Positions 1 to 64,000 of a DNA stretch of 64,000 nt are shown in pieces (position 1 is the first letter of the stretch; each line of letters begins with the position of its first letter). The DNA lies in contig NZ_SWDV01000027.1 in NCBI RefSeq assembly GCF_005877905.1, forward strand, positions 1 through 64,000, in the 5' to 3' direction. The notes under the pieces were generated by a model, which searched no databases, had not been told where the DNA came from, and saw only the letters and a list, made by a program, of their open reading frames with translations. The stretch comes from Pseudomonas nicosulfuronedens (GTDB taxonomy: Bacteria > Pseudomonadota > Gammaproteobacteria > Pseudomonadales > Pseudomonadaceae). The position numbers and the translations under genes were made by a program.

Positions 1-230
1 TCACATTCCCTTGACTATGCTTGAGCTCCGGCGGCCGATGCCGCTGGAACAGGGTCGGTAAGAATGGTTTTCCTGACACTGATGAAACGCGCGTGAAAAT
101 TACGCCCTATTTTTTCACCACACAAGATGCCGGAGCCGATTCTTGTGTAGGAATTTCAGGGGAAATACCGGAAAAACCGACTTCCTTCAATTGCACCGAT
201 GCACAGGAGTGACGGCCGGTTGGCAAGGAT
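1..230. other. Intergenic left edge, no gene recognised
   Basis: This stretch precedes the first gene, which is on the minus strand and ends at 231. One short plus-strand frame is open here, but it has no convincing ribosome binding site, no recognisable domain and a composition unlike a protein gene. The sequence is relatively AT-rich around positions 95-190, as expected for a promoter or leader of a gene outside the window. I see no tRNA or defined hairpin. Confidence 0.4.
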
Positions 231-785
231 TCAGCCGATGGACAACCTTTGCAGCACCAAGTTCGTGTCCATGACCTGCGCGTACTCGCCCTGCAGGTTG
301 GCCAGGGACATGGCGTGAACCTCTTCGGCGCTGCGTTGCACCCCATTGAAATCGCGCTTGTCGAAGGTGAAACAGGCGTCCGCCACCACCCGTGTAGCGA
401 ATCCCAGGTTCCCCGCTGTGCGCGCCGTGGCCTCCACCGAGTTGTTGGTGCTGACGCCGCAGATCACCACCATCTCGATGCCCCGCACGCGCAACCAACG
501 CTCCAGGCCGCTGCTGATGAAAGCGTCCGGGACGTTCTTTTCCACCACGTGCTCGCTATCCAGCGGCGCCAGCTCCGGCTGGAACTCCGCACCTGGCTGA
601 CCCGGCCAGAACGGCGACCCCGGACTACGCGAGATATGGCGGATATGCACCAGCGGCCAGCCTTTCCGACGCCAGGCAGCCAGCAGTTCACCGATGCGAC
701 GTTCGGCCTGCGGGTTGTTGCGCGGCTCGGGGCTCGTGCGCATACCTTGCTGCTGGTCGATGATCAACAGGGCGGGAGGGGTCAT
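231..785 (-). CDS. Isochorismatase-fold hydrolase, catalytic Cys replaced by Ser
   Basis: A single-domain 184-residue protein of the isochorismatase/nicotinamidase (cysteine hydrolase) superfamily. The early strand ending in Asp10 (LLIIDQQQ) and Lys83 (VVEKNVPDAF) fit two members of the usual Asp-Lys-Cys triad. In the third motif, GVSTNNSVEATAR, the residue three after Thr113 is Ser116, where cysteine hydrolases have the nucleophilic Cys. The enzyme may therefore act like isochorismatases that work without a thiol, or be a variant subfamily; the substrate is unknown. The start has a good AAGGAG about 9 bases upstream. It is a monocistronic minus-strand gene separated from the beta-oxidation operon by a terminator and a REP pair. 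Confidence 0.85.
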   Translation of the reverse strand: MTPPALLIIDQQQGMRTSPEPRNNPQAERRIGELLAAWRRKGWPLVHIRHISRSPGSPFWPGQPGAEFQPELAPLDSEHVVEKNVPDAFISSGLERWLRVRGIEMVVICGVSTNNSVEATARTAGNLGFATRVVADACFTFDKRDFNGVQRSAEEVHAMSLANLQGEYAQVMDTNLVLQRLSIG

Positions 786-837
786 CGAGGCGCTCCTTGC
801 GAGTAGGAAGACGCCATCCTACGGCCTGAACAGGCAA

Positions 838-866
838 GAAAAAACCGGCCACCACGGCCGGCTTTT
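838..866 (-). terminator. Rho-independent terminator after the fadB-like operon
   Basis: CCGGCC (845-850) pairs with GGCCGG (856-861) around a 5-base loop. On the minus strand the stem is followed by a run of T residues (the A-run at 839-844 read in reverse), which suits the leftward fadB-like/thiolase operon. The opposite side has a shorter T-tract (863-866), so it may work in both directions. Confidence 0.7.
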
Positions 867-867
867 C

Positions 868-950
868 TGTAGGAGCGAGGAGGACGCCCAGTGCTTGCTC
901 GCGAACCCAATCCCGCTGCGAGCCCGTTCGCGAGCAAGCTCGCTCCTATG
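868..950. repeat. REP pair, left arm with 14-nt insertion
   Basis: Two inverted REP units of the GTAGGAGCGAGC-TTGCTCGCGAAC family. The right unit (926-950) is almost standard. The left unit (868-906) is split after GTAGGAGCGAG by an extra 14 nt before it resumes with CTTGCTCGCGAAC. The same insertion in closely related form occurs in the REP pair at 49877-49968. It lies between the fadB-like stop codon and the terminator. Confidence 0.8.
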
Positions 951-959
951 AAGAGCCCG

Positions 960-3104
960 TCAGAAGCTCTCGTTGCGCGCAGCCTTCTCCAGCAGCAGCG
1001 CCGGCGGCAGGAAGCGCTCGCCGTACTGCTCGGCCAGGTACTGGGCGCGGGCGACGAAGTCCTTCAGCCCGTACTGGTTGATGAACTGCAGCGCGCCGCC
1101 GCTCCAGGCCGCAAAGCCGATGCCGAAGATCGAGCCGATGTTGGCGTCGGCAGTGGAGGTCAGTACGCCCTCCTCCACGCAACGTACTGTCTCGATAGCC
1201 TGCACGAAGAGGATGCGGTCACGCACATCCTCGGCGGAGATCTGCGCGTCAGCCTTCTCGAAGCGCTGCTTCAGCTCCGGCCACAGGTGCTTCTTGCCGT
1301 TGGCGGGATAGTCGTAGAAACCCGCGCCGGCGGCTTTGCCCGGACGCTTGTACTCATTGACCATCAGATCCACCACGGCGAAGGCCGGGTGCTTGGGCAA
1401 TTGCTTGCCCTCGGCTTCCAGGTCCTTGCGAGTCTGCTCGCGAATGTGGGTCATCAGGCTCATGGACACTTCGTCGCTGATCGCCAGCGGACCCACCGGC
1501 ATGCCGGCCTGGCGCGCCTGGTTCTCGATCATCGCCGCCGACACGCCCTCGCCGAGCATGGCCAGGCCTTCGTTGGTGAAGGTGCCGAACACGCGGGAGG
1601 TGAAGAAACCGCGGCTGTCGTGGACCACGATCGGGGTCTTCTTGATCTGCAAGACGTAGTCGAAGGCACGGGCCAGGGTGACGTCGTCGGTCTTCTCGCC
1701 ACGAATGATTTCTACCAGCGGCATCTTGTCCACCGGGCTGAAGAAATGCAGGCCGATGAATTTCTGCGGCTGCACCACCGCTTCGGCCAGGCCGGTGATC
1801 GGCAGGGTCGAGGTATTGGAGGCGATCACCGCGTCCGGCAGCGCGGCGGATTCGGCGGCGGCGCTGACCTTGGCCTTCAGGCCGCGGTCCTCGAACACCG
1901 CTTCGATGATCAGGTCGCAACCTTCGAAGTCGGCGTCGCTGGCAGTCGGCTTGATCCGGGCGAGGAAGGCATCGCGCTTCTCGGCGCTCATCTGGCCCCG
2001 GCCGACCTTCTTGTCCAGCAGGCCGGCGGAATAGGCCTTGCCCTTCTCCGCCGCTTCGATGGACACGTCCTTGAGCACTACCTCGATACCGGCGGCGGCC
2101 GAGACGTAGGCGATGCCCGCGCCCATCATGCCGGCACCGACTACCCCGACCTTCTTCGTCTGCTGCGGCGGGATGCCTTGCGGGCGCGACTTGCCGGCGT
2201 TGATCTCGTTGAGCTGGAACCAGAAGGTGCCAATCATGTTCTTCGCCACCTGGCCGGTGGTCAGTTCGGTGAAGTAGCGCGCCTCGATCAGTTGGGCGGT
2301 ATCGAAGTCCACCTGCGCGCCTTCGACGGCGGCGCACATGATCTTCTCCGGCGCCGGGAAGCAGCCCTTGGTCTTGTCGCGCAGCACCGACGGTGCGATG
2401 GCCAGCATCTGCGCCACGGCCGGGCTGGACGGCGTGCCGCCGGGGATCTTGTAGCCGGCGCTGTCCCACGGCTGCTTGGCGGCCGGGTTGGCAGCGATCC
2501 ACTCGCGGGCCTTGCTCAGCAGTTCTTCGCGGCTGGAAGCCAGCTGGTGAATCAGGCCAGCCTTGAGCGCCTGATCCGGGCGTACTTTCTTGCCTTCGGC
2601 CAGGTACGGCAGGGCCTTCTCCAGACCGAGCAGGCGCACCATGCGCACCACGCCGCCGCCGCCGGGCAGCAGGCCCAGGGTGACTTCCGGCAGGCCGAGC
2701 TGGACGTGGCTTTCGTCCAGGGCGATGCGGTGGTGGCAGGCCAGGCAGATTTCCCAGCCACCGCCCAACGCCGCGCCATTGATGGCGGCGACCACCGGTT
2801 TGCCGAGGGTTTCCAGGCGACGCAGCTGACCTTTCAGGACCAGGATGCCTTCGTAGAAGGCCTGGGCGTCAGCCTTGGTCACCTTGATCAGTTCATTCAG
2901 ATCGCCGCCGGCGAAGAAGGTCTTCTTCGCGGAAGTGATCACCACGCCGGCGATCGAGTCCTTCTCAGCTTCCAGGCGCGCGACGGTGGCGGCCATGGCC
3001 TCGCGATACACACCGTTCATGGTGTTGGCGCTCTGGCCGGGCATGTCCATGGTCAGGACGACGATGTTGTCCTGGCCTTTCTCATAGCGGATGGCGTCGG
3101 TCAT
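960..3104 (-). CDS. Multifunctional fatty-acid oxidation enzyme (FadB/FadJ-like)
   Basis: A 714-residue fusion of an N-terminal enoyl-CoA hydratase (crotonase) domain and a C-terminal 3-hydroxyacyl-CoA dehydrogenase, catalysing the two middle steps of beta-oxidation in the cytoplasm. In the crotonase part the oxyanion-hole segment FFAGGDL and both acid residues, Glu118 (GGWEIC) and Glu140 (LPEVTLG), are present. The NAD-binding motif GAGMMGAG is at 323-330, and LHFFSPVDKMPLVEII supplies the dehydrogenase His-Glu pair. The start chosen is the ATG of MTDAIRYEKG, since the preceding residues overlap the intergenic ribosome binding site. It lies 17 bases downstream of the thiolase gene and is surely co-transcribed. 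Gene order is thiolase first, the reverse of classical fadBA. I recall PAO1 PA1737 as the likely ortholog. Confidence 0.93.
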   Translation of the reverse strand: MTDAIRYEKGQDNIVVLTMDMPGQSANTMNGVYREAMAATVARLEAEKDSIAGVVITSAKKTFFAGGDLNELIKVTKADAQAFYEGILVLKGQLRRLETLGKPVVAAINGAALGGGWEICLACHHRIALDESHVQLGLPEVTLGLLPGGGGVVRMVRLLGLEKALPYLAEGKKVRPDQALKAGLIHQLASSREELLSKAREWIAANPAAKQPWDSAGYKIPGGTPSSPAVAQMLAIAPSVLRDKTKGCFPAPEKIMCAAVEGAQVDFDTAQLIEARYFTELTTGQVAKNMIGTFWFQLNEINAGKSRPQGIPPQQTKKVGVVGAGMMGAGIAYVSAAAGIEVVLKDVSIEAAEKGKAYSAGLLDKKVGRGQMSAEKRDAFLARIKPTASDADFEGCDLIIEAVFEDRGLKAKVSAAAESAALPDAVIASNTSTLPITGLAEAVVQPQKFIGLHFFSPVDKMPLVEIIRGEKTDDVTLARAFDYVLQIKKTPIVVHDSRGFFTSRVFGTFTNEGLAMLGEGVSAAMIENQARQAGMPVGPLAISDEVSMSLMTHIREQTRKDLEAEGKQLPKHPAFAVVDLMVNEYKRPGKAAGAGFYDYPANGKKHLWPELKQRFEKADAQISAEDVRDRILFVQAIETVRCVEEGVLTSTADANIGSIFGIGFAAWSGGALQFINQYGLKDFVARAQYLAEQYGERFLPPALLLEKAARNESF

Positions 3105-3121
3105 TTTCTTGTTCTCCGGCC

Positions 3122-4327
3122 TCAAACCCTTTCGATAATCGTCGCGATACCCATGCCGCCACCCACGCAGAGGGTGGCCAGGCCGAAGCGCAGGTTGCGC
3201 CGCTCCAGCTCGTCCAGCAGGGTGCCGAGGATCATGCAGCCGGTGGCGCCCAGCGGGTGGCCCATGGCGATGGATCCACCGTTGACGTTGACCTTGCTCT
3301 CCGGCACGCCCATGTCCTTCATGAACTTCATCACCACCGAGGCGAAGGCTTCGTTCACCTCGTAGAGGTCGATGTCCTCGGCCTTCAAACCGGCCTTGGC
3401 CAGCGCCTTGCGGGTTGCCGGCGCGGGGCCGGTGAGCATGATGGTCGGGTCGGTACTGGTCACCGCCGTGGCGACGATGCGCCCGCGGGCCTTCAGGCCC
3501 AGCTCGCGGCCCTTGGCCTCGGAGCCGATGAGCATGGCGGTGGCGCCGTCGACGATGCCGGAGCTGTTGCCCGGCGTATGCACGTGCTCGATGCGTTCGA
3601 CAAAGCTGTACTTGCGCAGCGCGCTGGCGTCGAAGCCCATCTGCCCCATCATCTCGAAGCTGGGCTTGAGCGCGCCGAGGCCTTCGAGGGTCGAGTCGGC
3701 GCGGATGAACTCGTCATGGTCGAGCAGGACGATGCCGTTCTGGTCGGTGACCGGCACCAGGGACTTAGCGAACAGCCCTTCGGCGCGGGCCTTGGCGGCC
3801 TTCTGCTGGGAGCGCAGGGCGAAGGCATCGACGTCAGCACGGCTGAAGCCTTCCAGGGTGGCGATCAGGTCGGCGCCGATGCCCTGGGGCACGAAGCTGG
3901 TGTGCAGGTTGGTTTCCGGGTCCAGCGCCCAGGCGCCGCCGTCGGAGCCCATGGGCACGCGGGACATGGATTCCACGCCACCGACCACCACCAGGTCCTC
4001 GAAGCCCGAGCGCACCTTCATGGCGCCCAGGTTGACCGCTTCCAGGCCCGAGGCGCAGAAACGGTTGATCTGTACGCCGGCAACCTGCTCATCCCAGTCG
4101 GCCACCAGCGCGGCAGTCTTGGCGATGTCCGAGCCCTGGTCGCCCACCGGAGTCACGCAGCCCAGGACGATGTCGTCGACCTGGGCCGTGTCGAGCTGGT
4201 TGCGCTGCTGCAGTGCGCGCAGGACTCCGGCCATCAGGTTGACCGGCTTGACGCTGTGCAGCGCGCCGTCCTTCTTGCCCTTGCCGCGGGGAGTACGCAC
4301 CGCGTCGTAAATGAATGCTTCGGTCAT
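3122..4327 (-). CDS. Acetyl-CoA C-acyltransferase (thiolase, FadA-like)
   Basis: A 401-residue thiolase that cleaves 3-ketoacyl-CoA with CoA to give acetyl-CoA, the last step of beta-oxidation. The acylated Cys91 sits in [12 protein letters not shown]. The [14 protein letters not shown] motif carries the active-site His, and CVGGGMG near the C-terminus carries the second Cys. The start is taken at [13 protein letters not shown], the usual family start; nine extra upstream codons are open but unlikely. It is the promoter-proximal gene of the two-gene operon with the FadB-like enzyme. The substrate chain length cannot be read from the sequence. A role separate from the main fadBA pair, for example for branched or aromatic acyl chains, is possible. 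Confidence 0.92.
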
Positions 4328-4586
4328 GGCGTTCTCTCTTAGAGTTGTCGTCACGCAGGCGTGGCGTGTCGGCCTACCTTAGCGACGTATCGGCCGGGGG
4401 CAATGACCGCAGCGCTCAGCGCAATTGACCGCCACGCTCAGCCACCGACCGGCGGCGACTGGGGCGAAGGCTCTGGCAAGAGGCTATCGGAGCAGGCAGA
4501 CGAACGGTCGAAAAGCTGAACAGAGCTGTCACGCCGCGGTCATATAGAGGGAATATGCCTGGAACTGCATCACTTGCTGCCAGATG

Positions 4587-4616
4587 GTCTAAGCCCGCGC
4601 GGCACTAGGCTTAGAC
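4587..4616. promoter_or_regulatory. Perfect 9-bp inverted repeat, possible operator
   Basis: GTCTAAGCC (4587-4595) and GGCTTAGAC (4608-4616) form a perfect inverted repeat with a 12-base spacer. It lies in the 689-bp space between the thiolase gene and the cytochrome gene, upstream of the small ORF at 4774. It could be a binding site for a dimeric regulator or part of a promoter. There is no T-tract, so a terminator is unlikely. Confidence 0.4.
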
Positions 4617-4773
4617 TCCGATATGCAGTGAATGAAAAGCGTGCAGATGATGCGAAGAGTGCCGCTGCCGGGTTTGCCGGAGCGGTTCGAAAAACCAGAA
4701 GCCAAGGTGCAGGCTCCACTACCAACAGGCCGTGAGTGGGCAGTGCCAAGAACAAGAAAGGCGGAAGGACATC

Positions 4774-4872
4774 ATGGACAAACAATCGAGAAAATGGCGT
4801 CAGGCAAGCCTGATCGTCTTCGCAACCACTGTCGTACTGATCATCCCCAATCTGAGTCGTCTGGTCGGCTAG
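4774..4872 (+). CDS. Predicted 32-residue single-pass membrane protein
   Basis: A very short frame starting at ATG preceded by GGAAGGA with suitable spacing. The protein opens with a basic, polar stretch (MDKQSRKWRQ), continues with a hydrophobic segment of about 15-17 residues (LIVFATTVVLIIP) and ends in NLSRLVG before TAG. The positive-inside charge and good ribosome binding site argue for a real small membrane protein. I do not recognise a family. It lies alone between the thiolase gene (opposite strand) and the cytochrome c gene, downstream of the inverted repeat at 4587-4616. No function can be assigned. Confidence 0.55.
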   Translation: MDKQSRKWRQASLIVFATTVVLIIPNLSRLVG

Positions 4873-5016
4873 GGCCAACACCCGGCTACCCCGCCGCTGC
4901 GTACCGCGTGCCGCCATCCGCGAGCCACGGTCAACGCAGCGCGGGAGCCACCTACCTCCTGTAGCCCCCACACCTCTGCTAATGTTCCGCGGCCCTTCTC
5001 CGCCACGGATGCGACC

Positions 5017-5820
5017 ATGCGCCCACTGCTGCTGACGCTGCTCCTGCTCTGCCCGACCACTTTCGCCGCCACGCTCACCCTGGAATTGCCCGACGGCAAG
5101 CACGACTTCAGCACGGAACAACTGTTGGCCAACCCCAAGGCGCAGGACATCGACGTGCCCGCCGACGTCTCCTACAACCGCACCATGCGTTACCGCGCGG
5201 TGCCGCTGGCAGCGTTGCTGCAAAGCGTGAACCCCGGAGATCACCTGCAGGCCGTGGCGCTGGACGGCTTTGCCGCTGAACTGCCGGCTGCACCGCTACT
5301 GGAGGAAAAAGGCGCACGCGCCTGGCTGGCCATCGAGGAGCCCGATAAACCCTGGCCGAAGCTGGGCGAAGGCAAGCCGTCCGCCGGGCCGTTCTATCTG
5401 GTGTGGACCGACCCGAAGGCCGCCGGCGTCGGCCCGGAGCAATGGCCGTTCCAGGTCGCCATCATTCGCTACCTGAAGCCGCTGGCCGAGCGCTTCCCGG
5501 CTTTGCTGCCAGCGAAGAATGCACCTGAGTCGGCGCAGAAGGGGTTTGCCCAGTTCCAGAAGAACTGCCTGGCCTGCCATCGCCTGAATGGCGCCGGGGA
5601 TTCGCAGTTCGGCCCGGACCTGAACCTGCCGCACAACCCCACCGAATACTTTGCCGCCGGCTATCTCAAACAGTACATCCGCGACCCACAGAGCCTGCGG
5701 CACTGGCCGGAGGCGCGGATGAAGGGCTTCCCGGCGGACGTGATCAGCGACCGGGAGCTGGATGAGATCCTGGCCTACCTGAAGCACATGGCGGGGCGGA
5801 AGGTGAAGGCCGGGAGCTGA
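5017..5820 (+). CDS. Periplasmic monoheme cytochrome c with extra N-terminal domain
   Basis: A 267-residue exported protein. Residues 1-17 form a clear signal peptide ending before ATLTLEL. Residues about 18-160 make a beta-rich domain that resembles the sulfite-oxidase/YedY-type molybdopterin fold in pattern (polar strand repeats, YLVWTDP, WPFQVAII), but I see no cofactor cysteine. Residues about 170-262 are a class I cytochrome c domain with the heme motif CLACH (184-188) and a probable axial Met235. It is probably a soluble electron carrier or a subunit of a periplasmic redox enzyme. No redox partner is next to it. The start codon immediately precedes the signal peptide. Confidence 0.82.
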   Translation: MRPLLLTLLLLCPTTFAATLTLELPDGKHDFSTEQLLANPKAQDIDVPADVSYNRTMRYRAVPLAALLQSVNPGDHLQAVALDGFAAELPAAPLLEEKGARAWLAIEEPDKPWPKLGEGKPSAGPFYLVWTDPKAAGVGPEQWPFQVAIIRYLKPLAERFPALLPAKNAPESAQKGFAQFQKNCLACHRLNGAGDSQFGPDLNLPHNPTEYFAAGYLKQYIRDPQSLRHWPEARMKGFPADVISDRELDEILAYLKHMAGRKVKAGS

Positions 5821-5834
5821 AACCCGACGCTTAC

Positions 5835-5867
5835 GTAGGACGCATAACGCGCCAGCGTTATCCGCCA
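5835..5867. repeat. Copy of the GCATAACGC intergenic repeat
   Basis: A short copy of a dispersed intergenic repeat containing GTAGGACGCATAACGC followed by GCGTTATCCGCC, which can fold back on itself. Related copies are at 50005-50081 and 58105-58139. It lies just downstream of the cytochrome gene. Confidence 0.6.
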
Positions 5868-5898
5868 ACCGGGGACAGCGGGGGTTAGGATCGATGCG

Positions 5899-5971
5899 GT
5901 TCGCGAGCAAGCTCGCTCCTACGAAAAGCGAGTTCGGTGCGGCTCTGGTAGGAGCGAGCTTGCTCGCGAAC
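5899..5971. repeat. REP pair in inward-reversed orientation
   Basis: Two inverted copies of the REP unit: GTTCGCGAGCAAGCTCGCTCCTAC (left) and GTAGGAGCGAGCTTGCTCGCGAAC (right), separated by 26 bases. The order of the two units is opposite to that at 37221, 42515 and 52101. It lies between the convergent cytochrome and Anbu genes and may act as a transcription or mRNA-stability boundary. Confidence 0.85.
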
Positions 5972-5989
5972 CCGCCCAGCCGCGAAGCC

Positions 5990-6724
5990 TCAGTGCCAGT
6001 AATCCCCCGGCGGGGCTGGCAATTCGCCGAGCAACTGGCGTAACCCGGCGCCCCACTGCCCGCGAATGCCCTCGAAGTACGCATCGCCTTCCTGGATGCG
6101 ATACCCCGCCGGCACTTCCAGGCTGCCCTCGCGGTAGACCAGCAGGTCCAGCGGCATGCCCACCGAGAGGTTGCTGCGGATGGTCGAATCGAAGCTGATC
6201 AGCGCGCAGCGCAGGGCCTGCTCCAGCGGCGTGGCGTAGCTCATGGCGCGGTCGATGATCGGCTTGCCGTACTTGCTCTCGCCGATCTGGAAGTAGGGCG
6301 TATCACGGCAGGACTCGATGAAGTTGCCCTGCGGGTAGACGTTGAACAGGCGCGGCACTTCCGTGCCGATCTGCCCACCGACAAGGAACGAGCTGCCCAG
6401 GTCGACACCCTGGTTCTGGCCGATGTTCTCGTCGTGATCGACTACCTCGCGCAGGGTCGAGCCTACCAGCCGGGCCGCCTCGAACAGGTTCTCGACATTC
6501 CCCAGGTTCGGTCCGTCGCCGCCCATGCGCTGGCGCAGCGTGCTGATCACCGATTGCGAGGTGGCCAGGTTGCCGGCGCTCTGCACCACGATCAGCCGCT
6601 CCCCCGGCGTGCCAAAGATATGCAGCTTGCGGAACACGGCGATGTTGTCGACGCCGGCATTGGTGCGCGAATCGGAAACGAAGACCAGGCCTTGGGCGAG
6701 GTTCATGGCAACGCAGTAGGTCAT
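5990..6724 (-). CDS. Anbu, bacterial proteasome-type peptidase
   Basis: A 244-residue Ntn-hydrolase of the ancestral beta-subunit (Anbu) type, related to 20S proteasome beta subunits and HslV. Met is followed at once by Thr2, the expected N-terminal nucleophile after Met removal. VSDSRTNAG carries the conserved Asp at position 17 of the mature chain, and FRKLH supplies the Lys near position 32-33. There is no propeptide. Structural work on Anbu homologs has shown open helical rings, but the physiological substrate is unsettled. It is the last gene of a leftward cluster with a transglutaminase-like protein (79-bp gap), an alpha-E protein and a circularly permuted ATP-grasp, the recurrent Anbu neighbourhood. 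The ribosome binding site is weak, so expression may rely on upstream translation. Confidence 0.9.
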   Translation of the reverse strand: MTYCVAMNLAQGLVFVSDSRTNAGVDNIAVFRKLHIFGTPGERLIVVQSAGNLATSQSVISTLRQRMGGDGPNLGNVENLFEAARLVGSTLREVVDHDENIGQNQGVDLGSSFLVGGQIGTEVPRLFNVYPQGNFIESCRDTPYFQIGESKYGKPIIDRAMSYATPLEQALRCALISFDSTIRSNLSVGMPLDLLVYREGSLEVPAGYRIQEGDAYFEGIRGQWGAGLRQLLGELPAPPGDYWH

Positions 6725-6803
6725 GACGATCTCATGGCAGGTTCACGGAGCGGGAAAGCTGGCACCGATCTTAAGCCGGTGCCAGGCCTTTCGCCACGCC
6801 TGC

Positions 6804-7613
6804 TCACTGTTGCATCTGCTGGGCCTGCTGCAGGTGCCCCGGCGCCACCGTCACGCGCGCATGCATCTGCTCGCCCCCGCCACCCCGTCGCATGCCGCGC
6901 ACCGGGCAGGCGTCGAGGTAGTCCAGGCCGACGGCCAGCTTCAGGTGGCGCTCCGGGCGGTCAAGCACATTGGTCACGTCGAAGCTGTACCAGGCGTCGT
7001 CCAGCCAGGCCTCGGCCCAGGCGTGGCTGGCCAGGTGTTCCTCGGCGTCGGTGTAGAGATAGCCGGAGACGTAGCGCGCCGGCACACCCAGGTAACGCAG
7101 GCAAGCGAGGAAAGCGTGGGCATGGTCCTGGCAGACGCCCTGCCCGGCCGCGAAGGCTTCGGCGGCGGTACTGTCCACCTGGGTCGAGCCGGGCACGTAA
7201 GCGATGCGATCATGCAACGCCTGCATCAGCTGGATCATCGCCTTGCGGTCACGGCGCTCGGCGCACTGGGCGCGGGCGAATTCCTGCAGCGCACCATCGG
7301 CCAGCGTCAGGCGGGTGCTGCGCAGGAACGGCAATGGCGACAGGTGATCGTGCTCGCACTCGTTCTCCACGTCGATTTCCACCTGGCCATGGGCGGCGAT
7401 GACGATGGCCTCGTGGGGCTCGTCCAGGGTCAGTACATGGAGAATGTTGCCATAGGCATCGCGCTGCGGATGAGCCGGGCGCGGCAGGTGCAACTGCCAG
7501 TCGAGCACGTGCTGGCGCTCGCTTTCCTGTGGCGTCAGGCGCAGGTACTGGATGCTCGCGCGCACCTGGTCTTCGTAGCGGTAAGTGGTGTCATGGCGGA
7601 TGGAGAGTTTCAT
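6804..7613 (-). CDS. Transglutaminase-like cysteine peptidase family protein
   Basis: A 269-residue protein with an N-terminal bacterial transglutaminase-like domain (residues about 1-80, opening MKLSIRHDTTYRY) and a transglutaminase core. The catalytic triad is visible as Cys161 (GVCQDHAH), His197 (SHAWAEAW) and Asp212 (FDVTN). Members may hydrolyse or transfer amide bonds; the actual reaction here is unknown. The C-terminus is Gln-rich (LQQAQQMQQ). The true start is the ATG that overlaps the stop of the alpha-E gene by four bases (ATGA), indicating translational coupling. A longer open frame upstream is only read-through of the alpha-E coding region. Confidence 0.9.
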   Translation of the reverse strand: MKLSIRHDTTYRYEDQVRASIQYLRLTPQESERQHVLDWQLHLPRPAHPQRDAYGNILHVLTLDEPHEAIVIAAHGQVEIDVENECEHDHLSPLPFLRSTRLTLADGALQEFARAQCAERRDRKAMIQLMQALHDRIAYVPGSTQVDSTAAEAFAAGQGVCQDHAHAFLACLRYLGVPARYVSGYLYTDAEEHLASHAWAEAWLDDAWYSFDVTNVLDRPERHLKLAVGLDYLDACPVRGMRRGGGGEQMHARVTVAPGHLQQAQQMQQ

Positions 7614-8557
7614 GCGGCCTCCAGATACGAGCTGTGAATGGCGTTGGCGAGCTGGCGAACCAGCCCGATGTGTTCGGTGATCCAGGCGTGCAGGCCGGCA
7701 TCCAGCACTTCGTCGATGCCGGTGTAGCGCACCCGGGCTTCCAGTTCGGCGGCCATGCGCTGGGCCGGACGGCCGTTGGCGCCGGGCAGGCTGGCGAGGA
7801 TCTGGCGCAGCTCCTCGGCGCAGGCCAGCAGCGAGCGCGGGACGTCTTCGCGCAGCAGCAGGAGTTCGGCGATGTTGCGGGCGTTGAGGGCGTCGCGGTA
7901 CAGCTCGGTGTAGCCCTCGAAGGCCGACAAGGCGCGCAGCAGTGCGGTCCACTGGTAGTAGCCGCGCGCGGAACCTTCGGCCGGCCCCTGGTCGCCGCCG
8001 AGGATCTGGTTGCGCGCATCGAGCAGGCGCAGGGTGTTGTCGGCACGCTCGATGTAGGTGCCCAGGCGAATGAAGTGGAAGGCGTCGTTGCGCATGCTGG
8101 TGCCGAACGTGGCCCCGCGGAACAGGTGCGAACGGTCCTTCACCCATTCGCAGAAGTGGCTGATGCCGTAGCGCAGCAGACCCTGGTGGGCGATGTCGCG
8201 CATCTCCAGCCAGGTGGCGTTGATGTTCTCCCACATGTCGGTGGTGATCCGTCCGCGCACCGCATGGGCGCCGGCGCGGGCGGCACCGAAGCAGGAATAG
8301 ATACTGGTGGGGTTCTGCGCATCCAGCGCGAAGAAGTTCAGCAATCGCTCGGCGTGCAGTTCGCCGTGGCGGGCCAGGTAGGCGTCCAGGTTGCCGGTGA
8401 TGCGCAGCGGCATGGCCAGTTCCTCCAGGCCATCGCCACGGCCATCCTGCGGCATCAGCGACAGCGAGTAGGACACGTCGAGCATGCGCGCGAGGTTCTC
8501 GGCGCGTTCCAGGTAACGCGACATCCAGTACAGGTCGGAAGCGGTACGGCTCAGCAT
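7610..8557 (-). CDS. Alpha-E domain protein (DUF403)
   Basis: A 315-residue, almost entirely helical protein of the alpha-E family, opening MLSRTASDLYWMSRYLERAEN, which is typical of the group. It has charged motifs such as WEN, FIRLGTYIERADN and a C-terminal ANAIHSSYLEAA. The family is nearly always found next to circularly permuted ATP-grasp proteins and transglutaminase-like proteins and was predicted from gene context to take part in peptide synthesis or modification; its chemistry is not established. AAGGA lies about 10 bases before the start. Its stop overlaps the transglutaminase start. A 270-bp gap with a strong inverted repeat separates it from the ATP-grasp gene upstream. Confidence 0.9.
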   Translation of the reverse strand: MLSRTASDLYWMSRYLERAENLARMLDVSYSLSLMPQDGRGDGLEELAMPLRITGNLDAYLARHGELHAERLLNFFALDAQNPTSIYSCFGAARAGAHAVRGRITTDMWENINATWLEMRDIAHQGLLRYGISHFCEWVKDRSHLFRGATFGTSMRNDAFHFIRLGTYIERADNTLRLLDARNQILGGDQGPAEGSARGYYQWTALLRALSAFEGYTELYRDALNARNIAELLLLREDVPRSLLACAEELRQILASLPGANGRPAQRMAAELEARVRYTGIDEVLDAGLHAWITEHIGLVRQLANAIHSSYLEAA

Positions 8558-8704
8558 GATGCGGTGCGTCCTTACAGTTAATGGCGAACCACGTTGGTGA
8601 TGGGGGCCTGCCAGGCTAGACGCGGGACGCCGGTGATGGTCGGCCCCTCACCCAGTCCCGCAACGACGCATGGCAGGCCCACAGCGCCAACCCGCAGGGC
8701 TGTG

Positions 8705-8790
8705 CCCCGAAAGGCGCAAGCTGATGCAACTCGTGTTTCATCGGTATTCACTGAAACCTCCTTCTCTTCCGAACCTTGCGCCTTTCGGGG
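8705..8790. repeat. 16-bp perfect inverted repeat inside the Anbu cluster
   Basis: CCCCGAAAGGCGCAAG (8705-8720) is exactly repeated in inverted form as CTTGCGCCTTTCGGGG (8775-8790), with 54 bases between. It lies in the only sizeable gap of the cluster, between the ATP-grasp and alpha-E genes. It could form a large stem-loop in the mRNA and lower downstream expression or protect the upstream message. No T-tract follows, so it is not a standard terminator. Confidence 0.7.
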
Positions 8791-8827
8791 CGCAGCGGGG
8801 TCGTCATTCACTGTGAGGACGCAGCGT

Positions 8828-10237
8828 CTACTCCACCACCCAGGTGTCCTTGGTACCGCCACCTTGTGACGAATTGACCACCAGCGAGCCTTCGCGCAGC
8901 GCCACGCGGGTCAGGCCACCGGGCACCAGGCGCACGTTGTCCGGCGCGGACAGCACGAAGGGCCGCAGGTCGATGTGGCGCGGGGCGATACCGTTCTCGA
9001 CGAAGGTCGGGCAGGTCGACAGGCTCAGGGTCGGCTGCGCGATGTAGGCCTCCGGGCGGGCCATGAGCCGGGCGCGGAAGGCTTCGATCTCGGCGCTGGT
9101 CGACGCCGGTCCCACCAGCATGCCGTAGCCACCGGAGCCCTGGGCTTCCTTCACCACCAGCTCGGGCAGGTGCGCCAGCACGTGGGACAGGTCCTGCGGC
9201 CGGCGGCATTGCCAGGTGGGCACGTTGTGCAGGATCGGCTCCTGGTCGAGGTAGAAGCGGATCATCTCCGGTACGTACGGATAGACCGACTTGTCGTCGG
9301 CCACGCCGGTACCGATGGCGTTGGCCAGCACCACGTTGCCGGCGCGGTAGGCAGCCAGCAGGCCGGGCACGCCGAGCATGGAGTCGGGGTTGAAGGCCAG
9401 CGGGTCGAGGAAGTCGTCGTCGATGCGCCGGTAGATCACGTCCACCTGCTGCGGGCCGGCGGTAGTACGCATGTAGACGCGCTCGTCGCGAACGAACAGG
9501 TCGGCGCCTTCCACCAGCTCCACGCCCATCTCGCGAGCGAGGAAGGCGTGCTCGAAGTAAGCGCTGTTGAATCGGCCCGGCGTGAGCACCACCACGCTGG
9601 GATTGTCCAGCGGGCTGGAGTTGCGCAGAGTGTCCAGCAGCAGGTTCGGGTAGTGGTCGATGGGCGCGATGCGCTGGGCGGAGAACAGCTCCGGGAACAG
9701 GCGCATCATCATCTTGCGGTTCTCCAGCATGTAGGAGACGCCGCTGGGGGTGCGCAGGTTGTCCTCGAGCACGTAGTACGCGCCATTGCCGTCGCGCACC
9801 AGGTCGATGCCGGCGATGTGCGCGTAAACGTTGCCGGGCACGTCCAGGCCCTGCATGGCCAGTTGGTACTGGTCGTTGGCCAGCACCTGCTCGGGTGGGA
9901 TCAGGCCTTCCTTGAGGATGCGCTGGTCATGGTAGAGATCGGCGAGAAACAGGTTGAGCGCCTGCACCCGCTGGATGCAGCCGGCCTCGATGATCTTCCA
10001 CTCGCTGGCGGGAATGCTGCGCGGGATGGTGTCGAAGGGGATCAGGCGTTCGGTGCCCTGGTCGTCGCCGTACAACGTGAAGGTAATCCCGGCGCGATAG
10101 AACAACAGGTCGGCCTCGCGGCGACGCTGCTGCAGCTGTTCGCCGGGCATGTCCGCCAGCCAGCGGGCGAACTCCGTGTAGTGCGGTCGGCAGGCGCCAG
10201 CGGCGTCATGCATTTCGTCATAGAACACCCGAGCCAT
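8828..10237 (-). CDS. Circularly permuted ATP-grasp type 2 family protein
   Basis: A 469-residue protein of the circularly permuted ATP-grasp family (formerly DUF404/DUF407). It opens [14 protein letters not shown] and contains the characteristic blocks [48 protein letters not shown] and [17 protein letters not shown], the last two contributing metal and nucleotide binding. ATP-grasp enzymes join a carboxylate to an amine through an acyl phosphate, so a peptide or amide ligase is predicted; the substrate is unknown. AAGGAG is seven bases before the ATG. It is the first gene of the leftward Anbu cluster, so the cluster promoter should lie in 10238-10588. It appears full length. Confidence 0.92.
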
Positions 10238-10588
10238 CTTCTACTCCTTGTTGCCGCTCGTCCTCGGCTGAAGGAACCGTCGCAAGGCCCGTGCCAGAGG
10301 TCGAATTCCTGTTCGTTCAATGACTTGCGAAGGTTGCCCGGCCGCCCCGCACCAGAGCGGTGCGATTTTGTCGGCCAGCAACCCCGGATCGCCCCGTTTG
10401 GAGCCGCGAGCGCCATGTGGCGGGCCTTTGCGGGGTGCCGGGGGCTTTCTTGTCAGCCTCTGGGGCCGGAACTACGCTGCAAGAGCGTGCCCATTTCCCA
10501 TGGACATGCCGCGATCAACAGAGGTGCCAATTTTCTGCGCGCTGGTATCGCAGTGGCTCCCACAACGTAGAACAACAGGAGTCCGTCC
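10238..10588. other. Divergent regulatory region between Anbu cluster and ydcS
   Basis: 351 bases without a gene separate the leftward ATP-grasp gene from the rightward ABC transporter operon. Both promoters must lie here. The recognisable element is an NtrC-like dyad at 10349-10363. A GC-rich stretch near 10375-10460 is followed by a more mixed leader. I found no sigma-54 -24/-12 element with correct spacing. Confidence 0.5.
10349..10363. promoter_or_regulatory. NtrC-like binding site
   Basis: GCACC-AGAGC-GGTGC matches the enteric NtrC dyad form GCACC-N5-GGTGC exactly. It is 226 bases upstream of the substrate-binding protein start, a plausible enhancer distance. Putrescine uptake and breakdown genes are nitrogen-controlled in other bacteria, which fits. 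A matching sigma-54 promoter is not evident, so the assignment is tentative. Confidence 0.4.
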
Positions 10589-11761
10589 ATGTCATCCGTG
10601 CCATTCTTTTCAGTGAAAGTCGCGGCGCTGGCCTTCGTCGGCGCCAGCCTGCTCGCCAGCGGTTCGTTGCAGGCCGCCGAAGCGCTCAAACAGCTGGGCA
10701 ACCCCGAAGGGGCGCTGGATATCATCGCCTGGCCCGGCTACATCGAACGCGGCGAGAGCGACAAGAACTACGACTGGGTCAGCCAGTTCGAGAAAGACTC
10801 CGGCTGCAAGGTCAACGTGAAGACGGCCGCCACCTCCGACGAGATGGTCAGCCTGATGGCCAAGGGCGGCTACGACCTGGTTACCGCCTCCGGCGACGCC
10901 TCACTGCGGCTGGTCTATGGCAAGCGCGTGCAGCCGATCAATATCGCCCTGGTGCCCAACTGGAAGAACGTCGACAAGCGCCTGCAGGACGCGCCCTGGC
11001 ACACCGTGGATGGCAAGCACTTCGGCACGCCCTACCAGTGGGGGCCGAACGTGCTGATGTACAACACCAAGGTCTTCCCCAAGGCGCCGGACAGCTGGAG
11101 CGTGGTGTTCAGCGAGCAGAAGCTGCCCGACGGCAAGAGCAACAAGGGCCGCGTGCAGGCCTATGACGGCCCGATCTACATCGCCGACGCGGCGCTCTAC
11201 CTGAAGACCGCCGAGCCCAAGCTGGGCATCCAGGATCCTTACGAACTCAACGAGGAGCAGTACGCCGCCGCCCTCAAGCTGCTGCGCGAACAGCAGAAGC
11301 TGATCCACCGCTACTGGCACGACGCGACGGTGCAGATGAGCGACTTCAAGAACGAGGGCGTGGCGGCTTCCGGCTCCTGGCCATACCAGGTGAACGCGCT
11401 GCAGGGCGAGAAGCAGCCGATCGCCTCGACCATCCCCGGCGAAGGTGTCACTGGCTGGGCCGATACCACCATGATGCACGTCGACGCCAAGCACCCGGTC
11501 TGCGCCTACAAGTGGCTGAACTGGTCGCTGGAGCCCAAGGTACAGGGTGACGTCGCCGCCTGGTTCGGCTCGGTGCCAGCGGTTCCGGACGGCTGCACCG
11601 GCAGCCAGCTGCTCGGCGCCCAGGGCTGCGCGAACAACGGCTATGACCAGTTCGACCGCATCGCTTTCTGGAAGACTCCACAGGCCAAGTGCGAGCAAGG
11701 CCAGTGCGTGCCGTACAGCCGGTGGACACAGGACTACATCGCGATCATGGGCGGGAGGTGA
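10589..11761 (+). CDS. ydcS: ABC transporter substrate-binding protein (YdcS-like, polyamine type)
   Basis: A 390-residue periplasmic binding protein. A signal peptide of about 30 residues ends near LQAAEA, and the mature part begins LKQLGNPEGALDIIAWPGYIERG, typical of YdcS/PotD-like proteins. WPGYIE, TSDEMVSLM and TPYQWGPNVLMYN line the binding cleft in this family. It probably binds putrescine or a related polyamine; the ligand is inferred from the operon, which ends in an aminobutyraldehyde dehydrogenase. AGGAG lies eight bases before the ATG. A 265-bp gap containing two palindromes follows, which may allow higher expression of this gene than of the transporter body. Confidence 0.87.
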   Translation: MSSVPFFSVKVAALAFVGASLLASGSLQAAEALKQLGNPEGALDIIAWPGYIERGESDKNYDWVSQFEKDSGCKVNVKTAATSDEMVSLMAKGGYDLVTASGDASLRLVYGKRVQPINIALVPNWKNVDKRLQDAPWHTVDGKHFGTPYQWGPNVLMYNTKVFPKAPDSWSVVFSEQKLPDGKSNKGRVQAYDGPIYIADAALYLKTAEPKLGIQDPYELNEEQYAAALKLLREQQKLIHRYWHDATVQMSDFKNEGVAASGSWPYQVNALQGEKQPIASTIPGEGVTGWADTTMMHVDAKHPVCAYKWLNWSLEPKVQGDVAAWFGSVPAVPDGCTGSQLLGAQGCANNGYDQFDRIAFWKTPQAKCEQGQCVPYSRWTQDYIAIMGGR

Positions 11762-11796
11762 CGCTGTATTGCTCGCCTGAAAGCCCCTCTACCCTG

Positions 11797-11926
11797 CCCT
11801 CTCCCTGAAGGGAGAGGGGGTATCCGATTCAGGCATGCAGCCGTGCAAAAGGCATGCTTGGGCGCAGGTTGAAGCCGTGATTACGCTTGATGCCGATCCA
11901 GTCCCCTCTCCCTTCAGGGAGAGGGA
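11797..11926. repeat. Two palindromic CCCTCTCCCT repeats between ydcS and ydcT
   Basis: Near-perfect palindromes of the form CCCTCTCCCTTCAGGGAGAGGG occur at 11797-11820 and 11904-11926. The first has TGA and the second TCA at the centre, so the two units are in opposite orientation and can also pair with each other. Two further copies lie at 14783-14876 in the same operon. They probably form RNA hairpins that affect mRNA stability. Confidence 0.8.
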
Positions 11927-12026
11927 ACACAGCATCAGCCACACCATGGCCTCCCGCTGACCAAGCGCCCTTCCCCCCATGCGCTACCTTTTCTGATGCA
12001 GCCCCGCCAATCAGGTAGCCAGCAGC

Positions 12027-13046
12027 ATGACCACAGCCGTCCAGTTCACTGACGTGAGCCGTCACTACGGTGAGGTGCGTGCCGTCGATTCGGTGTCCAT
12101 CGAGATCCGCGACGGCGAGTTCTTCTCCATGCTCGGCCCCTCCGGATCGGGCAAGACCACTTGCCTGCGGCTGATCGCCGGCTTCGAGCAGCCCACCTCC
12201 GGCTCCATCCGCATCCACGGCGCGGAAGCGGCAGGCCTGCCACCTTACGAGCGCGACGTAAACACGGTGTTCCAGGACTATGCGCTGTTCCCCCACATGA
12301 GCGTGCTGGACAACGTTGCCTACGGCCTGAAGGTAAAAGGCGTAGCCAAGGCCGAACGCTACCACCGCGCCGAAGAGGCCCTCGGCATGGTCGCCCTGGC
12401 CGGGTACGGCAAGCGCAAGCCGGCGCAGCTCTCCGGCGGCCAGCGCCAGCGTGTTGCCCTGGCCCGTGCCCTGGTCAATCGCCCGCGCGTACTGCTGCTG
12501 GACGAGCCTCTCGGCGCTCTGGACCTCAAGTTGCGCGAGCAGATGCAGGTGGAACTGAAGAAGCTGCAGCGCCAGCTCGGCATCACCTTCATCTTCGTCA
12601 CCCATGACCAGAGCGAAGCGCTGTCCATGTCCGACCGCGTGGCGGTGTTCAACAAGGGCCGCATCGAACAGGTCGACACTCCCGGCAATCTCTACCGCCG
12701 CCCCGCCACGCGCTTCGTCGCCGAGTTCGTCGGTACCGCCAACGTGCTGCGCGGGGACCTCGCCCAGCGCCTGCTCGGCGAATCCCGCCCGCACTCGCTG
12801 CGCCCCGAGCACGTGCGCTTCGGCCATGCCGGCGAAGGGGAACTGGAAGTCAGCGGCACCCTGTTCGACGTGCAATACATGGGCGCGAGCAGCCGCTACG
12901 AGATCGAGTTGGAGAACGGCGTGCGGCTGGTCGCCGCCCTGCCCAACGGCGAACGCGAGGAGCAAAGGCCGCAACCCGGTGACGCGGTAACCGCCTGTTG
13001 GGCACGCAGCGCGCTGGTGCCGCTGCTCGAGGAGCCGGCAACGTGA
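12027..13046 (+). CDS. ydcT: ABC transporter ATPase (YdcT/PotA-like)
   Basis: A 339-residue nucleotide-binding subunit of a polyamine-type importer. Walker A is GPSGSGKTT (37-45), the signature is LSGGQRQR, and Walker B is VLLLDEPLGALD followed by the D-loop. The switch His is in FVTHDQSEAL. Residues after about 240 form the C-terminal TOBE regulatory domain. It energises uptake through the two downstream permeases. The ribosome binding site is weak (AGGTAGCCAGCAGC before ATG). Its last codons overlap the GTG start of the first permease (GTGA). Confidence 0.92.
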   Translation: MTTAVQFTDVSRHYGEVRAVDSVSIEIRDGEFFSMLGPSGSGKTTCLRLIAGFEQPTSGSIRIHGAEAAGLPPYERDVNTVFQDYALFPHMSVLDNVAYGLKVKGVAKAERYHRAEEALGMVALAGYGKRKPAQLSGGQRQRVALARALVNRPRVLLLDEPLGALDLKLREQMQVELKKLQRQLGITFIFVTHDQSEALSMSDRVAVFNKGRIEQVDTPGNLYRRPATRFVAEFVGTANVLRGDLAQRLLGESRPHSLRPEHVRFGHAGEGELEVSGTLFDVQYMGASSRYEIELENGVRLVAALPNGEREEQRPQPGDAVTACWARSALVPLLEEPAT

Positions 13047-13945
13047 GGGCGATCTCCAGCTTTCTCTACCGGCGCAGCACGCTCTACCTGCTGATGCTGC
13101 TGATCCCGCCGTTGCTGTGGTTCGGCGTGATCTACATCGGCTCGCTGTTCGCCTTGCTCTGGCAGAGCTTCTACACCTTCGACGACTTCACCATGGCGGT
13201 GACGCCGGACCTGACCCTGGCCAACTACAAGGCCCTGTTCAACCCGGCCAACTACGACATCGTGCTGCGCACTTTCAGCATGGCGATTGCCGTGTCGGTG
13301 GCCAGCGCCCTCCTCGCCTTCCCCATCGCCTACTACATGGCGCGCTATGCCGGGCCCAAGGAAAAAGCCTTCTTCTACATCGCGGTAATGCTGCCGATGT
13401 GGGCCAGCTATATCGTCAAGGCCTATGCCTGGACGGTGATCCTGGCCAAGGGCGGCATCCTCTACTGGGTGATCGAGCACCTGCACCTGCTCGGCCTGCT
13501 GGACCTGCTGCTGGAAGTACCCGGCGTGGGTGGCAACACCCTGTCGACCTCGCACATCGGGCGCTTCTGGGTATTCACCTACATCTGGCTGCCGTTCATG
13601 ATCCTGCCGATCCAGGCCGCCCTGGAGCGCCTACCGCCGTCACTGCTGCAGGCTTCGGCCGACCTCGGTGCGCACCCGCGGCAGACCTTCTTCCAGGTCA
13701 TCCTGCCGCTGGCCTTCCCTGGCGTCGTGGCCGGCTCGATCTTCACCTTCAGCCTGACCCTGGGCGACTTCATCATCCCCCAGCTGGTCGGCCCCAGCGG
13801 GCTGTTCATCGGCACCATGGTCTATGTGCAGCAGGGCGCGGTGGGCAACATGCCGCTGGCGGCGGCGTTCACCCTGGTGCCCATCGTGCTGATCGCTGTC
13901 TACCTGTCCATCGCCAAGCGACTGGGGGCCTTCGATGCGCTCTGA
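13043..13945 (+). CDS. ydcU: ABC transporter permease (YdcU-like)
   Basis: A 300-residue inner-membrane permease with six predicted membrane segments, beginning after the basic N-terminus [12 protein letters not shown]. The EAA-type loop is visible around [29 protein letters not shown], the contact site for the ATPase. The start is a GTG that overlaps the ATPase stop by four bases; an earlier alternative start would cut into the ATPase reading frame. Its end overlaps the second permease by 11 bases, so all subunits are translationally coupled. Confidence 0.9.
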
Positions 13946-14756
13946 CGCCCACTCCACCGATCGCCCCTCCTGGTTCCTGCGCCTGGCCGCCTGGGGCGGG
14001 CTGCTGTTCCTGCACTTTCCGATCCTGGTGATCCTGCTCTACGCCTTCAACACCGAGGAGTCGGCGTACAGCTTCCCGCTGCAGGGCTTCACCCTGAAGT
14101 GGTTCAGCATCGCCTTCGGGCGCGGTGACGTGCTCGACTCCATCTGGCTGTCGGTGAAGATCGCCTGCGTGGCCACGCTGATCGCCATGGTCCTCGGCAC
14201 CCTGGCCGCCGGCGCGCTGTACCGTCGCGACTTCTTCGGCAAGGAAAGCATCTCGCTGATGCTGATCCTGCCCATCGCCCTGCCCGGCATCATCACCGGT
14301 ATCGCCCTGCTCTCGGCGTTCAAGACGCTGGGGATCGAACCGGGCTTGCTGACCATCGTCATCGGCCACGCGACCTTCTGCGTGGTGATCGTCTACAACA
14401 ACGTGATCGCACGCTTCCGCCGCACGTCGTTCAGCCTGATCGAAGCGAGCATGGACCTGGGCGCCGACGGCTGGCAGACCTTCCGCTACATCATCCTGCC
14501 GAACATTGCCACGGCGCTGCTGGCCGGCGGCATGCTGGCCTTCGCCCTGTCGTTCGACGAGATCATCGTCACCACCTTCACCGCCGGCCACGAGCGCACC
14601 CTGCCGCTGTGGCTGCTCAACCAGCTGACCCGCCCGCGCGACGTGCCCGTGACCAACGTGGTGGCGATGCTGGTGATGCTCGCCACCATGCTGCCGATCC
14701 TCGGCGCGTATTACCTCACGCGCGGCACCAGCGACGTCGCGGGGAGCGGCAAATGA
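13935..14756 (+). CDS. ydcV: ABC transporter permease (YdcV-like)
   Basis: A 273-residue second permease of the polyamine-type importer, with six predicted membrane helices and the EAA loop in [25 protein letters not shown]. It pairs with the preceding permease to make the heterodimeric channel. The ATG lies within the 3' end of the previous gene. The C-terminus ends TSDVAGSGK. It is followed by two palindromic repeats and then the dehydrogenase gene. Confidence 0.9.
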
Positions 14757-14782
14757 TCCCGTGCCAAGCGCCCCCTCCCTAG

Positions 14783-14876
14783 CCCTACCCCTGAAGGGAG
14801 AGGGGACTGGAACGGCGCAGGAGGAAACGACCGTTTTCGCCGGCACGGACAGCTCCCTCTCCCTTCAGGGAGAGGG
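14783..14876. repeat. Two palindromic CCCTCTCCCT repeats before patD
   Basis: A degenerate copy (14783-14805, ACCCCTGAAGGGAGAGGGG) and a perfect copy (14855-14876) of the palindrome also found at 11797-11926. They flank a short spacer and end 34 bases before the dehydrogenase start, so they may influence the transporter-to-enzyme ratio. Confidence 0.8.
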
Positions 14877-14910
14877 TTGGAGAGAGGGAAACCCACTACG
14901 GAGGAGCCCC

Positions 14911-16335
14911 ATGCAAACCAAACTGCTGATCAACGGCCAGTTCGTCGCCGGCGAAGGCGCGAAGCTGGACGTCCTCAACCCCGCCACGGGCGAAGTGATC
15001 GGCCAGGTCGCCGAAGCCAGCGAAGCCCAGGTGGACACGGCCATGCGCGCCGCCGATGCCGCCTTCGACAGCTGGTCGCAGACCGCGCCGAAGGACCGCG
15101 CCATGCTCCTGTTGCGTCTGGCCGATCGCATCGAGGAGCATGCCGAGGAACTGGCCAAACTGGAATCGGACAACTGCGGCAAGCCCTACGCGGCCGCGCT
15201 GAACGATGAGATCCCGGCTATCGCCGATGTCTTCCGCTTCTTCGCCGGCGCCTGTCGTGTGCTGCCCGGTTCCGCCGCTGGCGAGTACCTGCCCGGTTTC
15301 ACCTCGATGATTCGCCGCGACCCGGTGGGCGTGGTCGCCTCCATCGCGCCCTGGAATTACCCGCTGATGATGGCGGCATGGAAGCTTGGCCCGGCACTGG
15401 CCGCCGGCAACTGCGTGGTGCTCAAGCCCTCGGAACAGACTCCGCTGACCGCCCTGCGGGTGGCCGAATTCATCGCCGAGCTGTTCCCTGCCGGCGTGGT
15501 GAACATGGTGTTCGGCCGCGGCCCGAGCGTGGGCGCACCGCTGGTCAGCCATGATCTGGTGCGCATGGTCTCGCTGACCGGCTCGGTGGGCACCGGCAAG
15601 GCCATCATCAAGAGCGCCGCCGACAGCGTGAAGCGCCTGCACATGGAGCTGGGCGGCAAGGCCCCGGTGATCGTCTTCGACGATGCCGACCTGCAGGACG
15701 TGATCGCCGGCATCCGCACCTTCGGTTTCTACAACGCCGGGCAGGACTGCACCGCGGCCTGCCGCATCTACGCCGGCAAGAAGGTCTACGACAATTTCGT
15801 CGCCGACCTCGCCAGTGCGGTATCGAGCCTCAAGACCGGCCTGCAGAACGACCCGAATACCGAACTCGGCCCGCTGATCACTGCGGCCCAGCGCGACCGG
15901 GTCTCCGGCTTCATCGAACGGGCCAAGGCCAGCCCGCACATCCAGATCGCTACTGGCGGCAAGATGGTCAGCGGCAAGGGCTTCTTCTACGAACCGACTG
16001 TGGTGGCCAACGCCCAGCAGGACGACGAGATCGTCCGCCGCGAAGTGTTCGGCCCGGTGGTCTCGGTGACCCCGTTCAGCGATGCGGACGAGGCGGTGCG
16101 CTGGGCGAACGACTCCGATTACGGACTTGCCTCATCGGTGTGGACGAAGGATGTCGGCCGCGCCTCACGGGTGGCCGCGCGCCTGCAATACGGCTGCACC
16201 TGGGTGAACACCCACTTCATGTTGTGCAGCGAAATGCCCCACGGCGGCTTCAAGCAGTCCGGCTACGGCAAGGACCTGTCCATGTACGGCCTGGAGGACT
16301 ACACCGTGGCGCGGCACATCATGTTCAAGCACTGA
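14911..16335 (+). CDS. patD: 4-aminobutyraldehyde dehydrogenase (PatD/YdcW-like)
   Basis: A 474-residue NAD-dependent aldehyde dehydrogenase. The catalytic Cys280 is in [11 protein letters not shown], the general base Glu246 is in HMELGGKAP, Asn149 is in PWNYPLM, and the coenzyme motif GSVGTGK is present. Length and Cys position match E. coli PatD/YdcW, which oxidises 4-aminobutyraldehyde to 4-aminobutyrate in putrescine breakdown. The ydcSTUV-like genes directly upstream support this. GGAGG sits just before the ATG, and the upstream open codons are repeat sequence. A matching putrescine aminotransferase is not in the window. Other aminoaldehydes cannot be excluded. Confidence 0.88.
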
Positions 16336-16355
16336 ACCGGCTGAGCATATGAACC

Positions 16356-16437
16356 GTAGGATGGGAGGAGCGCAGCGATACCCATGCTGATGGGCTCGCA
16401 GCATTGATGGGTATCGCTACGCTCCACGCCATCCTAC
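16356..16437. repeat. Dispersed inverted repeat (GATACCCAT family)
   Basis: An imperfect fold-back: GTAGGATGG...GAGCGCAGCGATACCCATG is mirrored by CATTGATGGGTATCGCTACGCTCC...CCATCCTAC. A second copy with the same arms but a different loop is at 58171-58253. It lies between convergent patD and amidotransferase genes. Confidence 0.75.
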
Positions 16438-16477
16438 AAGGCGCGCTCGGCACCGCTGGCGGAGTGCAGGGCGCCGA

Positions 16478-17182
16478 TCAGACTAATCCAGCCAGCTTCA
16501 GCCAGTGATGGTAGAACCCTTCCGCCACACGGTTCATGGCCGCCACCCGCTGCGGCAGGTTGGCAAGCATCACGTCAGCACTTTCCTGACTCGGCTGGCT
16601 CGGATCGAGGTATTCCGGGAAGCCATTGACCCAGCCGCTGACCAGCTCTTCGGTCATTTCCGGATGCCCCTGCAGACCAAGGATGCGCTCGCCAAAGCTG
16701 AACGCCTGGTTCTCGCACCAGGGGCTGGAGAGCAGGCGCGTAGCGCCTTCGGGAATGTCGAAGGTATCGCCATGCCACTGGTAGATCGGGAACTCCTCGG
16801 GCAGGTGCGCCAGCCACGGGCTCTGCCCTTCCTGGCGGCGCATCGGCTGCCAGCCCAGTTCGGTGTACGGCAGGCGGTGGATATCGGCGCCCAGCGCCTT
16901 GGCCAGCAACTGACCACCCAGGCAGTGGCCGACCATCGGCACGTCGCGTTCGATGAAGCGGCGAATCGCGGCGATCTCGGCGCGCAACCATGGCAGGTCG
17001 TCGTTCACACTCATGGGGCCACCCATGATGGCGACGGCTTTCGGTCGTTCCAGGTCGTAGCCTTGCAACTCGCCCAGATCGGCGCGAAGCACGTCGAACG
17101 GCAGTTGCAGACGATCGAGCACCGCCCCCAGGTGGCCGGGCGGACAGAAATCGACGTGGGTCAGGATCAGGATATCGGTCAT
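16478..17182 (-). CDS. Class I glutamine amidotransferase (GMP synthase-like domain)
   Basis: A stand-alone 234-residue glutaminase domain. The catalytic triad is Cys87 (VGHCLGGQLL), His173 and Glu175 (QGHPEM). YQWHGDTFDIPEGA is the usual substrate-side motif. Such free-standing proteins hydrolyse glutamine or gamma-glutamyl compounds, and their acceptor partners are mostly unknown. Closeness to the putrescine operon makes a gamma-glutamyl-polyamine role conceivable, but the genes are convergent and the motif pattern is closer to GuaA-type domains than to PuuD. The start chosen is MTDILILTH; a longer frame upstream is not supported by a domain. Confidence 0.88.
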   Translation of the reverse strand: MTDILILTHVDFCPPGHLGAVLDRLQLPFDVLRADLGELQGYDLERPKAVAIMGGPMSVNDDLPWLRAEIAAIRRFIERDVPMVGHCLGGQLLAKALGADIHRLPYTELGWQPMRRQEGQSPWLAHLPEEFPIYQWHGDTFDIPEGATRLLSSPWCENQAFSFGERILGLQGHPEMTEELVSGWVNGFPEYLDPSQPSQESADVMLANLPQRVAAMNRVAEGFYHHWLKLAGLV

Positions 17183-17283
17183 GGTTACCTCCGCGCCGCA
17201 GTCTGCCGCATCGGTGGCGAGGAGGAAACCGGGCGTGTCCGCAAGGTCGTTCTTGCACTGCTGCCGCCCACGCACGAAGAAAG

Positions 17284-17312
17284 GCGCGCCGCCACTGCTG
17301 GCAACGGCGCGC
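17284..17312 (-). terminator. Possible terminator hairpin after the RraB-family gene
   Basis: GCGCGCCG (17284-17291) pairs with CGGCGCGC (17305-17312). On the minus strand a C-T-rich tract (CTTTCTT) follows. It is about 70 bases beyond the RraB-family stop codon. Loop size and the imperfect T-tract make this tentative. Confidence 0.4.
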
Positions 17313-17384
17313 ATTTTCATCTTTGCGGGTAGAGACGCGGGTAGAAGATCGGCCGTCCTGCGACGGCTCAACGACGTGTTGCGA

Positions 17385-17723
17385 TCAACGCAGGGAGGTG
17401 ACCTCCTGGGTCACACCCCATCCATCGAGTGTACCGCCCAGTGGCACCACGACTTCCTCAAGGTCGTGTTCGAAATCGCCGATGGCGGCATGGGTGGCGA
17501 ACATCACCTTGCTGATCTGCAGGTTCCAGCCGCCGTCATCGCGCGCTTCGACCTGGGTTCTCAGCGACTCGCCGCGAAACTGCCGGGCAGCTTTGCGGGC
17601 GTTCTGTTCATCGGAAAAGATGGCGAAAAAATCGATGGGATGAATACGAGCGAAATCGAAACCACCTTCCTTCATCCGGCGCAACACGTTGACGCTGATA
17701 TCCTCCGAGAGGGGCTTTTCCAT
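17385..17723 (-). CDS. RraB-family protein (RNase E inhibitor family)
   Basis: A 112-residue protein that matches the regulator of RNase E activity B family in pattern: an N-terminal helix, the strand IDFFAIFSDEQNARKAA, a central strand with GGWNLQIS, and the diagnostic ending PLGGTLDGWGVTQ. In E. coli RraB binds RNase E and changes mRNA decay; that role is not proven for this small version. A strong AGGAGGT is seven bases before the ATG of MEKPLSED, which fixes the start and predicts good expression. It appears monocistronic. Confidence 0.75.
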   Translation of the reverse strand: MEKPLSEDISVNVLRRMKEGGFDFARIHPIDFFAIFSDEQNARKAARQFRGESLRTQVEARDDGGWNLQISKVMFATHAAIGDFEHDLEEVVVPLGGTLDGWGVTQEVTSLR

Positions 17724-18003
17724 GGTACGCACCTCCTTTCGAGACGTTCAGAGTGTATTCCCCGCCAACGAACACGCCCTGCGCGGGCGTATTCCGGGCA
17801 CTTCAGTGTGCCGCCGGGAAACGTCAAATGACGCAACGTCCCCCGAAATGGTGGCCAACTCCGCCGAACGCGCCGAGCGGCGCAGCGGAAATCTCCCGGC
17901 CACATTTCTCAGCGTAGCGTCTGGCGGCGCGCCCTGCCGCTACTTTGACGCTAACGCCCATTCGGCGGCGACAGGCGGCAGCCGGATGGCGCCGTCCGGG
18001 AAG
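17724..18003. other. Intergenic, nothing recognised
   Basis: 280 bases between two leftward genes. It holds the promoter and ribosome binding site of the RraB-family gene (AGGAGGT just right of 17723). I see no further gene, strong hairpin or repeat. Confidence 0.4.
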
Positions 18004-18687
18004 CTATCCACCCAGCGCCAGGCAGATGCCGGTCATCGCCACGCCCAGCGCGGCAAAACCGACGGCGCCCTGCCACGGCCGACCGCCGGCCCAGCGCGCC
18101 AGCAGCCAACCCAGCCCGAACATCAGCAGCAGGCCCGTGACCTGTGCCATGCGCAGCGCCAACAGGTCGTCATGAATGACCAGCAGCGGCAGGATGATCG
18201 GCAAGGTCGCGACGAAGGTATGGCCGGCCAGGATCAGCCACGCGAGCCAATGCTCGCGACCCAGGCTCGGGGCCTCCCCGGTGCCGAGCAATGATTTCAG
18301 GAAGTTGCTGCGCAGACGCTGGACGTCACTGCTCTGCAGGTGATCCACCATCAGGTCCGGGAGGAATTCCCGCAGGCCTTCGCGAAAGCTCCTCTCGTCC
18401 TCCGACCCACGCAAGGCGCGCAGGCCTGCGTGCCGATGCTCGCGGTCCACGCGCATGCCGACCAGGGTCATCAGGGCATCGACCATGCCCCACGCCAGGT
18501 TGCAGCCCAGCGCCGCCAGCACCAGTTGCTGCCGTCCCGCGCCATCCGCCGCGGTGGGAATGACGGAGATGATGGTCAGCGCCATGATCACCCCGAAGGC
18601 GACTTCGCTGAGCCGGTCGAACGGATCGGTCAGGTCGCCCCAGGCCTTGTTCCAGGCGGTTTTCCAGGAAAGTCGCGATCGCTCCAC
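18004..18687 (-). CDS. VIT-like integral membrane protein
   Basis: A 227-residue membrane protein with about five hydrophobic segments. The first half carries LSEVAFGVIMALTIISVIPTAADG and LGCNLAWGMVDALMTLVG, a pattern seen in the VIT/CCC1 iron and manganese transporter relatives. A charged soluble stretch (residues about 85-150) separates it from three C-terminal helices. The key metal-binding glutamates of true VIT proteins are not obvious, so transport function is uncertain. The start is taken at a GTG with GGAG eight bases upstream; thirteen more codons are open further upstream. Confidence 0.6.
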   Translation of the reverse strand: MERSRLSWKTAWNKAWGDLTDPFDRLSEVAFGVIMALTIISVIPTAADGAGRQQLVLAALGCNLAWGMVDALMTLVGMRVDREHRHAGLRALRGSEDERSFREGLREFLPDLMVDHLQSSDVQRLRSNFLKSLLGTGEAPSLGREHWLAWLILAGHTFVATLPIILPLLVIHDDLLALRMAQVTGLLLMFGLGWLLARWAGGRPWQGAVGFAALGVAMTGICLALGG

Positions 18688-18842
18688 GAATCGGGCTCCT
18701 TGGCTGCATTGTCGCCCCGGCCGCAACCCGGCCAGGGCGGATTCTCAGTACGCAGTCTAAAGGGAGCGTCCGCTGGCGGCGTTGACCGCAGCCGTTCTCC
18801 GGGGCATTCGCGAAACGGACCGTGAACGCCTGCGCGTTGCGC

Positions 18843-19601
18843 TCAGCGGCTGAGCCAGGCCATCACCCAGCGGTTGATTGCCGGCGGCGACAACTGGCCG
18901 GACCAGTACATGGCGCGGAACATCGCTCCGATGGGCCGATGCACGCCGCCGCTCTGCGCCTGTCGCCACGCGGCCCGGGCAATATCCTCGGCTACCAGGG
19001 TGACGCCCAGGCGGCGCAGCACCGGCGGCTCGAAGGTCTGGCTGGCAACCATCGGCGTGCGCACGAACGGCGGCATCAGGTCGGCAACGCGGATGCCCAG
19101 CTCGCGCCATTCCAGCTCCAGCGCCTCGGTCAGCCCGCGCACCGCGAACTTCGAGGCCGAGTAACTGGCCATCTGCGGCACGCCATAGAGTCCGGATGCC
19201 GAGCCCATGTTCAACACCTGCGCGCCCGGCGTGCGCTTGAGGTACGGCAGCGCGGCGTAGCAGCAATTGAGCACGCCCTGCACGTTGATGGCGATGATGC
19301 GATTGTGCTCGGCCAGGCTGATGTCCTCGAAGCGGCCGAAACGCAGGATGCCTGCGCAATTGAACAGCAGGCGCAGATGGCCGTCGTGTGTGTCGGCGAA
19401 CTCGCGCACCGCCGCCGTCACCGCCTCGGCGTCGGTGACGTCCAGCGCCCGCTGCCAGGCGCCGCCCAGCTCGGCAGACAGTGCCGCCAGCGGCTCAGGA
19501 TTGAGGTCGATCAGGCCGACGCGCCAGCCGCGCTGATGGAACAGTTTCGCGGTGGCGGCGCCGATGCCCGAGGCGGCCCCGCTGATGAGGATGGTGTTCA
19601 T
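18843..19601 (-). CDS. Short-chain dehydrogenase/reductase
   Basis: A 252-residue classical SDR. The cofactor motif is GAASGIG (8-14), NCAG follows the fourth strand, and the catalytic Ser134, Tyr147 and Lys151 (YSASK) are present. The ATG overlaps the stop of the esterase gene by four bases. In this operon it would oxidise a secondary alcohol to the ketone used by the Baeyer-Villiger enzyme, or act on the hydrolysis product; this is inferred from context. Asp32 at the end of the second strand (GLIDLN) suggests NAD preference. Confidence 0.9.
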   Translation of the reverse strand: MNTILISGAASGIGAATAKLFHQRGWRVGLIDLNPEPLAALSAELGGAWQRALDVTDAEAVTAAVREFADTHDGHLRLLFNCAGILRFGRFEDISLAEHNRIIAINVQGVLNCCYAALPYLKRTPGAQVLNMGSASGLYGVPQMASYSASKFAVRGLTEALELEWRELGIRVADLMPPFVRTPMVASQTFEPPVLRRLGVTLVAEDIARAAWRQAQSGGVHRPIGAMFRAMYWSGQLSPPAINRWVMAWLSR

Positions 19602-20560
19602 CGCTGCACTCCTTGCATGGGGGCGACCTGTAGATGGCTGGCGACAAAATGGGCTACGTCCTGCAAGGCTCGGTCGGCCACGTCCAGCAACCCAGCGTGG
19701 GCCTGGAACACATGCCAGCAACCGGGGAAGCGCTGCAGCTCGACCGTCGCGCCGTAACGCCGCGCAGCGGCGACGAAGCGCAGGCTGTCATTGCGCAGCA
19801 CTTCGTCCTCGCCGACCTGGATCAGCAACGGTGGCAGGCCGGTGAGGTCGGCATACAGCGGCGACAGTTGCGCATCGGCGCGCGGCACGCCCGGCGGGCA
19901 GAACATGCCCATGGCGCTGTCTATCCAGGCGCGGGTGATCAGCGGATCGCCCGCCGCCGGTGCGTGCAAATGCTCACCGGTGAGATCGGTGACCGGCGAG
20001 AAGGTCACTAAAGCCCCCGGAGTCGGCAGGTTCTGGGCCTTGGCCTGCAACGCCAGCTGCAAGGTCAGGTGACCGCCGGCGGAATCCCCGGCCACCGCGA
20101 TGGCTGCCGCGGGAATGCCCTTGTCCAGTAACGCGCGGTAGGCCGCCACGGCATCCTCACGCTGGGCGGGGAAGCGATGCTCGGGCGCCAGGCGGTAGTC
20201 GAGCACCCAGACCTCGGCCTTGCAGCGCCGCGCCAGGTTGGCGGTGATCGCCCGGTGCGTGGCGGGCGAGCCGATCAGGTAGGCGCCGCCGTGAAGGTAG
20301 AGGATCACCCGGCCCTCACCACCACGGTCGGGCCGCCAGACTTCGGCAGGTACGCCGCCCAGGTTCGTTTGCTCGCAATGCACACCCCGAGGCGTCAACG
20401 TCGCGGCCGTCAGCCCGCGCAATAGCGCGCGTTGCGCCTTCACCGGCAGTTGCGGCCCCATCAGGCCGCGAAACAGCAGGTTGAGGGTGCCGCGCAGGGT
20501 GGCGGTGAGCAGTTTCTGGCGGGTCGACAGCGTTACCACGGGTTCAACGGATGCAGTCAT
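19598..20560 (-). CDS. Alpha/beta hydrolase, hormone-sensitive lipase family
   Basis: A 320-residue esterase. The oxyanion-hole motif HGG (90-92, LYLHGGAYLIG), nucleophile Ser160 in GDSAGG, Asp252 (VGEDEVLRND) and His283 complete the HSL-family machinery. The enzyme most likely hydrolyses the ester or lactone made by the neighbouring Baeyer-Villiger monooxygenase. Its start overlaps the monooxygenase 3' end by 17 bases and its stop overlaps the SDR start, so the three are one translationally coupled operon. Confidence 0.92.
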   Translation of the reverse strand: MTASVEPVVTLSTRQKLLTATLRGTLNLLFRGLMGPQLPVKAQRALLRGLTAATLTPRGVHCEQTNLGGVPAEVWRPDRGGEGRVILYLHGGAYLIGSPATHRAITANLARRCKAEVWVLDYRLAPEHRFPAQREDAVAAYRALLDKGIPAAAIAVAGDSAGGHLTLQLALQAKAQNLPTPGALVTFSPVTDLTGEHLHAPAAGDPLITRAWIDSAMGMFCPPGVPRADAQLSPLYADLTGLPPLLIQVGEDEVLRNDSLRFVAAARRYGATVELQRFPGCWHVFQAHAGLLDVADRALQDVAHFVASHLQVAPMQGVQR

Positions 20561-22019
20561 AGTCGGCGAACTCCGGCTGACGGGTCTGTTGGCGGTAGCG
20601 GAAGGTGAAGCCCGGCCAGTTCACGGTATTGCGGCCGCTTTCGGTCTTGTACCAGCTGCTGCAACCGCGCTCCCAGATGGTGTGCTGCAGGTCGTGCTGC
20701 AACTGGCGGTTGAAGCCCTGCTGCGCCTGTGGCTTGAGGTCCAGGTACTTCAGGCCCTCGCGCTGAATCCGCTGCAGGCAGCCGAGCACGTAGGGGAACT
20801 GGCTCTCCAGCATGTAGATGATGGAGTTGTGTCCCAGGTTGGTGTTCGGCCCGTAGAGGATGAAGAAGTTGGGGAAACCGCTGACGCTGATGCCCTTGTA
20901 GGCCTCGGCACCGTCGCTCCAGGCCTGGTTCAGCTCACGGCCGCCCAGGCCGGTGATACGCATCGGCGCGAGGAACTCAGTGGCGGCGAATCCGGTGCCG
21001 TAGATAAGGGTGTCCACCGGATGCCGCACACCGTCGCGGGTGACGATGGCGTCTTCGGTGACCTCGCGGATGCCGGCATCCACCAGCTTCACGTTGCTGC
21101 GCGCCAGCGCCGGGTAATAGTCGTTGCTGATCAGGATGCGCTTGCAGCCCATGGGGTAGTCCGGCTGCAACCGCGCGCGCAGCTGCGGGTCGGTGATGCT
21201 CTTGCGCATGTGCAGGTGGAAGCTGATCCGCATGAACTTCATCATCGGCGGAAACACGGTAAAGGCCAGTGCCCGCGCCTCGTGCTGGACGTACTTCAGG
21301 CCGCGGTCCAGGCGCTGCAGCCAAGGCAGGCGCGCCTTGATGCGGCGTTCCCAGTCGGCGTAGGGACGGTCCGGCTTGGGGATCACATAGGCAGCACTGC
21401 GCTGGAACAGCAGCAGCTCGGCTACCTTCGGGGCGATCTGCGGGACGAACTGGATGGCACTGGCGCCGGTGCCGACGACCGCGACGCGCTTGCCCTCCAG
21501 CGGCGCACCGTGGTCCCACTGCGCGGAATGGAAGGCCTTGCCCTGGAAGCGCTCGATACCCGGCAGCTTCGGGATCAGCGGGCGGCTCAACTGGCCGAGG
21601 GCACAGACCACCGACTGGGCGCGCAGCTCCTCACCGTCGGCGCAGGTCACTCGCCACTCTCCAGCCGCTTCATCGAAGCTCGCCTCGCGCACTTCGCAGT
21701 TGAAGCGGATGCGTTCGCGCAGGCGGTACTTGTCCGCGCAGTGCCGGGCGTAATCGAGGATTTCCGCCTGGGGCGCGAACTTGCGCGACCAGTCGGCCTT
21801 GGGTTCGAAGGAAAAGGAATACAGGTGCGAAGGCACGTCGCAGGCGGCGCCCGGATAGACGTTCTCACGCCAGCAGCCACCAACGTCGGCGGCCTTTTCG
21901 AGGATCAGGAAGTCGCCGATCCCGGCCTTCTGCAGGCGGATCGCCAACCCCAGGCCGGCAAAGCCGGCACCGATGATCAGCACGCGCGGAGCGGCTGATC
22001 GGCGGGAAGGTGTTGTCAT
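20544..22019 (-). CDS. Flavin monooxygenase, Baeyer-Villiger type
   Basis: A 491-residue NADPH- and FAD-dependent oxygenase. FAD binding is at GAGFAG (17-22) and NADPH binding at GTGASA (183-188). The full Baeyer-Villiger fingerprint FxGxxxHxxxW occurs as FQGKAFHSAQW (158-168). Such enzymes insert oxygen next to a ketone to form an ester. It is the first gene of the leftward operon with an esterase and an SDR, and is divergent from an AraC regulator. The natural ketone is unknown; linear or cyclic aliphatic ketones are usual for the group. Confidence 0.93.
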   Translation of the reverse strand: MTTPSRRSAAPRVLIIGAGFAGLGLAIRLQKAGIGDFLILEKAADVGGCWRENVYPGAACDVPSHLYSFSFEPKADWSRKFAPQAEILDYARHCADKYRLRERIRFNCEVREASFDEAAGEWRVTCADGEELRAQSVVCALGQLSRPLIPKLPGIERFQGKAFHSAQWDHGAPLEGKRVAVVGTGASAIQFVPQIAPKVAELLLFQRSAAYVIPKPDRPYADWERRIKARLPWLQRLDRGLKYVQHEARALAFTVFPPMMKFMRISFHLHMRKSITDPQLRARLQPDYPMGCKRILISNDYYPALARSNVKLVDAGIREVTEDAIVTRDGVRHPVDTLIYGTGFAATEFLAPMRITGLGGRELNQAWSDGAEAYKGISVSGFPNFFILYGPNTNLGHNSIIYMLESQFPYVLGCLQRIQREGLKYLDLKPQAQQGFNRQLQHDLQHTIWERGCSSWYKTESGRNTVNWPGFTFRYRQQTRQPEFADYDCIR

Positions 22020-22099
22020 TGTTGTGCTCCCGGTTTCGAAGTCCGCACGGCGGCGGATGACAACATCCTAGTGCGACTTCCTGCCACGGGTTATGGCAT

Positions 22100-22137
22100 A
22101 GTCGGACATAAAATTGTGACTTTCGGTCACTCCGACT
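22100..22137. promoter_or_regulatory. Nested inverted repeats before the AraC gene
   Basis: AGTCGGA (22100-22106) and TCCGACT (22131-22137) form a perfect outer repeat, and GTGAC-TTTCG-GTCAC (22116-22130) forms an inner one. The element sits 13 bases before the AraC-type regulator start in the divergent promoter region. It may be an operator, an autoregulatory site or a leader hairpin. Confidence 0.45.
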
Positions 22138-22149
22138 TCCGAGGTTCCG

Positions 22150-23166
22150 ATGCCTGCCACCCCACCCTGGTCGCCCCGGCGCAGCGCCATCAGCGTGCAG
22201 CTCATGGCCCAGTTCGGCCTTGACCACGGCATGACCCTGGAACAGTGCCTGGACGGCACCGGGCTGGACATCGGCGTGCTGGCCAACCCCGGCGCCGAGG
22301 TGGAAGCCACCCAGGAACTGGAGCTGCTGCGCAATATCAACCGGCACATTGGTCAACGCCCCGGTATCGGCCTCAAGGCCGGCCTGCGCTATCACCTCAA
22401 CACCTATGGCATCTGGGGCTTCGCCCTGCTCAGCAGCTCGACCTTCCTCAGCGCGGCGCACCTGGGCCTGCGCTACCTCGACCTGACCTATGCCTTCCAC
22501 CGCATGACGCTGGAGGAACACGACGGCGAGGCGCATCTGCTGCTGGACGATGCGGCCGTGCCGGAAGACCTGCGCGACTTCCTCATCGACCGCGACGGCG
22601 GCGGCGTGCTGCGTATCCAACGCGACCTCACCAACCAGCCGCCACCGATCCGCCAGGCACTGTTCCGCCGCGAGGCGCCGGCCGACCTGCAGCCTTACCT
22701 CGACGAACTGGGAGTGAAACCGCTGTTCGGTCAGGTGGAAAACCGCATCGTCTTCGACAGCCGTATTCTCGAACTACCGCTGCCCGGCGCCAATCCGGAA
22801 GTAGCGCGCCGCTGCGAGGAACAATGCCGCGCCCTGCTCGCCCGGCGCCAGGTGCGCACCGGGCTGTCCGGACAGATCCGCGATCGTCTGCTGGGCACGC
22901 CGGGGCGGCTGCCGGACATGGAACAACTGGCGGATGAACTGCACATGACGTCGCGCACGCTGCGCCGCCGGCTGGAAACCGAAGGCAGCAGCTATCGCGC
23001 GCTGCTAGACGAGGTGCGCCAGGCGCTGGCCGAGGAGTTGCTGGCCACGGGGGCGATTCGTCTGGAGGAGATTGCCGAGCGGCTCGGCTATGGCGAGGTG
23101 TCGAACTTCATTCACGCCTTCCGCCGCTGGAAAGGCGTGACACCGGGGCGTTTCCGCCGCAGCTGA
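22150..23166 (+). CDS. AraC-family transcriptional regulator
   Basis: A 338-residue activator-type regulator. Residues about 15-200 form the arabinose-binding-like sensor region of the OruR/ArgR-like AraC subgroup (ISVQLMAQFGLDHGM). The C-terminal about 100 residues carry two helix-turn-helix units, the second with RLEEIAERLGYGEVSNFIHAFRRWKGVTPGRFR. Divergent placement next to the monooxygenase operon makes it the likely regulator of ketone breakdown, sensing a substrate or intermediate. Its start is preceded by CCGAGGTTCCG, a moderate ribosome binding site. Confidence 0.9.
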   Translation: MPATPPWSPRRSAISVQLMAQFGLDHGMTLEQCLDGTGLDIGVLANPGAEVEATQELELLRNINRHIGQRPGIGLKAGLRYHLNTYGIWGFALLSSSTFLSAAHLGLRYLDLTYAFHRMTLEEHDGEAHLLLDDAAVPEDLRDFLIDRDGGGVLRIQRDLTNQPPPIRQALFRREAPADLQPYLDELGVKPLFGQVENRIVFDSRILELPLPGANPEVARRCEEQCRALLARRQVRTGLSGQIRDRLLGTPGRLPDMEQLADELHMTSRTLRRRLETEGSSYRALLDEVRQALAEELLATGAIRLEEIAERLGYGEVSNFIHAFRRWKGVTPGRFRRS

Positions 23167-23180
23167 GTGTTCTCGGGAGC

Positions 23181-23966
23181 TTAGAAGACCAGCTTGTAGC
23201 CGATCATCGCCAGCATCACAGCCAGGCACGGCCGCAGGATGCCGTCCGGAATGCGTCCGGCCAGGTGGCTGCCGACGTAGATGCCCGGCAGCGAGCCGAT
23301 CAGCAGGTAGCCCAGCAGGCCCCAGTCCATGTTGCCCATGCTGGCGTGGCCGAGGCCGGCGACCAGGGTGAGCGGTACGGCGTGGGCGATCTCGGTACCG
23401 ACCAGACGGCGGGTGGCGAGGAAGGGATAAAGGATGAACAGCGCCACGGTGCCCAGCGCGCCGGCGCCGATGGAGGTCAGCGCGACCATCGCGCCGAGGA
23501 TGGCGCCGGTGATCACGGTCAGGGTGTTCAGCTTCGAGCCGCTGAAGTGGAAGCTGTCGCCGGCATGGCGCTGGGCGAAGGCCAGCACCTGCTTCTTGAA
23601 CAGTACCGCCAGCGCAGTGAGCAGCAGCACGACACCCAGGGCGTTCTTGATCACGGCGTTCATGGCCGCGGTATCGGTGTGCAGACTGTGCAGGAACAGC
23701 AGCGTCAGCGCCGCCGCCGGGACGCTGCCCAGGGCCAGCCAACCCGTGATGCGCCAGTCGATGTTGTCGTTCTTGCGGTGAACCAGGACGCCGCCGGACT
23801 TGGTGATGGCGGCATAGAGCAGGTCGGTACCCACTGCAGCGGCGGGGTTGATACCGAACCAGAGGAGAATCGGCGTCATCAGCGAACCGCCGCCGACACC
23901 GGTCATTCCCACGATAAAGCCAACGACAAGACCCGCGATTACGAAACCGATATTGCCAACATCCAT
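23181..23966 (-). CDS. TauE/SafE-family membrane exporter
   Basis: A 261-residue membrane protein with about eight hydrophobic helices. The family signature GMTGVGGGSLMTPILL lies in the first repeat, and GAMVALTSIGAGALGT in the second. Members export sulfite, sulfonates or other small anions; the substrate here is unknown. AGGA lies eight bases before the ATG. An AT-rich region upstream (23970-24110) probably carries its promoter. It is convergent with the AraC gene, 14 bases apart. Confidence 0.88.
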   Translation of the reverse strand: MDVGNIGFVIAGLVVGFIVGMTGVGGGSLMTPILLWFGINPAAAVGTDLLYAAITKSGGVLVHRKNDNIDWRITGWLALGSVPAAALTLLFLHSLHTDTAAMNAVIKNALGVVLLLTALAVLFKKQVLAFAQRHAGDSFHFSGSKLNTLTVITGAILGAMVALTSIGAGALGTVALFILYPFLATRRLVGTEIAHAVPLTLVAGLGHASMGNMDWGLLGYLLIGSLPGIYVGSHLAGRIPDGILRPCLAVMLAMIGYKLVF

Positions 23967-24194
23967 CTACGCGTCCTGACTGGCGAAACTGATCACCTCG
24001 TGGTGTGGGCGGCAGGATAACGGCTTTTCTTATAATCCATTAGATCGATGTGGTCTTACTTTATAACTGCTTTTTACCGTTAGTTTGGTTGCTTATTTCT
24101 CGTCCGAGGTCTCTGGCACGGGCCTTGTAGGAGCTCACTGTGCGCATGATCGCGGGCATGAATCGCCCCTGCTGGGAGCTCCGCTGTGGGAACG

Positions 24195-24219
24195 AAAAAG
24201 GGGCCCGAAGGCCCCTTTT
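24195..24219 (-). terminator. Terminator with UUCG tetraloop after the LTA-synthase-like gene
   Basis: GGGGCC (24200-24205) and GGCCCC (24210-24215) pair around CGAA, read as a C-UUCG-G tetraloop in the minus-strand transcript. It is flanked by an A-tract and a T-tract, so it can end transcription in both directions. It lies 15 bases past the stop codon. Confidence 0.85.
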
Positions 24220-24234
24220 CCACTTAGCGCTCGA

Positions 24235-26313
24235 TCACTTCGCGTCAGGCTTGCCGTCCACCACCCCAGCGGTGTTGTCCAGCAGGCTCTTGGTCGCGGT
24301 CTGGATGAAGGACTCCAGGCGTACGCGCAGGCTTTCCTGGTCGGTGGCGCCATCCACACGCTTCACGCCAAAGTCGCTGCCCAGCTTGTAGTCGTAGACG
24401 CGGATATCGCCTTCCTTCGGACGGATCAGGATGCGGTTGCCGGAGATCACGGCGACCACCTGCTCGCTACCCGAGGGCTTGATGACGCCGATACCCTTGT
24501 CGCCAGCCGGCAGGTTCAGCAGGTCGCGGCCCCAGCACTGGTGACGCACTTCGCCGCCCAGGCGGCCCATGATGGTCGGCACGATGTCGATCTGGGTGCC
24601 AACGGTATCGCGGGTCGCGCCGAACTTCTCCTGGATGCCCGGGGCTACCAGCAGCAGCGGTACGTTGAAGCGGAACAGGTCCATCTCGGTCAGTTGCTCG
24701 GGGCTGCCGAAACCATGGTCGCCGACGACCACGAACAGGGTGTCCTTGTAGTACGGCGACTTCTTCGCCTTCTCGAAGAACTGCCCCAGCGCCCAGTCGG
24801 AATAACGCATGGCCGTCAGGTGCTCGTCGAGGCTGCCGTTACCGGTTACGCGCTCCACCGGCAGGTCCTTCGGCAGTGCGTAGGGCACGTGGTTGGAGAG
24901 GGTCTGCAGCAGGGCATAGAACGGCTTGCCAGTGGCTTCGAGCTTGTCCAGCTCCTCGTTGCCGCGGGCGAACATGTCCTGGTCGGACACGCCCCAGGTC
25001 GGGTCGGAGAACACCGGGTTGACGAAGTCGTTACGGCCGATGAACGAGGTCATGCCCTGGTTGGCGAAGAAGCCGGACTGGTTGTCCCAGGCGAAGTCGC
25101 CGTTGTAGACGTAGACGTCCTCGAACTTGCGCGCCGACAGCAGCTGCGGCAGGCCGGAGAACTTGTGGCCGCCCTCGGGCGTCTGCATCAGGTACTCGAA
25201 GCCCGGCAGGTTGGGGAAGCACGCCATGGTGGCGAACATGCCCTGGTGCGTGTGGGTGCCGTTGGAGAAGTACTGGGTGAACAGCAGCCCTTCCTTGCTC
25301 AGCTTGTCGAAGTACGGCGTGATGTCGCCCTTGCCGCCCAGCGCACCGACGTAATGGCCGGCGAAGCTTTCCATGAGGATCACCACGACGTTCTTGATCG
25401 GCAGCGTGCCATCGGCCGGCGGGGTGTAGTCACGGCGCACGGCGGCGTCATCGGCGTCGACCAGCTTGTCGTCCGGCATCACCAGCATCTGGCGCACCAC
25501 GTCGCGTGCCTGATCCACCGGCAGGGTGGCTTTCCAGATGTTGTCGCGGTCTTCGGACAGGAAGCGGCTCTCGGCGGCCTTGATCAGGCTCAGGGTGCCG
25601 TTCAGGCCCAGTTGGTTGGCGAACATCGAATCCGTGGTGAAGGCATCGCCCCAGCGCAGCGGCGGGCCCTGGCGCAGGGTGCCGCGAGCGGCAACCACGC
25701 AGACCACGATCACTACCAGCATCACGGCCACACGGATGTACCAGGCGGCGGCGCGCGGACCGGAAGCATCCGGACGGGTTGCGCGGTCGATGCCACGGAA
25801 CACCAGGTACAGCAGCCAGGTGGCAAAGGCCCAGGCCAACAGGTAGCGAACCACCGGGTAGCCATACCAGATCATGCTCATGACCGTCTTCGGGTCTTCG
25901 GACATGTACTGGAACACCAGGCTGTTCAGGCGCTGGTGGAACTCGCGGTAGAAGTCCATCTCCAGCACGCCGAGGAACAGCGTGATACTCGCGGCGATGG
26001 TCAGCCAGGCCTTCCACAGCCAGCGCCAGCCCATGGCGCGCACGCTGGCGATGGCAAACACCAGCGGGGCGACGATGTAGACCACCGCGCGGATGTCGAA
26101 GCGCATGCCGGTGATGAAGGCCTCGACGAAGGTGGACGCCGGGGTGCTGCCGATCAGCTCGCGGTTGTAGATCAGCAGCGCCACGCGCAGCAGGGAAAAC
26201 ATCACCATCAGCGCAACGACGCTGAGCGCGGTGAACGCCAGGTGGCTGGACACGGTCGGCCGCGTGAGGCTCGCACCGGTCTGGCGGTTGGTCAGGACTT
26301 CTGATTGGCCCAT
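24235..26313 (-). CDS. LTA synthase-like phosphotransferase/sulfatase-fold membrane protein
   Basis: A 692-residue protein with about five N-terminal membrane helices (residues 20-210) and a large periplasmic alkaline-phosphatase/sulfatase-fold domain. Metal and active-site motifs include ILMESFAG (Glu315), the Thr-containing NGTHTHQGMF (351-360) and VGDHGFG. In Gram-positives such enzymes polymerise glycerol phosphate; in Gram-negatives relatives (OpgB type) decorate periplasmic glucans with phosphoglycerol. The start MGQSEVLTNR is chosen because upstream codons have no homology-like features. It is followed by a strong terminator and appears monocistronic. Confidence 0.88.
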   Translation of the reverse strand: MGQSEVLTNRQTGASLTRPTVSSHLAFTALSVVALMVMFSLLRVALLIYNRELIGSTPASTFVEAFITGMRFDIRAVVYIVAPLVFAIASVRAMGWRWLWKAWLTIAASITLFLGVLEMDFYREFHQRLNSLVFQYMSEDPKTVMSMIWYGYPVVRYLLAWAFATWLLYLVFRGIDRATRPDASGPRAAAWYIRVAVMLVVIVVCVVAARGTLRQGPPLRWGDAFTTDSMFANQLGLNGTLSLIKAAESRFLSEDRDNIWKATLPVDQARDVVRQMLVMPDDKLVDADDAAVRRDYTPPADGTLPIKNVVVILMESFAGHYVGALGGKGDITPYFDKLSKEGLLFTQYFSNGTHTHQGMFATMACFPNLPGFEYLMQTPEGGHKFSGLPQLLSARKFEDVYVYNGDFAWDNQSGFFANQGMTSFIGRNDFVNPVFSDPTWGVSDQDMFARGNEELDKLEATGKPFYALLQTLSNHVPYALPKDLPVERVTGNGSLDEHLTAMRYSDWALGQFFEKAKKSPYYKDTLFVVVGDHGFGSPEQLTEMDLFRFNVPLLLVAPGIQEKFGATRDTVGTQIDIVPTIMGRLGGEVRHQCWGRDLLNLPAGDKGIGVIKPSGSEQVVAVISGNRILIRPKEGDIRVYDYKLGSDFGVKRVDGATDQESLRVRLESFIQTATKSLLDNTAGVVDGKPDAK

Positions 26314-26636
26314 TTCTTGGTTCCGTTGTGAACGTTCAGGGTTCGAAGGAGCATCGCCATGGCCGGGCGGAAGGTCTGCCCGCGCGAGCGCGAAAGGCTG
26401 CGGCATTACACCGCAAAAGCAGCGGCGCCGCATTCTATTGTGCGCGCCTTAAGCAGGCATTAAGCCTGGCCGGGGATTCGTTTCCGAATGATGCAAGCGT
26501 GAACCGGCGCAGGTGGGACCGCCTGACGGCGGGGATAGTGCCGGACGGCCTGTGAAGAAAATGTCCCGACAGGCGGGAAATCCAGGGGCACTGTGCGCCT
26601 GCCCGCCGTGCGATCGGCACGGCGGGCAGCGGTGCA
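26314..26636. other. Intergenic between speE and the LTA-synthase-like gene
   Basis: 323 bases without a gene. It contains the promoter region of the LTA-synthase-like gene, including a moderately AT-rich part at 26430-26500, and the hairpin at 26599-26629 after speE. Short open frames here have no ribosome binding site or family resemblance. Confidence 0.45.
26599..26629 (-). terminator. Strong hairpin after speE, no T-tract
   Basis: CTGCCCGCCGTGC (26599-26611) pairs perfectly over 13 bases with GCACGGCGGGCAG (26617-26629) around a 5-base loop, eight bases past the speE stop. A T-tract is missing, so it may protect the 3' end or act as a factor-assisted terminator. Confidence 0.55.
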
Positions 26637-27497
26637 TCAGTCGTTGGCCGGCTTGCCGATAGCCTGCAGCACGTACTGCGGCAGGGCGAAAGCGCCCTGG
26701 TGGATGGCCGGGTTGTAATAGCGGGTCTGAATTCCGCTGGCGGCGAAGCGCTGGGCCAGGGTCGCGGCATCGACCTTGCGCAGCGCCGGGTTAGTCGAGC
26801 CCCAGGCGAAGGTCATCGAGCCGCCGATGTAGGTCGGCACGGCCGCCTGGTAGAAGTGCCAGTCGGCAAACAGGCCGTTCATGCGACCCGCCGTGTTGCG
26901 CACAGTATCCAGCTGCATGAACGGCGTGCCGTTCTGGGTCACCAGCACGCCGCCCTCGTTCAGGCAGCGGTGGCAGGCCTGGTAGAAGTTTTCCGAGAAC
27001 AACACTTCGCCCGGGCCGATCGGATCGGTGGAATCGGAGATGATCACGTCGAACTTCTCCGTGGTGGTGGCGACGAAGCGCATGCCGTCGTCGATCACCA
27101 GGTTCAGGCGCGCATCGTCGAAGGCACCCTGGGAATGGTTGGGCAGGAATTCCTTGCACATGTCGACCACGGTGCCGTCGATCTCGACCATGGTGATGTG
27201 CTCGACGCTGGCGTGCTTGGCCACCTCGCGCAGCATGCCGCCGTCGCCACCGCCGATGATCAGCACGCGCTTGGCCGCGCCATGGGCGAGGACCGGCACG
27301 TGGGTGAGCATCTCGTGGTAGATGAACTCGTCGGCCTCGGTGGTCTGGATCACGCCGTCCAGCGCCATCACGCGACCCATGCGGGCATTCTCGAAGATCA
27401 CCAGGTGCTGGTGCTCGGTGCGCACCTCGTGGAGCATCCTGTCGACGCTGAAACGCTGGCCATAGCCGTCGTAGAGGGTTTCCTGGTAATCGTGCAT
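26637..27497 (-). CDS. speE: Spermidine synthase
   Basis: A 286-residue aminopropyltransferase making spermidine from putrescine and decarboxylated S-adenosylmethionine, releasing methylthioadenosine. The nucleotide-binding GGGDGG is at 82-87, Glu105 binds the ribose, and [10 protein letters not shown] (154-163) holds the catalytic Asp. Length matches E. coli SpeE. GGGAG is about 9 bases before the ATG. Its by-product is the substrate of the methionine salvage genes mtnB/C/D 3.5 kb further right. It is divergent from alkA, with a 194-bp shared promoter region. Confidence 0.96.
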
Positions 27498-27691
27498 GCA
27501 GTGGGCTCCCGTCGGGACAAGACACTAGGAGGGGACGGCCGGGCCGCCCCGAAAGAGGCGCGCATTCTACGTGCCGGAAGATGACAGGTCGAACCCTGCC
27601 GTCGGTACCCTCTATATAACGAGCCTGGCCGCTCCAGTTTGAAAGTCAGCCGCGGGAGGACAGCCCGGCACGCAACAGGTAAGGTCGCTGC

Positions 27692-28597
27692 ATGAAAAGC
27701 ACAGCCCCCGCCCCCCGCATCATCCGCCTGCCCTACCACGCCCCCTGGGACTGGCAGCAGTTCCACGACCACTTCGCCCTGCGCAGCCTGAGCGGTGTCG
27801 AATGCCTGTCGCCCCGGCGCTACGCCCGCAGCGTAAGGCTGGGCGCGGATAGCGGCTGGTTCAGCGTGGCGCCTCTGGAGGACTCCGCAGAGCTGGCGCT
27901 GGAGCTGCACGTACCGTCCCGTCACAGCGACACACTGACGACGCAGGTGCGCAAGATGTTCGACCTGGACAGCAATCCCACCCACATCGCCGCGCACCTG
28001 GGCGGTGACGCCGTCCTCGGCCCGCTCTTGCTACAGGCCCCCGGCCTGCGCCTGCCCACGGCGTTCGACCCGTTCGAACAGGCTGTGCGTGCCATCGTCG
28101 GCCAGCAGGTCACGGTGAAAGCTGCGGTGACCATCGTCGGGCGGCTGGTGCAGCGCCTGGGTGAAGCGCTGCCCGGCGACATCGCGGGCCAGCCGACCCG
28201 TCTGTTTCCCACCCCCGAGGCCCTGGCCGAAGCCGACCTCGCCGGCATCGGCATGCCCGGCAAGCGCGTGGAGACCCTGCAGCGCTTCTCCGCCGCCTGC
28301 GCCAGCGGCGCATTGGAGCTGCACGTCGACGACGGCGCCGAGGACCTGGTGAAGCGCCTCTGCGCCCTCCCCGGCATCGGCCCCTGGACCGCCGAATACA
28401 TTGCCCTGCGCGCCTTCGGTGATCCAGACGCCTTCCCCGCCGCCGACCTGGGCCTGCTCAAGTCGCCGGTCTGGGGCGCCGAGGGCATTACCGCCCGCGA
28501 GCTGCAACGCCGCGCCGAAGCCTGGCGGCCCTGGCGCGCCTACGCCGCCGTCTACCTGTGGCACGCCTATTCCCAGGCTGGCCGTACCGGAGGATGA
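27692..28597 (+). CDS. alkA: DNA-3-methyladenine glycosylase II
   Basis: A 301-residue helix-hairpin-helix glycosylase that removes 3-methyladenine and other alkylated bases. The N-terminal AlkA-type domain (about 1-115) precedes the HhH-GPD domain. The hairpin is [16 protein letters not shown], and the catalytic Asp252 follows in [18 protein letters not shown] is the typical core helix. Its stop adjoins the start of an O6-alkylguanine transferase gene with the ribosome binding site inside the alkA end, so the two form an alkylation-repair operon. No Ada-type regulator is fused or adjacent. Confidence 0.93.
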
Positions 28598-28599
28598 CC

Positions 28600-29076
28600 A
28601 TGCACTACCGCTACCACGACAGCCCCACCGGCCGCCTGCTGCTGGCCGGCGACGAAGGCGGCCTGCGGATGCTCTACATGGATCTGGAAGTCCGCCACTA
28701 CCCACAACCAGATTGGCAGGAAGGCAGTCCGCTGCTGGACGACGTGGCGCGCCAGCTGGACGAATACTTCGCCGGCAAGCGCCAGCGCTTCGACGTGAAG
28801 CTGAATACCGGCGGCACCGAGTTCCAGCGCCAGGTCTGGCAGGCGCTGCTGGAAATTCCCTACGGCTACACCACCGTCTACGCGGAACTCGCGCGGCGCA
28901 TCGGCCGGCCCAAGGCGATCCGTGCGGTGGGCGCGGCCAACGGCGCCAACCCGATCAGCATCATCGTCCCCTGCCACCGGGTGATCGGCAGCAACGGCAG
29001 CCTCACCGGCTATGCCGGTGGCCTGCCGCGCAAGGAGTTGCTGCTGCGCCTGGAAGGCGCGCTGGAATCGGCCTGA
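28600..29076 (+). CDS. ogt: Methylated-DNA-protein cysteine methyltransferase (Ogt type)
   Basis: A 158-residue suicide repair protein that takes the alkyl group from O6-alkylguanine onto Cys125 in [26 protein letters not shown] supplies the DNA-recognition helix and Arg finger. Two ATG codons are close together; the second (MHYRYHDS) is chosen because GGAGG is then six bases away. The first would overlap the alkA stop by four bases. It is co-transcribed with alkA and converges with a second, divergent-sequence paralog only 8 bases away. Confidence 0.92.
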
Positions 29077-29084
29077 CAGCCGAG

Positions 29085-29618
29085 CTAGAAATCGAAAGCG
29101 GTCTGCGCGGCCTGCGGGTCCTCGTAACCTTCCAGCGCCAGCATGCGCATCTTCGAGGTGCTGCCACCGGGCGCGGAGAAACCGCCGGTCTTGCCGCCGC
29201 TGGCGAGTACTCGGTGGCAAGGAATGATCAACGGGATCGGGTTGGAGCCCATCGCCTGCCCCACCGCGCGGGACAAGCCGACATCGCCCAGGCGCCGGGC
29301 GATCTCGCCGTAGGTCGTGGTTTCGCCGCGGCCCAATTGAAGGATGTCGTCGTAGACGCGACGGTGGAAATCGCTCTGCCCCGACAAGTCCAGCGGCAGC
29401 GTCTCGAACGACACCGCCTCGCCCCGCGCATAGCCGAGGATCAACCGGCAGGCTTCGTCGATGAATGCCGGCCACTGGGCGGTTTCACTACCCAGCTTGG
29501 CGAAGCGCTCGCGCACGCTGTGTACGGAGTCACCCGGCAGATAGGCACGCGTAATCCCCTGCGGGCTCCAAGCGAGCCCGAACCAGCCGAGGTCTGTTTC
29601 GATCAGGCAGTAATGCAT
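29085..29618 (-). CDS. Second O6-alkylguanine-DNA alkyltransferase-like protein
   Basis: A 177-residue MGMT-family protein with the alkyl acceptor Cys134 in LIIPCHRVLAS and the recognition segment RGETTTYGEIARRLG. It is only distantly similar to the neighbouring Ogt: its N-terminal domain is different (MHYCLIETDLGWFGLAWS) and it has an extended C-terminus. The start is uncertain between this ATG and one 24 bases upstream; neither has a strong ribosome binding site. It faces the alkA-ogt operon tail to tail. Confidence 0.88.
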   Translation of the reverse strand: MHYCLIETDLGWFGLAWSPQGITRAYLPGDSVHSVRERFAKLGSETAQWPAFIDEACRLILGYARGEAVSFETLPLDLSGQSDFHRRVYDDILQLGRGETTTYGEIARRLGDVGLSRAVGQAMGSNPIPLIIPCHRVLASGGKTGGFSAPGGSTSKMRMLALEGYEDPQAAQTAFDF

Positions 29619-29655
29619 CAGCGAAGTGTCTGCCCCTGGCATCGATACCGCAAGC

Positions 29656-29847
29656 TCAGACCCGCACGTTGCCGCGCGGCCCGGCGATGGCCCAGATGAT
29701 CAACCCGAGCACCGGCAGGATGACGATCACCAGGATCCAGATGATCTTCATCGGCAGTTCGGCACCGCTTTTGACGACGTTGATGATTGCCCAGATGTCC
29801 AGGGCAAAGATGATCAGGCTGATCAGACCACTGAGGGTGGAACCCAT
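29656..29847 (-). CDS. PLDc_N-domain small membrane protein
   Basis: A 63-residue protein with two hydrophobic helices, ISLIIFALDIWAIINVV and IIWILVIVILPVLGLIIWAI, and the ending AGPRGNVRV. This is the phospholipase D/cardiolipin synthase N-terminal domain as a free-standing protein. It lacks any catalytic domain. The role is unknown; a small membrane chaperone or modulator is possible. It lies 37 bases upstream of the second alkyltransferase gene in the same direction, so they may share a transcript. Confidence 0.8.
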   Translation of the reverse strand: MGSTLSGLISLIIFALDIWAIINVVKSGAELPMKIIWILVIVILPVLGLIIWAIAGPRGNVRV

Positions 29848-29915
29848 GATGAAGTTCTCTTCGCGGCAAGTTAGGTTCTCTCAGAATAGCCAGCGTTGAA
29901 GCTTCGGACCTCGCC

Positions 29916-30809
29916 ATGGACGAAAGTCGCCTGCCTCACTCCCTGAATGCCCGCCTGCGCTGCCTCGCATGGCTGGCGCTGCTGGCGGCCGGCCTCGGCG
30001 AACTGGGTCGCTGGCACTGGCTCGCGGAACTGTGCAGCCACTTCATTCCCCACTATGCAGCCATCCTGCTGCTGGCCGCCGTGTTCCACCGGCGCGACTG
30101 GCAAGACGCCCTGTTCCTGCTCGTCGGGATGGGGCTGGCAGCCTGGAGCCTGGCACCCGCTCCAGACGTTTCCAGCCCGAGCGCCGCCGGCCCGCTGCGC
30201 CTGTTGGGCTACAACCTGAGAGTGGACAATACCGCTGCCGATGCAGACGCCCGCTGGCTGGCGACGGTCGATGCAAAAGTGATCTTCGTGACCGAAGCCA
30301 GCCACGAATGGGAGACACGATTGCAAGGATTGCCGCCGGGTTGCGCCCGCTATGACGACTCACCCTTCGGCCTGGCGCTATTCAGCCGGGTACCGCTGAA
30401 GTCTTGCCGGGTCCTCGGTCTGGGCGGCGCCGCACAGGGCTACCCATACATCCGTGCCGAGCTGGCCGACGGCCGGCTGATCTACGGTGTGCATCCACCG
30501 CCGCCGCTGGGAGCGAACCTGGCGTTGGCCAGGGACGAATCGCTACGCCAGCTCGCCGCACGGATCAGGGCGGAGAAAGCACCGGTGCTGGTGCTTGGCG
30601 ACTTCAACAGCAGCCCGTTCTCACCACGCCTGCGCCACTTCATCGAGGCCGCCGGACTGCGCCGCAGCAGCCCCAATGGCCGACCGACCTGGTTGCCTGG
30701 CTTGCTGTCGTTGGACCACGCGCTGGTCAGCGCCAGAGCACCAGTGTCCGGTGTGGGAGCCTACGCCTGGCGCGGCTCGGATCACCGTCCCATCTGGATC
30801 GACTGGTAG
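29916..30809 (+). CDS. Endonuclease/exonuclease/phosphatase-family membrane protein
   Basis: A 297-residue protein with about three N-terminal membrane helices (residues 14-80) and a C-terminal EEP domain. GYNLRVDN, FVTEAS, VLGDFNSSPFS and GSDHRPIWI are the metal-binding and catalytic blocks; Asp and His of GSDH are the last catalytic pair. Topology places the catalytic domain outside the cytoplasm or close to the membrane. Substrates may be nucleic acids or phospho-compounds. It is convergent with mtnC. Confidence 0.87.
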   Translation: MDESRLPHSLNARLRCLAWLALLAAGLGELGRWHWLAELCSHFIPHYAAILLLAAVFHRRDWQDALFLLVGMGLAAWSLAPAPDVSSPSAAGPLRLLGYNLRVDNTAADADARWLATVDAKVIFVTEASHEWETRLQGLPPGCARYDDSPFGLALFSRVPLKSCRVLGLGGAAQGYPYIRAELADGRLIYGVHPPPPLGANLALARDESLRQLAARIRAEKAPVLVLGDFNSSPFSPRLRHFIEAAGLRRSSPNGRPTWLPGLLSLDHALVSARAPVSGVGAYAWRGSDHRPIWIDW

Positions 30810-30813
30810 CGTG

Positions 30814-31497
30814 TCAGAACCGGGCCGGGTCGATCACCGCAAAGCTGGCCACGGTGTCATGGCCTTCCAGCACACCTCCCTCGCGGGCCAGGCCGATGGT
30901 CTGCAGGCCTGCCTGCTGCGCGGCGTCCAGCTCCTGAACCACGTCAGAAAGGAAGAGGATTTCCTCGCCCGGCAGACCGATGGCGGCGGCGATGCGCTGG
31001 TAAGACCCGGCCTCCCGCTTGGGCCCGCTGGTGGTGTCGAAGTAACCCGAGAACAGGGGCGACAGATCGCCGGCCTCGGAGCAGCCGAAGATCAGTTTCT
31101 GTGCCTGGATCGAGCCGGAGGAATAGACGTACAGCTGGTAGCCCTCGGCGTGCCACTGGCGCAGCGCGTCGACGGCATCCGGGTAGACATGGCCCTTGAG
31201 CTGGCCGGCACGGTAGCCCTGCTCCCAGACCATGCCCTGCAACGCTTTGAGCGGCGTGGCCTTGCGGTCCTCGGCGATCCAGCCGAGGAGAATTTCGATG
31301 CAGCGTTCGCTGTCAGCATTCGCCTCGCCGCTGTCGGCGCGCACGGCCGCCAGTTGCTCGGCCACGACCAGCTCGGCGGCGTGCTGGCGCACGTAGTCCG
31401 GCAGGTGCGCGGCGGCATAGGGGAAGAGCACGTCGAAAACGAAGCTGACCGCGCTGGTGGTGCCTTCGATGTCGGTGAGGATGGCTTTGATGGGCAT
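30814..31497 (-). CDS. mtnC: Enolase-phosphatase E1
   Basis: A 227-residue HAD-superfamily bifunctional enzyme of methionine salvage that enolises and dephosphorylates 2,3-diketo-5-methylthiopentyl-1-phosphate to the acireductone. The first HAD motif DIEGTT (Asp9, Glu11) is the diagnostic MtnC form, and SGSIQAQKL and FLSDVVQEL are motifs two and four. The start is the ATG of MPIKAILTD. It follows mtnD after a 172-bp gap filled with repeats, the last gene of the leftward salvage operon. Confidence 0.95.
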
Positions 31498-31523
31498 GGA
31501 AACTCCGGCGCAGCGATGGCATT

Positions 31524-31642
31524 CGTAGGAACGGACTGAAGTCCGCGATAGCCCGGCAGCGGCAGGGCAAAGGCATCGCGGAGAAGCTCCGCTCCTACGA
31601 AGAGCACCACGTCTTGCCGTAGGAGCGGACCTTGTCCGCGAA
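31524..31642. repeat. Three REP-like units between mtnD and mtnC
   Basis: Units of a second REP type, GTAGGAGCGGAC-TTGTCCGCGA and its inverted forms, occur at 31524-31549, 31577-31599 and 31619-31642. They fill the gap inside the mtn operon and can form alternative hairpins. They differ from the GTAGGAGCGAGC units elsewhere in the window. Confidence 0.7.
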
Positions 31643-31669
31643 TCCCCGGCGATGCCGGGGCATAAGCGG

Positions 31670-32215
31670 TCAGTCTTCCAGCAGCGGAAACCGCCTGGCG
31701 ATCTCGTCGCCGGTGAACTTCGCAACCCAGCCCTCAGCGTTGTTGAACAGGCGGATGGCGACGAAGTGCGGGCGCTCGCCCATGTCGAACCAGTGGCGGG
31801 TGCCGGCGGGCACCGAGATCAGGTCGTTCTTCTCGCATTGCACGGCGTAGACGTGGTCCTCGATGTGCAGGGTGAACAGGCCCCGGCCGGCGACGAAGAA
31901 ACGTACTTCGTCCTCGCCATGGCGGTGCTCGTCGAGGAACTTCGCGCGCAGCTCGTCCTTTTGCGGATGGTCGGCGGTGAGGCTGACCACGTCGACGGTG
32001 ACGTAGCCCTCTTCTTCCTGCAAACGGCGAATCTCGTGCTGGTAGGCGGCGATCACTTCTTCCTGGCTGGCGCCGGGGACGATGGGGGCGTTGGCCGCCC
32101 AGCGCTGGAAACGCACGCCCAGCTCGCCGAGGGTGGAAGCGATGTCCTCGGCGTGGGTCAGCAGCTTCAGTGGCTGCTCGGGGTTGGATTCGTGGTAGAC
32201 GGTCAGGCTGCTCAT
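31670..32215 (-). CDS. mtnD: Acireductone dioxygenase
   Basis: A 181-residue cupin that oxidises the acireductone, giving the ketoacid precursor of methionine with Fe or an off-pathway product with Ni. Metal ligands His97, His99, Glu103 ([10 protein letters not shown]) and His141 (GTRHWFDMG) match the Klebsiella enzyme almost exactly in position. The start is [10 protein letters not shown]. It is 47 bases downstream of mtnB. Confidence 0.96.
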
Positions 32216-32262
32216 GGTCGTTGTCCTTCTGGGCTTTTTTCTCAAAAGCGGGCCGGATTCGC

Positions 32263-32889
32263 TCAGCGCGTGCCGCCGCGAAGGCTCAGTACTTTCAGTT
32301 CGCATTCGAAGAGGAACTCGAAGGCTTCGATCTGGCGCAGGGCATCGGCCATGCGTGGGCCCCAAGTGTACAGGCCGTGGCCGCGGATCAGGTAACCGGG
32401 GCAGTCCGGATGCGCCTCCAGCCAGGGCTGCACCTTGGCAGCCAGGCGGGCGATGTCCTGATCATTGTCGAAGATTGGCACGGTGACGCGGACTTCATGG
32501 GTGGTGACGCCGCTGAAGGCTTTCTGCAGTTCGTAGTCTTGCAGCTCCAGGCGGTCGCCGGCGGTCAGGCGCGACAGCACGGTGGCGTTGACCGAATGGG
32601 TGTGCAGCACCGCACCGATCTCCGGGCGCCAGGCGTAGAGCTGGGTGTGCAGCAGGGTTTCCGCCGAAGGCTTCTTGCCCGGCTCCAGGCTATTGCCGGC
32701 CAGGTCGGTTTCCAGCACATCGTCCTCGCCGAGCTGCCCCTTGTGCTTGCCCGAAACGGTGAGCAGCGCGCGGTCGGCCGCCAGGCGCGCCGAGTAGTTG
32801 CTGCTGGTGGCCGGCGACCAGCCACGGCCATAGAGGAAGCGACCGGCGTCGATGATCTGCCGGGTCAGCTGTTCACGGGTGTCGTTCAT
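32263..32889 (-). CDS. mtnB: Methylthioribulose-1-phosphate dehydratase
   Basis: A 208-residue class II aldolase-fold zinc enzyme of methionine salvage. Zinc ligands are His96 and His98 (VLHTHSV) and His171 (RGHGLYTWG), with Glu120 nearby as a catalytic acid/base candidate. SSNYSARL is the phosphate-binding start of the fold. Its first codons overlap the end of the upstream MFS gene by 17 bases, so the two are coupled. The pathway genes mtnA and mtnP are not in the window. Confidence 0.94.
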   Translation of the reverse strand: MNDTREQLTRQIIDAGRFLYGRGWSPATSSNYSARLAADRALLTVSGKHKGQLGEDDVLETDLAGNSLEPGKKPSAETLLHTQLYAWRPEIGAVLHTHSVNATVLSRLTAGDRLELQDYELQKAFSGVTTHEVRVTVPIFDNDQDIARLAAKVQPWLEAHPDCPGYLIRGHGLYTWGPRMADALRQIEAFEFLFECELKVLSLRGGTR

Positions 32890-34033
32890 GCGGGTCCTCG
32901 TTCAGACGGGTCCAGATGATGAAGGCGGCGGCCAGCGCAGCGATGCTGGCGATGGAGAAAGTCCAGACCGGGCCCAGGCTACCCCAGCTGTAGCCGGAGT
33001 AAAGCGCGCCCAGCGCACCGCCGGTCCCCGCCAGTGCGGCATAGAGCGCCTGGCCCTGGCCCTGCTGGCGCGCCTGGAAGCTGCGCTGGACGAAATGGAT
33101 GGCGGCGGCGTGGAAGCTGCCGAAGGTCGCTGCGTGCAGCAACTGGGCGAACAGCAATACCGGCAGGTGCCCGGCCAGTGTGCCCAGCAAAAGCCAGCGC
33201 AAGGCCGCCAGCAGGAAGCTCGCCACCAGCACCTGGCGCAGCGAGAAGCGCTTGAGCAGGCGCGGCATGACCAGGAACAGCAGTACCTCGGCCACTACAC
33301 CCAGCGCCCAGAGCTGGCCGATCAGCCCGCGGGGGTAGCCGAGCGCTTCCAGGTGCAGGGTCAGGAAGGTGTAGTACGGGCCATGGGACAGCTGCATCAG
33401 GCACACGCACAGATAGAAGGCGAGCACGCCGGGCTTGAGCAGTTGCTGGAGGAAGCCCCCGGCGTTGGCCTCGTCTTGCCGCGCCGGCGGCTGGGCGTTC
33501 GGCACCCACCAGCTGGCGCCGACGATGCCGAGCATGATCGCCAGCAGCGCCAGCGGGTAGGCGTCCAGGCTGGCGAACTCGAACAGCCAGCCCAGGCCGA
33601 CCACGGTGCAGATGAAGCCGATGGAGCCCCACAGGCGGATACGGCTGTAGCTCTCGGTGCGCCCGCTCAGGTGCGCCAGGGTGATCACTTCGAACTGTGG
33701 CAGCACCGCGTGCCAGAAGAACGCGTGTCCGGCCATGATCAACGCCAGCCACGCGTAGCGGTGGCCGAGGAAGATGCCGGAGAAGCACAACGCCGTGCAC
33801 ACCGCGCCAAAGCGCACGATGGCCAGCCGTTGGCCGCTGCGGTCGCCCAGCCAGCCCCACAGGTTCGGCGCCACGCAGCGCATCAGCATGGGGATGGCGA
33901 CCAGCTCGCCGATCCGCGCGCTGGAAAAGCCCAGGTGATGGAAATACAGCGCGAGGAACGGCGCCGTTCCGCCCAACAGGCAGAAGTAGAAGAAGTAGAA
34001 ACTGGACAGCCGCCAGTAGGGAACCTGCGTCAT
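32873..34033 (-). CDS. MFS transporter in the mtn cluster
   Basis: A 386-residue permease with twelve predicted membrane helices of the phenylpropionate-permease (HcaT-like) MFS group; the opening YWRLSSFYFFYFCLLGGTAP is typical. GWLGDRSGQRL is the loop 2-3 motif. The substrate is unknown. Overlap with mtnB and position between aroC and the salvage genes suggest transport of a methylthio-sugar, methylthioadenosine or a related by-product; this is inference. It is 55 bases downstream of aroC in the same direction. Confidence 0.88.
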   Translation of the reverse strand: MTQVPYWRLSSFYFFYFCLLGGTAPFLALYFHHLGFSSARIGELVAIPMLMRCVAPNLWGWLGDRSGQRLAIVRFGAVCTALCFSGIFLGHRYAWLALIMAGHAFFWHAVLPQFEVITLAHLSGRTESYSRIRLWGSIGFICTVVGLGWLFEFASLDAYPLALLAIMLGIVGASWWVPNAQPPARQDEANAGGFLQQLLKPGVLAFYLCVCLMQLSHGPYYTFLTLHLEALGYPRGLIGQLWALGVVAEVLLFLVMPRLLKRFSLRQVLVASFLLAALRWLLLGTLAGHLPVLLFAQLLHAATFGSFHAAAIHFVQRSFQARQQGQGQALYAALAGTGGALGALYSGYSWGSLGPVWTFSIASIAALAAAFIIWTRLNEDPHERHP

Positions 34034-34088
34034 CGGCGGCGCGACGAGCCCTTCGCGAGCCGTGAGGCTCGCGGAGGGCCCAGGTCGA

Positions 34089-35180
34089 TCAGAGCTGGCC
34101 GAGGACCGGGGTGCCGACCTTCACGTCGGCATTCTGCGCACGGTGGCGCAGCAGATGGTCGAGCAGCACGATGGCCATCATCGCCTCGGCGATGGGGGTC
34201 GCGCGGATGCCCACGCAGGGGTCGTGGCGGCCCTTGGTGATCACGTCCACCGGGTCGCCGTTCACGTCGATGGAACGACCGGGGGTGGTGATGCTGGAGG
34301 TCGGCTTGAGCGCCAGGTGGGCAATGATCGGCTGGCCGGAGGAGATACCGCCGAGGATGCCGCCAGCGTTGTTCGAGAGGAACCCCTCGGGAGTCAGCTC
34401 ATCGCGGTGCTCGGTGCCGCGCTGGGCAACGCTGGCGAAGCCGGCGCCGATTTCCACGCCCTTCACCGCGTTGATGCTCATCAGCGCGTGGGCCAGTTCG
34501 GCGTCCAGGCGGTCGAAGATCGGCTCGCCCAGGCCCGGCGGCACGCCTTCGGCGACCACGGTGATCTTCGCGCCCACCGAATCCTGGTCACGGCGCAGCT
34601 GGTCCATGTAGGCCTCCAGCTCCGGCACCTTGTCCGGGTCGGGGCTGAAGAAGGCGTTGTCTTCGACGCTGTCCCAGGTCTTGAAGGGGATTTCGATCGG
34701 GCCGAGCTGGCTCATATAGCCGCGCACGGTGATGCCCATGCCCGCCAGCACCTTCTTGGCGATGGCGCCGGCGGCCACGCGCATGGCGGTCTCGCGCGCC
34801 GAGGAACGGCCGCCGCCACGGTAGTCGCGGATGCCGTACTTGTGGTGGTAGGTGTAGTCGGCGTGGGCCGGGCGGAACAGGTCCTTGATCGCCGAGTAGT
34901 CCTTGGACTTCTGGTCGGTGTTGCGGATCAGCAGGCCGATGGGAGTACCGGTGGTCTTGCCCTCGAACACACCGGAGAGGATTTCCACCTCGTCGGCTTC
35001 CTGGCGCTGGGTGGTGTGGCGGCTGGTACCGGGCTTGCGGCGGTCCAGGTCGCGCTGCAGGTCTTCCAGGGAAATCTCCAGGCCGGGCGGGCAGCCGTCG
35101 ACGATGGCGACCAGCGCCGGGCCGTGGCTTTCGCCAGCGGTGGTGACGGTGAACAGCTTGCCGTAGGTGTTGCCGGACAT
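34089..35180 (-). CDS. aroC: Chorismate synthase
   Basis: A 363-residue FMN-dependent enzyme that converts EPSP to chorismate, the last step of the common aromatic pathway. Signatures [35 protein letters not shown] and GISSGQPI are complete, as is [10 protein letters not shown] near the end. The start is [10 protein letters not shown]; a longer upstream frame is not typical. It probably leads the leftward transcript through the MFS and mtn genes. Confidence 0.97.
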
Positions 35181-35303
35181 GCGAGGCTCCGCGAAAAGGC
35201 TGGGATTCGAAAAGGCCGAGCAGTATACCTGCGTCAATCCGCCCTGCGAACCTTCGCCGCCCGCGAGGATCAAAGCGCCATCAGCCCCATCGCGAAGTCC
35301 TCG

Positions 35304-36344
35304 ATGCGCCGTCTTGCCCTGTTCTGCCTCTACCTGTTCGCCGGCCTCGCCTCCTCAGTGGCCCTGGCCGCCCCCACCAGCATCCTGCAACGCCCCTATG
35401 ACCTGGACACAGGCCACGGTGTGCTGCGCGGTACCCTGCTGCTACCCCAGTCGCCTTCGCCCCAGAGCCCGCCGCCCGTGGCCCTGCTGATCGCCGGCTC
35501 CGGCCCCACCGACCGCGACGGCAACAATCCCGAGGGCGGGCAGAACGCCTACCTGCGCAAGCTGGCCGAAGCGCTGGCGGAGAACGGCATCGCCAGCGTG
35601 CGCTATGACAAGCGCGGTGTAGCCCGCAGCCTGCCGGCGGCGCCGCGCGAGGAAGAGCTCAGCGTCGAGGCCTACGTCAGCGATGTGGTGGCGTGGAGCG
35701 ACAAGCTGGCCCACGACCCACGCTTCGGCCGGCAGATTCTCATCGGCCACAGCGAAGGCGCGCTGATCGCCAGCCTCGCTGCGCCGCAAACCCACGCCGA
35801 GGCACTGGTTTCCCTGGCCGGCAGCGCCCGCCCGATCGGCGACGTGCTGCGCGAACAGCTGCAGGGCCGGCTGGCCCCGCCACTGCTGGCGCAGGCCGAC
35901 CAGCTGATCGACGGCCTGCAGGCCGGGCAACTGCAACCCAAGGTGCCAGAGCCACTGAAAGTGCTGTTCCGCCCCAGCGTGCAGCCCTACCTGATCTCGC
36001 TGTTCCGCCAGGACCCGGCCCGAGCATTCGCCATGCTCAAGCTGCCCACCCTGATCCTGCAGGGCACCAACGACATCCAGGTCGGCGTCGAGGACGCGCA
36101 GGCGCTCAAGCGCGCCAAGCCCGACAGCGACTTCCACCTGATTTCGGGGATGAACCACATCCTGCGCATCGTTCCGACCAGCGGTCCGCAGCAACTCGCC
36201 TCCTACAACAACCCCAATCTGCCGCTGGCCCGCGAGCTGGTGGAGCGCGTCAGCGCCTTTATCCAGAAGGCCCAGGGCCTGCCGGGCGGCACCTTGGCGG
36301 AATCTGGAGCGACCGTCTCAAGAAATGCGCCGGTGCGTCGATAA
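35304..36344 (+). CDS. Secreted alpha/beta hydrolase
   Basis: A 346-residue hydrolase with a signal peptide (residues 1-22, [18 protein letters not shown]) and an alpha/beta fold. [16 protein letters not shown] is the oxyanion region, GHSEGALIA carries the nucleophile Ser, and the C-terminal GMNHILR the probable His. The Asp is likely in LQGTNDIQV. The family includes periplasmic esterases of unknown substrate. It is divergent from aroC, and 49 bases precede the next gene. Confidence 0.86.
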
Positions 36345-36393
36345 ACCACGGGAGAGCCCTGGCCACGCCCGCCAGGCCCCGAGGTAGATCCCC

Positions 36394-37173
36394 ATGACCG
36401 AAGCCGAACAGACCGCCGTCGCCGCCGACGAGGCCGCCGCCCGCCCGCACCCATGGGCCGAGCTTGCGCCGGAACACTATCGCCTGCTGCGCCTGGCGCC
36501 GTTGCCCACCGATCGCACCACGGGTGCGCGGCCGTTGCGTTTTGTCCAATTCGGCCGGGTGGAACGCCACAACGCCGAGCAGAGCCTGCTGCGCCTGACG
36601 GTTCAGGTGCCCGGCCTGGTGCTGCGCAAGGAAGTGAACCTGCTGGAGGTCTGGGCGGACCACCGCAACAAGGAAGTGCGCTTCGGCGCCGATTCAGGCT
36701 TCGCCACCGAACCGCTGAACCGCGGCCTCGGGCGCTTCCTGCTGGCCCAGGGGGTGGCCTGGGCGAAAAAGAAGTGGTCGCACTACCGCGTCGAGGGCGG
36801 CGCGCTGGCGATGAAGGACGCGCCCAATGAAGAGGCCCGGCAGCGCCGCGACCACTTCCTGCGCGCCCAGGGCTTCGATGTGATCTACGAGGATTCGCGG
36901 CTGCTGAAGGCACGCTACAGCGTCGGTAGGGTCAGCGAACTGTATGACGACTGGCACAAGGACAAGGTGCAGATTCTGCCGCTGCTGGAGGCCGGCTCCA
37001 TGCTGGAACAGGCCGACCAGAACCTCGCCACCCAGTCCAACGAGATCCGCCGGCTGGAGCAGCGCATCGAAACCTTCCGCCGCGATGACACCAGCCTGCG
37101 CTTCACCATCGCCTGCCTGACGGTGTTCGCCGTATTCCAGGCCGGGCTGCTGATCTGGATCGCCACGCACTAG
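36394..37173 (+). CDS. Unknown protein with coiled coil and C-terminal membrane anchor
   Basis: A 259-residue protein I cannot assign. Residues about 20-190 form a soluble alpha/beta domain with NRGLGRFLLAQGVAWAKKKW and RRDHFLRAQGFDVIYED, a pattern faintly like a GNAT acetyltransferase acyl-CoA site. Residues 200-235 are heptad-like (LEQADQNLATQSNEIRRLEQRIETF). The last 20 residues are one hydrophobic helix, so the protein is likely tail-anchored with the bulk in the cytoplasm. The order in PAO1, as I recall, is conserved. Confidence 0.7.
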   Translation: MTEAEQTAVAADEAAARPHPWAELAPEHYRLLRLAPLPTDRTTGARPLRFVQFGRVERHNAEQSLLRLTVQVPGLVLRKEVNLLEVWADHRNKEVRFGADSGFATEPLNRGLGRFLLAQGVAWAKKKWSHYRVEGGALAMKDAPNEEARQRRDHFLRAQGFDVIYEDSRLLKARYSVGRVSELYDDWHKDKVQILPLLEAGSMLEQADQNLATQSNEIRRLEQRIETFRRDDTSLRFTIACLTVFAVFQAGLLIWIATH

Positions 37174-37220
37174 GCGCGGATTGCCGTCGATGGCCCGCGC
37201 CGAGTGAGCCCGGAGTTTTT

Positions 37221-37300
37221 TGTAGGAGCGAGCTTGCTCGCGAACCGGCCAAGCACCGGGGTAACCGGTAAATCCGTTCGCGAGCAAGCTCGCTCCTACA
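37221..37300. repeat. REP pair
   Basis: Inverted REP units TGTAGGAGCGAGCTTGCTCG (37221 on) and CGAGCAAGCTCGCTCCTACA (to 37300), separated by about 30 bases. It lies between convergent genes and can form a long stem-loop. Confidence 0.88.
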
Positions 37301-37324
37301 GGTTCACCCCACTTGCGGAGCGGA

Positions 37325-38239
37325 TCAGGCCTTCACCCGTGCCTTGAACAGGTCCTGATGCTCACGGCACTGCTGCGCCGAGAGCAGGAATACGCCATGG
37401 CCGCCGTACTCGAAGTCGAGCCAGGTGAAGTCCACTTCCGGGTACAACGCCGTCACATGCACCTGGCTGTTGCCCACTTCCACCACCAGGGTGCCGCGTT
37501 CGGTCAGGTGGTCCGCGGCCTCTGCCAGCATCCGCCGCACCAGGTCCAGACCGTCATTGCCACAGGCCAGGCCCAGTTCCGGCTCATGGTGGTATTCGGC
37601 GGGCATGTCGGCGAAGTCTTCCGCGTCGACATAGGGCGGGTTCGACACGATCAGGTCGAAGCGCTGGCCCGGCAGGCCTTCGAAGCCATCGCCCTGCACG
37701 GTATAGACGCGCTCGCCCAGTTCGTGGCGCTCGATGTTGATGTTGGCCACTTCCAGGGCGTCGAACGACAAATCGCCCAGCACCACTTCGGACTCCGGGA
37801 AGGCGCTGGCGCAGGCGATGCCGATGCAGCCCGAGCCGGTGCACAGGTCCAGGATTCGCGCGGGATCGTGCGCCAGCCAGGGCTCGAAGCGGCGTTCGAT
37901 CAATTCGGCAATCGGGGAACGCGGCACCAGTACGCGCTCGTCCACCACGAAGGGCATGCCGCAGAACCAGGCTTCGCCCAGCAGGTAGGCGGTGGGCACG
38001 CGCTCGTCGATGCGCCGACGCAGCAGGTGCATCAGGTATTCGCGCTCCTCGTCCTCGAGGCGGCAGTCCAGGTAGGCATCGGCCATTTCCCAGGGCAGGT
38101 GCAGCGCACCCAGCACCAGTTGGCGGGCTTCGTCCCAGGCATTGTCGGTACCGTGGCCAAAGAACAGTTCCTCGGCGTGGAAGCGGCTGACGGCCCAGCG
38201 GATATGGTCACGCAGGGTCAGCAAACGGGATTCGGTCAC
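37325..38239 (-). CDS. prmB: Ribosomal protein L3 glutamine methyltransferase
   Basis: A 304-residue SAM-dependent enzyme that N5-methylates a glutamine of ribosomal protein L3. The N-terminal recognition domain includes IRWAVSRF and [11 protein letters not shown], both typical of PrmB. The SAM site is [10 protein letters not shown] (131-140), and the catalytic NPPY is at 200-203. A GTG start with GAGGA eight bases upstream is chosen; eight further codons are open upstream. Confidence 0.94.
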
Positions 38240-38420
38240 GGCAGCAGTCCTCGCAGCTCGCAAAAAAGGGGCGCATTCTAGCTCAGCAGGGAACCTCTGG
38301 GGCGCCTCCGGGCAGTTCCTGAGAAGAATGCCAATACCACTTTGGCGCGAGTTCGCAAAGATTCACAGCGGACGCGTTACGGCCCACAATGAGTGAACAT
38401 GCATTTACAGGAGTCGTGAC

Positions 38421-39017
38421 ATGTCCCATCCGCTCAGCATGCTGCAGATCAGTGGGCGCGGATATCCGCCGGCCACCCTGCGCCAGAGCACTCTGTTGAT
38501 CATCGATGCCCAGGAGGAGTACCGCAGCGGCGTACTGGCGCTGCCCGACCTGGACGCCGCGGTGGCGCAGATTCGCCTGCTGCTGGAGGCGGCCCGGAAC
38601 ATGGGCACCCCGATCGTCCACGTGCACCATCTGGGCGTGGTCGGCGGCCTGCTCGACCCGCAGGGCCCGCGCGGCCGCTTCCTCCCCGAGCTGGCTCCGT
38701 TGCCGGGCGAGGTGGTGGTGGACAAGCGCCTGCCCAACGCCTTCGCCGGCACCGACCTGCATGACCGCCTGCAGGCCAGCGGCCGCCTGGACCTGATCGT
38801 CTGCGGGTTCATGACCCACTCCAGCATCAGCACCACCGTCCGCGCCGCCAAGGATTACGGCTACCGCTGCACCCTGGTGGATGCGGCCTGCGCCACCCGC
38901 GACATCCCCACTCCCGAAGGTGGCGTGCTCGCGGCCCGCGACCTGCACCGAGCGGAAATCGCCGCCCTGGGCGACAACTTCGCCGCCGTGGTCGCACAGG
39001 CCCAGGCGCTGGTGTGA
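38421..39017 (+). CDS. Isochorismatase-fold protein lacking the catalytic Cys
   Basis: A 198-residue isochorismatase/cysteine-hydrolase-fold protein. Asp29 (LLIIDAQEEY) and Lys102 (VVDKRLPNAF) are in place. In the third motif (CGFMTHSSISTTVRAA) the position of the nucleophilic Cys, three after Thr132, is Ser135. Either it works as an isochorismatase-type enzyme without thiol catalysis or it has another role. The start MSHPLSMLQI is 4 bases after GTCGTGAC, with AGGAG further upstream. A monocistronic gene. Confidence 0.85.
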   Translation: MSHPLSMLQISGRGYPPATLRQSTLLIIDAQEEYRSGVLALPDLDAAVAQIRLLLEAARNMGTPIVHVHHLGVVGGLLDPQGPRGRFLPELAPLPGEVVVDKRLPNAFAGTDLHDRLQASGRLDLIVCGFMTHSSISTTVRAAKDYGYRCTLVDAACATRDIPTPEGGVLAARDLHRAEIAALGDNFAAVVAQAQALV

Positions 39018-39190
39018 AGCCATTCGTCCCGACGGGCGGCAACGACAAGCGCCCGGGGTTAGGCTCAGCTTAGGCGCGAAAGCCCGCGAACCCGCTCACC
39101 CAGTGGGTTCGCCGCGCTTCCCGACCCTGGGGTTGGAACCCCACCCCTCCCCACCGGTCATAGCCTCGTTCAACAGATGAGGAAGTCGGG

Positions 39191-39511
39191 ATGAAGATGA
39201 CCGAGAAATTCGATCCACCCAGCCTGCGCCCGAAACGTCCGGGCCGCTGGCGCTGGCGCTTCGCCGCCGCGATCGCCGCAGTGATCGCCACCTTCGGCAT
39301 CCTGTCCGCCATGGCTGGCGTTGCCGCCCTGCTCCGTCGCCAACCCGCCGTGGGCGTACTGCACATCGAACCGGGCGCCGGCGCCGTGCTACTGGTGATC
39401 GGCCTGCTCTGCCTCTGGCTGGGCGTCACCTTCTGGCGCGCCGCCCGCCGCCGCGCCCGCGGCCGCGAAGGCCTGAGCCTGTCGCCTCGACTGATGAAGC
39501 GCCGCGACTGA
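39191..39511 (+). CDS. Small two-helix membrane protein, unknown
   Basis: A 106-residue protein with a basic N-terminus (LRPKRPGRWRWR), one hydrophobic helix (FAAAIAAVIATFGILSAM), a short loop and a second helix (AVLLVIGLLCLWLGVTFW), then an Arg-rich tail (RAARRRARGRE). Both ends are predicted cytoplasmic. GAGGAAG precedes the ATG. I do not recognise the family. It lies 78 bases upstream of smr in the same direction. Confidence 0.6.
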   Translation: MKMTEKFDPPSLRPKRPGRWRWRFAAAIAAVIATFGILSAMAGVAALLRRQPAVGVLHIEPGAGAVLLVIGLLCLWLGVTFWRAARRRARGREGLSLSPRLMKRRD

Positions 39512-39589
39512 TCTCCCACGGGCAATGTGACGAATTTCCGCAGGGCAGGCACGATCCGTTAGACTGCGCGGCTCTTCGAGGAGGTGCGC

Positions 39590-40147
39590 ATGCAAGACGA
39601 CGATTTTTCCCAGTTCGCCCGCGAGATGCGCGGCGTCAAGCGCATCACCGTGGACCAGGCCGACACCGGCAAACCCAAGGCCGACCGCAAACAGCTCAAG
39701 GAGCTGCGGCAGAACGCGACCGTGCGTACCGAGAACATCCGGGTGGACGGCCTGTCCGACCAGTTCGTCATCGACGTCGGCCCCGAAGACGAACTCTACT
39801 GGGCCCGCGACGGCGTCCAGGAAGGCCAGATCCGCAAGCTCAAGGCCGGCCAGATCGCCTTCGAAGGCAGCCTCGACCTGCACGGCATGAAAATCGAGAC
39901 CGCCCGCGAAACCCTCTGGGACTTCATTGCCGAAGCCACCAAGTTCGAGATCCGCTGCGTCCGCGTCACCCACGGCAAGGCCGCGCGCATCGACGGCCGC
40001 AGCCCGATGGTGAAGAGCCACGTGAACACCTGGCTGCGCCAGCACCCGCAAGTGCTTGGCTTCACCTCCTGCCTGCCGCGCCACGGCGGCACCGGCGCCA
40101 TCTACGTGATGCTGCGGCGCACCATGCTCGAAGGCCGCGACGAGTAA
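39590..40147 (+). CDS. Smr-domain protein
   Basis: A 185-residue protein with a C-terminal Smr (small MutS-related) domain: LDLHGMKIETAR opens it, VTHGKAARIDG is the central motif, and PRHGGTGAIYVMLRR closes it. Smr domains bind or nick nucleic acid; bacterial versions have been tied to mRNA cleavage during ribosome rescue and to DNA branch processing. The N-terminal about 90 residues are charged. The start is the ATG of MQDDDFSQF, with GAGGAGG seven bases upstream. Confidence 0.88.
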   Translation: MQDDDFSQFAREMRGVKRITVDQADTGKPKADRKQLKELRQNATVRTENIRVDGLSDQFVIDVGPEDELYWARDGVQEGQIRKLKAGQIAFEGSLDLHGMKIETARETLWDFIAEATKFEIRCVRVTHGKAARIDGRSPMVKSHVNTWLRQHPQVLGFTSCLPRHGGTGAIYVMLRRTMLEGRDE

Positions 40148-40278
40148 AACCCTGGCCGCGCGCCTGGCGACAAACCACCCGCCATAACGCGCCAACCGGC
40201 GCGCGGGCCTTGCCAGCCAAGGCGGAGCGCCCTACCCTGCGCCACGGTTTCTATTTTTGTCATTGCCACAGGTAGATC

Positions 40279-40824
40279 ATGTCCCTGGAACAAAACTACT
40301 CCGCGATCCTCAGCCAACTCGGTGAGGACGTCACCCGCGAAGGTCTGGTCGACACGCCCAAGCGTGCCGCCAAGGCCATGCAGTACCTTTGCCGCGGCTA
40401 CCAGCAGACGCTGGAGGAGATCGTCAACGGCGCCCTGTTCAGCTCCGACAACAGCGAAATGGTGCTGGTCAAGGACATCGAGCTCTACTCGCTGTGCGAA
40501 CACCACCTGCTGCCGTTCATTGGCAAGGCGCACGTCGCCTATATCCCCAATGGCAAAGTCCTGGGCCTGTCCAAGGTCGCGCGCATCGTCGACATGTACG
40601 CCCGCCGCCTGCAGATCCAGGAGAACATGTCCCGGCAGATCGCCGAGGCCGTGCAGCAGGTCACCGGCGCGCTGGGCGTGGCCGTGGTGATCGAGGCCAA
40701 GCACATGTGCATGATGATGCGCGGCGTGGAGAAGCAGAACTCCTCGATGGTCACCTCGGTGATGCTCGGCGAGTTCCGCGAGAACGCCGCCACCCGCAGC
40801 GAGTTCCTCAGCCTGATCCGCTGA
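40279..40824 (+). CDS. folE: GTP cyclohydrolase I
   Basis: A 181-residue enzyme converting GTP to dihydroneopterin triphosphate for folate and biopterin. Zinc ligands Cys73 and His76 ([10 protein letters not shown]) and Cys144 (KHMCMMMRG) are present, with His142 as the catalytic partner. [11 protein letters not shown] is the GTP-site motif. The length suits the short FolE form; P. aeruginosa has more than one paralog, so its symbol may be folE2. A strong bidirectional terminator follows. Confidence 0.95.
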
Positions 40825-40842
40825 TCGCGAACCGCCGCCATG

Positions 40843-40870
40843 AAAAAACCGGCCCCAGGGCCGGTTTTTT
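40843..40870. terminator. Bidirectional terminator between folE and the Cache gene
   Basis: CCGGCCC (40849-40855) pairs with GGGCCGG (40858-40864). A6 precedes and T6 follows, so both the rightward folE and the leftward Cache gene can end here. It is 18 bases past each stop. Confidence 0.93.
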
Positions 40871-40888
40871 GTGCCTGCAGGAAAGGGA

Positions 40889-41737
40889 TCAGCGAGTGTA
40901 GTAACCCACCGCGACCAGATAGTGGCCAGCCTTGCGCAGGAAGGCGTGCTTGTTCTCCACCTTGCTGGTCACCGGGTTGCGCCACTGGTACTCGAACTCG
41001 GCTTCGCCCTTGGCCTTCACCAGTTCCAGCATGGCGTGGCCGATGGGGTTACCGCCCGGGTCCTTGAGCGAGTCGAAATCGGTGCCGACCATCCGTGTGT
41101 TGAAGCCATGGGCGACGAACTTCGAGGTATCCAGGTCGACCACGAAGACGTAGAGGTCATCCTCGATGAAGGCCTTGTCCCGTGCGGTGATCTGCTTGAA
41201 GGTGCCTTCCGGGTCGACCTCCACGGCCTTCACCGCCTTGTCCAGCATGGCGGCGGCCTGTTGCGCCGAGGCACGCGGAATGTAGTAGCCCACCGCGAGG
41301 AAGCGCTCGCCGACGCGCTGGTAATAGACGTGCTTGCGCTCCACCTGCCCGTCCGCCCAGTTCTTCCAGCGGTAGTCGGCCTGCTGAACCTTGCCCGTCT
41401 CCGGCGACTTCAGCGTCTTGGCGAACTGCTGCTGCAGCGCGGGATCAAGCGTAGAGGAAACATCCCGGCCGATCAGCACCACCGACGGCCCGCCGCTGGC
41501 AAGCATGGTGCCGTGGCTGTCCACCACGAAGACGTAGAGGTCGCCATCGACGAACTCGCCCTGGCGACTGAACGCGGCGAAGGCCTTGTCGCCCTCCTGC
41601 TTGTATGCGGCCACCGCCTTGGACAGCAGTGCCTTGGCGCGCTGGTCGTCCGACTGCGAGGTGGCCGACTGAGCGGCGAACAATGGGAAGGACGACAGGA
41701 AAGAAAGCAGCAGCAGTGACTTCAACAGCGTCTTCAT
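40889..41737 (-). CDS. Secreted tandem Cache-domain protein
   Basis: A 282-residue exported protein: signal peptide MKTLLKSLLLLSFLSSFPLFA, then two similar domains, each with a GDLYVFVVD/DDLYVFVVD strand, a short helix, and an ending RKHVYYQRVGERFLAVGYY or KHAFLRKAGHYLVAVGYY. These are single-Cache sensor domains in tandem without a membrane anchor or output domain. It may bind a small ligand in the periplasm and present it to a sensor. The upstream hemerythrin gene is 97 bases away in the same direction. Confidence 0.85.
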   Translation of the reverse strand: MKTLLKSLLLLSFLSSFPLFAAQSATSQSDDQRAKALLSKAVAAYKQEGDKAFAAFSRQGEFVDGDLYVFVVDSHGTMLASGGPSVVLIGRDVSSTLDPALQQQFAKTLKSPETGKVQQADYRWKNWADGQVERKHVYYQRVGERFLAVGYYIPRASAQQAAAMLDKAVKAVEVDPEGTFKQITARDKAFIEDDLYVFVVDLDTSKFVAHGFNTRMVGTDFDSLKDPGGNPIGHAMLELVKAKGEAEFEYQWRNPVTSKVENKHAFLRKAGHYLVAVGYYTR

Positions 41738-41834
41738 GCGCGAATACCCCCGTGGCATTGCTTGTAGTTGTGCACAGAGCATAGTTAGCCGTGGGGGAAT
41801 CGCGTCGGCATTCACCGGCAAAGTGTTGCGAAAT

Positions 41835-42296
41835 TCAGCCGAAGAATCGCTTCATCGAGCGCGACAGCCAGCCGCCGTGGCTCTGGTCGCGGGTCAACTC
41901 GTGCATGGTCGCCTTCACCGCTTCCACGTAGTTCGCGTCGTCGTTGCGGATATGGTTGAACAGCCAGCGACCGAGCAGCCCCTTGAGCTCTTCGGCAACG
42001 TCCTCGCCGGCATCAAAGCGCTGACGGTAGTCGGAAACGCGCTTGATGAAGAGTTCGTGGACCTTCTTGTGCGCGCGGGTGAACTGGTAGCCGGAGTCCT
42101 CCAGCAGGGTCTCCTCGAAGGCGAAGTGCGAGATGGTGTAGTCGACCAGTTCCTCGATCACGCCGCCGAGCATGGCTCGGTCGTGATGGGCCTGGGCCTC
42201 GTGCAGCTGGTTGATCATTTCGACGATGCGCTTGTGCTGTGCGTCGATTACTCCGATCCCGGTATCGAGATCCGCCTGCCAGACCAGATAGGCCAT
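41835..42296 (-). CDS. Bacteriohemerythrin
   Basis: A 153-residue oxygen-binding di-iron protein. All ligands are present: His21 (DAQHKRI), His57 and Glu61 (HFAFEETLL), His76 and His80 ([10 protein letters not shown]), His115 and Asp120 (NHIRNDD). Such proteins store or deliver oxygen, or sense oxygen and nitric oxide, in the cytoplasm. The start [10 protein letters not shown] matches the family; a longer upstream frame is not typical. It probably shares a transcript with the Cache protein. Confidence 0.93.
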
Positions 42297-42514
42297 CTTT
42301 CCCCTCCCCATGCCGGGCGACGACACTGCCTGCCGCTCGCGCCCGGCCACATCGGTACTTCCCGCATGGCAGCACGTCCAGATTAGGGAGGGCGACAAAA
42401 CGCCGCCATGATGCCGGTCAACCCCAAAGCACCGGAATCAGCGGTTTAGAGCGGTTCTTTCGGATTCATCTGATGGCAAATTACTGGCCTTCAGCTCCGA
42501 TATACGATTTCGCC

Positions 42515-42592
42515 TGTAGGAGCGAGCTTGCTCGCGAACCTCCCAGCGCCGGAGGGGCCGGAAAATCTGTTCGCGAGCAAGCTCGCTCCTAC
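42515..42592. repeat. REP pair
   Basis: Inverted units TGTAGGAGCGAGCTTGCTCG (42515 on) and CGAGCAAGCTCGCTCCTAC (to 42592), with about 30 bases between. Same orientation as at 37221 and 52101. Confidence 0.88.
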
Positions 42593-42614
42593 CAAGAGCA
42601 ACTGGCGCACAATG

Positions 42615-42645
42615 AAAAACGCCGCTTCCAGGGAAGCGGCGTTTT
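42615..42645 (-). terminator. Terminator after the GST gene
   Basis: CGCCGCTTCC (42620-42629) pairs with GGAAGCGGCG (42632-42641) around a 2-base centre (probably a 4-base loop in practice). A5 on one side gives the T-tract for the leftward transcript. It lies 20 bases past the GST stop. Confidence 0.9.
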
Positions 42646-42664
42646 CACTGAGCGAGCGCGAAGG

Positions 42665-43267
42665 TCAGTCTTCCATCCCCACATGCCGAGGGTGATCCGC
42701 CACCCGCGCCAGCCAGGCGTTGATCGCCGGGAAGGTCGACAGGTCGAAGCCGCCCTGGTGAGCGACATGGGTGTAGGCGTACAGGGTGATATCGGCGATA
42801 GAGTACGAGTCGCCCACCAGATAAGGCGTCTGCTCCAGCTGCTTCTCCATCACCTTCAGCGCCTTGTACCCGCCCTTTTGGCAGCGCGCATATTCCTCGC
42901 GGCGCTCCTCGGGCAGGCCGAGATAGAACTCGATGAAGCGCGCCACCGCCACGTAGGGCTCATGGCTGTACTGCTCGAAGAACTGCCATTGCAGCACCTG
43001 GGTGCGCAGGCGCGGCTCGCTGGGCAGCAGATCGCTGCCATCGGCGAGGAAGTTGAGGATGGCGTTGGATTCCCACAGGCAGGTGCCGTCCTCGAGCTTC
43101 AGTACGGGCACCTTGCCGTTGGGGTTCATCGCCAGGAACTCGGCAGTCTGTGTCTCACCCTTGAGGATGTCGATCTCGTGCCACTGGTAAGGCAGGCCGA
43201 GCAGATGCAGGGCCAGCTTGACCTTGTAGCAATTGCCGGACAGTTGATCGCCGTAGACGGTGTACAT
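42665..43267 (-). CDS. Glutathione S-transferase family protein
   Basis: A 200-residue protein with an N-terminal thioredoxin-fold domain (YGDQLSGNCYKVKLAL, GKVPVLKLEDG, WESNAILNFLA) and a C-terminal helical GST domain with SIADITLYAYTHVA. Ser or Cys near residues 11-14 may activate glutathione. The start is the second of two close ATG codons, six bases from GAGGAG. It follows the aminotransferase by ten bases, so the two are one transcript, probably controlled by the MarR regulator. Confidence 0.92.
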   Translation of the reverse strand: MYTVYGDQLSGNCYKVKLALHLLGLPYQWHEIDILKGETQTAEFLAMNPNGKVPVLKLEDGTCLWESNAILNFLADGSDLLPSEPRLRTQVLQWQFFEQYSHEPYVAVARFIEFYLGLPEERREEYARCQKGGYKALKVMEKQLEQTPYLVGDSYSIADITLYAYTHVAHQGGFDLSTFPAINAWLARVADHPRHVGMED

Positions 43268-43277
43268 GCTCATCTCC

Positions 43278-44435
43278 TCACTGGGCCTGGGCTTCACGGA
43301 TCACCGCCGCCAGGCGACGGAGCCCCTCGCCGGCGCGTTCGGGCGCCACGTGGCTGAAGTTAAGCCGCAAATAGCCGGGATTGGCATCCGGCTCGGTGAA
43401 GAAAGGCTCACCGGGCATGAAGGCCACGTTCTGCGCCAGCGCCGCATCCAGCAACGTGCGGGTGTCCAGCGGCTGCTTGAGCCTGAGCCAGAAGAACAGC
43501 CCACCTTGCGGCACGTTCCACTCGGCCAGCTCGGCGAAATGCTCTTCCAGCTGCTTCTGCATGGCGTCGCGGCGGATGCGATAGAAATCGCGCAGTTCGG
43601 CCAGATGGCCACGGTAGGCCTCGGTGCCGAACCACTGCAACGCCTGCCACTGACCGACGCGGTTGGTGTGCAGGTCGGCGGACTGCTTCAGGCGCAGCAG
43701 GTGCGGGAACAGGTCGGGCGTGGCGATCAGGAAGCCCACCCGCAGGCCCGGCAGCAGCGTCTTGGAGACAGTGCCGGTATAGATCCAGCTGGATTGTTTC
43801 AGGCGGCTGACCAACGGAGTCGCGGCGCCCTGATCGAACACCAGCTCGCGGTAGGGTTCATCCTCGATCAGGGTCACGCCGAACTCGTCGAGCACTGCGG
43901 CCACTTCATCGCGACGCTGTTCGCTGTAGCGCACACCGGACGGATTCTGGAAAGTCGGGATCAGGTAGGCAAAGGCTGGTTTGCTGGTTTCGAGACGCTG
44001 GCGCAGCGCGACAACGTCCGGACCTTCGGCGCCCAGCGGCACGGTCAGGCAGTTCGCGCCGAACAGCTGGAAGGCCTGCAGCGCAGCGAGGTAAGTCGGC
44101 GCTTCGAGCAGCACCTCGGTGCCCGGGTCGATGAACAGCTTGCTCGCCAGGTCCAGCGTCTGCTGCGAGCCGCTGACGATCAGCACCTGGCTCGCCTTAC
44201 AGGGCACGCCCAGCGCACGCGCCTCGGCAGCGATGGCCTCACGCAGCGCCGGCTCCCCTTCACTCATGCCGTACTGACCCATGCTCGCCGGCATGTCATC
44301 CCAGTTCACCTTTGGCAGCATCGGCTCGGCGGGCAGGCCGCCGGCGAAGGACATCACCTCCGGGCGCTGCGCCGCGGCGAGGATTTCACGGATCAGAGAG
44401 CTTTTCAGTCGGGCGATGCGTTCGGAGAAGGCCAT
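43278..44435 (-). CDS. PLP-dependent aminotransferase (class I, 2-aminoadipate type)
   Basis: A 385-residue aminotransferase of the LysN/aromatic-type fold-I group. The PLP-binding Lys lies in TGTVSKTLLPGLRVG, SGSQQTLDL and NPSG.RY are phosphate and substrate motifs, and EDEPYREL carries the conserved Asp/Tyr pair. The opening MAFSERIARLKSSLIREIL is typical of relatives named MocR-like aminotransferase domains without the DNA-binding part. The substrate is uncertain. It is divergent from a MarR regulator 81 bases away and co-transcribed with the GST gene. Confidence 0.92.
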   Translation of the reverse strand: MAFSERIARLKSSLIREILAAAQRPEVMSFAGGLPAEPMLPKVNWDDMPASMGQYGMSEGEPALREAIAAEARALGVPCKASQVLIVSGSQQTLDLASKLFIDPGTEVLLEAPTYLAALQAFQLFGANCLTVPLGAEGPDVVALRQRLETSKPAFAYLIPTFQNPSGVRYSEQRRDEVAAVLDEFGVTLIEDEPYRELVFDQGAATPLVSRLKQSSWIYTGTVSKTLLPGLRVGFLIATPDLFPHLLRLKQSADLHTNRVGQWQALQWFGTEAYRGHLAELRDFYRIRRDAMQKQLEEHFAELAEWNVPQGGLFFWLRLKQPLDTRTLLDAALAQNVAFMPGEPFFTEPDANPGYLRLNFSHVAPERAGEGLRRLAAVIREAQAQ

Positions 44436-44468
44436 GGGGTCACCGGTAGCGGGAGCACGGAAGAATGA

Positions 44469-44483
44469 GTCAAACTGGTTGAC
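44469..44483. promoter_or_regulatory. Small palindrome, possible MarR operator
   Basis: GTCAA-ACTGG-TTGAC forms a 15-base inverted repeat in the 81-bp space between the divergent aminotransferase and MarR genes. Another GTCAA occurs at 44512-44516, just before the MarR start. It could be the site for autoregulation and operon control. Confidence 0.45.
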
Positions 44484-44516
44484 CGAAGCTACGACGCCCG
44501 AGACGGATACGTCAAT

Positions 44517-44960
44517 ATGCCTGACCTAATAAAAAATGCGCTGCAACTCCAGGCCATGGAAGCCTTCTTCCACAGCTACCGGGCCTTCACCGCGAAACCC
44601 GACGAGATGCTGGCGCGCCGCGGCCTGAGCCGGGTTCACCACCGCATCCTGTTCTTTATCGCGCGCAATCCGGGGCTGAGCGTCAGCCAGCTGCTGTCCG
44701 CCCTCGGCGTGACCAAGCAGGCACTGAACGTGCCGCTGCGCCAATTGCTGGAGCGCGACCTGATCCGCAGTGAAGCCTGCGACAACGACAAGCGCCGGCG
44801 CCTGCTGGAGCTGACGACCGAGGGCGGCAAGCTGGAAAAGGCCCTGCGCCAGGAACAGGGGCGCCTGCTGCAACGGGCCTTCGACGAGGCCGGAGAGGAC
44901 GCCGTTCGCGGCTGGCTGGCGGTCAACCAGGCCATCGCCTGGTCACAGGACGAAGACTAG
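44517..44960 (+). CDS. MarR-family transcriptional regulator
   Basis: A 147-residue winged-helix regulator. LSVSQLLSALGVTKQALNVPLRQLLERDLIR is the recognition helix region, followed by the wing CDNDKRRRLLELT. It likely binds the palindrome in the intergenic region and controls the aminotransferase-GST operon; the ligand is unknown. No clear ribosome binding site precedes the ATG, so translation may be weak. Its end overlaps the next gene, on the opposite strand, by four bases. Confidence 0.9.
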   Translation: MPDLIKNALQLQAMEAFFHSYRAFTAKPDEMLARRGLSRVHHRILFFIARNPGLSVSQLLSALGVTKQALNVPLRQLLERDLIRSEACDNDKRRRLLELTTEGGKLEKALRQEQGRLLQRAFDEAGEDAVRGWLAVNQAIAWSQDED

Positions 44961-45598
44961 CCGGCGGCGGCTTCCAGCTCGCGGGCGGCGCGCAGGAACA
45001 TCAGCGCCAGCGGCAGCAGGCTGGCCATGGCCAGCGCAGTACCGGGCAGGAACAGCAGGACGCTGAGCAGGCACACGCCAGAGGTGACCTCCAGCCAGCC
45101 CATGATTTTCACCGACGGGTACGGCAACTCGATCTTCAGCAGGCGGATGCCGTACCACAGGGTGACGATGCCGGTGGGTACGAAAAGCCCCATGAAGCCC
45201 ATCAGCGCACCGTTGAATTCGCCGCTGAGCTGGTCGTCGAAAACCAGACTGTAGGTCTGCATCACCAGCGCGATGGCGATCGACAGCCCAACCGGCCAGC
45301 CCAGTCCGCGGGCACTGAAGCGATCCTCGAGAAAATGTCGGGTGCGCCACAGCAGGAAGCAGCCGAGCACCGTACTGAGCACGCCGACCCAGAGTTCATA
45401 GCGCTGCCAGGTGCTCGACTCCTGCAGCGCGGCTGCGAAAGACAGGACGAACAGCACCAGATTGCACAGTAACAGCGCCAGACTCAGGCCAGCGAGCAGG
45501 CGCAGGCGGCCGGAACTCCAGCGCCCGGCGAGGAATGCCCCCGGAGCGCTCTGATCCACCAGCTCGACCTTGGGGGCGGCGTAGGGATTCTGTTCCAT
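44957..45598 (-). CDS. Conserved membrane protein, unknown function
   Basis: A 213-residue protein opening MEQNPYAAPKVELVD, a start common in small Pseudomonas membrane proteins with NPYAAP boxes. About six hydrophobic segments follow (LLAGLSLALLLCNLVLFVLS, VGVLSTVLGCFLLW, GLSIAIALVMQTYSLVF and three more). No catalytic motif is visible. It is convergent with the MarR gene. Confidence 0.75.
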   Translation of the reverse strand: MEQNPYAAPKVELVDQSAPGAFLAGRWSSGRLRLLAGLSLALLLCNLVLFVLSFAAALQESSTWQRYELWVGVLSTVLGCFLLWRTRHFLEDRFSARGLGWPVGLSIAIALVMQTYSLVFDDQLSGEFNGALMGFMGLFVPTGIVTLWYGIRLLKIELPYPSVKIMGWLEVTSGVCLLSVLLFLPGTALAMASLLPLALMFLRAARELEAAAG

Positions 45599-45764
45599 GC
45601 TGGCGATCTTCCATCAGTCGTACGGCTTTCCCGCACCATACCGACGCACTTTCGCGCACGCCACTGCTGCTAGCACTGTACGGGCCACTCGGCCGCTGGC
45701 TGTTATGGGACAGCCCGGAGCCTGCGGGATTAGTCTGGCCCGACAACTAGACCGGTATACCGCC

Positions 45765-46367
45765 ATGCCCCTCGAACTCCTCGGCGCCTTCGTGCTGTTC
45801 GCCTTCGTCACCTCCATCACCCCCGGCCCCAACAACATGATGCTGCTGGCCTCGGGCGTGAACTTCGGCATCCGCCGCACCATTCCGCACATGCTCGGTA
45901 TCAGCATCGGCTTCCTGCTGCTGGTGGTCGCCGTGGGCCTGGGCCTGCACCAGCTGTTCGAGCGTTTCCCGGCGACCTACGCGGCGCTGCGCTATGCCGG
46001 TGGCGCCTACCTGCTCTATCTGGCGTGGAAGATTGCCCGCTCCGGCGCGCCTGAGGCGAAAGGCGAGAACGCCGCCAGCCCCATGACCTTCCTCCAGGCT
46101 GCCGCTTTCCAGTGGGTCAACCCCAAGGCCTGGGTGATGGCCGTGGGCGCCATCGCCACCTACCTGCCGGCCAACAGCTGGATCGGCAACGTGGTGCTGA
46201 TCGCCACCCTGTTCGCCGTGGTCAACCTGCCCAGCGTGGGCGTCTGGACGGTGCTCGGCAGTCTGCTGCGGCGCTGGCTGGAAGATCCGCTACGGTTGCG
46301 CCTGTTCAACTTCGGCATGGCGGCACTGCTGGTCGCTTCGCTCTACCCTCTGCTTACCCGCACCTGA
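45765..46367 (+). CDS. LysE-family amino acid exporter
   Basis: A 200-residue RhtB/LysE-type exporter with six predicted helices. The N-terminal signature TSITPGPNNMMLLASGVNFG is diagnostic, and QWVNPKAWVMAVGA is the mid-protein motif. The substrate is probably an amino acid or derivative. The start is the ATG of MPLELLG; the upstream open frame overlaps only the promoter region. It is 13 bases before benE and likely co-transcribed. Confidence 0.93.
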   Translation: MPLELLGAFVLFAFVTSITPGPNNMMLLASGVNFGIRRTIPHMLGISIGFLLLVVAVGLGLHQLFERFPATYAALRYAGGAYLLYLAWKIARSGAPEAKGENAASPMTFLQAAAFQWVNPKAWVMAVGAIATYLPANSWIGNVVLIATLFAVVNLPSVGVWTVLGSLLRRWLEDPLRLRLFNFGMAALLVASLYPLLTRT

Positions 46368-46380
46368 CGGAAATTCGTGC

Positions 46381-47580
46381 ATGACTGACACCACACCCGC
46401 CTCTGCGCCCCTGCGCCCGCTGGCCGACTCTTCCCCCGCCGCCATCGTCGCCGGGTTCGTCGCCATGCTCACCGGCTACACCAGCTCGCTGGTGCTGATG
46501 TTCCAGGCCGGCCAGGCGGCAGGGCTGACCACCGCGCAGATATCCTCGTGGATCTGGGCGCTGTCCATCGGCATGGCCCTGACTACCATCGGCCTGACCC
46601 TGCGCTACCGCACCCCCATCGTCATCGCCTGGTCCACCCCCGGCGCCGCGCTGCTGATCAGCAGCCTGCCCGGCGTGCCTTATGGCGAGGCCATCGGCGC
46701 GTTCATCGTCTGCGCCGCGCTGATCACGATCTGCGGCATCACCGGCAGCTTCGACCGCCTGATGCGCCAGGTGCCCGGCTCGCTGGCCTCGGCCTTGCTG
46801 GCCGGCGTGCTGTTCCGCATCTGCATCGAGATCTGCAACGCCGCGCAGCAGCAGACGGCACTGGTGGTGGCAATGTTTGTCAGTTACCTCGTTGCCAAGC
46901 GCCTGTCGCCGCGCTATGCGGTGTTCGCTGCGTTGCTGGTGGGCATTGCCTTGGCCGGCTTCCTCGGCCTGCTGAACTTCAGCCACTTCCAGCTGGAGAT
47001 CGCCCGCCCGGTGTGGACCACGCCGAGCTTCTCCCTGGCCGCCACCATCAGCATCGCCATCCCGCTGTTCATCGTCGCCATGGCCTCGCAGAACATGCCC
47101 GGCCTCGCCGTGCTGCGTGCCGATGGCTACCAGGTACCCGCCTCGCCACTGATCTCCACCACTGGCATCGCCTCGCTGCTGCTGGCGCCTTTCGGCTCCC
47201 ACGGCATCAACCTGGCGGCCATCAGCGCAGCCATCTGCACTGGCCCGGAAGCCCACGAGAACCCGCACAAGCGCTACACCGCCGCGCTCTGGTGCGGGCT
47301 GTTCTACGGCATCGCCGGTATCTTCGGCGCCACCCTGGCCGCGCTGTTCGCGGCGCTCCCCAAGGCGCTGGTGCTGTCCATCGCCGCACTGGCCCTGCTC
47401 GGCTCGATCACCAATGGCCTGACCAACGCCATGGCCGACGCCCGCCAGCGCGAAGCGGCGATGGTGACCTTCCTGGTGACCGCCTCGGGCTTCACCCTGT
47501 TCTCCGTGGGCTCGGCCTTCTGGGGACTGGTGGCCGGCCTGCTGACCCAACTGGTGCTGAACTGGCGCCGCGCGCCGTAA
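46381..47580 (+). CDS. benE: BenE-family benzoate/proton symporter
   Basis: A 399-residue permease with about twelve helices of the BenE group, which imports benzoate or related aromatic acids with protons. AIVAGFVAMLTGYTSSLVLMFQAG, IAWSTPGAALL and MASQNMPGLAVLRADGY are typical blocks. There are no benzoate dioxygenase or catechol genes nearby, so the substrate is uncertain. The preceding LysE-type exporter is closely linked. Confidence 0.9.
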   Translation: MTDTTPASAPLRPLADSSPAAIVAGFVAMLTGYTSSLVLMFQAGQAAGLTTAQISSWIWALSIGMALTTIGLTLRYRTPIVIAWSTPGAALLISSLPGVPYGEAIGAFIVCAALITICGITGSFDRLMRQVPGSLASALLAGVLFRICIEICNAAQQQTALVVAMFVSYLVAKRLSPRYAVFAALLVGIALAGFLGLLNFSHFQLEIARPVWTTPSFSLAATISIAIPLFIVAMASQNMPGLAVLRADGYQVPASPLISTTGIASLLLAPFGSHGINLAAISAAICTGPEAHENPHKRYTAALWCGLFYGIAGIFGATLAALFAALPKALVLSIAALALLGSITNGLTNAMADARQREAAMVTFLVTASGFTLFSVGSAFWGLVAGLLTQLVLNWRRAP

Positions 47581-47628
47581 GACCCTTCTGCTAGCATGCG
47601 GGCGTTTCCCGCCCACGGATCGCCCCGC

Positions 47629-48792
47629 ATGCTGCACACCCTGGCCGTCGCCAACTACCGCTCGATCAATTCACTGGTGCTGCCACTGGGCCGGCTGAAC
47701 CTGATCACCGGCGCCAACGGCAGCGGCAAGTCCAACCTCTACCGCGCCCTGCGCCTGCTCGCCGAAACCGCCCAAGGCGGCGTGGTCAACGCACTGGCGC
47801 GCGAGGGCGGGCTGGAGTCCACCTTCTGGGCCGGGCCGGAAAGCCATTCGCGGCGTATGCGGACGGGCGAAGTCGAGGTCCAGGGCGGCCCGCGCAACGA
47901 AGTGAAACGCCTACGCCTGGGTTTTGCCGGTGAAGATTTCGGCTACGCCATCGCCCTCGGCCTGCCGCCACCGCCAGTGGTCAGCGCCTTCGGCCTGGAC
48001 CCGGAGATCAAGCACGAAAGCATCTGGGCCGGCCCCTGGTATCGCCCCGCCTCGCAATTGGTGGAGCGCAACGGCCCGATGCTGCGCGCCCGCGAAGGCC
48101 GCAGCTGGCAGGTTCTGGAGCAGCACATCCCGACCTTCGACAGCCTGTTCACTCAGATCGGCAGTGGCTCCGACTGCCCCGAAGCCCTGTTGCTGCGCGA
48201 GCAGATTCGCGGCTGGCGCTTCTACGACCACTTCCGCACCGACGCCGACGCGCCTGCGCGTCAGCCGCAACTGGGGACTCGCACCCCGGTGCTGCACCAT
48301 GACGGCCGCGACCTCGCCGCCGCGTTGCAAACCATCCGTGAAATCGGCGACGCCGGCGCACTGGAAAATGCCATCAGCGATGCCTTCCCCGGCGCCGAAC
48401 TGCAGATCGACTGCCAGCCCGGCGGGCGATTCGCCGTGGCGCTGAAGCAGCACGGCCTGCTACGCCCGCTGAGTGCCTCGGAGCTGTCCGACGGCACCTT
48501 GCGCTACCTGCTGCTGGTCGCCGCCCTGCTCACCCCGCGCCCACCGTCACTGATGGTGCTCAACGAACCGGAAACCAGCCTGCACCCGGACCTGCTGCCG
48601 GCGCTGGGACGCCTGATCATCGCCGCCTCGAAGCACACCCAGGTCTGGGTCGTGTCCCACGCCAGCCGGCTGATCGCCACGCTGGAGGAACACCCCGAGT
48701 GCAATTGCCTGCACCTGGACAAGGAACTGGGCCAGACGCGCATCCGCGACCAGGGCATGTTCGACGCGCCCGCGTGGCATTGGGCGGATTGA
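47629..48792 (+). CDS. RecF/SMC-like AAA ATPase, solitary
   Basis: A 387-residue ABC-type ATPase of the AAA_21/OLD-like group. Walker A is GANGSGKS (28-35). ASELSDGTLRYLLL is the signature motif. Walker B is LMVLNEPETSLHPDL, with Asn at the usual first acidic position, followed by WVVSHASRL with the switch His. No TOPRIM nuclease domain and no partner gene are present. Such lone ATPases occur in defence and repair systems and as housekeeping proteins. The start MLHTLAVANYRSI is the family start. Confidence 0.88.
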   Translation: MLHTLAVANYRSINSLVLPLGRLNLITGANGSGKSNLYRALRLLAETAQGGVVNALAREGGLESTFWAGPESHSRRMRTGEVEVQGGPRNEVKRLRLGFAGEDFGYAIALGLPPPPVVSAFGLDPEIKHESIWAGPWYRPASQLVERNGPMLRAREGRSWQVLEQHIPTFDSLFTQIGSGSDCPEALLLREQIRGWRFYDHFRTDADAPARQPQLGTRTPVLHHDGRDLAAALQTIREIGDAGALENAISDAFPGAELQIDCQPGGRFAVALKQHGLLRPLSASELSDGTLRYLLLVAALLTPRPPSLMVLNEPETSLHPDLLPALGRLIIAASKHTQVWVVSHASRLIATLEEHPECNCLHLDKELGQTRIRDQGMFDAPAWHWAD

Positions 48793-48837
48793 TCGCCAGC
48801 GGTCAGACCTTCATCTGACCGGCGTCGCGAACCAATA

Positions 48838-49734
48838 TCAGGCGTGTGCCTGCTCCGGCGCGGTCTTGGCTACGCCACGGCTGACCCACCAGCCGAACAG
48901 CCCGGCGGTGAAGAACATCAATACGCCGTAGATCGCTGCGGGAATCGCCATGGTGCTGTTATTCAGCAGCATGGGACTAAGCGCCAGAGCAATCGCCAGG
49001 GTGCCATTGTGGATGCCGATCTCCATGCCGATGGCGATGGATTGCGGTTTGGACAGCTTGAGCAGGCGCGGCACACAGTAGCCCACGGCGAGGCTCAGCA
49101 GGTTGAAGCTCAGCGCCGCCGCACCGACGATAGGCGCGTAGGTGAGGAAGGTCTGCCAGTCCTTGGTCACGGCCACGCCAATGATCACCGCCAGCAACAG
49201 CGCGGAAAGGATCTTCACCGGTTTCTGCAGCGCCGCCGCCACGCCCGGCAGCAGCCGGCGCACGATCATGCCGATGGCCACGGGGCCCAGCACGATGACG
49301 AACACCTGCAGCACCTTGCCGAACTGCAGCGGAATGGTCTGGCCGTCGTTCATGAAGTACAGCAGCGACAGGTTGACGATCAGCGGCATGGTAAGGATGG
49401 CGATCACCGAGTTCACCGCGGTCAGCGTGATGTTCAGCGCCACGTCGCCGTGGGCCAGGTGGCTGTAGAGGTTCGCCGTGGTGCCGCCAGGGGACGCGGC
49501 GAGCAGCATCATGCCCACGGCCAGCGCAGCTTCAAGGGCGAAGCCGACGGTGATGAGGAAGCAGGCCAGGGGCAGCAGGATGATCTGGCACACCAGCCCG
49601 ATGAGCACGGGTTTGGGATAGCGCACTACGCGGGCGAAATCAGCGACCGTCAGGGACAGGCCGAGGCCCAGCATGATGATGCCCAGGGCGATGGGCATGA
49701 AGAGCGTCAGCAAGGGATCGTTGGTCATTGTCAT
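48838..49734 (-). CDS. Bile acid:sodium symporter family transporter
   Basis: A 298-residue BASS-family membrane protein with nine to ten helices. The sodium-site segments AASPGGTTANLYSHLA and MEIGIHNGTLAIALA are the crossing-helix motifs. The bacterial substrates include pantothenate, keto acids or other organic anions; none can be assigned here. It is followed on the plus-strand side by a strongly repeat-rich gap. Confidence 0.9.
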   Translation of the reverse strand: MTMTNDPLLTLFMPIALGIIMLGLGLSLTVADFARVVRYPKPVLIGLVCQIILLPLACFLITVGFALEAALAVGMMLLAASPGGTTANLYSHLAHGDVALNITLTAVNSVIAILTMPLIVNLSLLYFMNDGQTIPLQFGKVLQVFVIVLGPVAIGMIVRRLLPGVAAALQKPVKILSALLLAVIIGVAVTKDWQTFLTYAPIVGAAALSFNLLSLAVGYCVPRLLKLSKPQSIAIGMEIGIHNGTLAIALALSPMLLNNSTMAIPAAIYGVLMFFTAGLFGWWVSRGVAKTAPEQAHA

Positions 49735-49876
49735 TATTCTCCAACTGGAATGGGCCGATTGTTTCGGCCTCTTGGGCGCTTGTAACTGGCCTTGCAGGCC
49801 AAAACCACTTCATCGTGTAACAGAATGCGAAGGTTTGTAGCGAACAGGGCGGGATCGTGAGGCGAGCGGGCATTTC

Positions 49877-49968
49877 GTAGGAGCGAGCTTGCTCGCGAAC
49901 CGCCCAGCGAGGAATCGGCCGGGAACCCCGTTCGCGAGCAAGAACTGGGCGTCTCCCTCGCTCCTACA
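49877..49968. repeat. REP pair, right arm with 14-nt insertion
   Basis: The left unit is standard (GTAGGAGCGAGCTTGCTCG). The right unit (49930-49968) reads GCGAGCAAG, then AACTGGGCGTCTCC, then CTCGCTCCTAC, so 14 bases are inserted at the centre. The inverse of the insertion in the pair at 868-950 is CACTGGGCGTCCTC, 11 of 14 identical. Confidence 0.85.
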
Positions 49969-50004
49969 GGTGTTCCATTGCAATCGCAGCGTGGGGCTTA
50001 GTCT

Positions 50005-50081
50005 GTAGGGCGCATAACCTGGAACAGGTTATCCGCCGGCCAAACCGGCGGCGGATAACACTGGTGCGTTATGCGCCCTAC
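50005..50081. repeat. Full GCATAAC inverted repeat
   Basis: GTAGGGCGCATAAC is mirrored by GTTATGCGCCCTAC with an inner hairpin (GCCGGCCAAACCGGCGGC). It is the most complete of three copies and ends 7 bases past the SDR stop, so it may serve as its 3' end. Confidence 0.8.
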
Positions 50082-50088
50082 GAAAGCG

Positions 50089-50850
<762 letters not shown>

Positions 50851-51076
50851 GAGCGATCCTCGAAGCGATGGGGAGATAACCGTCGCAGTCTAGCCAGCGC
50901 GTTGCGGGCGCGAAGCACTATCAGGCGGGGCGACGTCACTGCATCCATGCTGATGATGATTCAGTCGAGGCCGGATCACTGGAACCGATAGACGAACATT
51001 CCTCCGGCGGACGGAACTTGCCCCGAGGCGGCAGGCGGACTATCACCTAGGCTTTCCCCTGACTGAGTCCACTGCC

Positions 51077-52081
51077 ATGTCTGCCCAGATCAACCGTCAA
51101 TTCCAGCTCGCCCAGCGCCCGGTCGGCGCTGCCACCCGCGACACCTTCGCCTACGTGGAAACCCCGGTCGGCGAGCCCGGCCCTGGTCAGATCCTGGTGA
51201 AGAACCAGTACCTGTCGCTGGACCCGGCCATGCGCGGCTGGATGAACGACGCCAAGTCCTACATTGCCCCGGTGGCCATCGGCGACGTGATGCGAGCTCT
51301 GGGCGTGGGCAAGGTAATCGCCTCGCAGCACCCGGATTTCAAGGTCGGCGATGAAGTGAATGGCGCGCTGGGCGTGCAGGATTACTTCCTCGGCGAGCCC
51401 AAGGGCTTCTACAAGGTCGACAGCCAGCGCGCGCCGTTGCCGCTGTACCTCTCGGCGCTGGGCATGACCGGCATGACCGCCTACTTCGGCTTCCTCGATG
51501 TCGGCCTGCCCCAGGCTGGTGACACCGTGGTCGTCTCCGGCGCCGCCGGCGCGGTGGGCAGCGTGGTCGGGCAGATCGCGAAGATCAAAGGCTGCCGTGT
51601 GGTCGGCATCGCCGGTGGCGCCGACAAGTGCCGCTACCTGGTGGACGAACTGGGCTTCGACGGCGCGATCGACTACAAGGCCGAAGACGTCAACGCCGGT
51701 CTCAAACGCGAATGCCCCAAGGGCGTGAACGTGTTCTTCGACAACGTCGGCGGCGACATCCTCGACGCCGTCCTGGCCCGCCTGGCACCCAAGGCGCGGG
51801 TGGTGATCTGCGGTGCAATCAGCCAGTACAACAACAAGGAGGCGGTGCGCGGCCCGGCCAACTACCTGTCGCTGCTGGTCAACCGCGCACGCATGGAAGG
51901 CATGGTGGTGATGGACTACGCCCACCGCTTCCAGGAAGGTTTCAAGGACATGGCGACCTGGATCGCCGAAGGCAAGCTGAAGTCGAAGGAAGATATCGTC
52001 GAAGGTTTGGAAACCTTCCCCGAGACCCTGGCCAAGCTGTTCAGCGGCGAGAACTTCGGCAAGCTGGTGCTGAAGGTCTGA
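51077..52081 (+). CDS. NADP-dependent oxidoreductase, MDR family
   Basis: A 334-residue medium-chain reductase of the leukotriene B4 dehydrogenase/curcumin reductase-like group, acting on alpha,beta-unsaturated ketones. LGMTGMTAYFGFLDVG and VVSGAAGAVGSVVGQIAK (nucleotide site) are diagnostic, as is VFFDNVGGDILDAVL. There is no zinc site. The start is preceded by a weak ribosome binding site. A REP pair follows. Confidence 0.92.
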   Translation: MSAQINRQFQLAQRPVGAATRDTFAYVETPVGEPGPGQILVKNQYLSLDPAMRGWMNDAKSYIAPVAIGDVMRALGVGKVIASQHPDFKVGDEVNGALGVQDYFLGEPKGFYKVDSQRAPLPLYLSALGMTGMTAYFGFLDVGLPQAGDTVVVSGAAGAVGSVVGQIAKIKGCRVVGIAGGADKCRYLVDELGFDGAIDYKAEDVNAGLKRECPKGVNVFFDNVGGDILDAVLARLAPKARVVICGAISQYNNKEAVRGPANYLSLLVNRARMEGMVVMDYAHRFQEGFKDMATWIAEGKLKSKEDIVEGLETFPETLAKLFSGENFGKLVLKV

Positions 52082-52100
52082 CGACCCGCGCAATGCTCTT

Positions 52101-52178
52101 GTAGGAGCGAGCTTGCTCGCGAACGCTCTTCCCGGTGATTGCAATGCTGGGCAGTTCGCGAGCAAGCTCGCTCCTACA
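52101..52178. repeat. REP pair
   Basis: GTAGGAGCGAGCTTGCTCG at 52101 and its inverse ending at 52178, about 30 bases apart. It lies 19 bases past the MDR reductase stop. Confidence 0.88.
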
Positions 52179-52293
52179 GGTCGGGTCAGGCCGGCTGCGT
52201 TGCTTGCATGCTCTAACTCGATGATTTCCGACAAGCCCTGAACCGCCTTTCCAGCTAGGATTTCCCTTGGTCGACTCCAAGGAAGATCCCCCG

Positions 52294-54033
52294 ATGTCCC
52301 TCGCCCGTTGGCTGCCCGGTCTGGACAGCCTGCTGCACTACCGTTTCGACTGGCTGCCGCGCGACGTACAGGCCGGCCTGTCGGTGGCTGCGGTGCAGAT
52401 TCCCACCGCCATCGCCTATTCGCAGATCATCGGCTTTCCGCCGCAGGTCGGGCTCTATGCCTGCATCCTGCCGATGCTGATCTACGCCGTCGTCGGCAGC
52501 TCGCGGCAGCTGATGGTCGGGCCGGACGCCGCCACCGCCGCGATGGTCGCTGCGGCCATCACGCCACTGGCGGCCGGCAACCCGGAACGGCTGCTGCAGC
52601 TGTCGATGATCGTCGCCGTGCTGGTGGGTGCCATGTCCATCGCTGCCGGTTTCGCCCGCGCCGGCTTCGTTGCCAGTTTCCTCTCGCGGCCCACGCTGGT
52701 GGGCTATCTGAACGGCATCGGCCTGAGCCTGATCGCCGGCCAGCTGGGCAAGATTCTCGGCTACCACAGCGAAACCAGCGGGTTTGTCCGCGGCCTGATC
52801 GCCCTGGTGCGCAACCTCGTCGATACCCACCTGCCGACGCTGGCACTGGGTGTCGGCACGCTGGCACTGATGATCCTGCTGCCACGCCGCTACCCGAAGA
52901 TTCCCGGTGCCCTGGTCGGCGTGCTGTTCGCCTCGGTGATCGCCGCACTGTTCGGCCTGGACCAGTACGGCATCAAGCTGCTTGGCGAAGTACCGCAGGG
53001 CCTGCCCCACCTGAGCTGGCCGAAAACCAGCGTCGAGGAACTGGGCAGCCTGTTCCGCGATGCCATGGGTATCACCATCGTCAGCTTCTGCAGTGCCATG
53101 CTCACCGCGCGCAGCTTCGCCGCCCGCCACGGTTATGCCATCGACGCCAACCACGAATTCATGGCGCTGGGCATGGCCAACATCGGCGCGGGGATTTCCC
53201 AGGGCTTCGTCATCAGCGGCGCGGATTCGCGCACCGCGGTGAACGACATGGTCGGCGGCAAGAGCCAGCTGGTCGGCGTGGTCGCTGCGCTGGTGATCGG
53301 CCTGGTGTTGCTGCTGTTCAGCAAGCCGCTGGGCTGGGTGCCGATGCCGGCGCTGGGCGCGGTGCTGCTGATGGCTGGCTGGGGGCTGATCGACTTCCGC
53401 GCCCTGCGCGGCTTCTGGGCGCTGAGCCGGTTCGAGTTCGGCCTGTGCGTGCTGACCACCGCCGGCGTGCTCAGCGTCGGCGTGCTGCCGGGCATCTTCG
53501 TCGCCATCATGCTCGCCCTGCTGCGCCTGCTCTACCTCACCTACCGCCCACATGATGCGGTGATGGGCTGGGTGTACGGCATCGACGGCCAGGTGGAAGT
53601 CGAGCAGTTCCCCAACGCGCGCACCTTGCCGGGGCTGGTGATCTACCGCTTCGACGCGCCGATCCTGTTCTTCAACGCCGACTACTTCAAGCAGCGCATC
53701 CTCGAAGTGGTGACACAGACGCCGAACGCTCGCGCCGTGCTGCTCAATGCCGAAGGCATCCTCAACCTGGACATCAGCGGCCTGACCACGCTGCGGGAAG
53801 TGCAGCAGACCCTGGAGGCCCAGGGCGTACACCTGTCCCTGGCGCGAGTGACGGGCGAGACGCTGGCCCTGCTCAAGCGCTCGCAACTGCTGGGCGAGGT
53901 AAAGCCCCCCCTGGTGTTCAGTTCGGTGCGCGCGGGCGTCAACGCCTACCGGCGCTGGCACCTGCAACGCAAGCGCGAGCAGGCGACGAACGCCCAGGCC
54001 TCACAGGCGGAACTGCCCGACCAACCCCTGTAG
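52294..54033 (+). CDS. SulP-family anion transporter with STAS domain
   Basis: A 579-residue SLC26-like transporter: about twelve helices (residues 25-430) followed by a cytoplasmic STAS domain (about 440-560). [25 protein letters not shown] is the family opening, and [16 protein letters not shown] is the STAS core. Substrates may be sulfate, bicarbonate or other anions. The start MSLARWLPG is chosen. Its 3' end overlaps the opposite-strand chemoreceptor gene by 33 bases. Confidence 0.92.
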
Positions 54034-55956
54034 CTCGCGGCTGAGCTGTGCTAGCTCGACACTGGAAGACGCGGTGGACTCCATGGCCTGCGCCGACTCG
54101 TCGGCGATGCCACGGATGCTGCTGACACTGCGGCTGATTTCCTCCGCAACCGCGCTCTGCTGCTCGGAGGCGGCGGCGATCTGCTGGTTCATCTGGTGGA
54201 TGACCGCTACCGCCGAAGCAATGGTGCCCAGCGCCGCTTCGGTCTGCACCGCATCGCCCACGGTCATCTCCACCAGGGCGTGGCTGCGCTGCATGCGTTG
54301 AACAGAAGTCGTCGCACCGTTCTGCAGGGCGGCGATCAGCGTCTCGATCTCCGCAGTGGACTGCTGGGTGCGCCGCGCCAACGCCCGCACCTCGTCGGCC
54401 ACCACGGCGAAGCCCCTGCCCTGCTCGCCGGCCCGCGCCGCTTCGATGGCAGCGTTGAGCGCCAGCAGGTTGGTCTGCTCGGCGACGTTCTTGATCACCA
54501 CCAGCACACTGCCGATGCTCTGGCTCTCGCGGCCGAGCTGCTCGATGCTTTCGGTGGCCGCGCGTACGGCGGCTGCCAATTGCTCGATGCGGCCAAGCGT
54601 CTGGCGCACCACATCCTGCCCGCTGGCCACCTTGCCGTCGGCCTGTTCGGCGGAGCTGGCGGCCTCCTCGGCATTGCGCGCCACGTCGTGGACGGTGGCG
54701 GCCATCTGGTTCATCGCCGTGGCGACCTGATCGGTCTCGGCCTTCTGGCTGTTCACCCCGTGCTGGGTGCGCTCGGTGACGCTGGACAGCGCCTGCGCCG
54801 AGGCGGTGATCTGCCCCACGCCATCGCTGAGGCGGCTGACAATGCCACGCAGGCTGTCGGCCATGCTGCCTACCGCGCCCATCAGTTGGCCGACCTCATC
54901 CTTGCGGCGCACGTCGATACTCACGCTCAGGTCGCCCTCGGCGATGCGGCGAGCCATGCCGATCACCTGGCGCAGCGGCCGCACGATCATCCAGGTGATC
55001 AGCAATGAAGCCAGCGCGCCCACCAGCAGTGCCAATACTGCGGAGCCGACAATCAGCAGCGTATTGGTGCGCAGCTGCGTCTGCATGGCGGCGCGCTGCG
55101 CGGCATAGGCGTCGTCGACCTGCTGCATGACCTGGGCCGCGCGGTCGTTCATCTGCGCATGGACCTGTTTTTCCTGTTCGAGGCTGGCGGTGTATTCGTC
55201 GAGTTTCTCGACGAAGGCGTTGATGTTGGTGATGACGTCCTTGAGCACCGAGACGTAGGTCGGGTCGGTGATCGCCTCCTGCAGCTTGGCGGAAAGCTCC
55301 AGCGCCTCGGCAGCAGACTTGATACGGCCGCCCTCGGCCTTCTCCTCGCCACCAGACTCCAGGCGTGAGCGGGCCTCGTTCAAACCCTGCAGCACCAAGC
55401 GATAGAGCTGGCTGACCTGGGCGGCCTGCTGCAGCAGTTCCTCGCCCTTCTGGCCCTGGGACTCCTTGAGTTCGTAGGCGCCGTCATCGGCGAGGCTGGA
55501 TTGCAGGATGTCCAGGCTGTTGGACGCGCCACTCACCGACCAGGTGGCAGCGTCCAGCGACAGGCGCCGGCTCTTGCTGGACTTCTCGAAATTGGCGAAG
55601 GCAGCGAGGTAGTCGGCGACGCCCTGCTCCACGCGGGTCATGGCCGCTGCCTGATCCGGCTGGGCCTTGAGCCGCGCCACCGCTTCGCCGAGGTTGCCGG
55701 CGTGCTCACGCAGGCGTTTGGCGGAAGCATCGCTGGCGTCGATCACGAAATCCTTCTCGCTCTGGCGCATCTCCAGCAACTCGCGGTTGATGGTCGACAT
55801 GTCGCCCAGCAGGTCGAAGCGCTGGGAAATCGCCCGTAGCGAAGTCACGCCGATCACCGCCACCAGAGCGGTGAGCAACAGCACCAGGCCGAACCCTATG
55901 GCCAGTTTCTTCGCCGTTCCCATATCGGCCAGACGACGCTGCACGAAGGCAACCAT
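54001..55956 (-). CDS. Methyl-accepting chemotaxis protein with HBM-type sensor
   Basis: A 651-residue chemoreceptor. The first helix (residues 16-40) is followed by an extended all-helical periplasmic region (about 45-280), long enough for a helical bimodular (HBM) ligand domain. The second membrane helix is at about 300-325, then HAMP ([19 protein letters not shown]), and the conserved signalling tip [20 protein letters not shown]. Ligand: relatives with this domain sense TCA intermediates or similar acids, but none can be assigned. A strong GGGGGAG precedes the ATG. Confidence 0.94.
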
Positions 55957-56229
55957 GGCTTCTCCCCCATCCGCAATGGCGTTTCAGGAAATCCCCGAAG
56001 GTCTCCTGATCGTTATCGCTGCTTTTGGACGGAACATTAGGAGCGCCGCACACCGACTGGATAGAGGGCACGACGGTGATGGCACGGTGATGCTGCACAG
56101 AGATACGTGGAGGTCGTATCCAGAACACTGAACAGAACTTTCCTGGCACGTAAACGGAAATCGCCGACAGCGACCTGGTGGCTTGAACGTTCAGATTCCG
56201 ACACCTGACTGTCCACTCCCGGTGCTCGG
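55957..56229. other. Divergent promoter region, nothing further recognised
   Basis: 273 bases between the leftward chemoreceptor and a rightward small gene. Promoters for both must lie here. I see no clear FliA promoter, repeat or hairpin. Confidence 0.4.
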
Positions 56230-56604
56230 ATGAACGCCCACTACCAACTGGTCCTGCAGCGCCCGCTGGCGGGATTCGCCCACCAACTACGGCTTCCCGT
56301 GCTGTACCGCGAACAGCGCCGCCTCGATCCATTGCTGCTGGCCCGCGGGCAGTTGCCGATTCGCCGCTTCGTCTGCCCTCTGGCCTGCGATGAGGTCAAG
56401 GGCGAATGGCTGGACTGCTGGTTCGATGCCCAGACCGGCTGGCGTCTGGTGCATGGCATCGTCGGTCTGGTTCACGGCGGTACGTTGGAATTTCCGCAGC
56501 GCGACGCATTGCTCTCGGAACTCTTCGCCCTTGGCGAACGGCTGGACGTGGCGCGCATGGGCGGCATCCACTGGCAGCTCGGGCTGGAGCTGGAGTTCGC
56601 CTGA
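56230..56604 (+). CDS. Conserved small protein, unknown function
   Basis: A 124-residue soluble protein opening MNAHYQLVLQRPLAGFAHQL. Leu and Arg are abundant in the first half (REQRRLDPLLLARGQLPIRR). It contains three Trp (WLDCW, TGWRLVHG, HWQLG) and ends LELEFA. There is no signal peptide or membrane segment. I do not recognise the family. It converges with a flavin reductase gene. Confidence 0.6.
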   Translation: MNAHYQLVLQRPLAGFAHQLRLPVLYREQRRLDPLLLARGQLPIRRFVCPLACDEVKGEWLDCWFDAQTGWRLVHGIVGLVHGGTLEFPQRDALLSELFALGERLDVARMGGIHWQLGLELEFA

Positions 56605-56628
56605 CGCCCCGGCGCCAGGCGCGATGCA

Positions 56629-57237
56629 TTACTTCGGACGAATCATGCTGAAGGTGTCGCGGGTGTAGCTGTACTGGGTGCCGCCCAGACGCCCCACCAG
56701 ATCCAGCTTCGCCGGGTCGACATGGCGCTCGTCCTGCATCACCGACTCATCGATATGCGCCAGTAGCACGCGGGCGAAGATCAGCAGGCTGGAAGGGTTC
56801 TCGGCCGGGTACGGCATGATTTCCGCCAGCTGGCATTCGAAGGCCACCGGCGCGGCGACCACTCGGGGCGGTGCCACGCGCTCGCTGGGCACGGTGGCGA
56901 TGCCGGCGTGCTCGATCTCGCTGACGCCGTGGGGCAGCCAGGCGGCTGTGGCATTCATGGCCTCGGCCTGGGCGGCGCTGACCAGGTGGATCACCAGCTC
57001 GCCGGTTTCACGCACGTTGCGCAGGGTGTCCTTGACGCTGCCGTCCTCACGCACGCTGGTGTTGATCAGCAGAGTTGGCGGCGAATCGCTGATGACCTGG
57101 AAAAAGCTGAACGGTGCGAGGTTGCTTTGGCCGTCCTCGGACAAGGTGGTAACCCAGGCGATGGGCCGCGGCGTGACGGTGGAGGCCAGCCAGCGGTAGG
57201 CCTCGGCCTTGGACAGTTGGGTGAAGTCGAGTTGCAT
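56629..57237 (-). CDS. Flavin reductase-like domain protein
   Basis: A 202-residue protein of the flavin reductase/FMN-binding split-barrel family. TPRPIAWVTTLSEDGQSNLAPFSFFQVIS is the classic FMN-contact stretch, and GELVIHLVSAAQ and RVLLAHID support it. It may reduce flavin for a monooxygenase, but none is adjacent. The start is MQLDFTQLSK. Confidence 0.9.
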   Translation of the reverse strand: MQLDFTQLSKAEAYRWLASTVTPRPIAWVTTLSEDGQSNLAPFSFFQVISDSPPTLLINTSVREDGSVKDTLRNVRETGELVIHLVSAAQAEAMNATAAWLPHGVSEIEHAGIATVPSERVAPPRVVAAPVAFECQLAEIMPYPAENPSSLLIFARVLLAHIDESVMQDERHVDPAKLDLVGRLGGTQYSYTRDTFSMIRPK

Positions 57238-57313
57238 GGGCTGATCCGGAGAAAACGGTGGGAGATACGGCGAGAAGGCGCGGGCCGCTTCAGGCGGCCC
57301 GGCAGTGCGCGGC

Positions 57314-57592
57314 TCAGCGGCCGGCGCGGGATTCCTTGATGTAGAAGCGCGCTCGGCTGGCCTTGTCGGAGCAGCCGGTGTAGGCCTCGACCTGCTGCTG
57401 GGTCTTGGCGGCCGTCAGCAGACCCAGGGCCTTGGAGTAGCTGACGGTGCCGGCAAAACCTTCGGCCTTGGCCAGGTCCAGTTCGTGCCAGGCGGCATCC
57501 AGTTGCGAAGCGCAGCTGTCGCGGTTGACGGTCTTGCCCGAACAGCCTGCGACGGCCAGCACCAGGGCGATGATCAGGGGGATGCGCGGCAT
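57314..57592 (-). CDS. Small lipoprotein
   Basis: A 92-residue protein with a lipoprotein signal peptide; the lipobox is VAGC with Cys17. The mature part is helical and soluble (AAWHELDLAKAEGFAGTVSYSKAL), with three further Cys that may form a disulfide. AGGAG is eight bases before the ATG. Function unknown; periplasmic, outer-membrane anchored by the residue after Cys (Ser). Confidence 0.82.
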   Translation of the reverse strand: MPRIPLIIALVLAVAGCSGKTVNRDSCASQLDAAWHELDLAKAEGFAGTVSYSKALGLLTAAKTQQQVEAYTGCSDKASRARFYIKESRAGR

Positions 57593-57743
57593 GACGGAAC
57601 TCCTGGAGATAGTCGGGGGTGAATCCAGCTTAGAACGCGGCGCGGGGGCCTGCCGGACGGCGCCGCAGTATGCCATCGGACGGATGGCGTTCAAGCGACT
57701 ACTACACTGTTTGACCACGGGATATCCCGACAGGAGAAGGATC

Positions 57744-58091
57744 ATGGTGCACCAGGGCAGTTGCCATTGCGGGCAGATCGCGTTCGAAGTGGAAGGGGAT
57801 GTCGGTGAAGTCGTGTCATGCAACTGCTCGATCTGCCGGCGCAAGGGGTCGCTGCTGTGGTTCGTGCCGCGCGGCAAGCTGAAGCTGACGACTCCTGAGA
57901 GTGCGATGAGCACCTATACGTTCAACACCCACCGCATCGAGCACCGTTTCTGCCCCACCTGCGGCTGTGCCCCGCTGGCCTACGCCAGCGCGCCGGACGG
58001 CACGCCGATGGCGGCGATCAATGTGCGCTGCCTGCCGGGGGTAGACCTGGCGGGGCTGACCGTGAAGGAGTACGACGGCAAGAGCCGGTGA
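57744..58091 (+). CDS. GFA-family protein (glutathione-dependent formaldehyde-activating enzyme fold)
   Basis: A 115-residue zinc protein. Cysteine pairs SCHCG, CNCSICRRKG and CPTCGC are the conserved zinc ligands of the GFA/CENP-V fold. Function beyond the fold is unknown; formaldehyde activation is reported only for some members. GGAGAAGG precedes the ATG. Confidence 0.9.
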   Translation: MVHQGSCHCGQIAFEVEGDVGEVVSCNCSICRRKGSLLWFVPRGKLKLTTPESAMSTYTFNTHRIEHRFCPTCGCAPLAYASAPDGTPMAAINVRCLPGVDLAGLTVKEYDGKSR

Positions 58092-58104
58092 CGCTCCAAC
58101 TCGT

Positions 58105-58139
58105 CGGGCGGATAACGCTGCCGCGTTATGCGCCCCACG
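58105..58139. repeat. Copy of the GCATAAC repeat
   Basis: GGGCGGATAACGCTGCCGCGTTATGCGCCCCACG forms a short fold-back. Related to 5835-5867 and 50005-50081. Confidence 0.65.
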
Positions 58140-58170
58140 AAGCTCCGCCACCCTTCCCGCAAACGCTTGC

Positions 58171-58253
58171 GTAGGATGGTGTGGAGCGCAGCGATACCCA
58201 TCGTTCTCATGCGCCGACAGCAGCATGGGTATCGCAAGCTCCACCCATCCTAC
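58171..58253. repeat. Dispersed inverted repeat (GATACCCAT family)
   Basis: Second copy of the fold-back at 16356-16437: outer arms GTAGGATGG/CCATCCTAC, inner arms GCGATACCCAT/ATGGGTATCGC. Loops differ between copies. It lies between the convergent GFA and mnmH genes. Confidence 0.8.
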
Positions 58254-58306
58254 GGTAATGCTCCATCGTGGCGCCGGTGCAAGTCCCCACAAGGGGAGCG
58301 CCGGGA

Positions 58307-59407
58307 TCAGCGCTCGGCGCGGAACCTCAGGTACTCCACGACCTCGTCCTGTGTTCCGCGAAACTCCACGCGCTCACCCTTGCTCTCGCGCTGGAAGGCA
58401 TACATCGGGTCGTAATACTCGCCCAGCAGCCCCTCGATCCAGCCGCGATGCAGGTCCACTGCGCCGCTGCGTTTCTGCTCGTCCAGCGCCTCGTCCATGA
58501 TCGCGGCCAGGCGCTGGTAGCGCTCGCCACCCAGACGCTTGACGATGCCGGACAGGCTCTTGCGCAGGTACGCAGCGAAGGAATCGAAGCCGCCCTCCTC
58601 GCCCACCACCTGCACATGGTCGGCGCACAGGTTCACCACGTAGTCCTTGAGGATGCGCTCCACGCGCTGCTCGAAGCTGTCTTCCAGCCACACCAGCGGG
58701 TAGTGCTGCATGCCCTGGTACAGTTCCAGTGGTACCGAGCAGCTGCCGACGATGCGCCCCTCGTCTTCCAGGACGAACTGCTCCATGCCCGCATGGCGCT
58801 TCTTCAGGATGTCGATGGCCAGGCGGTTCTCGAAATCGATCTGCGCCGGCTGCGGCGTGGCGCGGCGACCGAAGGCGGAGCCGCGATGGTTGGCATGGCC
58901 TTCCAGGTCCAGGCTGTTGGCCAACTGGGCGATGACCTCGGTCTTGCCGGTGCCGGTCAGCCCTCCCACCAGCACGAACTGGCACTCCTCGGTAGCGGCG
59001 CGGGTGGTGTCGAAGAGGAAGCCGCGCATCGCCTTGTAGCCGCCGACTACCCGCGGGTATTCGATGCCCGCTTCGGTCTTCAGCCACTGCTGGGTAATCT
59101 GCGAACGCAGCCCGCCGCGGAAGCAGTACAGGTAGCCCTCAGGGTTGGCCCTGGCGAAGTTCGCCCAGGCCTCGATGCGCTCTGCCTTGAGCTTGCCGCA
59201 GACCAGCTCGTGGCCCAGGGCGATGGCCGCCTGCTGGCCGTGCTGCTTGTAGCTGGTACCGACCTTCTGCCGCTCGCTGTCGTTCATCAGCGGCAGGTTG
59301 ATCACGTTGGGGAACGCGCCCTTGGCGAATTCGACCGGGGCGCGGACGTCCATCATCTTCACATCACCGAGGAACAGCTCGCGGTAGTGGCGGGTGTTGT
59401 CGCGCAT
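58307..59407 (-). CDS. mnmH: tRNA 2-selenouridine synthase
   Basis: A 366-residue enzyme (also SelU/YbbB) replacing the sulfur of 2-thiouridine in tRNA wobble position by selenium, using selenophosphate. An N-terminal rhodanese domain carries the catalytic Cys95 ([12 protein letters not shown]). A P-loop follows (GGLTGTGKT, 148-156). The ATG overlaps the selD stop as TGATG; a GTG one codon earlier is an alternative. The selD product supplies its substrate, which explains the linkage. Confidence 0.95.
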
Positions 59408-60441
59408 CACTCCACCTCGACCGCGTGGCTCTGTCGGCCCACCAGTTCGCCGATGGGCGCCAGGTCCATGCCCAGCTCCCTGGCCGCGGCGAGGAACTGG
59501 GCCTCACCCGCAGGCTCGACCGCCACCAGCAGGCCGCCGCTGGTCTGCGGGTCACACAGCAGCAATTTGTGCAGTTCCGGCAGCGGAGCGATGCGCTCGC
59601 CGTAGCTGTCGAAGTTGCGCAGGGTGCCACCGGGCACACAGCCGGCCTCGAGGTAGAACTCGACACTGGCCAGGCGTGGTACCGCGTCGTAACGAACCCG
59701 GGCAGTCAGGCCGCTGCCATCGGCCATTTCCACCAGATGGCCGAGCAGGCCGAAACCGGTGACGTCGGTCATCGCCTTCACGCCGTCGAGCTTGCCGAAA
59801 CGCGCGCCGGGCTTATTCAGGGTGCACATCCAGTCGCGGGCGACGCCCACGTCCTCGGCGCGCAGCTTGGCCTTCTTCTCGGCGGTGGTGAGGATGCCGA
59901 TGCCCAGCGGCTTGGTCAGGTACAGCTTGCAGCCGGCAGTGGCGGTGTCGTTGCGCTTCATGAAGCGCTTCTCCACCAGACCGGTGACAGCCAGGCCGAA
60001 GATCGGCTCGGGAGCGTCGATGGAATGCCCGCCGGCCAACGGGATGCCGGCCTCGTCGCAGACCTTGCGGCCACCGGCGATCACTTCGCGGGCGATTTCC
60101 GGCGCCAGCACATTCACCGGCCAACCGAGGATGGCAATCGCCATCAGCGGATCGCCACCCATGGCGTAGATGTCGCTGATGGCGTTGGTGGCGGCGATAC
60201 GGCCGAAGTCGAAGGGATCATCGACGATCGGCATGAAGAAATCGGTGGTAGACACCACGCCGCGCTCGGCGTCGATTTCGTAGACGGCAGCGTCATCGCG
60301 CGAGGCGTTGCCGACCCACAGCTTGGGGTCGAGGTTCTGCGCGCCGCTGCCAGCGAGGATGACCTCCAGAACCTTGGGGGAAATCTTGCAGCCACAGCCG
60401 GCACCATGGCTGTACTGGGTCAGGCGGATCGGTTCGCTCAT
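59407..60441 (-). CDS. selD: Selenophosphate synthetase
   Basis: A 344-residue enzyme making selenophosphate from selenide and ATP. The N-terminal loop has Cys16, Cys18 and Lys19 (HGAGCGCK), matching E. coli Cys17 and Lys20. It uses Cys, not selenocysteine. DDAAVYEI and [11 protein letters not shown] are the ATP- and metal-binding blocks. The start is [10 protein letters not shown], with GGAG eight bases before. It is coupled to mnmH. Confidence 0.96.
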
Positions 60442-60549
60442 CGGGAGGCTCCGGGCAGGGAAATCAAACGGCGATTCTAGCAAAGCCCGGCTTGGCGGGG
60501 CCGGTGCCCCCGGCGTATCGTCGGGCAGTTCGTAACGCGGAGTTGCCCT

Positions 60550-61587
60550 ATGTCAAAACAGATCGCGCTGGTACTCGGTTCCGGCGGCGCGCGCGGTTAT
60601 GCGCATATCGGAGTGATCGAGGAGATCGAACGGCGCGGCTATGAAGTGGTGTGTATCGCCGGCTGCTCCATGGGCGCGGTGATCGGCGGTATCTACGCCG
60701 CTGGCAAGCTGGGCGAGTACCGCGACTGGGTGGAAAGCCTGGACTACCTCGATGTGCTGCGCCTGCTCGACGTCAGCTTCCGTCTCGGCGCCATCCGCGG
60801 CGAGCGAGTATTCGGCAAGATCCACGAAATTCTCGGCGAGATCGACATCGAACAGCTGCCGATCCCCTACACGGCCGTGGCCACCGACCTCACCAACCAG
60901 CAGGAAATCTGGTTCCAGGAAGGCTGCCTGCACCAGGCCATGCGCGCCTCGGCGGCGATCCCCAGCCTGTTCACCCCGGTCATGCAGGGCACCCGCATGC
61001 TGGTGGACGGCGGCCTGCTCAACCCGCTGCCGATCGTCCCGGTGGTCTCGACCCACGCCGACCTCATCGTCGCGGTCAACCTCAACGCCACCAACCAGCG
61101 CCAGTACTCGCTACCGGTGATCGAACGCCCGCCGGCGCTCAAGGGCCGTTTCGATTCAGTGATCTCCGGGTTGTCGAACAAGCTGAGCTTCTTCCGCCGC
61201 GGCGACGTCGAGCCGCCACCCGAGCTGATCGCCGACGCCCTGCTGCACCCGGTGCCGGCCGCCTCCGAAGAACCCGCCGAACCGGAAATGCAGCAACCCG
61301 CCGCCGCCCCACAGGCCAAGGGCTCGCCACGCTCGGCCACCGGCAGCCACGTAATCGACAGCAGCAGCCCGGCCTCGCTGCTGGAACTGGTGAACCAGAG
61401 CTTCGAGGTGATGCAGACGTCGCTGGCGCAATACAAGATCGCCGGTTACCCGCCGGACATCCTGATCAACGTGCCCAAGCGCGTGTGCCGCTTCTTCGAA
61501 TTCTACAAAGCCCCCGAACTCATCGCCCTCGGCCGGCAGATCGCCAGCGATACGCTGGATCGGTATGAGGCGGAGAATCCGTATTGA
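60550..61587 (+). CDS. Patatin-like phospholipase
   Basis: A 345-residue protein of the RssA/NTE-type patatin group. The oxyanion hole is GSGGARG (10-16), Ser40 is in GCSMG, and Asp153 is in the DGG motif ([10 protein letters not shown]). A Pro/Ala/Glu-rich linker (about 238-275) separates the catalytic domain from a helical tail. No signal peptide is present, so it acts inside the cell, perhaps at the membrane. A monocistronic gene with AACGCGGAGTTGCCCT before the ATG. Confidence 0.92.
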
Positions 61588-61634
61588 CCGACCAGCGGAA
61601 GGCTTTTGCCACGCGAGGTAAACGGCGTATGCTT

Positions 61635-61649
61635 TGGCAAATTTTGCCA
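61635..61649. promoter_or_regulatory. Perfect 15-bp palindrome, likely ParD operator
   Basis: TGGCAAATTTTGCCA has 7-bp perfect arms around one central base. It is 17 bases before the antitoxin start and in an AT-rich patch, as expected for autorepression by a ribbon-helix-helix antitoxin. Confidence 0.7.
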
Positions 61650-61666
61650 TTTCCAAGAGAGCCGGC

Positions 61667-61903
61667 ATGAGCACGATGAATATTTCCCTGCCTGAAGCAT
61701 TGAAAGGCTTCGTCGATGATCAGGTCAGCCAACGCGGCTACGGTACCAGTAGCGAATATGTACGCGAGCTGATCCGCAAGGACCAGGACCGCCAGCACCT
61801 GCGTGAGCTACTTCTGGCCGGTGCTGCATCCGAGCCAGGCGAAGCCGTGGATGATGGTTACTTCGAAGCGCTGCGTGACCGCGTGCGCAGGCGCGATTCG
61901 TGA
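61667..61903 (+). CDS. parD: ParD-like antitoxin
   Basis: A 78-residue ribbon-helix-helix antitoxin of the CopG/ParD group. MNISLPEALKGFVDDQV is the DNA-binding strand and helix, and YGTSSEYVRELIRKDQ is the second helix. The acidic, flexible C-terminus (PGEAVDDGYFEAL) should wrap the toxin. The first ATG upstream is less likely than MSTMNISLP. It overlaps the ParE start by four bases. Confidence 0.93.
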   Translation: MSTMNISLPEALKGFVDDQVSQRGYGTSSEYVRELIRKDQDRQHLRELLLAGAASEPGEAVDDGYFEALRDRVRRRDS

Positions 61904-62226
61904 AAGCTCGCCCGGTCAGACCCCGGGCCATAGCCCGGCGGGATGTCGCAGAGTCCTTGGAATACTATCTGAGCGAAGGTGGCGAGAAGGCCGCCTTCGG
62001 CTTCATTGACGAGCTACAACGCGCCTATCAGTTGATTGCACGAAACCCCTCAGCAGCCTCTTCGCGATATGCCCACGAACTGAACATTCCAGGCCTGCGC
62101 AGTAGGCCTCTGAAACGCTATCCACACTTGGTGTTCTTCATTGAGCGAGCCGACGACATCGATGTCTGGCGAGTGCTTAATGGCAAACGGGATATCGCCG
62201 ACTGGCTGCTGACCAACGAAGGCTAA
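61900..62226 (+). CDS. parE: ParE-like toxin
   Basis: A 108-residue RelE/ParE-fold protein. ARRDVAESLEYYLSEGGEKAA, LQRAYQLIARNP and RPLKRYPHLVFFIERADDIDVWRVLNGKRDI are typical of the type II toxins of the ParE group, which inhibit DNA gyrase. The start is GTG, overlapping the antitoxin stop (GTGA), so antitoxin is made first. It forms a complete toxin-antitoxin module inserted between the patatin gene and kdpE. Confidence 0.93.
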   Translation: MKARPVRPRAIARRDVAESLEYYLSEGGEKAAFGFIDELQRAYQLIARNPSAASSRYAHELNIPGLRSRPLKRYPHLVFFIERADDIDVWRVLNGKRDIADWLLTNEG

Positions 62227-62298
62227 TGTCGCAACTCGTAGGAGCGCCCCATGGGCGCGATCGTGGGCATTGCCCGCGCAGCAGAGGAATGCGCGAGG

Positions 62299-62991
62299 TC
62301 AGGCCTCGCGCAAACGGTAGCCGACGCCGGCTTCGGTCACGATGAATCGCGGTGTCGCCGGGTCGTCAGCAAGCTTTTGGCGGAGATGACCAACGACCAC
62401 CCGCAGGTAATGCGTGTCCTCGGTGTGCGTCGGCCCCCAGATGTCCTTGAGCAGTTGCTGCTGGGTAACCACCCGGCCGATATGTCGCGCCAGAGTCGAA
62501 AGCACCGCGTACTCCTTGCGGGTCAGCGAGACTTCTTCGCCATCGAGCAGCACGCGGCGGTAGGAGAAATCCACGCTCAGCGGGCCGACCGCAACCACCG
62601 CTTCCTGCGTCTCGCCGCTCGCCCCCTGGCGCAGCAGCACACGGATGCGCGCGAGGAACTCCTGGATACCGAAGGGCTTGGTCACGTAGTCGTTGGCGCC
62701 GCTGTCCAGCGCCAGCACCTTCTCGCTTTCGCTGGCGCGCACCGAGAGCACCAGCACCGGCACCTGCGACCACTCGCGCAGTTCGCGCAGCACGTCCTGG
62801 CCGTCCTTGTCCGGCAGGCCGAGGTCGAGCACCACCAGGTCCGGGCGGCCCAGCGCGGCCTGGGCCAGGCCCTCTTCGCCGGTGCCGGCCTCCAGCACCT
62901 TGTAGCCGCCAGCGCTGAGGCTGATGCGGAGGAACTTGCGGATCTGCGGTTCGTCGTCGACGACCAGGATGGTGGCGGCGCTGGCGTTCAT
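62299..62991 (-). CDS. kdpE: KdpE response regulator
   Basis: A 230-residue OmpR-type response regulator that turns on the high-affinity potassium pump genes. Asp56 is the phosphorylation site (LVVLDLGLPDKDG), Lys105 the switch residue, and the winged helix ends VVVGHLRQKLADDPATPRFIVTEAGVGYRL. The usual KdpE start MNASAATILVVDDE is given; a further ATG at 63045 with GGAG seven bases before, overlapping the kdpD end, is equally possible. It follows kdpD. Confidence 0.93.
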   Translation of the reverse strand: MNASAATILVVDDEPQIRKFLRISLSAGGYKVLEAGTGEEGLAQAALGRPDLVVLDLGLPDKDGQDVLRELREWSQVPVLVLSVRASESEKVLALDSGANDYVTKPFGIQEFLARIRVLLRQGASGETQEAVVAVGPLSVDFSYRRVLLDGEEVSLTRKEYAVLSTLARHIGRVVTQQQLLKDIWGPTHTEDTHYLRVVVGHLRQKLADDPATPRFIVTEAGVGYRLREA

Positions 62992-63031
62992 CGGCAGTCC
63001 GGTCTGGCTGGGGGCGTCCAGCTTGAGCCTT

Positions 63032-64000
63032 TCAGACAGCAGCATCAAGCTGCTCCAGATCCGGCTGTTGTTGCAGCGGCAGGTGCAGCACGAGGGTGGT
63101 GCCACGCCCGTCGATGCCATCTTCGACGGTGATCCGCCCGCCGTGGGCACCGACCATGCCCTGGCAGATCGCCAGGCCCAGCCCGGTCCCCTGCCCGCCG
63201 CGATCACCGCGCGCGGCGGTGTAGAACATGTCGAAGATCTTCTCGCGCTCGGCCGGCGGAATGCCCGGCCCTTCGTCGCTGACCAGGAAGCGCAACTCGT
63301 CATCACCCTGCTCCACCGCCACCCGTAGGCGGCCTTGCGGCGGCGAGAAGCGCGCGGCGTTTTCCAGCACATTGACCAGCGCCTGCTCGATCAGCGCGGC
63401 GTGCACATAGAGCAGCGGCAGTTCCGGCGGTACGCGGGTTTCCACGCGATACGGGGCAACCACGGCACGCAGGCGATTGAGCGCACTGCCGACGATGTCG
63501 CCGGGCGATACCCAGTCGCGCGACAGCTTCAGGCCGCCATGGCCCAGGCGGGTCATGTCCAGCAGGTTCTGAATGTAGCGGTCCAGGCGTTCGGCCTCGT
63601 CGCGAGTGCTTTCCAGCAGCTCGCGGCGATCCGGCGGCGGGATCGCGTCGCCCAGGGCCAGCAGGCTGTCGATGGCGCCACGCATGGAGGTCAGTGGCGT
63701 GCGCAGGTCATGACTGACCGAGGCCAGCAGCGCGCTGCGCAATTGTTCGGTTTCGCCGTGCAGGCGCGCGGCTTCCAGGTCTTCGGCCAGTCGGGCGCGG
63801 GCCAGCGCCTGCGCCAGCGGCTGGCCGAGGGCGGCCAGCAGGCGACGACGCGACCCGGACAAAGGTTGCGAATCGCTTGGGCTGACGCCGAGCAGCGCCA
63901 GCGGGCCGTCTTCGCCGGACAGCGGCCACCACCACCAGCGCCCGCCCGGCAGCGTGCCAGTGCCCAGGCCGGCGGGCTGGTCGTGCTGCCAGGCCCAGTC
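63032..64000 (-). CDS. kdpD: KdpD sensor kinase, C-terminal part
   Basis: The frame stays open to the window edge, so the 5' part is missing. The visible 322 codons cover part of the GAF domain (PLSGEDGPLALLGVS), the dimerisation H-box (LLASVSHDLRTPLTSMRGAI) and the ATP-binding domain: N box in VNVLENAARFSP, DEGPGIP and GQGTGLGLAI. It senses potassium limitation or turgor and phosphorylates KdpE. The potassium pump genes kdpFABC should lie beyond the right edge, judging from what I recall in Pseudomonas. Confidence 0.92.
   Translation of the reverse strand, partial: DWAWQHDQPAGLGTGTLPGGRWWWWPLSGEDGPLALLGVSPSDSQPLSGSRRRLLAALGQPLAQALARARLAEDLEAARLHGETEQLRSALLASVSHDLRTPLTSMRGAIDSLLALGDAIPPPDRRELLESTRDEAERLDRYIQNLLDMTRLGHGGLKLSRDWVSPGDIVGSALNRLRAVVAPYRVETRVPPELPLLYVHAALIEQALVNVLENAARFSPPQGRLRVAVEQGDDELRFLVSDEGPGIPPAEREKIFDMFYTAARGDRGGQGTGLGLAICQGMVGAHGGRITVEDGIDGRGTTLVLHLPLQQQPDLEQLDAAV

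What the first reader, a model, noticed from the sequence alone, without database searches (positions are those of the whole stretch)
5990..10237. Complete Anbu cluster: proteasome-like peptidase with ATP-grasp, alpha-E and transglutaminase-like proteins
Sequence shows four leftward genes: permuted ATP-grasp, alpha-E, transglutaminase-like (intact Cys161-His197-Asp212) and Anbu with Thr2 exposed after Met removal and no propeptide. Co-occurrence of these families is known and a peptide-synthesis/modification role was predicted from gene context, but no product or substrate is established. Inference: the ATP-grasp and alpha-E proteins make a peptide-like tag or cap, the transglutaminase-like protein attaches or trims it, and Anbu removes the tagged product. 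This is the best candidate in the window for a system not yet understood.
Basis: partly seen in the sequence, partly recalled or inferred. Interest (0 to 1): 0.7.

Follow-up and report, generated by a model that had tools for sequence, protein, structure and literature searches.

The report
Nitrogen-starvation Anbu operon
This is a known four-gene bacterial operon that includes a relative of the proteasome; its control region ties it to nitrogen starvation, which suggests it helps the cell scavenge or recycle nitrogen, although its chemical substrate is still unknown.

Summary
In detail: ATP-grasp, alpha-E, transglutaminase-like and Anbu genes lie at 5990-10237 with active-site residues intact. 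This is the published Anbu operon (PMC5666114, PMC6376114), not a new system.

The pair is kept in 26 of 27 Pseudomonadaceae loci, the window included. A sigma-54 site precedes the operon in 49 of 67 named loci, against 22 of 879 other called genes. In print, P. putida induces the genes under nitrogen limitation; a related Anbu-less cluster of B. cenocepacia needs NtrC.

Of 25 same-genus genomes, 21 have all four genes and four have none. Anbu alone is dispensable: two family members keep only the other three.

Best reading: a nitrogen-limitation amide-bond module in which ATP-grasp with alpha-E ligates, and the transglutaminase-like enzyme and Anbu cleave. The regulation is well supported; the chemistry is inferred. 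Against simple sigma-54 control, a P. putida rpoN mutant still induced, and 18 of 67 loci lack the site. A protein tag is neither found nor excluded.

The parts
8828..10237 (-). Circularly permuted type 2 ATP-grasp protein, first gene of the operon (469 aa)
   Evidence: PF14403 561.7 bits; solved relative 3n6x, E 4e-213; E158, N160, R162, K363, G369, G370, G372, D423, R425 the same in 28 of 28
7610..8557 (-). Alpha-E protein (315 aa), probable partner of the ATP-grasp protein (inference from fusions and gene order)
   Evidence: PF04168 306.3 bits; no solved relative by sequence at E up to 1; R14, E17, R18, G166, E170 the same in 51 of 51
6804..7613 (-). Transglutaminase-like cysteine enzyme (269 aa), start overlaps the alpha-E stop by 4 bases
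   Evidence: PF08379 and PF01841; Cys161-His197-Asp212 present
5990..6724 (-). Anbu, proteasome-like Ntn hydrolase, Thr2 exposed if Met is removed
10281..10296 (-). Sigma-54 -24/-12 site TGGCACGGGCCTTGCG, 59 nt before the ATP-grasp start
   Evidence: one mismatch; kept in 26 of 27 Pseudomonadaceae loci
10348..10364 (-). NtrC-type dyad CGCACC-N5-GGTGCG, 68 nt upstream of the -24 element
   Evidence: the only exact GCACC-N5-GGTGC in the 64-kb window
8558..8827 (-). 270-nt near-palindromic stretch between the ATP-grasp and alpha-E genes, absent in most same-genus loci examined
10589..16335 (+). Divergent neighbour (context only): ABC importer (SBP, ATPase, two permeases) and aldehyde dehydrogenase; polyamine type is my inference

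Best explanation
The operon is a nitrogen-limitation module. When nitrogen runs short, NtrC bound at the dyad activates sigma-54 RNA polymerase at the -24/-12 site and the four genes are made together. The ATP-grasp protein, with alpha-E as its helical partner, uses ATP to form an amide bond on a small carboxylate, amine or peptide substrate. The transglutaminase-like cysteine enzyme and the Ntn hydrolase Anbu then rearrange or cleave amide bonds of that product or of peptides, so that amino nitrogen is recovered for assimilation. Anbu is an accessory last step: many bacteria keep the other genes without it. Shown here: gene content, intact active-site residues, co-variation, promoter conservation. 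Shown by others: induction under nitrogen limitation in P. putida; NtrC- and sigma-54-dependence of a related cluster without Anbu in B. cenocepacia; phosphate release from ATP by the Yersinia ATP-grasp protein. Inferred: that NtrC binds this dyad, that alpha-E partners ATP-grasp, every substrate, the order of steps, and that the net effect is nitrogen recovery.
For: Sigma-54 site (25 with one mismatch, 1 with two) plus dyad (at most 3 mismatches) at an offset of 66-68 nt in 26 of 27 Pseudomonadaceae loci, the window's own included. Sigma-54 site with at most 2 mismatches within 300 nt before ATP-grasp in 49 of 67 named loci, against 1.0 expected from dinucleotide shuffles and 22 of 879 upstream regions of other called genes in those loci. 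Dyad with at most 2 mismatches within 160 nt upstream of 21 of those 49 sites, against 0.34 expected from base shuffles. Composite motif at 2 places in the 6.68-Mb genome, one of them here, the other inside a long open frame; reversed-pattern control 0. On an Acidithiobacillus caldus megaplasmid two Anbu genes, ATP-grasp and alpha-E sit near amt, P-II, glnA, ntrC, glnL and an aliphatic amidase, with a sigma-54 site before ATP-grasp and a 1-mismatch dyad before one Anbu. P. putida: log2 fold 4.44 (Anbu) and 3.99 (ATP-grasp), nitrate over ammonium, and 3.7-fold induction of the ATP-grasp promoter reporter (PMC8050072, passages). B. cenocepacia ntrC mutant: values of -8.2, -9.4, -9.4 and -6.0 for I35_5080-83 (ATP-grasp domains, alpha-E, TG, large TG), named among common NtrC and sigma-54 targets (PMC5491218, passages; column heading not seen). 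Marine metagenomes: these domains correlate with urea-metabolism domains (PMC3597751, passages).
Against: In a P. putida rpoN mutant induction persists (14.16, 16.02 and 19.61 fold for TG, alpha-E and ATP-grasp), as it does for urtABCD, and Anbu itself changed little in the wild type there (1.12 fold) (PMC7801951, whole Table 2). 18 of 67 loci lack a site with at most 2 mismatches: seven Psychrobacter, Klebsiella (L036, 3 mismatches), Limimaricola, Paracoccus, P. fuscovaginae, P. frederiksbergensis, Rhodovarius, Caballeronia (L121), three MAG loci (L105, L108, L114) and the Anbu operon of B. cenocepacia itself (L039). P. pudica (L049) is counted among the 49 but its match lies at -161, not at the usual place. 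For Psychrobacter the start was first misplaced; correcting it gave no site, although rpoN is present in 6 of 6 searched. Two rhizobial loci also lack it. Of ten solo Anbu loci none has a site with at most 2 mismatches. Taken singly the motifs are not rare: in the window 12 matches with up to 2 mismatches to the sigma-54 consensus (22 expected) and 17 near-dyads with up to 1 mismatch (7.5 expected); the weight lies on conservation. The Anbu promoter reporter did not respond to nitrogen in P. putida. Upstream of this genome's only P-II gene I saw only 3-mismatch dyads, so the NtrC assignment rests on a recalled consensus and on mutants of another species. Regulation does not fix the chemistry: Anbu did not cleave standard peptides (PMC5666114 section 13; PMC6376114) and no substrate is known.
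Confidence: 0.42

Rival explanations
1. Pup-like tagging and proteolysis: ATP-grasp and alpha-E build or attach a peptide-like tag to proteins, the TG-like enzyme edits it, and Anbu degrades the tagged proteins to recycle amino acids in nitrogen starvation.
For: Anbu binds epoxomicin and MG132 at its N-terminal Thr (PMC5666114 section 13). The actinobacterial Pup-proteasome system is reviewed as a proposed amino-acid recycling route in nitrogen starvation (PMC8223512, passages). The operon pairs an amidoligase-type protein with a proteasome relative.
Against: I found no gene for a protein tag in the canonical operons (median gaps 11, 13, 75 nt) and no widely shared neighbour in the clusters printed. 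No specific partner of Anbu in pull-downs and no peptidase activity (PMC6376114). The other genes occur without Anbu, and a related cluster without Anbu is under the same nitrogen control.
Confidence: 0.2
2. Amine or polyamine conjugate pathway: ATP-grasp joins an amine such as spermidine or putrescine to a glutamyl or glutathione-like carboxylate, as glutathionylspermidine synthetase does (recalled), and the two hydrolases release the nitrogen.
For: The only solved sequence relative at E up to 0.001 is annotated putative glutathionylspermidine synthase (3n6x). The divergent neighbour is an ABC importer with an aldehyde dehydrogenase; its binding-protein gene lies beside the operon in 20 of 21 same-genus loci. 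B. cenocepacia NtrC targets include potA and potD.
Against: The 3n6x name is an annotation, not a test. Among named loci outside the P. nitroreducens match (L044) the binding protein was not found at E 1e-30; only ATPase matches at 34-55% identity in L035, L036, L057 and L105. Pfam gives only generic transporter families.
Confidence: 0.18
3. Nitrogen-rich storage polymer: the ATP-grasp makes an amide-linked reserve that TG and Anbu mobilise.
For: Cyanophycin synthetase contains an ATP-grasp domain (recalled). Synthesis and breakdown genes would sit together.
Against: Induction occurs in nitrogen limitation, when storing nitrogen seems least useful. I saw no such polymer mentioned in the passages read.
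Confidence: 0.06
4. Anbu is a general protease for damaged or starved-cell proteins and only shares a promoter with an unrelated peptide-modifying set.
For: 10 of 89 loci have Anbu with no partner detected nearby, and none of these ten has a sigma-54 site with at most 2 mismatches. The Anbu promoter of P. putida is nitrogen-agnostic. Fuchs et al. favour protein degradation (PMC5666114 section 14).
Against: Strong co-occurrence: 22 of 24 genomes with Anbu have alpha-E, against 7 of 90 without Anbu.
Confidence: 0.14

Closest known systems
Anbu operon of Pseudomonas and Yersinia (Fuchs 2017 PMC5666114; Y. bercovieri 2017 PMC6376114; Iyer 2009 as cited there)
   Same: Same four families in the same order; Thr nucleophile without propeptide
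   Different: The only oddity I found is a 270-nt near-palindromic stretch between ATP-grasp and alpha-E, seen in this genome and two relatives
P. putida KT2440 PP_2685-PP_2688
   Same: Same four gene types, induced under nitrogen limitation
   Different: KT2440's own promoter was not examined here; three loci of that broad lineage (group assignment recalled; L049, L050, L053) lack the sigma-54/dyad layout at the usual place
B. cenocepacia I35_5080-83 (ATP-grasp, alpha-E, TG, large TG)
   Same: Shared domain families; NtrC and sigma-54 dependent in print
   Different: Has a large TG protein and no Anbu among these four genes
Pup-proteasome system
   Same: A ligase that forms amide bonds paired with a proteasome-type particle; role in nitrogen starvation
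   Different: PafA is not an ATP-grasp enzyme (recalled); Pup and an ATPase belong to it, and no linked counterpart was found here

Membership tests
Anbu (proteasome-like Ntn hydrolase) | Close sequence relationship to solved Anbu chains | tested here: met
   Profile that includes this protein matches 5loy, 5nyw, 5nyj, 5lox, 5nyf at E 1e-99 or better
Anbu (proteasome-like Ntn hydrolase) | N-terminal Thr after Met, Asp, Arg, Lys of the active site, no propeptide | tested here: met
   Thr2, Asp18, Arg20, Lys33 the same in 10 of 10
Anbu (proteasome-like Ntn hydrolase) | Open-ring dodecamer | not testable with these tools
   Reported for Anbu in PMC5666114 (abstract)
Anbu operon | ATP-grasp, alpha-E, TG-like and Anbu in this order on one strand | tested here: met
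   same order in 44 of 89 other loci
NtrC/sigma-54 regulon | -24/-12 site before the first gene, conserved | tested here: met
   missing in 18 of 67 loci
NtrC/sigma-54 regulon | NtrC binding upstream | tested here: inconclusive
   Conserved dyad fits the recalled consensus; binding not tested; own P-II gene control weak
NtrC/sigma-54 regulon | Induction lost without rpoN | not testable with these tools
   In print for another species it is not lost: P. putida rpoN mutant (PMC7801951)
Pup-like tagging system | Genetically linked tag protein and ATPase | tested here: not met
   No room in most canonical operons and no widely shared neighbour in the 25 clusters printed; unlinked genes were not searched for
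Glutathionylspermidine synthetase-like ligases | Ligation of a polyamine to glutathione | not testable with these tools
   Relative 3n6x is only annotated so

The most novel reading that the evidence does not exclude
Many Gram-negative bacteria may possess an AAA-free counterpart of the Pup-proteasome system: under NtrC control in nitrogen starvation, an ATP-grasp/alpha-E ligase marks proteins or peptides with a tag made without a ribosome, a transglutaminase-like enzyme edits it, and the open Anbu ring degrades the marked material to recycle amino acids.
Probability: 0.12. Interest if true: 0.88.

Novelty: new member of a known kind. Interest (0 to 1): 0.42.

Why it matters
What Anbu, a proposed ancestor of the proteasome, acts on is still open in the papers I read. 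Fixing the condition under which the operon is made (nitrogen limitation, probably NtrC/sigma-54) across many beta- and gamma-proteobacterial genera, rather than in P. putida alone, tells experimenters when to look and which mutants to compare. It also shifts the search from general protein quality control to nitrogen scavenging. That Anbu is the dispensable member directs attention to the ATP-grasp/alpha-E product.

Tried and rejected
Loss of sigma-54 itself in Psychrobacter as the reason for the missing site: rejected, rpoN found in 6 of 6 Psychrobacter genomes searched (24 of 24 genomes of that call have it, L087 was not held). Conserved outside partner gene: none seen in the 25 largest neighbour clusters printed for 89 loci; by eye the recurrences were within clades or generic families such as ABC ATPases. 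Pfam tally of neighbours of ten solo-Anbu loci: no family in more than 2 of 91 proteins (91 of the 106 listed, the A. caldus locus and six short frames left out). First composite-motif search used too short a gap (ours is 52 nt) and found nothing; repeated with a wider gap. Viral contigs: no close Anbu relative with one protein as query. The dyad read as a transcription terminator (one search lists it): I think it unlikely, since the half-sites persist where a pair is broken (L008, L024) and I see no gene ending before it on that strand. The 270-nt stretch as a dispersed repeat: rejected, single copy in the genome. Structure of alpha-E: never obtained, the machine was busy each time. Nitrogen control in cyanobacteria: not tested; one actinobacterial and one Deinococcus locus were only scanned for sigma-54 sites and dyads, without a hit of 2 mismatches or fewer; GlnR and NtcA sites were not sought. 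Literature searches listed nothing that I judged relevant by title and abstract start. The gene control rests on an in-box gene caller that picked some wrong frames by eye.
Full report
Observation. Active-site residues are in place: Anbu has Thr2, Asp18, Arg20 and Lys33, the same in 10 of 10 aligned relatives; the TG protein has Cys161, His197 and Asp212; the ATP-grasp keeps its glycine-rich and acidic motifs in 28 of 28. By sequence the nearest solved relatives are Anbu structures and, for ATP-grasp, 3n6x, annotated putative glutathionylspermidine synthase. Alpha-E has no solved relative at E up to 1.

Known system. The operon and its order are in print (PMC5666114, abstract and sections 8, 13, 14 read; PMC6376114, passages). 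Those papers report no peptidase activity on standard substrates, binding of proteasome inhibitors to the N-terminal Thr of Pa-Anbu, no specific partner in pull-downs with Anbu as bait, and phosphate release from ATP by the Yersinia ATP-grasp protein. Iyer 2009 and Hervas 2008 were not held; these and Hervas 2009 are known to me only as cited by others.

Co-variation. In 56 relatives searched with each gene, 21 of 25 same-genus genomes (own included) hold all four and the other four (G001, G006, G015, G021) hold none. For TG I count only the high-scoring matches, since weak superfamily matches occur in 54 of 56 genomes. Among ten further family members, G029, G031, G033 and G034 have all four, G027 and G032 lack only Anbu, and G025, G026, G028 and G030 lack all. 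Over the 56, Anbu occurs in 29, all within the 34 with ATP-grasp and alpha-E (Fisher p 4e-11, not corrected for relatedness). In 114 genomes spread over the class, 24 have Anbu, 29 have alpha-E and 22 have both. Of the two with Anbu alone, G125 is 78% complete and G077 has only a partial Anbu match.

Architecture elsewhere. Of 89 loci (80, nine from plasmids), 44 have the canonical order. In 15 (Acinetobacter, Psychrobacter) alpha-E was not detected by BLAST. The three of these that I examined (L059, L063, L091) have what looks like a reduced form, separate in Acinetobacter and fused to ATP-grasp in Psychrobacter; only L059 was checked with Pfam (44.7 bits). Ten have Anbu with no partner detected in the flanks held. 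Six have ATP-grasp, alpha-E and Anbu without TG. Three have Anbu divergent from ATP-grasp and alpha-E. Six (L045, L046, L062, L076, L078, L098) are cut at a contig edge. The other five (L040, L070, L075, L081, L101) are single arrangements. Plasmids of S. meliloti, R. leguminosarum, Deinococcus and Tsukamurella have the first three genes without Anbu next to them.

Control region. A -24/-12 site (TGGCACGGGCCTTGCG, one mismatch) lies 59 nt before the ATP-grasp start. The only exact GCACC-N5-GGTGC in the window lies 68 nt further up. Neither motif alone is convincing in 64 kb when mismatches are allowed: 12 sigma-54 matches with up to 2 mismatches (22 expected) and 17 dyads with up to 1 (7.5 expected). 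Conservation is what counts. The pair at an offset of 66-68 nt occurs in 26 of 27 Pseudomonadaceae loci, the window's own included; the miss is L022. Of the 89 loci, 67 had an ATP-grasp start and at least 200 nt upstream; 49 of 67 have a site with at most 2 mismatches against 1.0 expected in shuffles, and 23 with at most 1 against 0.07. Among 879 other called genes in the same set of loci, 22 and 2 do (Fisher p 2e-49, not corrected for relatedness). Upstream of the 49 sites a dyad with at most 2 mismatches occurs in 21 (0.34 expected). Sites are seen in loci titled Serratia, Pantoea, Erwinia, Kosakonia, Aeromonas, Marinobacter, Alcanivorax, Roseateles, Achromobacter and Dechloromonas; the Acinetobacter loci keep a sigma-54 site but mostly no clear dyad. 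The signal is not universal. The 18 misses are seven Psychrobacter, L036 (Klebsiella plasmid), L037, L041, L039 (the Anbu operon of B. cenocepacia), L050, L053, L105, L108, L112, L114 and L121; L049 counts as a hit only through a match at -161. Two rhizobial loci also lack it, and so do all ten solo Anbu loci.

Published expression. P. putida: PMC8050072 (passages), PMC3325844 (passage: 11.1, 6.6 and 7.1 in the first value column for PP2685-2687, column headings not seen) and PMC7801951 (passages and whole tables) show raised expression under nitrogen limitation, though PP_2685 (Anbu) rose only 1.12 fold in the wild type of the last. Against sigma-54: in PMC7801951 the rpoN mutant still induces PP_2686-2688 14-20 fold, as it does urtABCD. 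Either that strain is not a clean null for these promoters, or P. putida uses another promoter; the missing layout in three loci of that broad lineage (group assignment recalled) fits the latter but does not prove it. Burkholderia: a cluster without Anbu needs NtrC and is named among common sigma-54 targets (PMC5491218, passages). [quoted passage not shown] So nitrogen control is not new for P. putida, and a sigma-54 link of this COG is in print. The joint sigma-54/dyad footprint before the whole operon across genera I did not find stated in searches.

Context. On an A. caldus megaplasmid the genes lie near amt, P-II, glnA, ntrC and glnL. In Azospirillum a solo Anbu lies among amidase, hydroxyisourate hydrolase and transporter genes. 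In the window the operon faces an ABC importer and an aldehyde dehydrogenase; the binding-protein gene is beside the operon in 20 of 21 same-genus loci. I saw no neighbour shared widely across lineages.

Mechanism. I commit to a nitrogen-limitation amide-bond module with Anbu as accessory hydrolase. The link to nitrogen limitation is strongly supported (I put it near 0.9); the chemistry is inference. The lack of a linked tag gene and the frequent absence of Anbu make a small-molecule or peptide substrate somewhat more likely than protein tagging.

Verdict.

Noticed in passing
window 8558-8827: Near-palindromic 270-nt stretch between ATP-grasp and alpha-E (predicted fold -146 kcal/mol), single copy in this genome. 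Also in two relatives (L013 93%, L015 84%) but absent in the other 12 of 14 same-genus loci examined (L003-L016), including closer ones (L003-L005). Where present the ATP-grasp protein ends one residue earlier.
   Followed up: partly
L059 7606-8208, L063 7564-8202, L091 5765-8116: Moraxellaceae loci carry what looks like a reduced alpha-E (about 200 aa, ER motif degenerate by eye), in Psychrobacter fused to the C-terminus of ATP-grasp (Pfam only for L059).
   Followed up: partly
L121 8136-8912: TG protein of Caballeronia glebae has Ala in place of the catalytic Cys while keeping His and Asp.
   Followed up: no
L040 and L128 (A. caldus megaplasmid): Two Anbu genes, ATP-grasp, alpha-E and a large TG near ntrC, glnL, glnA, P-II and amt, with an aliphatic amidase.
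   Followed up: partly
L035 8001-8735: Solo Anbu of Azospirillum among hydroxyisourate hydrolase, amidase, amidohydrolase and ABC transporter genes.
   Followed up: no
G007, G009, G011, G012, G016, G019 and others: A second cluster with a fused ATP-grasp/alpha-E protein (about 843 aa) and a very large TG protein; this genome has only one ATP-grasp and one alpha-E match.
   Followed up: no
G011:C74:453-860: Partial second Anbu copy close beyond the first, near a contig end.
   Followed up: no
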